Shown here: piece after piece, positions 1-33,892 of the stretch
Layout: every line of letters starts with the position of its first letter
How positions within the stretch are numbered: the stretch's first letter is position 1
Virus record (IMG/VR): IMGVR_UViG_3300042298_000870
Location: 1-33,892 of that record
Source of the DNA: a virus
Direction: 5' to 3' (one strand)
Length of the DNA stretch: 33,892 nucleotides
The notes under the pieces: model-generated
What the model saw: the letters and a program-made list of their open reading frames with translations, nothing else
Databases searched by the model: none
What the model was told of the DNA's origin: nothing
Program-made: the position numbers and the translations under genes

Positions 1-1
1 T

Positions 2-1243
2 AGTTCGCCTGGCTCAAAGTTACACGTTGCTGGCGGCGCAACAGTTGTAAGTATCGGATCAAATGATGCTGGCGATACTGGTGCGGCTATCTTTTATGGA
101 ACAGGCACAAAATATAACTGGAAAATAGGCGCTCAACAAAATGTAGATAATGCATTTGAGATCACGCCATCTACCGCTGCAGGGGGGACAACGTTCACAA
201 CACCTTCGTTGGTAATCAACTCCGCAGGCAACGTAGGGATTGGCACTACTGCGCCAGGTCAATTACTTGAAATTCATGGCGCAAGTAATCCGGCTGCGCT
301 TGTCAAAAATACAACAAGCAACGTACAGGCTTACTTTTATGCAAGTAGTACTGCTGGTATTTTTGGAACGCCTACGGTGCATCCTCTTGTTTTTAACGTT
401 GAGAACTTAGAAAAAGCGCGTATTGATACATCAGGAAGGTTGCTGGTTGGTACGTCTACTGCTGTTGGCTCCAGTAATGCAGTTGTCATCAAAGGTACAT
501 CCGGTGTTTCTAATGCTTCGATTTATCTAGGCAACACGGCAAATGCTTCAACGCTTATTGCTGGAAATACCCTTGGCTTTATTGAGTACGGCTCTGCCGA
601 TGGCGGCATTGGAGCACAAGTGCTTGCAGCAGCGGATGGAACTTGGTCGTCTACTTCTGACTGCCCAACAAGACTAGTGTTCTCCACTACTGCGGATGGG
701 GCGAGTTCTCCGACGGAGCGGATGAGGATTGATAATGCTGGACAATTTGTATTTAATTCTGCCACTTATGGACTTCGTGCCCAGACGGGTTCCGCTGCTG
801 GTACAACAATTCAGATCTTTAGTGGATTTTACAGTGCGTCTACCCCAGGAACAGGGACTGCGTGTATTTACATACATTCCAACGGCAACGTCGAAAATAC
901 TAACAACAGCTACGGTGCCATCTCCGACATCAAGCTGAAGGAGAACATTGTCGATGCTGGCTCCCAGTGGGATGATCTAAAGGCTCTCCAGGTCCGGAAG
1001 TACAACTTCAAGGAAGGTCAGACCCACACCCAAATCGGCCTTGTCGCCCAAGAAGTTGAACTTGTCTCCCCTGGTCTCGTCAGCGAATCCCCTGACCGCG
1101 ACGAAGAAGGCAACGACCTTGGCACCGTCACCAAGAGCGTCAACTACTCGGTGCTCTACATGAAGGCAGTCAAGGCGCTTCAGGAAGCGATGGAGCGCAT
1201 CGAGGTTCTTGAACAGCGCCTGAACGACGCTGGTATTAACTGA
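2..1243 (+). CDS. Tail fibre/spike protein, 5'-truncated, with C-terminal S74 chaperone domain
   Basis: The frame is open from the left edge of the window, so the true start lies outside; about 413 residues are visible. The body has Gly/Thr/Ser-rich beta-type repeats, including a GNVGIGT motif typical of trimeric phage fibres. The last ~105 residues are an intramolecular chaperone (peptidase S74 family): SDIKLKENI, then YNFKEGQTHTQIGLVAQEVE, then a C-terminal helical segment. In this family the chaperone trimerises the fibre and then cleaves itself off between Ser and Asp; the matching Ser-Asp pair is encoded at 923-928. The protein would sit at the tail tip and contact the host surface. Codon use is AT-richer in the body than in the chaperone domain, which suggests a mosaic origin. 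Confidence 0.9.
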   Translation, partial: SSPGSKLHVAGGATVVSIGSNDAGDTGAAIFYGTGTKYNWKIGAQQNVDNAFEITPSTAAGGTTFTTPSLVINSAGNVGIGTTAPGQLLEIHGASNPAALVKNTTSNVQAYFYASSTAGIFGTPTVHPLVFNVENLEKARIDTSGRLLVGTSTAVGSSNAVVIKGTSGVSNASIYLGNTANASTLIAGNTLGFIEYGSADGGIGAQVLAAADGTWSSTSDCPTRLVFSTTADGASSPTERMRIDNAGQFVFNSATYGLRAQTGSAAGTTIQIFSGFYSASTPGTGTACIYIHSNGNVENTNNSYGAISDIKLKENIVDAGSQWDDLKALQVRKYNFKEGQTHTQIGLVAQEVELVSPGLVSESPDRDEEGNDLGTVTKSVNYSVLYMKAVKALQEAMERIEVLEQRLNDAGIN

Positions 1244-1304
1244 GCCATCGGTCCAAGTCCCCTTCTCTCGTCTGCCTGGCTCGGTATCAACAACTGAGCC
1301 ATCG
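1238..1304 (+). repeat. 13-bp direct repeat spanning the fibre-gene stop
   Basis: AACTGAGCCATCG occurs at 1238-1250, containing the fibre stop codon, and again at 1292-1304. The bases before each copy also match: one reads Gly-Ile-Asn-stop, the other Gly-Ile-Asn-Asn-stop. The second copy looks like the leftover 3' end of another fibre gene, i.e. a recombination footprint. Confidence 0.55.
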
Positions 1305-1310
1305 CAGTCT

Positions 1311-1339
1311 TTGACGTTACTCGCCTTCGCTACTACACT
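1311..1339 (+). promoter_or_regulatory. Sigma70-type promoter giving a probably leaderless mRNA
   Basis: TTGACG (1311-1316), a 17-bp spacer and TACACT (1334-1339). Only 6 bp separate the -10 from the ATG at 1346, so transcription should begin at or next to the start codon and the next gene would be translated leaderless. Pattern seen directly; activity inferred. Confidence 0.6.
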
Positions 1340-1345
1340 ATCCCC

Positions 1346-1669
1346 ATGCCTGCCACACCATCTGTGACCACCTTTACTTGGGCGATCGCCAACCTTGAAC
1401 GCGAGACCGAAGACGGTTTTGTGATGACGGCTCATTATGTCGTGGACGCCAACGATGGCACGTATTCCAGTGGAGCGTATGGGTCCGTAGGGTTCCAGCG
1501 CCCTAACAACCTGATCCCCTTCGCTGATCTCACCGAAGAACTGGTGGTCGACTGGGTTAAGGAAGCACTCGGTGGCGACGACAAGGTTGCCGAGATCGAA
1601 GCTGCCCTGCAAGCTCAACTTGACGAGCAACGCAACCCCACTAAAGCCGCTGGCGTGCCCTGGGGCTGA
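1346..1669 (+). CDS. Conserved phage protein, tail-associated by position (DUF7936-like)
   Basis: A 107-residue acidic soluble protein. It has an N-terminal beta-rich part (TFTWAIANLERETEDGF...) and a C-terminal helical part containing WVKEALGG and AALQAQLDEQ. I associate this architecture with small proteins encoded next to tail-fibre genes in cyanophages, possibly DUF7936; that family name is from memory. No catalytic motif or membrane segment is visible. It begins directly downstream of a good promoter with almost no leader. A structural or fibre-assembly role is only suggested by its neighbours. Confidence 0.75.
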   Translation: MPATPSVTTFTWAIANLERETEDGFVMTAHYVVDANDGTYSSGAYGSVGFQRPNNLIPFADLTEELVVDWVKEALGGDDKVAEIEAALQAQLDEQRNPTKAAGVPWG

Positions 1670-1698
1670 CGCTACGATAGTAGTAACGAGCCAAGGCA

Positions 1699-2037
1699 AT
1701 GTCAGTGCAGCCCGGCATATACAACATCCCGTTGCAGCGCCGGGCTGACTACAGCGTTACGCTGCAATTCAAAGACGCATCGTCGACGCCGATTAATCTG
1801 ACCAGTTGGACTGTTGCCGCGCAAGTTTGGAATAAAGCCCGCACCACTAAATATGCTGACTTTGCCATCACATACACCAACCGCAGCACTGGGACGGTTG
1901 CAATTGCGTTGACGGATGAGCAGACTGCTACGTTTCCAGATGAGGCATATTACGATGTGCTTTTGACCAATCCATCTGGCCTTAAAGAGTATTACCTTGA
2001 AGGGTTGGTGTTTGTCAGCGAGGGCTACACAGCATGA
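1699..2037 (+). CDS. Hypothetical tail/baseplate-associated beta-sandwich protein
   Basis: 112 residues with alternating hydrophobic beta strands: an N-terminal RRADYSVTLQF, a middle LTSWTVAAQVW, and a C-terminal YYDVLLTNPSG followed by YYLEGLVFVSEG. This resembles the small immunoglobulin-like or BppU N-terminal-type domains found in tail-tip proteins, but the family assignment is tentative. The ATG at 1699 follows a weak AAGG ribosome site. A possible -10 (TACGAT) lies just upstream. The stop overlaps the next start (ATGA). Confidence 0.75.
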   Translation: MSVQPGIYNIPLQRRADYSVTLQFKDASSTPINLTSWTVAAQVWNKARTTKYADFAITYTNRSTGTVAIALTDEQTATFPDEAYYDVLLTNPSGLKEYYLEGLVFVSEGYTA

Positions 2038-2198
2038 CATCCGTCAATGTCACAACTGATGTCAATACCGTCACTGTGTTGGACGATGGGGCGACAGTCA
2101 TCGTGACAACTGGCAGCGTCAGCAAAGACACGTTTGATGCGCTTGAAGCGCGGGTGGCCGCACTTGAAGCCCTTGACATTATGCTGCTGGAAGGCTAA
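2034..2198 (+). CDS. Small acidic hypothetical protein
   Basis: A 54-residue protein starting in an ATGA overlap with the preceding gene and ending in a TAATG overlap with the next, so it is probably translationally coupled. The N-terminal half is Val/Thr-rich and strand-forming (VNVTTDVNTVTVLDDGA). The C-terminal half is a short amphipathic helix (FDALEARVAALEAL) that could form a coiled coil. No family recognised. The tight packing and protein-like composition are the support. Confidence 0.65.
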   Translation: MTSVNVTTDVNTVTVLDDGATVIVTTGSVSKDTFDALEARVAALEALDIMLLEG

Positions 2199-2335
2199 TG
2201 GCTGTCAAAGCTAAAACCGGCGCTGCTCGTATAGAGCACAGTCCAAGCCCGCCAAAATCAACTCGCCAAGGCAATGGCGCGCGAAGCAAGCCTAGCCATG
2301 GCCGCAAATTATTGCGCGGTCAAGGCAAAGGTTAA
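2198..2335 (+). CDS. Small basic hypothetical protein
   Basis: 45 residues, rich in Lys, Arg, Ser, Pro and Gly (MAVKAKTGAARIEHSPSPPK..., ending LLRGQGKG). It starts one base inside the previous stop (TAATG). It is likely disordered and nucleic-acid or protein binding. I recall very similar short basic proteins near the fibre and lysis genes of cyanophages, but know no assigned function. Confidence 0.65.
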   Translation: MAVKAKTGAARIEHSPSPPKSTRQGNGARSKPSHGRKLLRGQGKG

Positions 2336-2344
2336 ACTGACACC

Positions 2345-2596
2345 ATGATCGAGGTCATCGCTGCGATTGCTGGAGCTTCGATCTCCGTCGCCGCAATGGG
2401 CGCAATGGGCTTTAGCCGCCGCAATGACGAAGCGCGGGATGCCGTCATTCGCTTGACCAGCGCCGTGGAGCATATAGCCACTCAGCTAGAGGTGCTGCAC
2501 ACCGACATCAAAGAAGATAGAAAAGAGACATTTACGCGATTGAATACCGTAGAACAAAGAGTATCTAAGCTGGAAGCAATACCGCCATCCCGTTGA
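2345..2596 (+). CDS. Small membrane-anchored coiled-coil protein, lysis-region
   Basis: 83 residues. One N-terminal membrane segment (about residues 2-23, IEVIAAIAGASISVAAMGAMG) is followed by Arg-Arg and a long charged helix with heptad character (residues ~35-78). This topology fits an inner-membrane spanin-like or holin-associated protein, and its position two genes before the endolysin supports a lysis role. No lipobox or other decisive motif is visible, so the role stays inferred. Confidence 0.65.
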   Translation: MIEVIAAIAGASISVAAMGAMGFSRRNDEARDAVIRLTSAVEHIATQLEVLHTDIKEDRKETFTRLNTVEQRVSKLEAIPPSR

Positions 2597-2784
2597 CCAT
2601 GGATCGACTCGCTGATTACATCGCTTTAGCTGTCGCCATTCATGGCGTCGCGTTGATTGTGGTCAACATGACACCTACTCCAAAAGATGACGCAGCTCTG
2701 ACTGCTGCGTCAAAAGCAGTTGTCAAGATTTATAGGGCGATTGAAATTCTTGCTGGCGTGATCACTCCGTTTGTCAAGCGATGA
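2593..2784 (+). CDS. Putative holin-like small membrane protein
   Basis: 61-63 residues: TTG at 2593 overlaps the previous stop, or ATG at 2599. There is one clear hydrophobic segment (ADYIALAVAIHGVALIVVNMT) and a second weaker one near the C-terminus (AIEILAGVITPFV). It lies directly upstream of, and overlaps by 4 bases, the endolysin gene, the usual place for a holin. Small size, two hydrophobic stretches and a basic C-terminal tail (VKR) fit, but no holin family is recognised with certainty. Confidence 0.6.
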   Translation: MTMDRLADYIALAVAIHGVALIVVNMTPTPKDDAALTAASKAVVKIYRAIEILAGVITPFVKR

Positions 2785-3839
2785 TCAAGCTATCTGACCT
2801 ATTCAAGTACTACAAACACGGCACGCCACATCAGATGGCGGCCATCTCTGAATTAGAAGCTGAGTTATTAAAGGTTGCGCCGCATATCTTTAATAGAGAC
2901 CAGCAATGGTACAAAACTTGGCAGGCAGGCGGCAAGCTGCATAATTATGACGCAGCGGTAAAACTCATTAAAGAGTTCGAGGGTGTACATCTCAGCGCGT
3001 ACCCTGATCCGCTGCATGGTTGGGATGTGGCAACAATTGGCTATGGCACCACGCGTTACCCAGATAGCCGTAAGGTGCAGCGCGGTGACAAGATCACCGT
3101 GATTGATGCCGATCAGCTACTAGCGCTTGAAGTGGAGCGCATCGCCGCAAAGCTGCGCAACAGCGTGCCGTTTTGGAATGAGATGACGGGCAACAAGCAA
3201 TGCGCGCTGATCTCGTTTGCCTACAACCTTGGCGCCGGCTTCTGCGGCAGCACTGGCTTTGAGACCATCAGCAAATGCCTTGCCGGCAAGGACTGGCAGG
3301 CAGTGCCAGCGGCAATGGAGCTATATCGCAACCCAGGCAGTGCCGTAGAGGCAGGCTTGCTGCGTCGTCGCCGCGCAGAAGGTCGCCTATGGTCCGGTGA
3401 GCAGCAGCAAGATCCAGCCAAGCTGTCGCCCAATAGTGCATTTACAGCTCGCATCACACCGCACGTGCAGCTTGGTGAGTTTGCGCTATTTCAAGAAGCA
3501 CGGCGATTTGACCATCAATATCAAGTTGACACCGCAGCCGAGCTAGCGGCATTCATTGAGCGTGCACGCGTCAAGTTTGGCGGCAAGCCTGTGGTCATCA
3601 CCAGCGGCTATCGACCGCGTGCCATCAATGCAGCGGTAGGCGGATCCAGCGGGAGTGAGCACCTATACGATGCGCCCAATGTCGGCGCTGTTGATTTTTA
3701 CATCCGCGAGGTCAATATCAACCACGTGCAGGATTGGTGCGATGCAAATTGGCCCTACTCACTCGGCTACGGCGCACCTAAGGGATTTGTGCATTTAGGA
3801 ATGCGTCGCGGCAAGCCACGCGTGCGTTGGGATTATTAA
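2781..3839 (+). CDS. Modular endolysin: GH24 muramidase plus M15-type peptidase
   Basis: 352 residues and two enzymatic domains. Residues ~55-210 are a T4-type lysozyme (GH24): EFEGVHLSAYPD with Glu67 and Asp76 in the family spacing, then TIGYGTTR with Thr85, then the helical ISFAYNLGAG region. Residues ~230-352 are a peptidase M15_3-type domain: ITSGYRPRAINAAVGGSSGSEH (His294), GAVDF (Asp305) and FVHLG (His338), the three zinc ligands. It would cut both the glycan and the peptide of the host wall. There is no signal peptide, so release depends on a holin. The start overlaps the previous stop (ATGA). Confidence 0.93.
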   Translation: MIKLSDLFKYYKHGTPHQMAAISELEAELLKVAPHIFNRDQQWYKTWQAGGKLHNYDAAVKLIKEFEGVHLSAYPDPLHGWDVATIGYGTTRYPDSRKVQRGDKITVIDADQLLALEVERIAAKLRNSVPFWNEMTGNKQCALISFAYNLGAGFCGSTGFETISKCLAGKDWQAVPAAMELYRNPGSAVEAGLLRRRRAEGRLWSGEQQQDPAKLSPNSAFTARITPHVQLGEFALFQEARRFDHQYQVDTAAELAAFIERARVKFGGKPVVITSGYRPRAINAAVGGSSGSEHLYDAPNVGAVDFYIREVNINHVQDWCDANWPYSLGYGAPKGFVHLGMRRGKPRVRWDY

Positions 3840-3862
3840 GCTGGTGCAGCTGACTCCACTGC

Positions 3863-4180
3863 GTGGATCACTGCATTGATGGCGCAAACCTCATCCCAAA
3901 ACGCAGTGCAAAACATAGATTTAGGCAACAAATCTTTGAGGCATGGCAGCATCAATGTGCTTACTGCGGAGATGCAGCTGACACGTTAGATCACGTCAAG
4001 CCGCGCCATAAAGGTGGCGCTACTGTGACGAGTAACCTTGTGCCAGCTTGCAGGTCATGTAATCGAAAGAAGGGCAGCGAAGAATGGCAGCAGTGGTTCA
4101 ATCAGCAGGATTCCTATCTACTAGATCGTGAGCTTGCTGTGCTGCATTGGATTCAAGCATCTGATGGTAAAACACCTTAG
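3863..4180 (+). CDS. HNH endonuclease
   Basis: 105 residues with a GTG start. It carries a classic HNH core: C32-x2-C35, LDHVKPRHKGG with the Asp43-His44 pair, Asn58 and C63-x2-C66-N67, i.e. two zinc-binding CxxC knuckles around the ββα-metal site. Family members nick or cut DNA; stand-alone phage copies serve as homing or packaging nucleases. Here it is the last rightward gene before the opposite-strand block and far from the terminase, so a free-standing homing-type nuclease is likelier than a packaging partner. Confidence 0.85.
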   Translation: MDHCIDGANLIPKRSAKHRFRQQIFEAWQHQCAYCGDAADTLDHVKPRHKGGATVTSNLVPACRSCNRKKGSEEWQQWFNQQDSYLLDRELAVLHWIQASDGKTP

Positions 4181-4203
4181 CCTGCCATTCTTGCTGGTGA
4201 TCT

Positions 4204-5130
4204 TTACACATTCCCGCTAGGCAAACCCTCCAAGTATTTCCGATTTTTTTTATGGTCGGTCCCAAGAGGTGTGCCTGCCAAGGGATTGCCTATCAGCATA
4301 CGAAGGCGGTTGACGCCGCGCTTTTGCAGGTCGCACATGCGGCCACGTGAAATGCCTAGGCGCTTTTCTAGATCATTCCATGGAACGGGGCTACGGCTAT
4401 TGCGGGCATATATAATTTCGCGGGTGCGTTCGTCAAGATACTCTTCGCAATAATCACGCACGATCTCAAGCTGCCAGTCGTATTCAACGTCGTATTGCTT
4501 CTCATCTGCGATTAGATCCAGTACGCATGACGAATCTTCTTGTGACTGCTTATCAAGACTAGTGACGCGATATGCCTGCTTCAACGTGTCAGAAATCACC
4601 TGCGGCGTTACTTCAAGCACTGCTGCAAGTTCTGCCATGCTTGCAGTGCGGCCATGCTCCTGCGCAAAAGCCTGCGCGGTCTTGTTGAGCTTGGTCAGCA
4701 TCTCATGCACGCCAAGCGGCAGACGAATAATCGGGTCATATTGCACCAATGCGCGACCGATTGCTTGGCGAATCCACCAGTAGGCATAGGTACTGAACTT
4801 GTAGCCGCGGCTGTAATCAAACAGCTCTACCGCACGTGCAAGACCAATGTTGCCCTCTTGGATCAGATCAAGCATCTCCAGCGTTTGGTTGTTGCGTTTG
4901 CTGTACTTACGCGCTACATGCACCACAAGCTGCAGGTTGGACTGCATAAACCGCTGGCGAGCACGTTCACCACTGCGCAATTCACGACGCTCTTGTGTTG
5001 TTAAAGGTCTTTCAAGATCCTTTAATTCTTTCCATTTTGCGACGCGGCGGCCAAGTTGTATCTCTTGTTGCGGTGTTAAAAGTGGATACCGCGCGATACT
5101 GTTCAAGTAGTCACCAATAGCGTCAGACAT
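4204..5130 (-). CDS. Phage-encoded sigma-70 family RNA polymerase sigma factor (group 2-like)
   Basis: 308 residues from the ATG at 5130; a longer TTG-started reading adds unlike-family sequence. Region 1.2 is residues ~1-30 (AIGDYLNSIARYPLLTPQQEIQLG). Region 2 is ~62-128, with core-binding LDLIQEGNIGL and the 2.3/2.4 stretch FDYSRGYKFSTYAYWWIRQA that melts and reads the -10. Region 3 is ~135-195. Region 4 is ~225-280 with a divergent helix-turn-helix. The overall arrangement matches cyanobacterial RpoD/SigB-D-like factors. The -35-reading helix (GISRGRMCDLQKRGVNRLR) differs clearly from the usual SRERIRQIE form. It is the last gene of the leftward block and would redirect host RNA polymerase to phage promoters. 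Confidence 0.93.
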   Translation of the reverse strand: MSDAIGDYLNSIARYPLLTPQQEIQLGRRVAKWKELKDLERPLTTQERRELRSGERARQRFMQSNLQLVVHVARKYSKRNNQTLEMLDLIQEGNIGLARAVELFDYSRGYKFSTYAYWWIRQAIGRALVQYDPIIRLPLGVHEMLTKLNKTAQAFAQEHGRTASMAELAAVLEVTPQVISDTLKQAYRVTSLDKQSQEDSSCVLDLIADEKQYDVEYDWQLEIVRDYCEEYLDERTREIIYARNSRSPVPWNDLEKRLGISRGRMCDLQKRGVNRLRMLIGNPLAGTPLGTDHKKNRKYLEGLPSGNV

Positions 5131-5152
5131 GGAGAATCCGTTAGTACATACA

Positions 5153-5389
5153 ATGGAAGCACAATTCCACGGTGCTGCCAATGCTGCGCAGCTACGTGCG
5201 TTACATGCTGCAGCAGATTGGAGTGGACTGCTGGAATATGCATTGTTGATAGCCGAGCAAGAAGCCAGCCAGCGGTCTCAAATCCACTGGCTTGCGCAAG
5301 AAGCGTCGGCAGCGTTGAGGACTGGTCTAGAGCAGTGGCACCTAGATGCCGCTGAAGAACTGCTTCGAGGCCGTCGTCGTGATGTCTGA
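5153..5389 (+). CDS. Small Ala-rich helical hypothetical protein
   Basis: 78 residues, mostly helical and alanine-rich (AANAAQLRALHAAADWSGLLEYALLIAEQEA...). It lies on the opposite strand to its neighbours, starts 22 bp from the divergent sigma-factor start and overlaps the dCTP deaminase 3' end by 48 bp. An in-frame ATG at 5129 would overlap the sigma start codon; 5153 is preferred. The sequence looks protein-like, with an even mix of charged and hydrophobic helix positions, but no family is recognised. It may be a small partner or regulator of the sigma gene. Confidence 0.5.
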   Translation: MEAQFHGAANAAQLRALHAAADWSGLLEYALLIAEQEASQRSQIHWLAQEASAALRTGLEQWHLDAAEELLRGRRRDV

Positions 5390-5872
5390 GTTGTAATGGC
5401 CTGTGACGCTGTAGCTGGTCACTGGCTGCTGGCTCATGCGGAAGAACACCATCTGCCCGATCTTCAAGCCCGGCCACAGCGGCAGCGGCAGGATCTGACG
5501 TGAGTTCTTCAGCTCTAGGGTCAGCACGCTGCCATGCCAACCAGGATCTGCGTAGCCGGCGTGCAGGTTTTCGTAGCCTTCCCGTGCGCGGCTGGACTTG
5601 AGGAAAAACAAGCCGGCAATGTTCTCCGGCATGTTGAACACCTCAATCGTCTGCGCAAGGATGAATTGCCCAGGCTTCAGCTCGTAGGGATTCTCCGCCG
5701 TGCGTCCTGCAATGCTGAGCGGCCGCATGTTTAGGTTTTCGGCAGACTCGATCATGATCGTGTCACCAAGCCGCAGGTCAAGGCTGGCAGGGTTGACCAA
5801 TGCCTCCTCATAGTTAGGCACCATGCCATCGGTGCACAGCGCTTTGATCTCGTAGTCGCAAAGGATGGTCAT
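5342..5872 (-). CDS. dcd: dCTP deaminase / dUTPase-family nucleotide enzyme
   Basis: 176 residues matching the dCTP deaminase family. The N-terminal strand carries NPASLDLRLGD. KSSRAREGYENLHAGYADPGWHG holds the phosphate-binding SSRAREG, and the GSVLTLELKN segment holds the catalytic-type Glu120. LPLWPGLKIGQMVFF closes the barrel. It makes dUMP or dUTP from dCTP to feed dTTP synthesis, an expected activity during phage replication. No thymidylate synthase is seen in the window. The gene starts after a ~100-bp gap containing two hairpins and no Shine-Dalgarno sequence. Confidence 0.9.
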   Translation of the reverse strand: MTILCDYEIKALCTDGMVPNYEEALVNPASLDLRLGDTIMIESAENLNMRPLSIAGRTAENPYELKPGQFILAQTIEVFNMPENIAGLFFLKSSRAREGYENLHAGYADPGWHGSVLTLELKNSRQILPLPLWPGLKIGQMVFFRMSQQPVTSYSVTGHYNSDITTTASKQFFSGI

Positions 5873-5891
5873 TAATTGTTAAAGTAATGGT

Positions 5892-5935
5892 CTAGTTTTT
5901 TAGGAAACTAGGCGGTAGCGCTGCGCCCGGCAGCG
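5892..5935 (-). promoter_or_regulatory. Two hairpins in the dcd leader
   Basis: Read on the minus strand, CGCTGC-N5-GCAGCG (5935-5919) is followed by CTAGTTT-N6-AAACTAG (5911-5892), both perfect stems. The second ends 19 nt before the dcd ATG, and the spacer is A/C/T-rich without a ribosome site. They may be processing, attenuation or translation elements. The same hairpin-plus-spacer geometry recurs at 9273-10338. The rest of 5873-5975 shows nothing else I can name. Confidence 0.5.
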
Positions 5936-5975
5936 TTGAGGTCGGCACCGCGTGAGGACCGGCCACCGGGCACTC

Positions 5976-6161
5976 CTAATCCAGCCAGCTCCATGCAATG
6001 CGTTGGCAGATGCGCCATGCGTGTTTCTTGTCGATGCCGTAGCGCTCTGCTAGTTGGCTGTAGCTGCTACCTGCAACACGCAACTGACGCAGCTCGCGCA
6101 CGTGGTCTTCTGTAAGAAACGCGGCGTAGTTTGCCTCGCCGCGCTTGCACGGATTACTCAT
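5976..6161 (-). CDS. Small helix-turn-helix protein
   Basis: 61 residues: a short basic N-terminus (MSNPCKRGEANYAAF), then LTEDHVRELRQLRVAGSSYSQLAERYGIDKKHAWRICQRIAW, a homeodomain-like helix-turn-helix. The same tri-helical module occurs at the ends of some HNH endonucleases (NUMOD-type), but no nuclease part is present. It probably binds DNA as a small regulator. The ATG overlaps the stop of the DUF3310 gene by 8 bp, so translation is likely coupled. Confidence 0.7.
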   Translation of the reverse strand: MSNPCKRGEANYAAFLTEDHVRELRQLRVAGSSYSQLAERYGIDKKHAWRICQRIAWSWLD

Positions 6162-6372
6162 CTACGTGCAGCAGCAACCTGCGCATGTACCAGTCGGCTT
6201 TGCCGTAATCCTGATCGGCATTGTCCTTGTGCTCGGCACGCCACAGGTATTTGATGACATTGCCTTTGCAGTAAGCGCGGAAGCCATCGTCACCAAGCGC
6301 TGCCTTGATGGCTTGGATGCACTCAATGTCGCCGTGCTTGTAATGTGGCGGATGGTTGACAAGATCACTCAT
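6154..6372 (-). CDS. DUF3310 family protein
   Basis: 72 residues with the hallmark pattern of DUF3310: VNHPPHYKHGDIECIQAI near the N-terminus, then GFRAYCKGNVIKYLWRAEHKDN and a C-terminal KADWYMRRLL. The family is widespread in phages, usually beside nucleotide or DNA metabolism genes; its biochemical role is not established to my knowledge. The ATG at 6372 lies inside the upstream gene's end (ATGAGTGA); a GTG at 6375 is the alternative start. Confidence 0.85.
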   Translation of the reverse strand: MSDLVNHPPHYKHGDIECIQAIKAALGDDGFRAYCKGNVIKYLWRAEHKDNADQDYGKADWYMRRLLLHVDE

Positions 6373-6520
6373 CACCTAACGCCTCTGCCATGTCGCGTTT
6401 GATCAACTCAGCAATGCGCTGTTGATACAAGCCGGTGTAGGTGCAGCATGCCCGGCCGCTTTGTTCGTACAACCACTGCAGGTAGTCATCACGGCGCTGC
6501 TCAGTTTTGTGGTTGATCAT
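6365..6520 (-). CDS. Small hypothetical protein
   Basis: 51 residues, MINHKTEQRRDDYLQWLYEQ..., soluble and helical, with a Cys-Cys pair in the middle (GRACCTYTG) and a C-terminal helix (QQRIAELIKRDMAEALGDE). It overlaps the downstream DUF3310 start (8 bp) and the upstream 51-residue gene (20 bp), fitting a tightly coupled leftward operon. No family recognised. Support is the gap it fills and the protein-like helix composition. Confidence 0.55.
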   Translation of the reverse strand: MINHKTEQRRDDYLQWLYEQSGRACCTYTGLYQQRIAELIKRDMAEALGDE

Positions 6521-6656
6521 CTTGCATTAGCTCCAAGAGTTCAAGAATATGCGCGGCAAATGCCACGTGTGTCATCACTGCATGGGTGCCGGGAGGGCGC
6601 CCGTAGGACGCCTCCCACCACTCCTTGAATGCAATATCAAGTGTGGTTTGATTCAT
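6501..6656 (-). CDS. Small hypothetical protein
   Basis: 51 residues, beginning MNQTTLDIAFKEWWEASYGR. The start is coupled to the SSB stop (TGATG). The N-terminus resembles the short Trp-rich amphipathic segments of many phage accessory proteins (FKEWWE), and the C-terminal half is a helix (AFAAHILELLELMQ). The 20-bp overlap with the next gene is longer than usual in this operon. No function can be assigned. Confidence 0.55.
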   Translation of the reverse strand: MNQTTLDIAFKEWWEASYGRPPGTHAVMTHVAFAAHILELLELMQDDQPQN

Positions 6657-7006
6657 CAGAACACAGGCTCCTCGTTGGTGGTTGCTGCGCCACGTGGCAT
6701 AAATTCAAAGCGCTGGATGCTGAGCACATGCTTGCTGCGCTTGGCACCGGTTTCCTTGTCGTTCCACTCTTGCCGGCGTACGGCACCGGTCACAAGGATG
6801 CTGTCGCCTTTTTTGAGCTTATCAACGATCAGCTCAGCGGACTTACCCCAGATCTCGCAGTCGATTGCGTTATTGATCCAGTTGCCGTCTTTGTCTTTGC
6901 CTTCCTGGATGCCGCCTGCGAAGTTGGCAACCATGGTGCCAGATTCAAATGCACGCAGTTGCGGGTCGGTGATGATGCGAACAATGCCGGTTGCGTAAAG
7001 GCTCAT
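6656..7006 (-). CDS. ssb: Single-stranded DNA-binding protein
   Basis: 116 residues with a full OB-fold of the bacterial SSB type: MSLYATGIVRIITDPQLRAFESGTMVANFAGGI, then IDCEIWGKSAELIVDKLKKGDSILVTGAVRR and a closing KHVLSIQRFEFM. The C-terminal tip EEPVF resembles the acidic DDIPF-type tail that docks partner proteins. It coats ssDNA during replication and recombination. It lies two genes downstream of the Bet-type annealing protein, so it probably serves that recombination pathway as well as the primase-helicase. Confidence 0.93.
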   Translation of the reverse strand: MSLYATGIVRIITDPQLRAFESGTMVANFAGGIQEGKDKDGNWINNAIDCEIWGKSAELIVDKLKKGDSILVTGAVRRQEWNDKETGAKRSKHVLSIQRFEFMPRGAATTNEEPVF

Positions 7007-7007
7007 G

Positions 7008-7217
7008 TCAGTTCAGTGGTGTGATGCCATTGGCTTCTTCAAAAGCCAAGACTTGTGCGAGGGAATAGCGGACGCGTGGTGTGCCTGCTGGTAGGCCAAT
7101 GCGTGGCGCAGTGACGTAGGCAGGGCCAATGCCGCGTGCACGTTGGTTTTTGATGGCCGCTGGCTTCAGGCCCCAACGTGCTGCCAGTTCATCAGTGGTG
7201 AGGAATGGTTCAGTCAT
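7008..7217 (-). CDS. Small winged-HTH / excisionase-like DNA-binding protein
   Basis: 69 residues from the ATG at 7217. FLTTDELAARWGLKPAAIKNQRARGIGPAYV is an excisionase/MerR-type helix-turn-helix, followed by a wing-like RYSLAQVLAFEEANG. Such proteins bind DNA as excisionases or small regulators. No integrase is present in the window, so a regulatory or architectural role is likelier. The start lies 8 bp inside the end of the upstream bet gene. Confidence 0.75.
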   Translation of the reverse strand: MTEPFLTTDELAARWGLKPAAIKNQRARGIGPAYVTAPRIGLPAGTPRVRYSLAQVLAFEEANGITPLN

Positions 7218-7968
7218 CAGCAAAGGGATCCTCAGTGGCGGGTGCTAGATGAGCCTCTCTGGTCAGTGCTAGCTCCATAAGCTGCTGATTCTGCTCATCG
7301 CTGAGATCAGGCTTGCGCTTATCCATGCGCGCTACCACCTCCTGCAGCTTGTCCAGCGTGTCGGCCTTGGCAATCGCAGCCTTGCCGGCTTGGAACAGCT
7401 TGGCGTCGCCTGCGGGCAATGCGGGTGCGGGTGCAGCGGTCACAGTGACCGGCTCTACCTCTGCTTGCTGCATCTCATCGGTGCTGTAGACGCCGGACAT
7501 GTCAGCAGGGAATGCTTTGCGCAGTGCCAATGCCTCAGAGCACTTGGCAATCATGGCGGCGCCCATCTTGGACCACAAGCCTTGACCGGCGTTGTAGTCA
7601 GCAAAGCGTGCGACGCCAACAAATGGATGCTGGCTGCCCTTGCGGTGGATGATGGTCTTGGCCGCGGCAGGTGGCTTGCTGCCAAGCCATACGTCAGTCC
7701 ACTGGCCATCGTCGCCACACCAGTAGGTTTCAGATCCATCAAGCTGGCCGGTGCGCTCTGCGATGGCGCGCAAGCCGTCAATGCCGGCTTGGATGGTCAT
7801 CTTGCCGCCACGCTTGATGGCGTAAATCTGCTTGCTGAATGGATCCAGCCCAGTGCGCTGGCAGGCGTAGGCAAACAGGCGCAACTCGTCATTGCTGCAG
7901 CCAGGCGCAATGGTGGTTGAGATCAGCTGCGTTTGCTCTGGTGTCCAGAGGGTGATGCTAGAAGTCAT
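7210..7968 (-). CDS. bet: Bet/RecT-type single-strand annealing recombinase
   Basis: 252 residues. The N-terminal two thirds match the Redβ (Bet) family: ELRLFAYACQRTGLDPFSKQIYAIKRGGKMTIQAGIDGLRAIAERTG, then the conserved GLWSKMGAAMIAKCSEALALRKAFP. The C-terminal third is a charged linker and helices ending EDPFADD. It anneals complementary ssDNA and works with the adjacent exonuclease, whose reading frame overlaps its start by 11 bp. With SSB two genes later this forms a complete two-component recombination module. Confidence 0.92.
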   Translation of the reverse strand: MTSSITLWTPEQTQLISTTIAPGCSNDELRLFAYACQRTGLDPFSKQIYAIKRGGKMTIQAGIDGLRAIAERTGQLDGSETYWCGDDGQWTDVWLGSKPPAAAKTIIHRKGSQHPFVGVARFADYNAGQGLWSKMGAAMIAKCSEALALRKAFPADMSGVYSTDEMQQAEVEPVTVTAAPAPALPAGDAKLFQAGKAAIAKADTLDKLQEVVARMDKRKPDLSDEQNQQLMELALTREAHLAPATEDPFADD

Positions 7969-8752
7969 CGGATGTGATAGTTGGGTTGGCAGTTAATGCC
8001 CATGAAGGCAGGCTGAGCGCTTGGCACGTGTCGCCGTAGCCCGGCCATTCCTTGGTGGCTTGGCAATCAGCGATCACGCGCATGTCGCGTTGCCGCAGCT
8101 CATCACCAGCAACCATGGCTGCGGCGTCAAGCTCGTAGACCGCAACCGCGTACGGCGCAGTCTTCTCAACGGCAATGAACACAAACCGCTCAGCACCGTG
8201 CAAGCCGGCTAGGTAGTGGCTCGCTTGCACATGGTAGCGGAAGGTAGCCACGCTACGGGCAAAGCCGGCAGGGCTGGCGTCCGTAGTGGTCTTGAGATCC
8301 ACCACAGTGGTGCCGGCGTACCAGTCGGGTCGGCATTTGCACCGCAGCCCGGTGGTGGCGTCATCCCACCAGAAGGACTGCTCAGCCTTGCCATGGGCAA
8401 GTAGTGCTGCCGCTGCAGGGTGCAGCCTGACGGCATTGTTCATGGCAATCGCCAGCGACCAATCCGCATCAGTCACGGCTTCAATGTCACGCGCTGCAAG
8501 CTCTGCTGCCTGCTCCTTGCCGGCCTTGGTGTTGCGCGGTGCGCAGCGGCTGTAGCGCTTGCCAAGCTCATCCGGTTCCAGTACTGCGCAATGCACCAAG
8601 CTGCCAAGCCGCATCGCAGCAGTCGGCTCCGGAGCGCTGCGGCTTGGGTCGAGGTAGCGGCTCCAGTAGTGGTAGGGCGACTTAGCCACTGCGTGCAGGT
8701 GGCTAGCGCTAACGGCTGGGTCGGCGTGGTACTGCTCGTTGCTAATGGTCAT
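7958..8752 (-). CDS. PD-(D/E)XK exonuclease (RecE/exonuclease VIII-like)
   Basis: 264 residues. The N-terminus contains SASHLHAVAKSPYHYWSRYL and MRLGSLVHCAVLEP (a GSxxH box, ~50-54). The nuclease core is CRPDW with Asp143, then VDLKTTT with Asp152 and Lys154, then YHVQASHYL with Gln176: the motif series of RecE-type PDDEXK (DUF3799) nucleases. It should digest one strand of duplex DNA and hand ssDNA to the Bet protein just downstream. The ATG overlaps the upstream stop (ATGA). Confidence 0.88.
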   Translation of the reverse strand: MTISNEQYHADPAVSASHLHAVAKSPYHYWSRYLDPSRSAPEPTAAMRLGSLVHCAVLEPDELGKRYSRCAPRNTKAGKEQAAELAARDIEAVTDADWSLAIAMNNAVRLHPAAAALLAHGKAEQSFWWDDATTGLRCKCRPDWYAGTTVVDLKTTTDASPAGFARSVATFRYHVQASHYLAGLHGAERFVFIAVEKTAPYAVAVYELDAAAMVAGDELRQRDMRVIADCQATKEWPGYGDTCQALSLPSWALTANPTITSDDF

Positions 8753-8949
8753 ACCACTGCCCCACTGCGCAACTGGCGGTGCATCCGGCTGGCGGTGCCG
8801 TAGGTGGCGACCAGCTCGGGGAACGCATCCAGCAGGCGGCGTTTGTTGCCGGGATCAGCCTTCATGCCAGCCTGCGCTAGCGCTTGGAAGAAGCCGCCGC
8901 CGTGCTGGTAGGCGGTGGCAAATGTCCAGTAAATGTCAGATTCGCTCAT
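8749..8949 (-). CDS. Small hypothetical protein
   Basis: 66 residues from the ATG at 8949 (MSESDIYWTFATAYQHGGGFFQALAQAG...). It is helical and neutral, with conserved-looking aromatic/glycine content and a C-terminal region FPELVATYGTASRMHRQL. Both ends are in ATGA overlaps with neighbours, placing it in the same coupled operon as the exonuclease. A longer reading from 8970 is less likely. No family recognised. Confidence 0.7.
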   Translation of the reverse strand: MSESDIYWTFATAYQHGGGFFQALAQAGMKADPGNKRRLLDAFPELVATYGTASRMHRQLRSGAVV

Positions 8950-9071
8950 GGCTTGAGTTGCTCTTGGCAAGCGTGATGGCTGTAGGCGGGCTGCTGGCGG
9001 CCGGTGTCATAGGCCATTGCCCAGACACCAAAGATGATTGCCAGCACGGCAAGGCGGTTGAGGTTGTTCAT
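8946..9071 (-). CDS. Very small single-pass membrane protein
   Basis: 41 residues. An N-terminal hydrophobic segment (LAVLAIIFGVWAMAY, residues ~7-21) is followed by a short polar tail with one Cys (SHHACQEQLKP). Start and stop are both ATGA overlaps, which strongly supports expression despite the size. It resembles the tiny membrane proteins phages use to alter the host envelope or inhibit membrane enzymes, but nothing specific can be claimed. Confidence 0.6.
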   Translation of the reverse strand: MNNLNRLAVLAIIFGVWAMAYDTGRQQPAYSHHACQEQLKP

Positions 9072-9250
9072 GCCAGTGCCCTCCGCACTGCGTAACGACT
9101 GATGTTCATGTGGTCTGCAATGCGTCGCTGACTCCAGCCGTAACTGCGGCGTAGGCGGCGTGCGCGTTGCTCAGTGCTCTCGGTTGCCCAGAGCAGGATC
9201 AGGACTGGCAGCAGGAGCAGTGCCAGTAGTAGAGCGAGTGTTGTAGTCAT
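9068..9250 (-). CDS. Membrane-anchored helix-turn-helix small protein
   Basis: 60 residues combining two parts. Residues 1-22 are an almost uninterrupted hydrophobic helix (TLALLLALLLLPVLILLWA). Residues ~33-59 are a helix-turn-helix (LRRSYGWSQRRIADHMNISRYAVRRAL). As read it would tether a DNA-binding module to the inner membrane, which is unusual. It is translated after a hairpin leader (9273-9295) and is coupled by ATGA to the 41-residue membrane protein. A start beyond the hydrophobic part would need a non-ATG codon, so the fusion appears real. Confidence 0.65.
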   Translation of the reverse strand: MTTTLALLLALLLLPVLILLWATESTEQRARRLRRSYGWSQRRIADHMNISRYAVRRALA

Positions 9251-9272
9251 GGTTGGGGTCGCAATGTGTGGT

Positions 9273-9295
9273 GCCGGATTGGGTGCGGCTCCGGC
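9273..9295 (-). promoter_or_regulatory. Leader hairpin A (covarying family)
   Basis: On the minus strand GCCGGA-N11-TCCGGC forms a perfect 6-bp stem with loop GCCGCACCCAA. It ends 22 nt before the ATG at 9250, and the spacer is A/C-rich with no Shine-Dalgarno sequence. Hairpin B at 9541-9563 has the same loop with a compensated stem change. Confidence 0.6.
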
Positions 9296-9308
9296 GGGCC
9301 GCGGTGGA

Positions 9309-9515
9309 TCAGGCGACAGTCAAGCCGTCAGCCAAACGAGCCGCATAAATATCGCGGGCATGACGAACACTCATGAAGTGATCAGCAACGCAAACCCAGC
9401 CGGTGCTGGCATACCAGCGGCTGTGGCGCACATTCACGCGCTTGCCGTCAGCATTGGGGGTGAAATCCCAGCGAACGGGATAACCGTATTGGTTGGTGGT
9501 GAGTGAGTGAGTCAT
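9309..9515 (-). CDS. Small hypothetical protein
   Basis: 68 residues starting MTHSLTTNQYGYPVRWDFTPNADGK. The middle is rich in Arg, His and Trp (RVNVRHSRWYASTGWVCVADHFMSVRHARDIYAARLADG), suggesting a compact alpha/beta fold that may bind nucleic acid. It resembles in composition the 60-residue product at 10121, which also has a SVYHRTSFGWAHSN-type N-terminal half and a similar helix. No known family recognised. It follows hairpin leader B and a CCCAACCCGAGAGCC spacer. Confidence 0.6.
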   Translation of the reverse strand: MTHSLTTNQYGYPVRWDFTPNADGKRVNVRHSRWYASTGWVCVADHFMSVRHARDIYAARLADGLTVA

Positions 9516-9540
9516 GGCTCTCGGGTTGGGGTGGGTATTG

Positions 9541-9563
9541 CCGGGATTGGGTGCGGCTCCCGG
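9541..9563 (-). promoter_or_regulatory. Leader hairpin B (covarying family)
   Basis: On the minus strand CCGGGA-N11-TCCCGG is a perfect 6-bp stem with loop GCCGCACCCAA, identical to the loop of hairpin A. Relative to A, two stem base pairs differ and both are compensated. It ends 25 nt before the ATG at 9515. The flanks also match A (GCGGCC on one side). Confidence 0.6.
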
Positions 9564-9577
9564 TGGCCGCGTGGGGG

Positions 9578-9724
9578 TTAGGCGGGTTGCAGCGCTTCCC
9601 AGACTTCGCCGGCCAGGCGCTCATAGGCGCCTTCGCCAATCACGGCGTCAAAAGCCTGCTGAATGGTTTTGCCGCCGGCAACCTCAGAAAGGATCAGGGC
9701 GGAGATGGCTTGAGTTTTGGTCAT
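9578..9724 (-). CDS. Small hypothetical protein
   Basis: 48 residues, MTKTQAISALILSEVAGGKT..., predicted as two amphipathic helices (IQQAFDAVIGEGAYERLAGEVWEALQPA). Its beginning resembles small helical DNA-binding or adaptor proteins, but no family is recognised. It is the first gene after a promoter (9796-9769) and starts after hairpin leader C and the spacer ACCCCAAACCGAAAGCC. That arrangement makes it a real expressed gene rather than a chance frame. Confidence 0.6.
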   Translation of the reverse strand: MTKTQAISALILSEVAGGKTIQQAFDAVIGEGAYERLAGEVWEALQPA

Positions 9725-9741
9725 GGCTTTCGGTTTGGGGT

Positions 9742-9759
9742 GCAGGACTGGTTGCCTGC
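9742..9759 (-). promoter_or_regulatory. Leader hairpin C
   Basis: On the minus strand GCAGG-N8-CCTGC forms a 5-bp stem that ends 17 nt before the ATG at 9724. The spacer ACCCCAAACCGAAAGCC contains no ribosome-binding purine run. It lies at or just after the expected transcription start of the promoter at 9796-9769, so it would form near the 5' end of the mRNA. Confidence 0.5.
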
Positions 9760-9768
9760 TGTCCCCAT

Positions 9769-9796
9769 ATCCTACACCATGCGCCGCCGTGGTCAA
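9769..9796 (-). promoter_or_regulatory. Sigma70-type promoter (shared block type)
   Basis: On the minus strand TTGACC (9796-9791), a 16-bp spacer ending GGTG, and TAGGAT (9774-9769). The bases from GGTG through GGGGACAGCA nearly repeat those of the promoter at 21096-21134. It drives the 48-residue gene and those after it. Confidence 0.65.
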
Positions 9797-9802
9797 CCCA
9801 GC

Positions 9803-10117
9803 TCAGTAACGGATCGACACAGTTGCTGTGCCGTCTAGCGGCACGCCTAGCCGATGGGCGGCGCCGGCGCTGAGATCCAGCGATCCGCAGTCGCAGCGGT
9901 CAGTGACTGGCACGGTGAGCAGTCGCCCGCGGTGCTGCACTGTGACGCGCGTGCCGCATGGCAGCCATGGATGCGCGGCGGACACGTCCCAGTGGCGGTA
10001 GGTGCCGCCGCAGTATGTGGTGCGCCCGTGATACCAGCCGTCATAGACAGTCGCAGTCACCTGCCGGGCTTGAGCCGGTGACAGCAGCAGGATTGCTGCA
10101 GCGATCAGTGCGCGCAT
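9803..10117 (-). CDS. Secreted RlpA-like double-psi beta-barrel protein
   Basis: 104 residues. A signal peptide (MRALIAAAILLLSPAQA, cleavage near Ala17) is followed by a DPBB domain of the RlpA/expansin type: TATVYDGWYHGRTTYCGG, then LPCGTRVTVQHRGRLLTVPVTDRCDC and the characteristic SLDLSAGAAHRLGVPLDG. The conserved Asp of the VTDR motif is present, and four cysteines may form disulfides. RlpA proteins bind or cleave naked peptidoglycan glycan strands in the periplasm. Its place among early small genes, far from the endolysin, argues for a role during infection (wall remodelling or superinfection control) rather than final lysis. Confidence 0.8.
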   Translation of the reverse strand: MRALIAAAILLLSPAQARQVTATVYDGWYHGRTTYCGGTYRHWDVSAAHPWLPCGTRVTVQHRGRLLTVPVTDRCDCGSLDLSAGAAHRLGVPLDGTATVSIRY

Positions 10118-10120
10118 GAA

Positions 10121-10303
10121 TCAACCCTGCTCGTGCACGATGGCTTGATTGCCACGTTCGTCGATAGCGCGGATTTGAAAAGCGCCGCGCTCCCATCGCT
10201 CTGCAGACGCGATGGCGCTATTCAGAGACACAAAACGGCGTGCGCCGACATTGCTGTGCGCCCAGCCAAAGCTAGTGCGGTGGTAAACAGAGAAAGTAAC
10301 CAT
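10121..10303 (-). CDS. Small hypothetical protein
   Basis: 60 residues from the ATG at 10303 (MVTFSVYHRTSFGWAHSNVG...). It continues RRFVSLNSAIASAERWERGAFQIRAIDERGNQAIVHEQG, an alpha/beta pattern with a strand-helix-strand core; the end (FQIRAIDERGNQAIV) resembles small phage proteins that bind nucleic acids or proteins. No family named with confidence. It is preceded by promoter, hairpin D and an AAACCGAGCATC spacer, and RlpA follows 3 bp after its stop. Confidence 0.6.
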   Translation of the reverse strand: MVTFSVYHRTSFGWAHSNVGARRFVSLNSAIASAERWERGAFQIRAIDERGNQAIVHEQG

Positions 10304-10323
10304 GATGCTCGGTTTAGTGGTGT

Positions 10324-10338
10324 GCCGGGCCAACCGGC
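10324..10338 (-). promoter_or_regulatory. Leader hairpin D in a 160-bp gap
   Basis: On the minus strand GCCGG-N5-CCGGC forms a 5-bp stem ending 20 nt before the ATG at 10303. The spacer (ACACCACTAAACCGAGCATC) shares AAACCGA with leader C. The rest of the 10304-10440 gap is a GC-rich untranslated leader downstream of the promoter at 10468-10441, with no convincing gene. Confidence 0.5.
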
Positions 10339-10440
10339 GATGCAGCCTTACCTAGGGCGTGTTGGGCTCGTGGTGACGCGTCGTGTGCCCGGTTCCGCAG
10401 CGGTTGAGTTTTGCGAGTGGACCGCTCCCCTCGTGCAACC

Positions 10441-10468
10441 ACTATACACCCTGCGCAACCCCTGTCAA
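10441..10468 (-). promoter_or_regulatory. Near-consensus sigma70 promoter
   Basis: On the minus strand TTGACA (10468-10463), a 16-bp spacer ending GGTG, and TATAGT (10446-10441): the strongest promoter by eye in the window. The -35 overlaps the stop codon of the VRR-NUC gene, so it sits at the operon junction and drives the small-gene block. Confidence 0.75.
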
Positions 10469-10806
10469 CCCAGCAGTGCCTCCGCATCGCTGACCGACCG
10501 CGCCACGCCTGCAATGCCACCAGCCGCCTGGACTGCATCAAGCCACTGCTGCTGCTCAGCGCGCAGCCTGCCGGTTGCGGTCTTCACCTCTATAGATAGG
10601 AATACAGCCACGGTGCTGCCGACCATCTCAGGCGTTACCGTCACGCGCTTCCAGCCGATCAGGTCAGCGCTGCCCTTGCACAGGCCAAACTGCACCGGGC
10701 GGCCATTGGCATCGCGCAGCGTTCCGGTGTTGTTTCGGAACAAACGCGTGTCACCGTTGCTGCAGGCGATGCGGATCTCTTGCTGGATGGTTTGCTCAGA
10801 AGACAT
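10465..10806 (-). CDS. VRR-NUC domain nuclease
   Basis: 113 residues covering the whole VRR-NUC fold of the PD-(D/E)XK superfamily: N-terminal Glu10 (QEIRIACSNG), FRNNTGTLRD, GSADLIGW with Asp48, then FLSIEVKTATGRLRAEQQQWLD with Glu73-x-Lys75 and the conserved Gln-Trp, and a C-terminal GGIAGVARSVSDA. Phage stand-alone members act on branched DNA such as Holliday junctions or flaps, a sensible partner for the recombination genes downstream. It overlaps the preceding gene by 11 bp. Confidence 0.9.
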   Translation of the reverse strand: MSSEQTIQQEIRIACSNGDTRLFRNNTGTLRDANGRPVQFGLCKGSADLIGWKRVTVTPEMVGSTVAVFLSIEVKTATGRLRAEQQQWLDAVQAAGGIAGVARSVSDAEALLG

Positions 10807-11203
10807 TGGCAGAAATTGGCGTAAAAGAGCCTAATTCTGCCATTGTATTTAAGCAATTCCGCAAACTGCTGTTAGTGCCATTGTGTAAATCAATGAGCTG
10901 AAAAATATGCGATTTTATCGCTTTTGCTTCGGATGCGCGCCATTCAACGGGAATAATCACAGAGCTGCGACTTCTATCTGGTGCAATGCGAGTGAGCTGA
11001 CAGAAGCCTTCTGGGTTCAGTTTTGTAGGTCCAACACCGCGCACACTCCATCCACGGCCAAATTCGCGCTTGATTTGCAGACGTAAATCTTCAACCCAGT
11101 CTGCCGCTGACTCCACATTCTGCACGTCATACCAAGCCTCTACGACTGCGGCAATGGCATCGGGCAGTGTCACTCCTTCTAGCTCAATGCAGAATTTGCT
11201 CAT
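10796..11203 (-). CDS. Hypothetical protein between helicase and nuclease
   Basis: 135 residues from the ATG at 11203, which overlaps the helicase stop (ATGA); a longer start at 11218 is possible. The N-terminal part is helical (LPDAIAAVVEAWYDVQNVESAADWVEDLRLQIKREFG). The middle is strand-rich and basic (GRGWSVRGVGPTKLNPEGFCQLTR...SSVIIPVEW), and the C-terminus is helical. No family recognised. The GC content and codon ends are more AT-rich than in the neighbouring helicase, hinting at a separate acquisition. The position implies a role in DNA handling. Confidence 0.7.
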   Translation of the reverse strand: MSKFCIELEGVTLPDAIAAVVEAWYDVQNVESAADWVEDLRLQIKREFGRGWSVRGVGPTKLNPEGFCQLTRIAPDRSRSSVIIPVEWRASEAKAIKSHIFQLIDLHNGTNSSLRNCLNTMAELGSFTPISANVF

Positions 11204-12558
11204 TGCACCTTGCTCCATTGCCCTTTTGTTTGACGTGCGGCTAGGACGTGCTTAGCCCATGCGACTGGATTCTTGTATCCCCGCTCCTTGCCAAGTCGGA
11301 TGAGCTGATCCAGCGTCTGAGCGCCGCCCTGCTCGCGCCGCTTAGCCACTGCCAGCTCTTGCAGCTCCCCATCAACCTGCTGCAGCTCGCGGCGCTCTTG
11401 TGGTGCAAACACATGCCCGCACTCGCGGCATGACTGCACTGCACTGGCGCTAGTGGCGAAGCACTGCGGGCAGACCTTGACCGATGGCGCTGCCTCGCGG
11501 TCTCTGCGGGCAACCCCGTCTAGCGTCCAGTCCCGCGGCTCTAGATGGTGGCCAAGCCGCAGCGTGTTGCCCACGTGGTCGAGCACTACGGCGCGCTTGC
11601 CCAATTGCGGGCGCAGGCACCGACCAATCATCTGCAGGTGCAATGCCACCGATGCCGTAGGCCGCAGCAGGATGCAGCCGCCGACGCTTGGCACGTCCAC
11701 GCCTTCACCGATCAATGCGCAACTGGTGAGCACCTTGAGCCTCCCGGTGCCTAGGTCGCTGAGAAGCTCACGGCGCTGCGCGGCATCCATGCTGCCGTCG
11801 ATACTGGCCGCGGCGATGCCATTGCGCTGGAACAAGTCAGCCACTGCCTCCGCGTGCGCCACGGAGCAGCAGAAGGCAATCGCCGTTTGCCCTGGCAGGT
11901 GCTTGCGGTAGTGGCCAAGGCAATCACCCATGATCGTGCCGACGCGCTGCTCAGCCTCCTTGGGGTCGAAGTCACCCATCCGTTTGCGCAGTCCGGTTGA
12001 GTCAAACCCCGGCGGTGCCAGCACCTTGGCGCCAGCGAGGAAGCCGGCATCCGTGAGCTGCTGCGCTGTTGGCCCTTCCACCATGCACTGATAGTGCTCA
12101 CCAAGGCCGCGGCCATCGCTGCGTATCGGTGTTGCCGTGACGCCAAGCAGTTTGGCTTGCGAGAAGTGCTCGATGACCTTGGCCCATGTGCCGGCGCTGG
12201 TGTGGTGCGCTTCGTCCACCACCAAAAGCTGGAAGAAATCCCGTGGCAGCAAATGCAGCCGTCGGGCAAGCGTCTGCACACTGGCGACCTGCACCGTGCG
12301 GGATAGATCCATTGCCTTGCCGGCGCTGATGCGGCCATGCGGCACCGGCATGGCGCGGCTGGCTTGATCCAGCAGCTCTTGCCGGTGCACCAACACCAGC
12401 ACGCGGTTGCCCTTAATGCTGGCTTGCTGGGCGATGTAGCTAAAGCACACCGTCTTGCCGCCGCCGGTGGGCAGCACCGCTAGGACTGACTTGTGCCCTA
12501 GCTGGTACTGCAGGCGGATGTCGTTGATCAGTTGTTGCTGGTATGGGCGGAGTTGCAT
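11200..12558 (-). CDS. SF2 DEAD/DEAH-type helicase with zinc ribbon
   Basis: 452 residues from the ATG at 12558 (GTG at 12561 possible), coupled to the upstream gene by TGATG. Positions count from that GTG: the Q-like LRPYQQQ near residue 5, Walker A PTGGGKT at ~31-37, DEAH in VVDEAHH at ~116-119, GVTATPIRSDG (motif III), and RecA2 motifs including LTSCALIGEGVDVPSV and MIGRCLRP (motif VI). A C-terminal zinc ribbon (CPQC...CRECG) should contact DNA. It resembles SSL2/UvsW-like branch-migrating helicases, so recombination or fork restart is the likely job. Confidence 0.92.
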   Translation of the reverse strand: MQLRPYQQQLINDIRLQYQLGHKSVLAVLPTGGGKTVCFSYIAQQASIKGNRVLVLVHRQELLDQASRAMPVPHGRISAGKAMDLSRTVQVASVQTLARRLHLLPRDFFQLLVVDEAHHTSAGTWAKVIEHFSQAKLLGVTATPIRSDGRGLGEHYQCMVEGPTAQQLTDAGFLAGAKVLAPPGFDSTGLRKRMGDFDPKEAEQRVGTIMGDCLGHYRKHLPGQTAIAFCCSVAHAEAVADLFQRNGIAAASIDGSMDAAQRRELLSDLGTGRLKVLTSCALIGEGVDVPSVGGCILLRPTASVALHLQMIGRCLRPQLGKRAVVLDHVGNTLRLGHHLEPRDWTLDGVARRDREAAPSVKVCPQCFATSASAVQSCRECGHVFAPQERRELQQVDGELQELAVAKRREQGGAQTLDQLIRLGKERGYKNPVAWAKHVLAARQTKGQWSKVQ

Positions 12559-14816
12559 CACACCAGCACCCCCTGACGGTTGCTGACAACCTCAGTCAGG
12601 TTCTTGACTGCGCAGTTGAAATATGACGGCTTCAGCTCGAAGCCAACAAACTGGCGGCCGGCTTGGATGCTGCAGTAGCCCTCGCTGCCGATACCAGCGA
12701 ACGGGCTGAGCACCAGGTCGCCGGAATTGCTCCACAGTTGCAGGCCGCGGCGGATCACCTCAAGCTGCAGCGGGCAGATGTGGCGCTCATCCTCATTGGC
12801 GCGTGCGCTGCGATATTGCAGCGTGTCCGATGGGTTGATGTCCATCCATACGGGGCTGGCATAGCGCTGCCAGATGTTGATCGAGTCCTTGATCGGGTCA
12901 CCGCTTTTGGCTGGCGGGTTCTCACCGGCAAACTCCGTGAACGGACCGGCCACAGGCTCTGGGTTGTCACCCAGCTTGCGCACGGTCACCAGGTAGTCAG
13001 GGATGCCTTGGCGGCTGAGCGCTGAGTCCTTGCGCACTTGCTTATGCAGCAGGCCGATTGCCTTGGTGCGCTGCATGGCGGTGACTGGATCCTTCCAGAT
13101 GCACACCTCGCTATGGAAGACAAAACCAGCAGCCTGGAAGATGCGCAACATGTCGCCGCGGAAGTCCTTCACGCCGATGAAGCCATCGCGCTCCTTGCTG
13201 CTGGGCAAATTCATGCAGTGGAAGCTGATCAGCCGGCCGGGCATCATCACGCGGTGCAACTCGCTGGCAAGGAATCCAAAGTGATCGAAGAACTCCTGTT
13301 CAGTGCGGCTGTTGCCCATATCACGGTCGCTATTGCTGTAGGTGTAGAGCGACGCGAACGGTGGGCTGAAGATGCTGTAGTGGATGGAGTTGCTGTCGAG
13401 TTGCTTAATGCTCTCCACGCAGTCGCCCATATACATGTCCCAGCCGTCGCCGGACTTGTGCTCAGTAACATGCGGCGCCACTTGGCGTTGGATCTTTTTG
13501 AGTTGTTCCATGGTTTGTTGCTTCATGATTTCAACCATTGATTGAGCCATCTGGATGCTGTCCGCTTCCTTGCGGCGGATGTTGTCGATCACGCGGCCTT
13601 CTGCCACGTCGTAAATGATGTGAGCGTTGACCGGCTGCTCTTGACCGAATCGCCAGCAACGGCGGATGGCTTGATAGAACGCCTCATAGCTGTGCGACAG
13701 GCCAACAAATGCGACGTTGTGGCAGCGCTGGAAGTTGAGGCCAAAGCCAAAGATGCTGGGCTTGCTGACCAGTACTCGGATCTTGCCATCTTGAAAGTCG
13801 ATGGCAGATTGCCGCTTGTGGTCGTCGGTGTCGCTGCCTGATACCTCAACTGCGCCGTTAATCGCAGCAGTTAGCGCCTTGCTCTCGTCATTGAGATCAC
13901 ACCACACCAGCCATTGGTCGGTGTTGCTGTTGGCAAGCTTGGCAGCGGCTGCAACGCGGAGGGTGAGCGATGCCTTGCGCACCTTGCGCTGATCATTGAG
14001 CGTACGAGCCTCCATGGCAAACAACGCCATCTGGCCGTCGTCACCTGCTGTTGCCTCGCGCGGCGTCTCCACCGTGCAGTCTTGGATCTGCAGCGCCGGC
14101 AGCACGAAGTTGCCGTCCTCGTAGCCAAGGTCTGATGGCTTGCGGATGGTGACCGCCCAACTGCAGACCCACTCCCAGAACTTGTCCCGTGCGTGACCCT
14201 TGAGCCGCCACTTAGCAGTGTCGCCGCCGTCATGCACGAAGAACATGGCCAGCATCTCCGTGCGGGTCATGACACCAATGAACTCAGCATGGTTGCCAAG
14301 CTCCATGTGGTCATTGGGTGCTGGCGTTGCCGAACACGCCAGCCGGTATGGCGTCAGGCTGAATGACTCGATGATCTGGTTGCGGATCTTGCCGGTGTAT
14401 GCCTTGAGGATGCTGGACTCATCCAGCACCACGCCTTGGAAGCTGCCGGGATCAAAGTGGCTCAGCTTCTCGTAGTTGGTCACCGTGATGCCGGGCTTGA
14501 CCTCAGCTTGCGTGGCGGCGAACGAACATGGGATGCCGAACTTGCTGCCCTCACGCACGGTCTGATGCGCCACGGCAAGCGGTGCCAGCACCAGCACGTT
14601 GCCGCCGGTCTCTAAATGCACCTGATGCGCCCACTCGAGCTGCATGGCGGTTTTACCCATGCCGCAGTCGGCCCAGATGCAGAACTTGCCGACACGACAA
14701 GCCATGGTCACGATGTCCCGCTGAAACGGAAACAGCGGCGCGGTGAACTGCCGCGGGTCAAAGCCGGCAACAGGTGCTGCAGTGGATTTGGAGGCTAGGA
14801 AGTCTTGGTAGGTCAT
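12558..14816 (-). CDS. Fusion of SNF2-like helicase and DNA methyltransferase
   Basis: 752 residues. Residues ~25-435 are an SNF2/SF2 ATPase: ADCGMGKT (Walker A, 49-56), VVLDESS (Walker B-like, 130-135), SATPAPND (162-169), and YQAIRRCWRFGQ (motif VI, ~381-392). Residues ~455-745 are an amino-methyltransferase in beta-type order: MYMGDCVESIKQL, SPPF (catalytic motif IV, 484-487), target-recognition region, then FAGIGSEG (AdoMet site, 706-713) and FELKPSYF. SPPF favours N4-cytosine over N6-adenine methylation. No restriction nuclease accompanies it, so protection of phage DNA from host restriction, coupled to translocation, is the likely role. Confidence 0.92.
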   Translation of the reverse strand: MTYQDFLASKSTAAPVAGFDPRQFTAPLFPFQRDIVTMACRVGKFCIWADCGMGKTAMQLEWAHQVHLETGGNVLVLAPLAVAHQTVREGSKFGIPCSFAATQAEVKPGITVTNYEKLSHFDPGSFQGVVLDESSILKAYTGKIRNQIIESFSLTPYRLACSATPAPNDHMELGNHAEFIGVMTRTEMLAMFFVHDGGDTAKWRLKGHARDKFWEWVCSWAVTIRKPSDLGYEDGNFVLPALQIQDCTVETPREATAGDDGQMALFAMEARTLNDQRKVRKASLTLRVAAAAKLANSNTDQWLVWCDLNDESKALTAAINGAVEVSGSDTDDHKRQSAIDFQDGKIRVLVSKPSIFGFGLNFQRCHNVAFVGLSHSYEAFYQAIRRCWRFGQEQPVNAHIIYDVAEGRVIDNIRRKEADSIQMAQSMVEIMKQQTMEQLKKIQRQVAPHVTEHKSGDGWDMYMGDCVESIKQLDSNSIHYSIFSPPFASLYTYSNSDRDMGNSRTEQEFFDHFGFLASELHRVMMPGRLISFHCMNLPSSKERDGFIGVKDFRGDMLRIFQAAGFVFHSEVCIWKDPVTAMQRTKAIGLLHKQVRKDSALSRQGIPDYLVTVRKLGDNPEPVAGPFTEFAGENPPAKSGDPIKDSINIWQRYASPVWMDINPSDTLQYRSARANEDERHICPLQLEVIRRGLQLWSNSGDLVLSPFAGIGSEGYCSIQAGRQFVGFELKPSYFNCAVKNLTEVVSNRQGVLV

Positions 14817-15010
14817 TTGGCAACGGCAATCTTGTCGTGGCGCTCAAGCACAAGCCTTGCGGCTTCAATCAAGACAAAAGAGTCGTCGATGCCAATGGAC
14901 TTGAGTCCAATTTGCACATTTTCAAAAGTGTCGATCACGTCAATCAAAGGATCGCGCCATTCAGGCGACACAAGCTCAAGCCGTTTATCAAAAGCCGTGA
15001 TGGCGTCCAT
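14813..15010 (-). CDS. Small hypothetical protein, first gene of the leftward block
   Basis: 65 residues from the ATG at 15010 (MDAITAFDKRLELVSPEWRDPLIDVIDTFENVQIGLKS...). It is acidic and helical with a C-terminal helix (FVLIEAARLVLERHDKIAVAK). It ends in an ATGA overlap with the helicase-methyltransferase start and lies directly behind the leftward promoter at 15062-15034. That makes it a candidate first-expressed early protein. No family recognised; an in-frame longer start (15034) is less likely. Confidence 0.7.
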   Translation of the reverse strand: MDAITAFDKRLELVSPEWRDPLIDVIDTFENVQIGLKSIGIDDSFVLIEAARLVLERHDKIAVAK

Positions 15011-15028
15011 GTGACTCCATGGGGTACC

Positions 15029-15056
15029 TTGCAACCCTAGCAGCTTCCACTAGACT
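15029..15056 (+). promoter_or_regulatory. Rightward promoter of the replication block
   Basis: TTGCAA (15029-15034), a 16-bp spacer and TAGACT (15051-15056). It drives the small RHH-like gene and the primase-helicase. It lies face to face with a leftward promoter over the same bases. Confidence 0.6.
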
Positions 15057-15062
15057 GCGCAA
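15034..15062 (-). promoter_or_regulatory. Leftward promoter of the DNA-metabolism block
   Basis: On the minus strand TTGCGC (15062-15057), a 17-bp spacer and TAGGGT (15039-15034). Weaker than the opposing promoter by consensus. The two overlap almost completely, so polymerase bound to one should exclude the other. Confidence 0.5.
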
Positions 15063-15079
15063 GACTTCCGCTAGAAACC

Positions 15080-15232
15080 GTGGCCCTGTCCCATCCGTTA
15101 TCAGTTCAGTTCACCCCAGAACAGATGGCTTGGCTGGATCGCCGTCGCGTCGCTGGCATATCCCGCAGCACGGTGCTCAGGCTGGTGGTTGAGGAGGCAA
15201 TGCGCCGCGAGCAGGAGCCGCAGCGCAAGTGA
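15080..15232 (+). CDS. Small RHH-like DNA-binding protein
   Basis: 50 residues with a GTG start: LSVQFTPEQMAWLDRRRVAGISRSTVLRLVVEEAMRREQ. A beta strand followed by two helices with the turn GISRSTVLR is the ribbon-helix-helix (CopG/Arc-like) pattern; such dimers bind operators. It sits 23 bp downstream of the overlapping divergent promoters, so autoregulation of that switch is plausible. Its stop overlaps the primase start (GTGA). Confidence 0.7.
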   Translation: MALSHPLSVQFTPEQMAWLDRRRVAGISRSTVLRLVVEEAMRREQEPQRK

Positions 15233-17601
15233 AAGAAATCGACTTTTCAGAAGCCCGCCGGTTCATCGCCTTACTCGGCAAACCGGCAGGAACCATCCGA
15301 CTCCGTGCTTTTCTCCACCGCCTACACCCAGACAAGCCCAACGACAAAGGCCGCAAAGGTGGTGCCCGCAAGCCGCTGATTAAGCAATGGCAAGCCGAAG
15401 GCCGCGGCGTTTACGTGGTCATCAACGACGGCGGCGACACCAACGCAGAGATCACAGCCTGCCGCGCCTTTTTTGCTGAATGGGATGATCGCCCGCGTGA
15501 ATGGCAGCTCACGGCATGGCAAGAGCTAGGGCTGCCGGAACCCACCTTCCAGATCAACACCGGCGGTAAATCCATCCACAGCTATTGGGTGCTAGCAGAC
15601 CCAATCACACCAGCCCATTGGGAGCTAGTGCAAAGGCGGTTGCTTGATTACTGCGATGCAGACCGCAGCATCAAGAACTCATCCCGCGTTATGCGGTTGC
15701 CTGGCAGCTACTACGCCGAAGCCGATGGCAGCCTTGGTGAGATGTGCCGCATGGTCACCAGCGCCGGCCATCGCTACAGCGTTGCCGACATTGAAGCGAT
15801 CCTGCCCAATGAGGCTTATTACCAGCACGAAAAACCTGCGCAGCACTACGTAGAACCTGCAGAGCGCGGCATTGATGAGATCCGCGAAGCGCTAGCCGCC
15901 ATACCGCCTCGCGTGCCAGGGTCCGGCACCTATCACATCTACCGCAATATCTTTTGGGGCTTGATCCAAGCCTGCGGCAGCACTGAGCAAGCCATCGACT
16001 TGATGCAGCAGCACAGCCCGCAATGGCAAGGGCTGCAGCAGATCGCTGCATCAGGTGGTGACCGCATCGGTGCCGGGACGTTTTGGTACTGGGCGCGGCA
16101 TCACGGTTGGCGGCCAGCACTGCCGATGCTTGCGCCGCAGCGTCAGCGCCTTGAACCCGCTGGCGATGGTGAAGCGGTCAACCTGCAGCTATACGACAAA
16201 TCCGGCACCGAATGGCTAGAGCTTGCCGTTGAGCATGTCTTCTGCCATCCACGGGAACGATGGATCTGCGTTGACGGCGTGCTGCACCTGTGGAATGGCA
16301 CGCACTACCAAGCCAAGCCAGACGAAGAGCTGGCGCCAAAACTCGCGGCATTTCTGTCCATGCTGCATGTCATCAACCAGCAAGGCGCTACCACATACCC
16401 ATGGCGCAGGCCACGATACGTGGATGAAGCGCTGCAATGGATGCGGCGACTGCTTAAGCCGGTTGAGGTAAACCCAGCCAATGCCATCAACTGCCGCAAT
16501 GGCGTAGTGGCGTGGGCATGGTCTGGTCGCAAGCTGGATCTGACCTTTACGCCGCACGATCCAGCGGTTGCCTTCACCTACGTCACCGCCTACGACTACG
16601 ACCCAGAAGCCAATGCCCAGCACCTATGGCGGTTGCTGGAAGCCGTAGAGCCTGGCGACCGTGACACGTTGCAGCGCATCCTCGGCAGCGGGCTTGACCT
16701 TATCAAATACCGCGCCACACGAGGCAGGCCGCGTGCTGTGTTGATGATCGGTGAGGGCAGCAACGGCAAGGACACCATCCGCACCGCACTGCGCGACACT
16801 CTCGGCAGTCGTAATTTCACGAGCTGCACGCTTGCTGATTTTCGTCAATACGACCAAGGCCGTAAGTTTCCCATTGCGCCATTACGTGGCGCCTCAGTGA
16901 ACTGGTCAAGCGAAAACTCGCAGTTCGTCAGTATTGACAACCTCCAGTCATTGAAGGCTGCCATCAGTGGCGAGGAACTGTCATATGAACTCAAGGGCGT
17001 ACAGGAATCGCAGTTTGTTCCGTCGTCTTTGTTTGTGTTCAACCTCAACAAGGATCCATCCCTAACTGGTGAGCAGGCTGCTATTGAGACACGGTTTCAC
17101 GTGTTTAAGTTCCGCAAGACCTTCATGGCGACACCTACTGAACCCAACCACCTGCAAGCTGACCCGAAGCTCAAGGACGACCCTGGCTTCATTCAGCAGC
17201 AGATATGCCCTGCATTCCTGAATTGGCTGCTTGAAGGGATGGCGCTAAGCATTGCAGATGGCATTGATTACACAACTGGAAGCCAAGCAATGCAAGACGT
17301 TAGAAGAGCCAGCTGCCATCTTTGGGACTTCTGTGACTCTATCGGACTGACCTATGAAGAGGGCGCTCAGGTATCAACCAAGCGGGTATGGGATGCCTTG
17401 CAAGAGTGGTATCGAGAAGAGGGGTATTTGGACGATAAAGGTAGGTGGTTAACGGATCCGCCAAGTGACCGCACCGTCAAGGCACCCAGGCTTCTGGTGC
17501 CGGCATTGCGCCAGATCTTCCCAAAACTTGCGTCCGACAGAGGCTCCGGTAAGTCCCGTGAGCGTCTCATCTCGGGTCTCAAGCTGGATTTGTGGTCGTG
17601 A
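15229..17601 (+). CDS. Primase-helicase (AEP-like primase plus SF3-type helicase)
   Basis: 790 residues with a GTG start coupled to the previous gene (GTGA). The N-terminal ~200 residues look like an archaeo-eukaryotic primase/RepB-like domain: FFAEWDD (acidic pair ~84-87), NTGGKSIHSYWVL (Ser115, His117) and SSRVMRLPGSYY. The C-terminal half is a D5/P4-type SF3 helicase: AVLMIGEGSNGKDT (Walker A, ~508-515), SSENSQFVSIDN (sensor region), and SLFVFNLNKDPSLTGEQ before the arginine region. It probably recognises and unwinds the origin immediately downstream and primes synthesis. No DNA polymerase gene is in the window, so the host polymerase is probably used with the phage clamp. Confidence 0.9.
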   Translation: MKEIDFSEARRFIALLGKPAGTIRLRAFLHRLHPDKPNDKGRKGGARKPLIKQWQAEGRGVYVVINDGGDTNAEITACRAFFAEWDDRPREWQLTAWQELGLPEPTFQINTGGKSIHSYWVLADPITPAHWELVQRRLLDYCDADRSIKNSSRVMRLPGSYYAEADGSLGEMCRMVTSAGHRYSVADIEAILPNEAYYQHEKPAQHYVEPAERGIDEIREALAAIPPRVPGSGTYHIYRNIFWGLIQACGSTEQAIDLMQQHSPQWQGLQQIAASGGDRIGAGTFWYWARHHGWRPALPMLAPQRQRLEPAGDGEAVNLQLYDKSGTEWLELAVEHVFCHPRERWICVDGVLHLWNGTHYQAKPDEELAPKLAAFLSMLHVINQQGATTYPWRRPRYVDEALQWMRRLLKPVEVNPANAINCRNGVVAWAWSGRKLDLTFTPHDPAVAFTYVTAYDYDPEANAQHLWRLLEAVEPGDRDTLQRILGSGLDLIKYRATRGRPRAVLMIGEGSNGKDTIRTALRDTLGSRNFTSCTLADFRQYDQGRKFPIAPLRGASVNWSSENSQFVSIDNLQSLKAAISGEELSYELKGVQESQFVPSSLFVFNLNKDPSLTGEQAAIETRFHVFKFRKTFMATPTEPNHLQADPKLKDDPGFIQQQICPAFLNWLLEGMALSIADGIDYTTGSQAMQDVRRASCHLWDFCDSIGLTYEEGAQVSTKRVWDALQEWYREEGYLDDKGRWLTDPPSDRTVKAPRLLVPALRQIFPKLASDRGSGKSRERLISGLKLDLWS

Positions 17602-17603
17602 TG

Positions 17604-17624
17604 TCGGACGCAACTTGCGTCCGG
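17604..17624. repeat. Near-perfect palindrome of two abutting iterons
   Basis: A reverse iteron (17604-17613) and a forward iteron (17615-17624, one mismatch) face each other with one base between, forming a hairpin-capable palindrome just after the primase-helicase stop. It could also act as a terminator or dimeric binding site. Confidence 0.65.
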
Positions 17625-17649
17625 GTCGGACGCAAATCGGACGCAAATT

Positions 17650-17888
17650 TCGGACGCAAAAACCCAGTCCCTATCTACCTTTTCTCTTGTTCGGACGCAA
17701 ACAGGGGTAAATCAAGTCAGGTATGGAAACAGGAGGGGGAATGTAACGGCGTGAACAAAACACACATATAGGGGGGGGTAAGGAGAAAACCCGATTTTGC
17801 GTCCTCCCTTGGTATGACTGGGTTTTTTGCGTCCGACTTGCGTCCGCTTGCGTCCGAACCCAGTCGTGGACAGGGTTTTTGCGTCCGA
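17650..17888. repeat. Long inverted repeats framing the origin core
   Basis: The 21 bases at 17650-17670 (iteron plus AAACCCAGTCC) match the reverse complement of 17868-17888 at 20 of 21 positions. They also match the reverse complement of 17817-17836 with a single extra A. The two right arms enclose further iterons. The arrangement could form a large stem or position an initiator symmetrically. Confidence 0.7.
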
Positions 17889-17919
17889 CCTACCATTTGC
17901 ACCATCATCACCACCAGAA

Positions 17920-18201
17920 ATGCCCGAAATCAAGATCAATGTCACCGGTGACGACCTGGCGCGGTTGAACGCCGAAGCAGCGGCGCATGGCATCCCGCGT
18001 GCGCACCTGATCCGGCAGCGTGCTTTGAGTGGTGGGGTTGTTGCAGGATTGACCACGGCGGCGTACCATGCGTTGGTGGCGGACGCCTGCGCCTTCATGC
18101 GTGGTGACCTGAACCGCCGTCACGTTGAAACTCTCGTTGCATATGTCATCGCTCATTCACATTCCAGCCAAGCAACAGCCGGTGATCAATCGGCTGCATG
18201 A
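17920..18201 (+). CDS. RHH-like DNA-binding protein beside the origin
   Basis: 93 residues from the ATG at 17920 (a longer frame from 17827 would run through iterons). The N-terminus EIKINVTGDDLARLNAEAAAHGIPRAHLIRQRAL fits a ribbon-helix-helix domain: one strand, helix A and helix B with a turn at HGIPRA. The rest is helical (TTAAYHALVADACAFMRGDLNRRHVETLVAYVIAHS) and could mediate oligomerisation. Located 31 bp from the last iteron, it is a good candidate for the iteron-binding initiator or copy-control protein. That is inference from position and fold only. Confidence 0.7.
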   Translation: MPEIKINVTGDDLARLNAEAAAHGIPRAHLIRQRALSGGVVAGLTTAAYHALVADACAFMRGDLNRRHVETLVAYVIAHSHSSQATAGDQSAA

Positions 18202-18352
18202 GACCATGACCCAGGCAGTGGCGTACGCCGCAGCCATTGCCGACAACGCCATTGATGACGGCGTACCGCTACCCATGGAACTCGTGGATAGCTTCGCCGC
18301 TGATTACGAACGCATCATCACCAGCCTTGTCACTGCCGCCACCGTCAAATGA
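18143..18352 (+). CDS. Small hypothetical protein
   Basis: 69 residues from the ATG at 18143, overlapping the previous gene by 59 bp; a shorter reading from 18206 (48 residues) avoids the overlap. It is helical and Ala-rich (MTQAVAYAAAIADNAIDDGVPLPMELVDSFAADYERIITSL). The stop overlaps the sliding-clamp ATG by 4 bp, so it is probably coupled. No family recognised. Confidence 0.5.
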   Translation: MSSLIHIPAKQQPVINRLHETMTQAVAYAAAIADNAIDDGVPLPMELVDSFAADYERIITSLVTAATVK

Positions 18353-19389
18353 AAGCTGTCACCTGCCAAGCCGATCTCGATCACGCATTGCGCACCATTG
18401 CGCCAGCCGTTGGCCATCGCAGCAGCCATCCGATCCTTGATTGCTGCCTGATCCAAGCCGCTGGTGGTGTCATGACCATCACCGGCTTCAACCTTGACCT
18501 CGGCATCACCGTCACCATCCCAGCCGCAGTGGACACCGATGGCGCTGTAGCGCTGCCGTATCGGCTGCTGGCTGGCCTTGTAAGCCGCTTTGATGGCGAT
18601 GAGGCTCTGACCCTCGCAGATGGCGCTCTGACGGCTTCTGCGGGCTCCTACGGGCTTGCAGCGGCTGATGCGGCGGATTACCCCGCGCTGCCGGTTGTGG
18701 ACGCTGCTACGAGCGAGTTGCACCTATCCGCCGGCATCCGCGCCTGCATGGCAGCCGCCAGCACTGATGCCAGCAAGCAGATGCTCCAAGGCATCCACCT
18801 CGGCAGCGGCCACATGGAAGCTACCGATGGGCATCGCCTGATGCGCTATGCCATTGACCTGCCAGATGGTTTAGACCTGGTACTACCGGCCAGTACCATG
18901 CGCCTGCTGCAGGATCGCGTGGTCACCATCGCTGTTGCCAAAGGGCAAGCCGTGATCGACGCAGGTGATGGCATCACTATCTACAGCCGCATCATGGATG
19001 GCACATACCCAGACGTGGCCAAGCTGCTACCTACTGAATTCAAAAGCACCATCACAGCTGATCGCCGCCGCTTGACCCGCGCACTGGAGCGTGTTGCCAT
19101 CATTGCCGATGCGCACAACTCCATCGTCAAGATCGAGGCAGCAGGTGGCACCATCGCCATCACTGCCGAGTCAGACGCCAACAACGGCAAGGAGCTGCTC
19201 AAGGTGGAAGGCACCGCTAATGGCGCATGGGCGTTCAACGTCCACTACCTGCTAGACGGCATCAAGGCATTTAAGCCCGCAGAAGCCATCACCCTGCACG
19301 CCAATACGGCAACCACACCAGTGGTGCTAACACCCAGTGGCGTAGATGGTGTAACGTATCTTGTAATGCCTGTGCAGGTTAGAAGCTAG
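18349..19389 (+). CDS. dnaN: DNA polymerase III beta-type sliding clamp
   Basis: 346 residues, slightly shorter than bacterial DnaN (about 365-390). All three clamp repeats are recognisable: domain 1 begins CQADLDHALRTIAPAVGHRSSHPILDCCLI. Domain 2 includes HLSAGIRACMAAASTDASKQMLQGIHL and MEATDGHRLMRYAI. Domain 3 includes ITADRRRLTRALERVAIIADAHNSIVKIEA, and the C-terminal strand VTYLVMPVQVRS matches the bacterial YLIMPMRL end. It would tether a polymerase to DNA. With no polymerase gene visible, the phage clamp probably captures host polymerase III. Phages with their own bacterial-type clamp are a minority. Confidence 0.93.
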   Translation: MKAVTCQADLDHALRTIAPAVGHRSSHPILDCCLIQAAGGVMTITGFNLDLGITVTIPAAVDTDGAVALPYRLLAGLVSRFDGDEALTLADGALTASAGSYGLAAADAADYPALPVVDAATSELHLSAGIRACMAAASTDASKQMLQGIHLGSGHMEATDGHRLMRYAIDLPDGLDLVLPASTMRLLQDRVVTIAVAKGQAVIDAGDGITIYSRIMDGTYPDVAKLLPTEFKSTITADRRRLTRALERVAIIADAHNSIVKIEAAGGTIAITAESDANNGKELLKVEGTANGAWAFNVHYLLDGIKAFKPAEAITLHANTATTPVVLTPSGVDGVTYLVMPVQVRS

Positions 19390-19398
19390 CATTTATGT

Positions 19399-19746
19399 AT
19401 GGCCAGATCTAAGACCAAAGACAAAACTCACTACACTCACGAAGAGCTGTTGTGCATTTGGTCGGAACTGGCCGAGATCATTGCTGCTGGTAATAATCAG
19501 ATCTCCATCCCCAAGCTCATCATTGAAAAATGGGGGGTGTGCCGCCCTACTGCCGACAAGTGGTACGACTGCGCCAAACAACTGCTGTACCAGACCTGGG
19601 ATCAATCAACCTTGGCTGAAATGAAAGCCAAGCGTTTGCAAACGCTGGAGATGACAATCGAACGCGGAATGCGGACTAACCAGTTAGGTTCAGTGATTGG
19701 CGCAGTCAGGCTGCAGGCTGAAATGCTTGGACTTGTTGGCAAGTGA
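19399..19746 (+). CDS. terS: Terminase small subunit (putative)
   Basis: 115 residues immediately upstream of the terminase large subunit and overlapping it (GTGA). An N-terminal helix-turn-helix-like region (HEELLCIWSELAEIIAAGNNQISIPKLIIEKWGVCRPTADKWYDCA) is followed by a helical oligomerisation region (STLAEMKAKRLQTLEMTIERGMRTNQLGSVIGAVRLQAEMLGL). TerS proteins bind the packaging site and regulate TerL. The assignment rests on fold pattern and gene order. The packaging type (cos or pac) cannot be told from it. Confidence 0.8.
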   Translation: MARSKTKDKTHYTHEELLCIWSELAEIIAAGNNQISIPKLIIEKWGVCRPTADKWYDCAKQLLYQTWDQSTLAEMKAKRLQTLEMTIERGMRTNQLGSVIGAVRLQAEMLGLVGK

Positions 19747-21089
19747 GCTGCATTGAATCCGAGCTGCTTACACGCTCGGCATTGCAATTAGATGAATCAA
19801 ATCAGCTTGACCTAGAGGAGCGCCTTAATACCATCCGCGCTGACCTGCACCCAGGACAGCTTGCGTTTGTAGATGACAGCGATACGCAGATCCTTGGCAT
19901 CTCAGCTGGCTATGGCGCCGGCAAAACACGTGCGCTGTGCGCTAAGGCGGTGATGCTGGCCGCGGCCAATCAGGGCTTTATCGGTGCCGTTATGGAGCCG
20001 ACTGGCCCATTGATCCGTGATATCTGGCAGAACGACTTCGAGAACTTCCTAGAGGCGTACGACATCCCGTACACATTTAGGGCTTCACCACTGCCGGAAT
20101 ACATGCTGCACTTGCCAGGCGGCGACACAAAGATCCTGTGCCGCAGCTTCGAGAACTGGAGCCGCATCATCGGCTTGAACCTTGCCTGGGTGCTTGCCGA
20201 TGAGATCGACACCGTGACGCCCAGCATTGCCAATAAGGCATTTCCCAAGATCCTTGGCCGATTGCGTTCCGGCAACGTGCGGCAGTTCGGCGCTGCCAGC
20301 ACACCAGAGGGCTTCCGCTGGATGTGGAACACCTTCGGCAGTGAGGACGCCAAAGGGCGCGCGGATCGCAAGCTGATCAAAATGCGGTCAGCAGACAACC
20401 CGCATCTGCCGCCGGACTTTATCGAGCGGCTAGAGGCCAACTACGACCCAAACCTGCTGCGGGCCTACTTAGATGGAGAGTTTGTCAATCTCACCACTGG
20501 CACGATCTATGACCGCTTCAGCCGCGAAAAGCACGTGGTAGCTGAGCTGCCGGACCTAGACCGCGAGCCGCTGCGTATTGGCGTTGATTTCAACGTTGGC
20601 AACATGTCTGCAGTGATCGGCGTCCGCACCGGCAACAACCTGCTACTGATTGATGAAATCAGCGGCGCCCATGACACGGATGCATTGGCGCAGGAGATTC
20701 AAGCGCGTTACCCGCAGCGGCGCATCTACATCTACCCAGATGCGTCAGGCGGCAACCGCAGCACCAACGCAAGCCAGACCGACATCCAGATCCTGGAGTC
20801 CTACGGCATGTCCAACCAGTCACCACGCGCAAATCCTCCCGTCCGTGATCGCGTGGCTGCTGTTCAGGCTTTGCTGGAAAACGGCAAGGGCCAAGTCAGG
20901 CTTACCATCCACCATCGCTGCAAGCGGCTGATCGAATGCCTAGAGCTGCAGTGCTACACCGACAAGGGCGACCCGGATAAGGATGCAGGGCATGACCACA
21001 TGAACGACGCGCTGGGCTACCTGGTCTGGCGTGAGTTCAACCCGCTGCACGCAGGTGCTGGGCGCACGACCGGCGTGCGGATTTACTGA
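19743..21089 (+). CDS. terL: Terminase large subunit
   Basis: 448 residues with a GTG start overlapping the previous stop. ATPase domain: SAGYGAGKT Walker A (~54-62) and WVLADEID Walker B with Asp153-Glu154. Nuclease domain: GVDFNVG with Asp282, LLIDEIS with Glu305, YPDASG with Asp333 and HDHMNDALGY with acidic residues near 418-422, the RNase H-like metal ligands. It pumps DNA into the prohead and cuts it. Near-complete length and motif set; clear orthology to the Terminase_6/TerL group. Confidence 0.95.
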   Translation: MSCIESELLTRSALQLDESNQLDLEERLNTIRADLHPGQLAFVDDSDTQILGISAGYGAGKTRALCAKAVMLAAANQGFIGAVMEPTGPLIRDIWQNDFENFLEAYDIPYTFRASPLPEYMLHLPGGDTKILCRSFENWSRIIGLNLAWVLADEIDTVTPSIANKAFPKILGRLRSGNVRQFGAASTPEGFRWMWNTFGSEDAKGRADRKLIKMRSADNPHLPPDFIERLEANYDPNLLRAYLDGEFVNLTTGTIYDRFSREKHVVAELPDLDREPLRIGVDFNVGNMSAVIGVRTGNNLLLIDEISGAHDTDALAQEIQARYPQRRIYIYPDASGGNRSTNASQTDIQILESYGMSNQSPRANPPVRDRVAAVQALLENGKGQVRLTIHHRCKRLIECLELQCYTDKGDPDKDAGHDHMNDALGYLVWREFNPLHAGAGRTTGVRIY

Positions 21090-21095
21090 GCAAGG

Positions 21096-21123
21096 TTGCC
21101 AAGGGCTGCCAATGGTGTACAGT
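21096..21123 (+). promoter_or_regulatory. Promoter of the inserted cassette (shared block)
   Basis: TTGCCA (21096-21101), a 16-bp spacer ending GGTG, and TACAGT (21118-21123), followed by ACGGGGACAGCA. GGTG, the TA of the -10 and GGGGACAGCA are shared with the leftward promoter at 9796-9769, arguing for a common regulator or sigma factor. It starts 7 bp after the terminase stop. Confidence 0.65.
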
Positions 21124-21146
21124 ACGGGGACAGCAAACCAAGAGAC

Positions 21147-21473
21147 ATGGGCTACACCGCAATCTGCACCGACGACAGCATCACAACCTGCGATTGCTGC
21201 GGGCGCACCGACCTCAAAGCCACTGTGTTGATGCAGTCCGATCTCGGTGAGCTTGTCCACTTCGGCCGCACTTGCGCCGCACGCAACAGTGGCAAAAGCA
21301 GTCAGCAGATCACCAAGGAAATCCGCGCCGAGCGCGATGCAGCTTTTGGCCGCGCCAGCAACCAACTAATAGATCTGCGTCGCGCCGGCACCAAGATCAC
21401 CCGTGAGCTGATCCGCGAAGCGGCAGCCACGTTCCGCGCCGATGCAACTCTATTGATTCGGCAATGGGGGTGA
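21147..21473 (+). CDS. Zinc-ribbon-type hypothetical protein
   Basis: 108 residues from the ATG at 21147. The N-terminal half carries CDCCGRTDLKATVLMQ...LVHFGRTCAARNSG: a CxCC knuckle and a later Cys that together could bind zinc, as in small Cys-rich phage proteins. The C-terminal half is a charged helix (ITKEIRAERDAAFGRASNQLIDLRRAG...). The start follows the promoter by ~23 bp. Function unknown; DNA- or protein-binding likely. Confidence 0.7.
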   Translation: MGYTAICTDDSITTCDCCGRTDLKATVLMQSDLGELVHFGRTCAARNSGKSSQQITKEIRAERDAAFGRASNQLIDLRRAGTKITRELIREAAATFRADATLLIRQWG

Positions 21474-21628
21474 CTTGTGCTGATTGTGGCGGTCCTATCG
21501 GTCAAGACAAAGGACCGCCAGATGGATGGCAACTTGAGGATGGGCGCACTATTTGCCACACCTGCTGTGTCGCGGACTTTCGCGGACTGGTCGATGCTGC
21601 GCTTTTGTTAAGTGATGAGTTCCGGTAA
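21464..21628 (+). CDS. Very small zinc-ribbon protein
   Basis: 54 residues, beginning MGVTCADCGGPIGQDKGPPD. C5-x2-C8 and C31-x2-C34 (plus Cys35) form a complete four-cysteine zinc ribbon, separated by a strand-rich linker. The C-terminal tail is a short helix (GLVDAALLLSDEF). It overlaps the end of the previous gene by 10 bp, consistent with coupled translation. Such tiny ribbons often bind nucleic acid or RNA polymerase. No family recognised. Confidence 0.65.
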   Translation: MGVTCADCGGPIGQDKGPPDGWQLEDGRTICHTCCVADFRGLVDAALLLSDEFR

Positions 21629-21821
21629 CGCCATGAGATTCTTAAAGGCTTTTGCACGCAGCGCAGTGCTAGTCATTTGGTTTTTTATTGGTGTCATGGC
21701 GGTTCATTTCATTGCCGCCGCTGGCTTTGCGCTAGGCGGACCACTATTGGCACTTGCCGTTTACCTATTCTTCATTGCGGCATTTTTAGCCGGCTTGATG
21801 GTTGCGGCGGGCGTTGATTGA
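21615..21821 (+). CDS. Small two-pass membrane protein
   Basis: 68 residues from 21615; an alternative ATG at 21633 follows the previous stop and gives 62. Two hydrophobic helices (AVLVIWFFIGVMAVHFIAAAGFAL and LLALAVYLFFIAAFLAGLMVAA) after a basic amphipathic start (MRFLKAFARS). It could be a holin-like or envelope-modifying protein, though it is far from the endolysin. Its stop region carries the promoter of the downstream AbrB gene. Confidence 0.7.
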   Translation: MSSGNAMRFLKAFARSAVLVIWFFIGVMAVHFIAAAGFALGGPLLALAVYLFFIAAFLAGLMVAAGVD

Positions 21822-21829
21822 GTTACACT
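21802..21829 (+). promoter_or_regulatory. Promoter of the cyAbrB gene
   Basis: TTGCGG (21802-21807), a 16-bp spacer and TACACT (21824-21829). The ~20-nt predicted leader is nearly all A, C and T (CCAACCATTACCCCTACCC before the ATG), like the leaders at 9251-10303. Moderate match to consensus; seen by eye only. Confidence 0.5.
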
Positions 21830-21856
21830 CCATCAGTCCAACCATTACCCCTACCC

Positions 21857-22177
21857 ATGCTCAAGGGTGCTGAACTACTCGCCAAGGTCAAAGAACTGGG
21901 CGATGCGCCTAAGTCCGAACTGGTGCGCGCTTGCGGCTACTTAATCAAAGACCGCCTGGCATTCACGCAGTTCTATGAGGCGTTGCTGGAAGCCAAAGGC
22001 GTTGACCTAGGCGGCAAGTCAGTCAAGCGCGGACGCGGATTGGCGCATAAGACCAAGGTCTTGTTCAATGGCAGCCTGCAGGTTGGCGCCGGCTATTTGC
22101 GCGAAATGGGTTATAAGCCCGGCGCTGAGTTTGACATCAAGATACGCGGCAACAGCATTACGCTGACTGCTGCCTAA
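21857..22177 (+). CDS. AbrB-like transcription regulator (cyAbrB)
   Basis: 106 residues. The start was set at the ATG at 21857, since the longer 21818 reading adds unlike sequence. The N-terminal half (LKGAELLAKVKELGDAPKSELVRACGYLI...LAFTQFYEALLEAKGVDL) and C-terminal AbrB/SpoVT-like beta domain (LQVGAGYLREMGYKPGAEFDIKIRGNSITL) match the cyanobacterial AbrB family, found throughout cyanobacteria. Host members are abundant global regulators of carbon and nitrogen balance. It has its own promoter. A phage copy may reprogramme host metabolism or silence host genes by competing with the host protein. Confidence 0.9.
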   Translation: MLKGAELLAKVKELGDAPKSELVRACGYLIKDRLAFTQFYEALLEAKGVDLGGKSVKRGRGLAHKTKVLFNGSLQVGAGYLREMGYKPGAEFDIKIRGNSITLTAA

Positions 22178-22203
22178 ACTGCACCTATGACTGCGGCGCT
22201 GTA

Positions 22204-23649
22204 ATGTACACCGGCTTTAATAACTACGACCGGCCGATTGCGCAGCGCCGCGTTACTCGCGTGCAGGATGCCAATACGGCGTGGTATGCACAAGAGGCGC
22301 ATTGGATCCTGATTGAAGATCTGCTGCAAGGCACCTATGGGATGCGTCGTAAGCATCGCCGGTATCTGCCGCAAGAACCACGTGAGCTTGACGAGTCCTA
22401 CGACAACCGCCTAGCGCGTAGCGTATGCCCGCCGTATTACCAACGCCTTGAGCGGATGCTGGCTGGCATGTTGACGCGCAAGCCCGTAAGGCTTGATGAC
22501 ACTGCTGACATCATCCGTGAGCAGTTGTTTGATGTTGACCTGCAAGGCAATGACCTCAACGTCTGGACCTATGAAACGACCCGCAAGATGGTCCGCTATG
22601 GCCACGTTGGTGTACTGGTGGATGCACCTGCTGATGGGGGTCGACCCTATTGGGTGAGCTACACACCACGACAGATCCTTGGCTGGCGCGCAGAGCAGCA
22701 GGAAGGCCGGCAGGTGCTCACGCAACTGCGACTTGCCGAAATGGTCACCGTGCCTGATGGTGAGTTCGGCGAGAAGGCGGTGGAGCAGATCCGTGTGCTC
22801 ACGCCAGGTGAATTTCAACTGCATCAGAAACAAGACAACGGCGAGTTTCAAGTTGTCGACGAAGGCCGCACAAGCCTTAGCGAGATTCCATTCAGCGTTG
22901 CCTATGCGCAGCGTCATGCGTTTATGGAATCCCGTCCACCGCTGGAGGATATCGCTGAGCTGAACCTGAAGGCATATCAAATCCAGAGCGACCTTGATAA
23001 CCAGCTCCACATCAGCGCTGTGCCGATGCTGGCCTTTTATGGCTTCCCGTCTGCGGCAGAGGAGGTCAGCGCTGGACCGGGTGAGGCCATCGCATTCCCC
23101 GCTGATGGCCGCGCTGAATACATCGAACCCGCTGGCCGCAGCTTTGATTATCAGTTTCGCAGGCTTGAGCAGCTTGCACTGCAAATCAACGAGCTTGGCT
23201 TGTCCGCTGTGCTTGGCCAGAAGCTATCGGCGGAAACCGCTGAAGCAAAACGGATCGATCGCAGTCAAGGCGACAGCACCATGATGGTGATTGCGCAAAA
23301 CGTGCAGGACATGATCGACAACTGCCTGCAGTTTCATGCGCAATACATCGGCAACAACACATCACCTGGCAGCAGCTATGTCAACCGCGACTTTCTCGGC
23401 ACACGACTTGAGCCGCAGGAAATCCAATCGCTGCTGCAGCTTTACACCGCAGGCACCATCACGCAGGAAACGTTGCTGCGGGAGCTTGCCGAAGGCGACG
23501 TGCTAGGCGACGACTTTAACGTAGATGAGGAGCTTGAAGCTACGGCCAATGCGGGGCTTGATCTACAACCTGCTGGACTGGGTGACCGACCGCTTAGTGG
23601 ACCTGATGATCTGGATGGAACCGAAAAAACCCAGGAGACAGGAGCTTGA
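22204..23649 (+). CDS. Portal protein (DUF4055 type)
   Basis: 481 residues. The sequence matches the DUF4055 portal type: RLARSVCPPYYQRLERMLAGMLTRKPV near residue 80, EDIAELNLKAYQIQSDLDNQLHISAVPMLAFYGFP in the middle and SAVLGQKLSAETAEAKRIDRSQGDSTMMVIAQNVQDMIDN before a C-terminal variable region. It forms the dodecameric DNA channel. The C-terminal ~35 residues are polar and overlap another frame (23549-23869). Confidence 0.92.
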   Translation: MYTGFNNYDRPIAQRRVTRVQDANTAWYAQEAHWILIEDLLQGTYGMRRKHRRYLPQEPRELDESYDNRLARSVCPPYYQRLERMLAGMLTRKPVRLDDTADIIREQLFDVDLQGNDLNVWTYETTRKMVRYGHVGVLVDAPADGGRPYWVSYTPRQILGWRAEQQEGRQVLTQLRLAEMVTVPDGEFGEKAVEQIRVLTPGEFQLHQKQDNGEFQVVDEGRTSLSEIPFSVAYAQRHAFMESRPPLEDIAELNLKAYQIQSDLDNQLHISAVPMLAFYGFPSAAEEVSAGPGEAIAFPADGRAEYIEPAGRSFDYQFRRLEQLALQINELGLSAVLGQKLSAETAEAKRIDRSQGDSTMMVIAQNVQDMIDNCLQFHAQYIGNNTSPGSSYVNRDFLGTRLEPQEIQSLLQLYTAGTITQETLLRELAEGDVLGDDFNVDEELEATANAGLDLQPAGLGDRPLSGPDDLDGTEKTQETGA

Positions 23650-23869
23650 TTATCACGTCAGCGCCTTGCCGGAAGAGGTCTTAGCAATCGTGCGGATTAG
23701 CTGGTACAAACAAGGTAAGCCAGATGAAATTGACGAAACGATCCTGTACGAAGACGGCCAAAACGGTTACGACGCATTTGCTGCATTGATCACCACTGCA
23801 TTAAACCGCGGCGCTAATGTCAGCATCCGCAGCGGGTATCAACCAGAAGATCTTGGCATTGAACGATGA
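23549..23869 (+). CDS. Hypothetical protein overlapping the portal gene end
   Basis: 106 residues from the ATG at 23549, or 84 from 23615. The distinct part (HVSALPEEVLAIVRISWYKQGKPDEIDETILYEDGQNGYDAFAALITTALNRGANVSIRSGY) is a soluble alpha/beta protein between portal and head-morphogenesis genes. The extra N-terminus (LIYNLLDWVTDRLVDLMIWM) is strikingly hydrophobic and amphipathic, whereas the same DNA in the portal frame codes a disordered tail. This supports the longer start and true dual coding. Function unknown. It overlaps the next ATG by 4 bp. Confidence 0.65.
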   Translation: MRGLIYNLLDWVTDRLVDLMIWMEPKKPRRQELDYHVSALPEEVLAIVRISWYKQGKPDEIDETILYEDGQNGYDAFAALITTALNRGANVSIRSGYQPEDLGIER

Positions 23870-25056
23870 GCACACCAGAAGCGCTTTATCGCAATGCAAT
23901 CGACTTGAACCGCTACAGCAATAGCGTTGCGCGGCGTGTGATCAATGCTTACAACGACATCATCATCGATGCGGTCAATCAGCTACGCACCATTGATGAA
24001 TTAGCAGCGCCGGTCAAAGCTGCCAGGCTGCGTGCAATCCTGGCCCAGCTCAAAGACTCACTTGGTACGTGGGCAGGTGATGCGACGGAGCTGACAGCAG
24101 TAGAGCTGCAAGGCATTGCGCAGTTGCAGTCTGAGTTTGTGACCGATCAACTGCGGCGTGCATTGCCGGCAGGTGCACGTGATGCAGTGCGCACCGTGGA
24201 GATCAGCCCGCAGTTTGCGCAGTCAGTAGTCACCACTGATCCAACGCAGATCAATGTGGTGGCACTGTCGGACGACCTGTTTGCTGCCGTGCAAGGTGCA
24301 CCGGCGACATTCAGCCTCACTGCAGCGCAAGGCGCCACGATCACACTTCCCAACGGCGAGGTGGTCAGCAAGGCATTTCGTGGTATCGCGGTTGATCAAG
24401 CTGAGCGGTTCTCGCAAGTCGTGCGGCAAGGCTTGTTGACTGGTGAGCCGACGCCAGCCATTGCCAAGCGACTGATCGGAAACCTTGAATTTGGCGAAAA
24501 AGCCAAGACCGTGAAGCAGCTAGTTGCAGCAGGCGGCCAGGCAACGGCAGTTGCCAACAATCAAATCGTTACTCTAGTTCGTACAAGCGTCAATCAAGTT
24601 GCCAATGCAGCCAGCCAGCAGGTCTATGAAGCCAATCAAGACATCACTAAAAAGTATCGCTATGTAGCAACACTGGATACCCGCACCAGTAGCATTTGCC
24701 GTGCATTGGATGGCCGCGAGTTTGAATACGGCAAAGGCCCAACACCGCCGCAGCACTTCAACTGCCGATCAACAACGGTTCCGGTGATTGACTACAAAGA
24801 GCTTGGCTTTGATCCGCCACCGCCAAGTAAACGTGCAGCAGCAGGCGGAATGGTGCCGGCGAATCAGACCTACGGGCAATGGCTAGCTAAGCAAGACCTA
24901 GAAACCAAAGCCAAGGCATTGGGCGCCAGTAAGGTGCCGTATTTTAACAGGCTTGCTGACAAGTATGGTCCAACTGATGCCATCGCCAAGTTAGTCCGCG
25001 ATGACGGGTCAGAGCTAACCTTAGATCAACTGCGCGCGCGATATGGACCTGCCTAG
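23866..25056 (+). CDS. Phage head morphogenesis protein (Mu F/SPP1 gp7-like)
   Basis: 396 residues. The C-terminal domain is the diagnostic Phage_Mu_F motif: KYRYVATLDTRTSSICRALDGREFEYGKGPTPPQHFNCRSTTVPV with the conserved Cys/His residues. The N-terminus is helical and probably contacts the portal. Such minor head proteins are needed to assemble the prohead around the portal and may enter with the DNA. It follows the portal, as usual. Confidence 0.92.
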   Translation: MSTPEALYRNAIDLNRYSNSVARRVINAYNDIIIDAVNQLRTIDELAAPVKAARLRAILAQLKDSLGTWAGDATELTAVELQGIAQLQSEFVTDQLRRALPAGARDAVRTVEISPQFAQSVVTTDPTQINVVALSDDLFAAVQGAPATFSLTAAQGATITLPNGEVVSKAFRGIAVDQAERFSQVVRQGLLTGEPTPAIAKRLIGNLEFGEKAKTVKQLVAAGGQATAVANNQIVTLVRTSVNQVANAASQQVYEANQDITKKYRYVATLDTRTSSICRALDGREFEYGKGPTPPQHFNCRSTTVPVIDYKELGFDPPPPSKRAAAGGMVPANQTYGQWLAKQDLETKAKALGASKVPYFNRLADKYGPTDAIAKLVRDDGSELTLDQLRARYGPA

Positions 25057-25090
25057 CCTGCGGCATTTTCAGAATGCTGGCATATATTGC

Positions 25091-25261
25091 ATGTCAAGTG
25101 ATCCAGTAGAAGCATTGCATGGCGAGGCGTGGGTGCCAGCTATCTATACCGATAAGGGTTGGGCGACAGCCGACGGCTCTACACTGCTAACAGGTATTGA
25201 GGAATGGCGTTATGCCATTAAAGAGGGGCAAGTCTCAGGCTGCAGTATCAGCCAACATTAA
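25091..25261 (+). CDS. Small hypothetical protein
   Basis: 56 residues from the ATG at 25091; an in-frame ATG at 25043 inside the previous gene gives 72. It reads MSSDPVEALHGEAWVPAIYTDKGWATADGSTLLTGIEEWRYAIKEG, a compact mixed alpha/beta small protein. A TATATT-like element lies just upstream. Neighbours are head genes, so a structural accessory role is possible; nothing is recognised. Confidence 0.55.
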   Translation: MSSDPVEALHGEAWVPAIYTDKGWATADGSTLLTGIEEWRYAIKEGQVSGCSISQH

Positions 25262-25268
25262 AACAGAG

Positions 25269-25352
25269 ATGAAAAAAGGCAAGCCGCAAAAGCAAGCAGT
25301 GGCAATCGCGCTCGCAAAAGCCGGCAAATTACGCAAGGGTAAAAAGAAATGA
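25269..25352 (+). CDS. Tiny Lys-rich protein
   Basis: 27 residues, 11 of them Lys or Arg (MKKGKPQKQAVAIALAKAGK...). It sits between two other small genes and its stop overlaps the next start (ATGA). Protein-like on composition alone. It could be an internal head or DNA-condensing peptide; similar very short basic proteins occur near head genes in cyanophages. Confidence 0.5.
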   Translation: MKKGKPQKQAVAIALAKAGKLRKGKKK

Positions 25353-25504
25353 AAGCCAAAAAGCCTGGGCTCTACGCCAACATCAATGCCAAGCGCAAGC
25401 GCATTGCAGCCGGCAGCAAGGAACGCATGGCACGCAAAGGCGAAGCCGGCAGGCCATCTGCTGCTGCATTTAAGGCGGCTGCTAAGACGGCAAAGAAGAA
25501 ATGA
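25349..25504 (+). CDS. Small basic protein
   Basis: 51 residues, very basic, beginning MKAKKPGLYANINAKRKRIA and ending in a KAAAKTAKKK tail. The LYANINAKRKRIAAGS motif recurs in short basic proteins near phage head genes, as I recall. It probably binds DNA or the inner capsid. Coupled to the 27-residue gene (ATGA). Confidence 0.65.
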   Translation: MKAKKPGLYANINAKRKRIAAGSKERMARKGEAGRPSAAAFKAAAKTAKKK

Positions 25505-25521
25505 TAACCTTAGAACGTAAT

Positions 25522-25536
25522 TAAGCCTGCGGCTTA
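25522..25536 (+). promoter_or_regulatory. Hairpin abutting the scaffold start codon
   Basis: TAAGCC-TGC-GGCTTA is a perfect 6-bp stem with a 3-nt loop that ends 3 nt before the ATG at 25540. It replaces a Shine-Dalgarno sequence in position, so it may restrict initiation. A similar TGC-loop hairpin precedes the major capsid gene. Confidence 0.5.
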
Positions 25537-25539
25537 TCC

Positions 25540-26214
25540 ATGTCTGATGAACAACAAGCCTCGGAGTCTGCGACTACCGAAGGCGGCAATACCGAAGCAC
25601 TGCAGCGCAGTGTTGAGGCGCTAGAACGCAAAAATCAAGAGTTGATTGCAGAGCTGCGTGCAGCGAAGAAATCAAAAGCACCTGACGGGGTAAATGTCGA
25701 TGAACTGCTGGAGTTCAAGCGCAACTACGAGCAACAGCAGCTTGAATCACAAGGCAAGTATCAAGAAGCACGGCAAGCTTTGGAGCAGCAGTTCCGTGAG
25801 GCGACGATTGAAAAGGACCAGCGCATTGCAGAACTCGAAGCCCGAGTCCGGGAGCTAGAGCTTGTCACGCCAGCAGTCACCGCACTGGCTGACATCGTGC
25901 ATGATCCTGACCTTGTGCTCAAAACCAAGCTGTCGCCTGATGCAATCCAACGCGAGGCAGATGGCACCGTGGTGGTGGTTGACGGCTACCAGCGCACGCC
26001 CGTCAGCGAATGGGCCAAGACACTACCCGCATGGATGCAGAAGCAACCCAAGCCGCAGGGCAGTGGCGCACCAACTGGCGGCAGCAATGCCGCTATCCCG
26101 GCCGGCATGGCTAATCCATTTAGCCGCGAAACCTTTAACCTCACCGAGCAATCACGACTGTTCCGTACAGACCGCGACCTATACGAGCGGATGAAAGCTA
26201 CCGCTAACCGTTAG
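25540..26214 (+). CDS. Scaffold protein
   Basis: 224 residues, acidic N-terminus, then a long coiled coil (residues ~20-110: ALQRSVEALERKNQELIAELRAAKKS..., EKDQRIAELEARVREL), a middle linker and a C-terminal helical region (ETFNLTEQSRLFRTDRDLYERMKATANR) expected to contact the capsid. Position directly before the major capsid gene and composition fit a gp20-like assembly scaffold. No protease is seen nearby, so scaffold is probably released rather than digested. Confidence 0.88.
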   Translation: MSDEQQASESATTEGGNTEALQRSVEALERKNQELIAELRAAKKSKAPDGVNVDELLEFKRNYEQQQLESQGKYQEARQALEQQFREATIEKDQRIAELEARVRELELVTPAVTALADIVHDPDLVLKTKLSPDAIQREADGTVVVVDGYQRTPVSEWAKTLPAWMQKQPKPQGSGAPTGGSNAAIPAGMANPFSRETFNLTEQSRLFRTDRDLYERMKATANR

Positions 26215-26257
26215 TATTCCAGTGTCTGCTCGTGATGGCTGCGCCGCATTGAGCCTA

Positions 26258-26268
26258 GGGCTGCGCCC
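26258..26268 (+). promoter_or_regulatory. Short hairpin in the major-capsid leader
   Basis: GGGC-TGC-GCCC with flanking GGCTGCGCC repeats, 28 nt before the ATG at 26297; the spacer begins AAACCG, as in leaders C and D. A Shine-Dalgarno AGGTG lies at 26285-26289, the clearest in the head module. Confidence 0.4.
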
Positions 26269-26296
26269 AAACCGTAAACATCCCAGGTGATTCATC

Positions 26297-27325
26297 ATGG
26301 CGACTCTTCGCTCTGACATCATCATCCCCGAGATTTTTACTCCGTACGTTATTGAGCAAACCACCCTGCGCGATGCCTTTCTGGCTAGCGGTGTGGTGCA
26401 GCCCATGGCGGAGTTGAACGCTACCGAGGGTGGTGATTTTATCAACGTTCCTTTCTGGAAAGCCAACCTTACCGGCGACTTCGAGGTGCTGACTGACAGC
26501 TCCTCGCTGACCCCTGGCAAGATCACTGCTGACAAGCAAGTCGGCGTGATCCTGCACCGCGGGCGCGCGTTTGAGGCTCGTGATCTCGCAGCCCTTGCTG
26601 CCGGATCGGACCCCATGGCCGCCATCGGCGCCAAAATCGCTGATTACGTTGCCAACCAGCGCCAAAAGGATCTGCTGTCCTGCCTCACCGGCGTATTCGG
26701 CAGCCTGAACGCAAACACCAGCAGCTCGGCTTTCTTCGATCTTTGCATCGATTCCGAGTCCGGTGATACCCCGACTGCGCTGAGCCCCCGTCACGTTGCT
26801 GAAGCCCGCGCCATCCTTGGCGATCAGGGTGACAAGCTGACTGCGGTTGCGATGCACTCCAAGGTCTACTACGACCTGGTTGAGCGCAAGGCAATCGATT
26901 ACGTGTCGACTGCTGAAGCACGCGGCACCACCACCACCCAATCCGGTGGCTCGCTGGTTGCTGCCTATGGCGGTGATGTGACCGTGCCGACCTACATGGG
27001 CCTGCGCGTGATCGTCTCTGACGATGTGCCTACCACCGGCTCCGGTGCTAGCACTGAATACGGCACTTTCTTCTTCACTGGCGGCGCTGTCGCATCCGGT
27101 GAGCAGATGGCCATGCAGACAGAAACCGATCGCGACATCCTCGCCAAGAGCGATGCCATGTCGATCGATCTCCACTACTGCTACCACCCCGTGGGCGCTA
27201 AGTGGGGCGTGACCACTGTCAACCCGACTCGCGCTCAGCTCGAGACGGTTGGCAACTGGTCCAAGGTGTACGAGCTGAAGAACATCGGCATCGTGCGCGC
27301 CACCAACGTCTCCAACATGGATTGA
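26297..27325 (+). CDS. Major capsid protein
   Basis: 342 residues in the canonical position after scaffold. It starts with a helical N-arm (SDIIIPEIFTPYVIEQTTLRDAFLASG), then a long beta-rich region (NATEGGDFINVPFWKANLTGDFEVLTDSSSLTPGKITADKQVGVILHRGRAFEARDLAALAAGSDP), and ends with the strand-rich WGVTTVNPTRAQLETVGNW and VRATNVSNMD. This fits an HK97-fold capsid protein. Codon use is strongly C-ending (Val GTG, Ile ATC, Tyr TAC), as expected for the most expressed phage gene, and differs from the neighbours. Confidence 0.92.
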   Translation: MATLRSDIIIPEIFTPYVIEQTTLRDAFLASGVVQPMAELNATEGGDFINVPFWKANLTGDFEVLTDSSSLTPGKITADKQVGVILHRGRAFEARDLAALAAGSDPMAAIGAKIADYVANQRQKDLLSCLTGVFGSLNANTSSSAFFDLCIDSESGDTPTALSPRHVAEARAILGDQGDKLTAVAMHSKVYYDLVERKAIDYVSTAEARGTTTTQSGGSLVAAYGGDVTVPTYMGLRVIVSDDVPTTGSGASTEYGTFFFTGGAVASGEQMAMQTETDRDILAKSDAMSIDLHYCYHPVGAKWGVTTVNPTRAQLETVGNWSKVYELKNIGIVRATNVSNMD

Positions 27326-27335
27326 GGAACTAACC

Positions 27336-27749
27336 ATGCCTTCCTCTATTTTTGAGCTGACTTCTGATCTTTCCGTTCAGGAGATCGCCGTTAGCAAGCG
27401 TCCTGTTAAGGCCGCTGCCAACGAGGCCACCACGCTGACCGCTGCTGAGGCAGTGAACGGCATCGTGACTATGACCCCTTCCACGGGTCGCGCACTCACC
27501 ACTCCTACCGGCGCTGAGCTGAAGACTTTCTTTGGCGGCCCGCTGGAAATTGGCACTGCTTTTGAGCTGACTGTGGTGAACGTGGCTGCATCCACTCATG
27601 CCATCACCCTGACCGCTGCTGCTTCGGGCATCACCCTTGGCGGCGTGGCTGGGATGGCAACCGTGGCTGCCGCTACTAGCGCCACCTACGTGTTTGTCTG
27701 TACCGCAGTGGGCACTCCCGCCTTCACTGTGTACCGCAAGGGCGGCTGA
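27336..27749 (+). CDS. Capsid decoration/accessory head protein (putative)
   Basis: 137 residues, Ala/Thr/Gly-rich, all-beta (VNGIVTMTPSTGRALTTPTGAELKTFFGGPLEIGTAFELTVVNVAASTHAITLTAAASGITL). This fits a head decoration or fibre-like protein on the capsid surface. Strong GAGGA ribosome site 7 nt before the ATG and high-expression codon use like the capsid gene. No family was recognised from sequence alone. Confidence 0.75.
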   Translation: MPSSIFELTSDLSVQEIAVSKRPVKAAANEATTLTAAEAVNGIVTMTPSTGRALTTPTGAELKTFFGGPLEIGTAFELTVVNVAASTHAITLTAAASGITLGGVAGMATVAAATSATYVFVCTAVGTPAFTVYRKGG

Positions 27750-27928
27750 TGGGGTTGTTCGCCTTTAGGCGACGCCAGGAGCGCGAGGCTGCTGCTAACG
27801 CAGTGGCCTCTTTTCCTATTGCAGAGCCCGCACCTAAACTAGACCTACAGGAGCCACCTACCGATGGCAATCTCAATCGACGCAACGGTGGGCGGCGCAA
27901 ACGCCAACAGCTACCTGACGCTGGCTGA
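27749..27928 (+). CDS. Small basic hypothetical protein
   Basis: 59 residues, MGLFAFRRRQEREAAANAVAS..., basic and mostly disordered, ending NRRNGGRRKRQQLPDAG. It starts one base inside the previous stop (TGATG) and overlaps the connector gene by 65 bp. Similar MGLFAFRR-starting proteins occur, as I recall, after capsid genes in cyanophages. A hairpin (TCGCC-TTTA-GGCGA, 27759-27772) lies in its first codons, perhaps damping transcription downstream of the capsid gene. Confidence 0.65.
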   Translation: MGLFAFRRRQEREAAANAVASFPIAEPAPKLDLQEPPTDGNLNRRNGGRRKRQQLPDAG

Positions 27929-28427
27929 CGCGCAAGCAATCATTGATGGCTTCGTGGAAGATGCTGATGTAGCCGCATGGGCATCAGCCACCACCGACCA
28001 AAAGAACCGCGCGCTATTTACCGCAACGCAACGGCTAGACCGCGAGCGGTTTCTAGGTGCTCGCGCTACTGATACGCAAGCCCTGCAGTGGCCGCGTACT
28101 GGTGTGCGCAAGCCTGATACCTACATCAATACCTACGCCGTCGGCTTCCCGTTTCGCATCACGACGGACTACTACACTGACGACGAAATCCCGCAGCAGG
28201 TGCAGTATGCGCAGGTTGTGCTTGCGGTATATCTGCACAACAACCCAGACGGCATTGGGTTAAGCGGGCTTGAGGATTACAAGAACGTCAAGATCGGCAG
28301 CATCGACGTAACGCCAAACCTTGGCTATGGCGCTGTTGGCGCCGATAAAATCCCACCGATCGTAGAGCGATACTTGACCGGTCTTAGAATTAGTGGACCA
28401 GGCAACTTTGCTATCAAGCGGTCATGA
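27864..28427 (+). CDS. Head-tail connector (gp6/gp15-like)
   Basis: 187 residues. N-terminal GGANANSYLTLADAQAIIDGFVEDADVAAWASATTDQKNRALFTATQRLDRERFLG is the pattern of HK97 gp6/SPP1 gp15-type adaptors (often misnamed DnaT-like). The middle is strand-rich and the end (IPPIVERYLTGLR) helical. It sits below the portal and starts the neck. Gene order and pattern make this fairly safe. Confidence 0.85.
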   Translation: MAISIDATVGGANANSYLTLADAQAIIDGFVEDADVAAWASATTDQKNRALFTATQRLDRERFLGARATDTQALQWPRTGVRKPDTYINTYAVGFPFRITTDYYTDDEIPQQVQYAQVVLAVYLHNNPDGIGLSGLEDYKNVKIGSIDVTPNLGYGAVGADKIPPIVERYLTGLRISGPGNFAIKRS

Positions 28428-28651
28428 GTTACATGTATCCCGGTGCTGAGTTTATCGACGACACTGCAGCTCATACCGGCCGCTTTGGCAAGATCGTTGC
28501 CCTTGAGGATTCGGTGATCGCCAGCTTGACTGCAACCGACTGGACCGGCAACACGCTGAGCGCCATCCCATTCAAGGCAAGCACTGAGATCGAAGGCGTC
28601 TTCACCAGCATCACTTTGACTAGCGGAACCGTCGTTGCTTACAAGCTCTGA
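28424..28651 (+). CDS. Small beta-rich accessory protein
   Basis: 75 residues, MSYMYPGAEFIDDTAAHTGRFGKIVALEDSVIASLTATDWTGNTLSAIPFKASTEIEGVFTSITLTSG.... The pattern, with polar strands and turns plus the TSITLTSGTVVAYKL end, resembles small capsid-decoration or neck accessory proteins that ring the capsid surface in other phages. ATGA overlap with the connector gene, TGATG with the next. Confidence 0.7.
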   Translation: MSYMYPGAEFIDDTAAHTGRFGKIVALEDSVIASLTATDWTGNTLSAIPFKASTEIEGVFTSITLTSGTVVAYKL

Positions 28652-28860
28652 TGGCTTACGTTCTCCCCGGTGGTGGTGATGCTGTAGCACGCGAAGGGCT
28701 AGAGATCCCGACGCATGATTACATCGTCAACACTTACGACGGTGCCAACAATATGCTGACCAGCACGTTTAAACGTGGTGGTGCTAGCGGTAGAACCGTG
28801 GCAACGCTGACGATGACTTACGACGGGAACAACAACCTGATCACAGTTACGCGGAGTTGA
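28651..28860 (+). CDS. Small beta-rich accessory protein
   Basis: 69 residues, MAYVLPGGGDAVAREGLEIPTHDYIVNTYDGANNMLTSTFKRGGASGRTVATLTMTYDGNNNLITVTRS. The C-terminal half has two paired strand motifs (ATLTMTYDGNNNLITVTR). It lies in the same accessory cluster and is coupled to the previous gene. No family assigned. Confidence 0.7.
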   Translation: MAYVLPGGGDAVAREGLEIPTHDYIVNTYDGANNMLTSTFKRGGASGRTVATLTMTYDGNNNLITVTRS

Positions 28861-28863
28861 GCA

Positions 28864-29397
28864 ATGGCATTCAAGCTCAACCCGTTTACCAGCCAGCTTG
28901 ATACCGTCCGCAATCAAATGTTGTGGGGGTCGTTTTACGACACCACTGATCAAATCGCAGCAGTCGCTAACACTGACTACGTTCTTGGCATCAATTCAAC
29001 TGATCCCGAGAGTCGTGGGGTAAGCATTGTTTCCGGTTCTCGGATTACGTTTTCTAGGGCTGGCGTTTACAGCATCACCTATTCGATCCAGTTCGCAAAC
29101 TCAGATAGTCAGATTCACGACATCAACGTTTGGTTGCGTAAAAACGACAGCGGCGCCAGTGGCGATGTTGCCGCATCTGATAGCAAGTTCAGCATTATCT
29201 CCAGTCATGGCGGCATTGATGGTCACGTTATTGGTTGTGTAAATTACGTCCTAAAACTTGCTGCTAGCGATTATTTGGAGTTGGTCTGGTCAACAACTAA
29301 TGTTGCCGCAAAGATTGAATCACTGCCGTCTTCCCTTTCTGGTCCGGCACATCCTTCTGTACCCGGCATTATCCTTACAGCAGTGCAGGTTGCCTGA
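28864..29397 (+). CDS. Jelly-roll-like accessory structural protein
   Basis: 177 residues. A short anchor-like N-terminus (MAFKLNPFTSQLDTVRN) leads into an all-beta domain (FYDTTDQIAAVANTDYVLGINSTDPESRGVSIVSGSRITFSRAGVYSITYSIQFANSDSQIHDINVWLRKNDS) with C1q/TNF-like or other jelly-roll character (AGVYSITYSIQF, DYLELVWSTTN). Such domains are used as head fibres or decoration. The three genes 28424-29397 interrupt the usual connector order. Confidence 0.75.
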   Translation: MAFKLNPFTSQLDTVRNQMLWGSFYDTTDQIAAVANTDYVLGINSTDPESRGVSIVSGSRITFSRAGVYSITYSIQFANSDSQIHDINVWLRKNDSGASGDVAASDSKFSIISSHGGIDGHVIGCVNYVLKLAASDYLELVWSTTNVAAKIESLPSSLSGPAHPSVPGIILTAVQVA

Positions 29398-29753
29398 TGG
29401 CATTAGCAGGACCGCTACGGAAGGTTGCCAGCAAGCTGATGGCAAAATTTGGCGGTGTTGCCACTATCCGCCATGTAACGCCTGGCGTCTATAACCCAAC
29501 GACTGGCACCATCAGCGAAGTCGAAACCGACACCGTAGTGCGTGGCGTGCTGGAAGATGTCAACCTGCGCGAGGTGAATGACCTAATCCAAGCTGGCGAC
29601 AAGCGGTTGTTAATTGCTGCTGCTGATGTCGCTACCGCTCCAACCACTACTGACCGCGTGGTTATTGGCGGCGTGCTGCATCAGGTGATCCGCGTCACTA
29701 CGATTGAGCAGGACAACACAGCGATCACCTACGAGTTGATCCTGAGGGCATAA
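29397..29753 (+). CDS. Head closure/neck protein (putative)
   Basis: 118 residues, mostly beta with a helical N-terminus (GPLRKVASKLMAKFGGVATIRHVTPGVYNPTTGTISEVETDTVVRGVLEDVNLREVNDLI...). The shape and place before the gp10-like gene fit SPP1 gp16-type head closure/connector proteins. The start is one base inside the previous stop; the next gene starts on its last base. Confidence 0.8.
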   Translation: MALAGPLRKVASKLMAKFGGVATIRHVTPGVYNPTTGTISEVETDTVVRGVLEDVNLREVNDLIQAGDKRLLIAAADVATAPTTTDRVVIGGVLHQVIRVTTIEQDNTAITYELILRA

Positions 29754-30193
29754 TGACACGCCGCATTAATCTATCCGACATCGGCAACTACTCCACTGAG
29801 AAGTACGAGCAGCTACTGCGTGCAGTAGTGCTGGAAACAGATAGCAGGTTGAAGTATGCCAGCCCAGTTGATACTGGACGTTTGCGCCTTTCGTGGGCCA
29901 TCAGCGAGCAAGGCACGCCCGGTTACGATCCTGGTCCGCAAAACAGCGTTGCAGGCATTGCGCCACCACGGCGGCTTGATTATCAAGTTGAGCGTGCGGG
30001 CAACGTTTACCACATCCACAACAACCTGCCCTACACCGAGCCTGTCCTATACGGCAACAATCTGCCAGCATCATGGCAGGGGCAGTGGCGGTCTAAAAAC
30101 AATCAGATTACCAAAGGCTACCCCGACGTGATCGCCCGCGAAATGACCAACTGGGCGCAGCAGCAAGCTAGCCGTATTGCGAGGCAAGACTGA
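29753..30193 (+). CDS. HK97 gp10-like neck/tail completion protein
   Basis: 146 residues. LRAVVLETDSRLKYASPVDTGRLRLSWAISEQG contains the hallmark SPVDTGRLR of the gp10 (HK97_gp10/TIGR01725) family, followed by HIHNNLPYTEPVLYGNNLPA. These proteins bridge head and tail. Strong family signature. Confidence 0.88.
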   Translation: MTRRINLSDIGNYSTEKYEQLLRAVVLETDSRLKYASPVDTGRLRLSWAISEQGTPGYDPGPQNSVAGIAPPRRLDYQVERAGNVYHIHNNLPYTEPVLYGNNLPASWQGQWRSKNNQITKGYPDVIAREMTNWAQQQASRIARQD

Positions 30194-30618
30194 TGGCAGC
30201 CGTCAACCTAAACACCGTCCGCGCCACTATTGAAGGGCGACTGGCAACTGAGCTAACGCAAGCGCCAGTGCTGCCGGTGGTTTTTCACAATCAGCCCTAC
30301 ACGCCAACGCCCGGTAGCTCATGGGTGCAATGCCTTGTCAGCTTTGGCAACAACAACTACCTGACTATGGGCGGCACTGCCGGCAGCAGCAATAGCGTAA
30401 TCGGCATAGTGCTGGTCAATATCTTTACCGCTAAGGGTATTGGCCCTGGCGCTAACTACACGATCGGCAAACGCATTCGCGACCTATACAATAGGGTCAT
30501 AGTGAGCGGCGTTCATTTTGACCCGCCAACTGGCCCAGAGGTGGTGGCTGCGCCAGCTCCTGAGGGTTACTTCCAAACTCAGGTCAGAATGACCTTTGAA
30601 ACCTTCGAGGATCTTTAG
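30193..30618 (+). CDS. Tail terminator-like protein (DUF4128)
   Basis: 141 residues, NTVRATIEGRLATELTQAPVLPVVFHNQPYTPTPGSSWVQCLVSFGNNNYLTMGG..., with a C-terminal PEGYFQTQVRMTFETFEDL. This is the DUF4128/gpU-like tail terminator type, which forms the ring that ends the tail tube. Position before the tail-tube genes agrees. Confidence 0.85.
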   Translation: MAAVNLNTVRATIEGRLATELTQAPVLPVVFHNQPYTPTPGSSWVQCLVSFGNNNYLTMGGTAGSSNSVIGIVLVNIFTAKGIGPGANYTIGKRIRDLYNRVIVSGVHFDPPTGPEVVAAPAPEGYFQTQVRMTFETFEDL

Positions 30619-30620
30619 CC

Positions 30621-31037
30621 ATGGCTTTTTACCGAGGGCAACAAGGCAGCGTCAAGTTTGACGACGGCGGCGCTACTGGCGTTGCAATCGCCAGCACTCG
30701 TTCTTGGTCGCTAACCGTTGAAAAGGAATCGCTTGACACTACTTCGCTAGGCGCTACCTATCGAGCAAACGTCGGTGGTCTGATCAGCGGCAGTGGCACC
30801 GTAGAGCTGCTTTACACCGCAAGTAGCGCCGATGAAACTAACACCTTCATCGAATACGTCAATACCGCCAACGATGAAGGCGCTGCTCTGTTTGAGCTGT
30901 TTCTTGACACGACCGGCACCAAGAAGATTAGCTTCGATGGCGTCATCACATCGGCTGAATACTCGGCTACTGTTGGCGAGATCGAGGTGATCACGATTAA
31001 CTTCGTGACAAACGGCACCATCACGATGGACATCTGA
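30621..31037 (+). CDS. Tail tube protein, copy 1
   Basis: 138 residues. It shares with the next gene the opening MAFYRGQQG and the segments TRSWSLTVEKESLD..GATYRANVGGLISGSGTVELLY and ..EYSATVGEIEVITINFVTNGT. The architecture (beta sandwich with long hairpin) matches siphovirus major tail proteins. With copy 2 it forms a tandem duplicate. Possibly one copy is the main tube and the other a terminal or host-range variant. Confidence 0.85.
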   Translation: MAFYRGQQGSVKFDDGGATGVAIASTRSWSLTVEKESLDTTSLGATYRANVGGLISGSGTVELLYTASSADETNTFIEYVNTANDEGAALFELFLDTTGTKKISFDGVITSAEYSATVGEIEVITINFVTNGTITMDI

Positions 31038-31039
31038 TC

Positions 31040-31459
31040 ATGGCTTTCTATCGCGGACAACAAGGCACGGTCTTCTTTGATAAGGCTGGCAGTGGTGGTC
31101 TTTCCGAGATCGCGGCAGTGCGGTCTTGGAGTATGACCGTTGAAAAGGAGTCATATGACGCAACCTCGCATGGCGCTACCTATCGCGCTAATGTCGGCGG
31201 CTTAATCAGCGGCTCTGGCACCATTGAGGTGATGTATGACGCCCCTGGATCCGGCGACAAGCTGGATCTCATCAAGGACGTTAATCAAGCCACAGATGAG
31301 GCTGATGCAGCAGTTGAGCTGTACCTTGATGAAACTGGCGGCAAAAAGATCACGGGCACCATTGTGGTGACGAGCACTGAATACGGTGCTACCGTTGGCG
31401 AGATCGAGATTGTGACGATTAACTTCGTCTCAAGCGGTACTCTCACACTTAGCATCTAA
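31040..31459 (+). CDS. Tail tube protein, copy 2
   Basis: 139 residues, about half identical by eye to copy 1, with the same start and the same GATYRANVGGLISGSGT core but divergent middle and end (DAPGSGDKLDLIKDVNQATDEADAAVELYL). Both lie 2-3 bp apart in one reading direction. Function as above; which copy builds the shaft is unknown. Confidence 0.85.
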   Translation: MAFYRGQQGTVFFDKAGSGGLSEIAAVRSWSMTVEKESYDATSHGATYRANVGGLISGSGTIEVMYDAPGSGDKLDLIKDVNQATDEADAAVELYLDETGGKKITGTIVVTSTEYGATVGEIEIVTINFVSSGTLTLSI

Positions 31460-31818
31460 TGCCTGCCAACGCACAGCGCCCGGTTGATCTGCTCACGGGC
31501 GCTTTTGATCTGAACCAGCGCCGTAAATTCAGCGTCACCACTGACGCTGGCGATGCGGTGCTGGATCTTTATTTCAAGCCCATTACCCGCGCTGATCGCA
31601 AAAAGGCAACTACACTTGCCGGTTCCGATGAAGCGCTAGAGATCAGCACGCAGATGCTGTGCCAGATGGCAGAGCTTGAAAATGGCACCAAGGCATTTGC
31701 CGCTGCTGATGCTGCCAAACTGCAACGCGAGCTGCCAGAGCGTGTACTGAACGAACTGGAGCTGTTCCTGTTTGGCCTTGGTGGCGAAGCCAGCATCGAA
31801 GAAGCAAAAAAAGACTAG
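31459..31818 (+). CDS. Tail assembly chaperone, short form (gpG-like)
   Basis: 119 residues, acidic and helical (LAGSDEALEISTQMLCQMAELENGTKAFAAADAAKLQRELPERVLNELELFLFGLGGEASIEEAKKD). It follows the tail-tube genes and precedes the tape measure, as in lambda-like phages. The A7 run at 31806-31812 before the stop allows a -1 frameshift into the T extension. Confidence 0.88.
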   Translation: MPANAQRPVDLLTGAFDLNQRRKFSVTTDAGDAVLDLYFKPITRADRKKATTLAGSDEALEISTQMLCQMAELENGTKAFAAADAAKLQRELPERVLNELELFLFGLGGEASIEEAKKD

Positions 31819-31991
31819 AGGGAGACTCTTGGTTATTCTTTGAGTTCTTCCTAGCTACAGAACTTGGCATGACGGTTAGCCGGTTGCGCACTGAGCTAAC
31901 CGATGCTGAGTTTGTGCATTTTGCTGCCTACTATGAAGTAAAAGGCAAACGCGAGAAAGAAGCAATGGATCGCGCTAAGTTACAACGGTAG
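31459..31991 (+). CDS. Frameshifted tail assembly chaperone, long form (gpGT-like)
   Basis: A programmed -1 frameshift at the A-AAA-AAA heptamer (31806-31812) joins the 118-residue G part to 59 codons of the T frame (LEGDSWLFFEFFLATELGMTVSRLRTELTDAEFVHFAAYYEVKGKREKEAMDRAKLQR, ending at the TAG at 31989). The T part is helical and has the EF-LA-E-G pattern of this class. GT chaperones hold the tape-measure protein during tail assembly; GT is normally made in small amounts. Slip and both frames are visible; efficiency is unknown. Confidence 0.88.
31806..31812 (+). other. Slippery heptamer for -1 frameshift
   Basis: Seven A residues in phase A-AAA-AAA just before the GAC TAG end of the short chaperone frame. 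After slipping, translation continues with AGA CTA GAG. No obvious strong pseudoknot was looked for beyond the first ~30 nt. Confidence 0.85.
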
Positions 31992-32016
31992 ACTGGTTGC
32001 ATAGGGAGGTGCTGCC

Positions 32017-33892
32017 GTGGCTGTTGCTGTTGTCGATATTAGAGTTGACAGCTCGGCAGCCGTCAACAATTTAAGGCGACTTGATCAAGCATCAAAAAAC
32101 AGTCAAAATGCGCTTGACGGTTTAGCGCGCAAAGCCGCCGGACTTGGCGCAGCGCTTGTTGGTGGATTTGCTATTGATCGCGTCATTCGTGACGTAACAG
32201 AGCTAGATAGGAATATTCGACGATTAGGCACTGTTGGCGTTGATGTAGCAAAAATTAGCCCTGCCTTGTCTAGGCTTAGCAGTGAGCTAGGTGGCGTTGC
32301 CAACAAGGCCGATTTGGCGGCAGCATCATATCAGGCGGCATCTGCCGGTTTTAGCGACACCGCAGGAAACATAGAAATCCTGCGTGCTGCAACTAAAGCT
32401 GCAACAGGTGGATTGGCTGATACAGCAGCAGTAACTGAGGTTTTGGTTAAAACATTGAATGCCTATGGCATGAGCGGAAGCCAGGCATTTAAGGTAACGG
32501 ACAGCATCTCAAAAGCAGTTGAGCTTGGCAATCAAGAATGGAGTGACTATACATCATTGCTTGGACGCGTTGCTTCAATTTCGGCACTGGCTGGCGTCAA
32601 TATTGATGAGTTGAATGCTTTTATTGCATCGGCAACCAAAAATGGCGCCACAGCCGAAGTTGCTTTTACCGGACTTGGCGCAGTCCTTAATACCTTGTTG
32701 CAACCCACCAAGGAAAGTCAAGAAGCAGCCGCCGCGCTAGGCATTGCATGGAACTATGGCGGACTCCAAGCCAAAGGATTTACAGGTCTAATGGCTGAAT
32801 TGGCTAAGGCCATGGAAAAAGATAAAGAGACGACCGCACGACTGCTTGGATCTCAAGAGGCAATGCGCGGCGCGTTCGCGGCAAATGCAAAAGGTGGCGC
32901 TGATTTCCGCATGGTGCTAGAGCAACTTAGCAGCGCGGCGGGGAAGACTAATTCTGATTTTAATACAATGAAAAATAGCCTTGAAAATACACTCAAGGCT
33001 TTAGACACTTCATTCAAAAACTTAAGTGAGGCGCTGGGCAGAGCGTTTGGCCCAACAGTTGTACTTGTCATTCAAGACATCACAAAGGGAGTCAACGGCT
33101 TTGCGGATGTAATGAACACGGTTCCGCAGCCCGTGTTAAATGCAACAGGGGAAATCATTAAGATGATTGCCCAGGTTGTGCTGCTCAGAAAAGCAATTGA
33201 AGGAATCATCGCCCTACGTGCTGGCTTTATCGGAGTCATGGCTGCGATGGGCGCAACGACGGCGACAACAGGATCCGCCGCGACCACGAGCGCATCTGCC
33301 TTTGCTCTTTACACCAGAAACACTCAAACACTCGCCGCCGCCGCTGCTGGCGCAACACCAAAACTAGCTGCGCTACGCGGAGTGCTCGGCAGTATTGCTG
33401 CGATTGGTGTCATCACTGTTGCTGTCAATATTATTGTCAATGGCCTACAGGAAACGCTTGCGGCAAACGCAGAATTAGCAAGATTGCGTGGCCGGCGTGC
33501 CGCTGGCGGCGCTGCTGCGACATTTACTGGAGCTACAAAAGAAGCAGTCGTTGGGGCGCAAGTCCAAGCACGCAAGACACAAGCTGCAATCACAAAAGAA
33601 CGTGCAACATTGAATGCGCCGGGAGCAAGAGCACTTCAATTCTTAAACGTTGGCGGCGTTCTATCTCCTTTTGGAGTTCAAACGATTACCGGAGCCGGCC
33701 AGCGGCGGCGAGTGCTTAATGCAAGAGAGCGTGAAGCGCAAGCCATTCTTGGTTTATCTACGGCAGGTCGAGCAAGTGCCCTTGCTGGTGACGCAGGAGC
33801 AGGAGCAGGAGCGGGAGCAGGAGCGGGAGCAGGAGCAGGAGCGGGAGCAGGAGCGGGAGCAGGAGCGGGAGCAGGAGCAGGAGCAGGAGCAG
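32017..33892 (+). CDS. Tape-measure protein, 3'-truncated
   Basis: 625 codons are visible, open to the window end; the true protein is longer. GTG start with a strong GGGAGGT ribosome site 6 nt upstream. The N-terminus VVDIRVDSSAAVNNLRRLDQASKNSQNALDGL is the usual tape-measure start, then PhageMin_Tail-like helices (GVDVAKISPALSRLSSELGGVANKADLAAASYQAASAGFSDTAGNIEILRAATKAATGG) and hydrophobic stretches around 33161-33460. It sets tail length and may channel DNA into the cell. The last 100 nt encode Gly-Ala repeats. Confidence 0.93.
   Translation, partial: MAVAVVDIRVDSSAAVNNLRRLDQASKNSQNALDGLARKAAGLGAALVGGFAIDRVIRDVTELDRNIRRLGTVGVDVAKISPALSRLSSELGGVANKADLAAASYQAASAGFSDTAGNIEILRAATKAATGGLADTAAVTEVLVKTLNAYGMSGSQAFKVTDSISKAVELGNQEWSDYTSLLGRVASISALAGVNIDELNAFIASATKNGATAEVAFTGLGAVLNTLLQPTKESQEAAAALGIAWNYGGLQAKGFTGLMAELAKAMEKDKETTARLLGSQEAMRGAFAANAKGGADFRMVLEQLSSAAGKTNSDFNTMKNSLENTLKALDTSFKNLSEALGRAFGPTVVLVIQDITKGVNGFADVMNTVPQPVLNATGEIIKMIAQVVLLRKAIEGIIALRAGFIGVMAAMGATTATTGSAATTSASAFALYTRNTQTLAAAAAGATPKLAALRGVLGSIAAIGVITVAVNIIVNGLQETLAANAELARLRGRRAAGGAAATFTGATKEAVVGAQVQARKTQAAITKERATLNAPGARALQFLNVGGVLSPFGVQTITGAGQRRRVLNAREREAQAILGLSTAGRASALAGDAGAGAGAGAGAGAGAGAGAGAGAGAGAGAGAGA
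33793..33892 (+). repeat. Gly-Ala coding hexanucleotide repeat at the window edge
   Basis: Units of GCAGGA and GCGGGA run to the last base (at least 16 units). The alternation of GCA and GCG is irregular. The repeat is in the tape-measure frame and adds a flexible Gly-Ala linker. Ending exactly in a repeat suggests an assembly break, so the unit number and what follows are unknown. Confidence 0.85.

Follow-up and report, generated by a model that had tools for sequence, protein, structure and literature searches.

A conserved iteron array directly behind the primase-helicase gene as the probable replication origin of a cyanophage family

Background

What does a dense array of short repeats do at the end of a viral primase-helicase gene, and which protein reads it? 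The original prediction took the array to be a candidate iteron origin tied to this gene. We have followed this up in the window, meaning the whole 33.9-kb stretch of DNA that was analysed, and in its relatives, and we consider it likely that the array is a replication origin read by the predicted C-terminal winged-helix domain of the adjacent primase-helicase.

The window covers part of the genome of a siphovirus-like phage with relatives among the Synechococcus phages; its portal is 80% identical to that of Cyanophage KBS-S-2A and 75% to that of Synechococcus phage S-H1, and the best match of its beta clamp is found in S-H1 (40%). The host is probably a picocyanobacterium. No relatives were found in bacterial genomes, hence no prophage and no direct host, and a nucleotide search of the replication region against annotated phages gave no match. 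The primase-helicase gene is followed (3') by a small RHH/NikA-like gene, a beta clamp, TerL, and portal, capsid and tail genes. DNA polymerase A was detected neither in the window nor in 12 related records. The genes needed below are:

15229-17601, plus strand: PrimPol (AEP), D5_N/DUF5906 SF3 helicase and predicted C-terminal winged helix in one protein of 790 aa, the proposed initiator
17920-18201, plus strand: small RHH/NikA-like gene, a neighbour only (NikA-like E 1.3e-3, RHH_1 E 0.15, both below the cut-off)
18349-19389, plus strand: DNA polymerase III beta clamp with Pfam beta-clamp domains, present in 10 of 13 records

Two further observations concern the rest of the window. A 752-aa protein at 12558-14816 on the minus strand has helicase domains followed by an N6_N4 methyltransferase domain and adjoins a second helicase gene (11200-12561), and the hexamer GCAGGA occurs about 17 times at the contig end (33793-33892), probably within a tail gene cut by that end.

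Anatomy of the repeat array

Twelve copies of TTGCGTCCGA, nine of them exact, had been described at the end of and just after the primase-helicase gene, and we confirmed both counts and positions: nine exact copies, two with one mismatch and one with two lie within 361 bp (17528-17888).

17528-17537, plus strand: iteron 1, exact, in the coding sequence (codons 767-770)
17604-17613, minus strand: iteron 2, exact
17615-17624, plus strand: iteron 3, one mismatch (TTGCGTCCGG), odd orientation kept in relatives
17626-17635, minus strand: iteron 4, exact
17637-17646, minus strand: iteron 5, exact
17650-17659, minus strand: iteron 6, exact, long type with GACTGGGTTTT extension
17691-17700, minus strand: iteron 7, exact
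17701-17796, no strand: repeat-free core of 96 bp, 73% purine on the plus strand, 48% GC (window 56%), boxes conserved in alignment
17797-17806, plus strand: iteron 8, two mismatches (TTGCGTCCTC)
17827-17836, plus strand: iteron 9, exact, long type
17838-17847, plus strand: iteron 10, one mismatch (TTGCGTCCGC)
17848-17857, plus strand: iteron 11, exact
17879-17888, plus strand: iteron 12, exact, long type

No exact TTGCGTCCGA was found in the rest of the window. From base composition 0.0008 exact copies are expected per 361 bp and 0.07 in the whole window, and in 40 dinucleotide shuffles no 10-mer clustered more than three times per 400 bp. Copies with up to two mismatches number 31 in the whole window, which is the chance level, so the weight lies on the clustering of exact copies.

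The mirrored arrangement that had been proposed is found as well, with five reverse and one forward non-coding copies to the left of the core and five forward copies to the right (Fisher p = 0.015), and this layout recurs in relatives. The spacings are 11, 11, 11, 13 and 41 bp on one side and 30, 11, 10 and 31 bp on the other, with a best common period of 10.6 bp. Several iterons have the GACTGGGTTTT extension in common. The core is purine-rich and free of copies, with its G8 run at 17771-17778, and is framed by two inverted repeats of 21 nt with 95% complementarity each, all in line with the original prediction. A promoter and terminator scan of the array region was near chance and gave no clear pattern. 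One check that had been suggested, cumulative GC skew, did not single out the array: in the window and five relatives there is no turning point at this place and the extremes lie elsewhere. In small genomes whose genes are strand-biased, however, GC skew says little for or against an origin.

Conservation of the array in related phages

Relatives were fetched by protein alone, giving 78 viral loci and thereafter further distant ones. A repeat array was found 3' of the gene in all 66 examined loci with sequence there and in 18 of the second set; as many fetched loci are near-copies, the informative number is about 25-30 sequences. The search for the 10-mer and its layout in related phages, which had been named earlier as a check, places the array at the same position in every relative examined with sequence there. 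The core 9-mer forms one cluster in each of 16 related records, the exception being one stray copy in one record. This single place per record, always 3' of the gene, upholds the link between the candidate origin and the primase-helicase gene.

The geometry is conserved too. Counted in bp from the stop codon, the class A grid (repeat classes are described below) has copies at about 6 (reverse), 16 (forward), 27, 38, 51 and 92 (all reverse), then the core, then 197, 227, 238, 248 and 279 (all forward). Genes as little as 59% identical still have nearly this grid, and where an iteron is lost the length of its slot is kept (22 bp in L025, 21 bp in L020). The loci L070-L073 were considered as relatives without iterons and rejected as such: this iteron is lacking, but relatives of the group carry other repeat clusters at that place, so they are not evidence of absence.

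The neighbouring genes are less constant; the absences given here are absences beside the array, and the genes may still be present elsewhere in the genome. If the iterons were operators or a centromere for the RHH/NikA-like protein, serving transcription control or partition and not replication, this gene would be expected close by. As noted earlier, 31 bp separate the last copy from its start at 17920. It is present in 55 of 69 loci, and its RHH nature is indicated by weak NikA-like and RHH profile matches. An RHH partition centromere would have the RHH gene always adjacent to the repeats, but it is absent beside intact arrays in 14 of the 69 loci, in several lineages (L015/L016, L048/L051/L067, L052-L056, L101, L081/L087/L113/L125). 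Nor does the RHH tree follow the repeat class (seven changes against a minimum of two), and the promoter and terminator scan gave no clear pattern. We therefore find it unlikely that the iterons serve this protein, and the earlier suggestion that it might bind the sites is not supported in the sense of a necessary binder.

The clamp gene is likewise absent in 3 of 13 records that have primase-helicase and array. TerL, at 19743, begins only 2 kb downstream of the array and could bring to mind a packaging (pac/cos) site read by the terminase. This seems extremely improbable, as the array always follows the primase-helicase; both are present in G012-G015 and G019, where no relative of the window TerL was found, and in G008, where TerL is 33% identical to that of the window. 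The absences of RHH-like gene, clamp and TerL beside arrays argue against the operator, centromere and packaging readings, and since the array stays when these genes are absent or of a different family, we conclude that it belongs to the primase-helicase.

Some features of the fetched contigs are worth recording. In the G011/L069 contig the terminase and primase-helicase frames are broken by an in-frame TGA and split into pieces (G011 17590-18914, L069 6001-8373), from either sequencing errors or decay. The records behind L007 and L060 (42-43 kb) have terminal direct overlaps of 127 and 112 bp and are probably complete genomes.

The primase-helicase and its C-terminal domain

In the 790-aa protein the D5_N and DUF5906 domains scored over the cut-off. 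Residues 11-193 at the N-terminus match the solved AEP domain of the S-2L PrimPol (E 5e-38), and residues 57-294 share 42% identity with the PrimPol part of Cyanophage S-2L. The helicase part gave a weak profile match to the solved DNA primase 7ola (E 0.009), and its SF3 core was poorly modelled by structure prediction. The part of most interest here is

17209-17598, plus strand: C-terminal domain, residues 661-790, predicted winged helix and proposed iteron reader

A solved-structure search by sequence with the C-terminal profile returned nothing meaningful. The AlphaFold model of the domain, of moderate quality (mean pLDDT 75), has the element order H-E-H-H-E-E and aligns with the RFX winged helix (Z 9.7, 76 residues, 2.1 A) and with the C-terminus of AsfvPrimPol, another primase-helicase (Z 6.7). 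As the Foldseek E-values for this model are weak (0.04), the fold call is based on the second aligner and the element order. From this we predict that the domain is a winged helix, RFX-like and also AsfvPrimPol-like; a shared fold alone shows no function.

Repeat classes and the initiator

The repeats of the relatives fall into five classes, mostly uniform among the copies of one phage. Class A, that of the window, is TTGCGTCCGA with a loose tenth base; class B is TTGCGTCCGCC (...CGCC), with C as tenth base in nearly all copies; class D is TTGCGTCCGCA (...CGCA), though not in all copies; class C is TTTGCCTTCG and class E TTGCCTCCG. The class C and E proteins are 59-67% identical to that of the window.

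On the C-terminal tree, which is weakly supported, repeat class changes five times (minimum four), and on the N-terminal tree six times. The L046/L047 phages are mosaic: the N-terminal part of their protein falls within class A (100/100), but their iterons are class B, and the C-terminal part groups with a class B row (88/81). Their RHH gene is class-A-like, which again speaks against the RHH protein as reader of the repeats. The C-terminal domain is enriched in columns that distinguish classes A/B from C (18/130 vs 27/660, p 8e-5). Residue 759, for example, which lies in the helix preceding the wing, is A throughout classes A, B and D and K/R throughout C and E. It seems as if the repeats and the DNA-binding end of the initiator change together, lock-and-key style, across dozens of relatives. 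Co-inheritance of neighbours would explain part of the agreement between class and protein, hence we take it as support and not as proof.

An iteron within the coding sequence

The first iteron was predicted to act as an origin element inside the helicase gene, and we do find constraint at the DNA level on this coding copy. Codons 768-769 read GCG TCC in each of 19 class A/B genes, and the codon of residue 767 (L/V/I) ends in TT throughout, making xTT GCG TCC invariant. Among 204 invariant degenerate columns only four are codon-invariant, and the coding iteron holds two of these, which indicates that here the DNA sequence itself is conserved. Class C lacks the coding copy and class E does not have it at that place, so it is not essential to the principle.

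Codon 770 contains the tenth base of the iteron, the very base that distinguishes repeat classes A and B. Residue 770 is D/E in class A and A in class B, the sole column to separate the two besides a one-residue length difference at 773. Site and reader might then overlap in the DNA: residues 767-770, which lie in the predicted wing, are specified by the coding iteron, and one mutation would alter both origin site and recognition surface. Class D has C as tenth base in most non-coding copies, yet E at residue 770 and A in the coding copy, so the link is not strict, and we regard the idea as doubtful. If true, new origin specificities that are incompatible with one another could arise by a route built into the gene.

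The core and its boxes

Within and next to the core three elements stand out:

17743-17757, plus strand: core box GTAACGGCGTGAACA, family consensus GTAACGGGGTGAACA, aligned across relatives
17767-17782, plus strand: core box with the G8 run, TATAGGGGGGGGTAAG, kept as TATAGGGGGGGATAAGG in most relatives
17807-17823, plus strand: CCCTTGGTATGACTGGG motif, common to phages with unrelated initiators

The box GTAACGGGGTGAACA is missing in L040/L045. In the 45-kb genome of S-2L one exact GTAAC[AG]GGGTGA is found, at 23220 in the gap 3' of its PrimPol; as this box was first spotted by eye and searched for afterwards, the match has limited weight. GTGA is a primase recognition motif of NrS-1 polymerase (PMC8718748).

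This raises the question of whether the repeats are single-stranded template sites at which the N-terminal PrimPol primes, and not duplex sites of the C-terminal domain. AEP PrimPols do have template motifs, NrS-1 polymerase recognising TTTGGTTA or GTG (PMC8718748), and the core box with its GTGA is common to S-2L. But S-2L, with its 42% identical PrimPol part, has no such iterons 3' of its gene, phages sharing the PrimPol part only have other repeats, and L046/L047 combine a class-A-like N-terminal part with class B iterons. Priming at the iterons is thus quite unlikely, and this explanation fits the core box better than the iterons. The S-2L match suggests an association of the core box with the PrimPol part and of the iterons with the C-terminal part.

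As a separate observation, CCCTTG[GC]TA[TC][GA]ACT[GA]GG recurs in the origin regions of cyanophages whose initiators are unrelated, S-H1 and L254/L256; in L254/L256 it lies 3' of the gene, and in L190 at 9708. We considered CCCTTGsTAyrACTrGG as a host motif and rejected it, as 81 matches in 257 Gb are about the chance expectation.

Relation to known replication systems

In satellite phage P4 the C-terminal part of the alpha protein, a primase-helicase, recognises 10-bp iterons at two sites, ori1 and crr. By description the present system is similar, joining a primase-helicase, 10-bp iterons and a proposed C-terminal reader. Unlike P4 with its ori1 and crr, the window and the 16 related records have a single cluster each, and the iteron is another one.

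SaPI Rep, a self-loading initiator helicase, binds iterons directly downstream of its own gene via its C-terminal domain, and so does Cch2 of SCCmec; Rep is thought to bind as two hexamers, and in SaPI5 it joins primase and helicase (PMC7581432). The cyanophage shares with these an AAA+/SF3 helicase initiator encoded by the element and short iterons directly downstream (12 copies, gene end at 17601). At the place of the SaPI iteron-binding domain a winged helix is predicted, and repeat class follows this C-terminal part, if with weak tree support. Unlike SaPIs, this is a lineage of tailed phages that has terminase, portal, capsid and tail genes of its own and for which no chromosomal relatives were found; it has an S-2L-type PrimPol, a different iteron, one iteron in the gene and five natural repeat classes. 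The replicon would work like the SaPI type but is not a SaPI/PICI.

In pRN1 (ORF904) and phage BIP-1 an AEP-SF3-winged-helix protein is followed 3' of its gene by an origin that is a stem-loop of about 100 nt without iterons (PMC4234260). Here, too, AEP PrimPol, SF3 helicase and predicted winged helix are joined in one protein and the array lies 3' of the gene; unlike that stem-loop origin, the cyanophage has an array of phased iterons whose putative recognition sequence is conserved. One could imagine that the array is one large cruciform, recognised by its structure instead of its repeat sequence as proposed for pRN1/BIP-1, given that the left iterons can pair with the right ones to form a long stem (folding z -6.7) and that pRN1 needs the stem-loop 3' of orf904 (PMC4234260). 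Any mirrored array pairs trivially, however, and the z value follows from the mirrored iterons; the repeat sequence is uniform per phage and changes as a class, the spacing tracks the helical turn of duplex DNA, and the relatives L257 and L259 have nearly all copies in one orientation. Recognition of a cruciform is accordingly very improbable, and we keep to the iterons as duplex sites of the initiator. The cyanophage family joins two known types, a pRN1-like protein and a SaPI-like iteron origin.

Cyanophage S-2L (PMC8065100) has a homologous PrimPol domain and the core box 3' of its gene, but its helicase part differs and it lacks TTGCGTCCG-type iterons. In L254-L261, PrimPol parts 53-55% identical to that of the window are fused to other helicase types, and several of them have repeat clusters of their own directly 3' of the gene, AGGTTGGACA in L257-L260 and GTGTAACGGT/ACCGTTAC in L254/L256. 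S-H1, with an unrelated primase, has CCGTTCGG-type repeats at the same place.

The original prediction knew of no described phage origin with this 10-mer. That holds for the origin literature searched, where TTGCGTCCGA was not found and the matches listed were unrelated, whereas the arrangement as such has been described for SaPIs (PMC7581432) and, in a stem-loop version, for pRN1/BIP-1 (PMC4234260).

A model of initiation and its implications

We propose that protomers of the primase-helicase would occupy the iterons, which are in helical phase, to the left and right of the purine-rich core. By analogy with SaPI and SV40-type initiators, the mirrored orientation would load two SF3 hexamers face to face, and these would melt the core. 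The N-terminal PrimPol could then prime synthesis, with the conserved core box as a possible site, and the phage-encoded beta clamp, a likely partner at the fork, would pass the fork to a polymerase. Replication would by this scheme start in both directions.

The array is very probably where this cyanobacterial virus starts copying its DNA. Origins of siphovirus-type cyanophages appear largely uncharted; in the literature searched, iterons and cyanophage occur together only for a Vibrio satellite. As a practical rule, in PrimPol phages one should look for a repeat cluster or a conserved box directly 3' of the primase-helicase gene. The family also offers an unusually clean series of natural specificities: with five classes of paired proteins and sites, recognition of the origin by an AEP-SF3-winged-helix initiator becomes testable by swaps.
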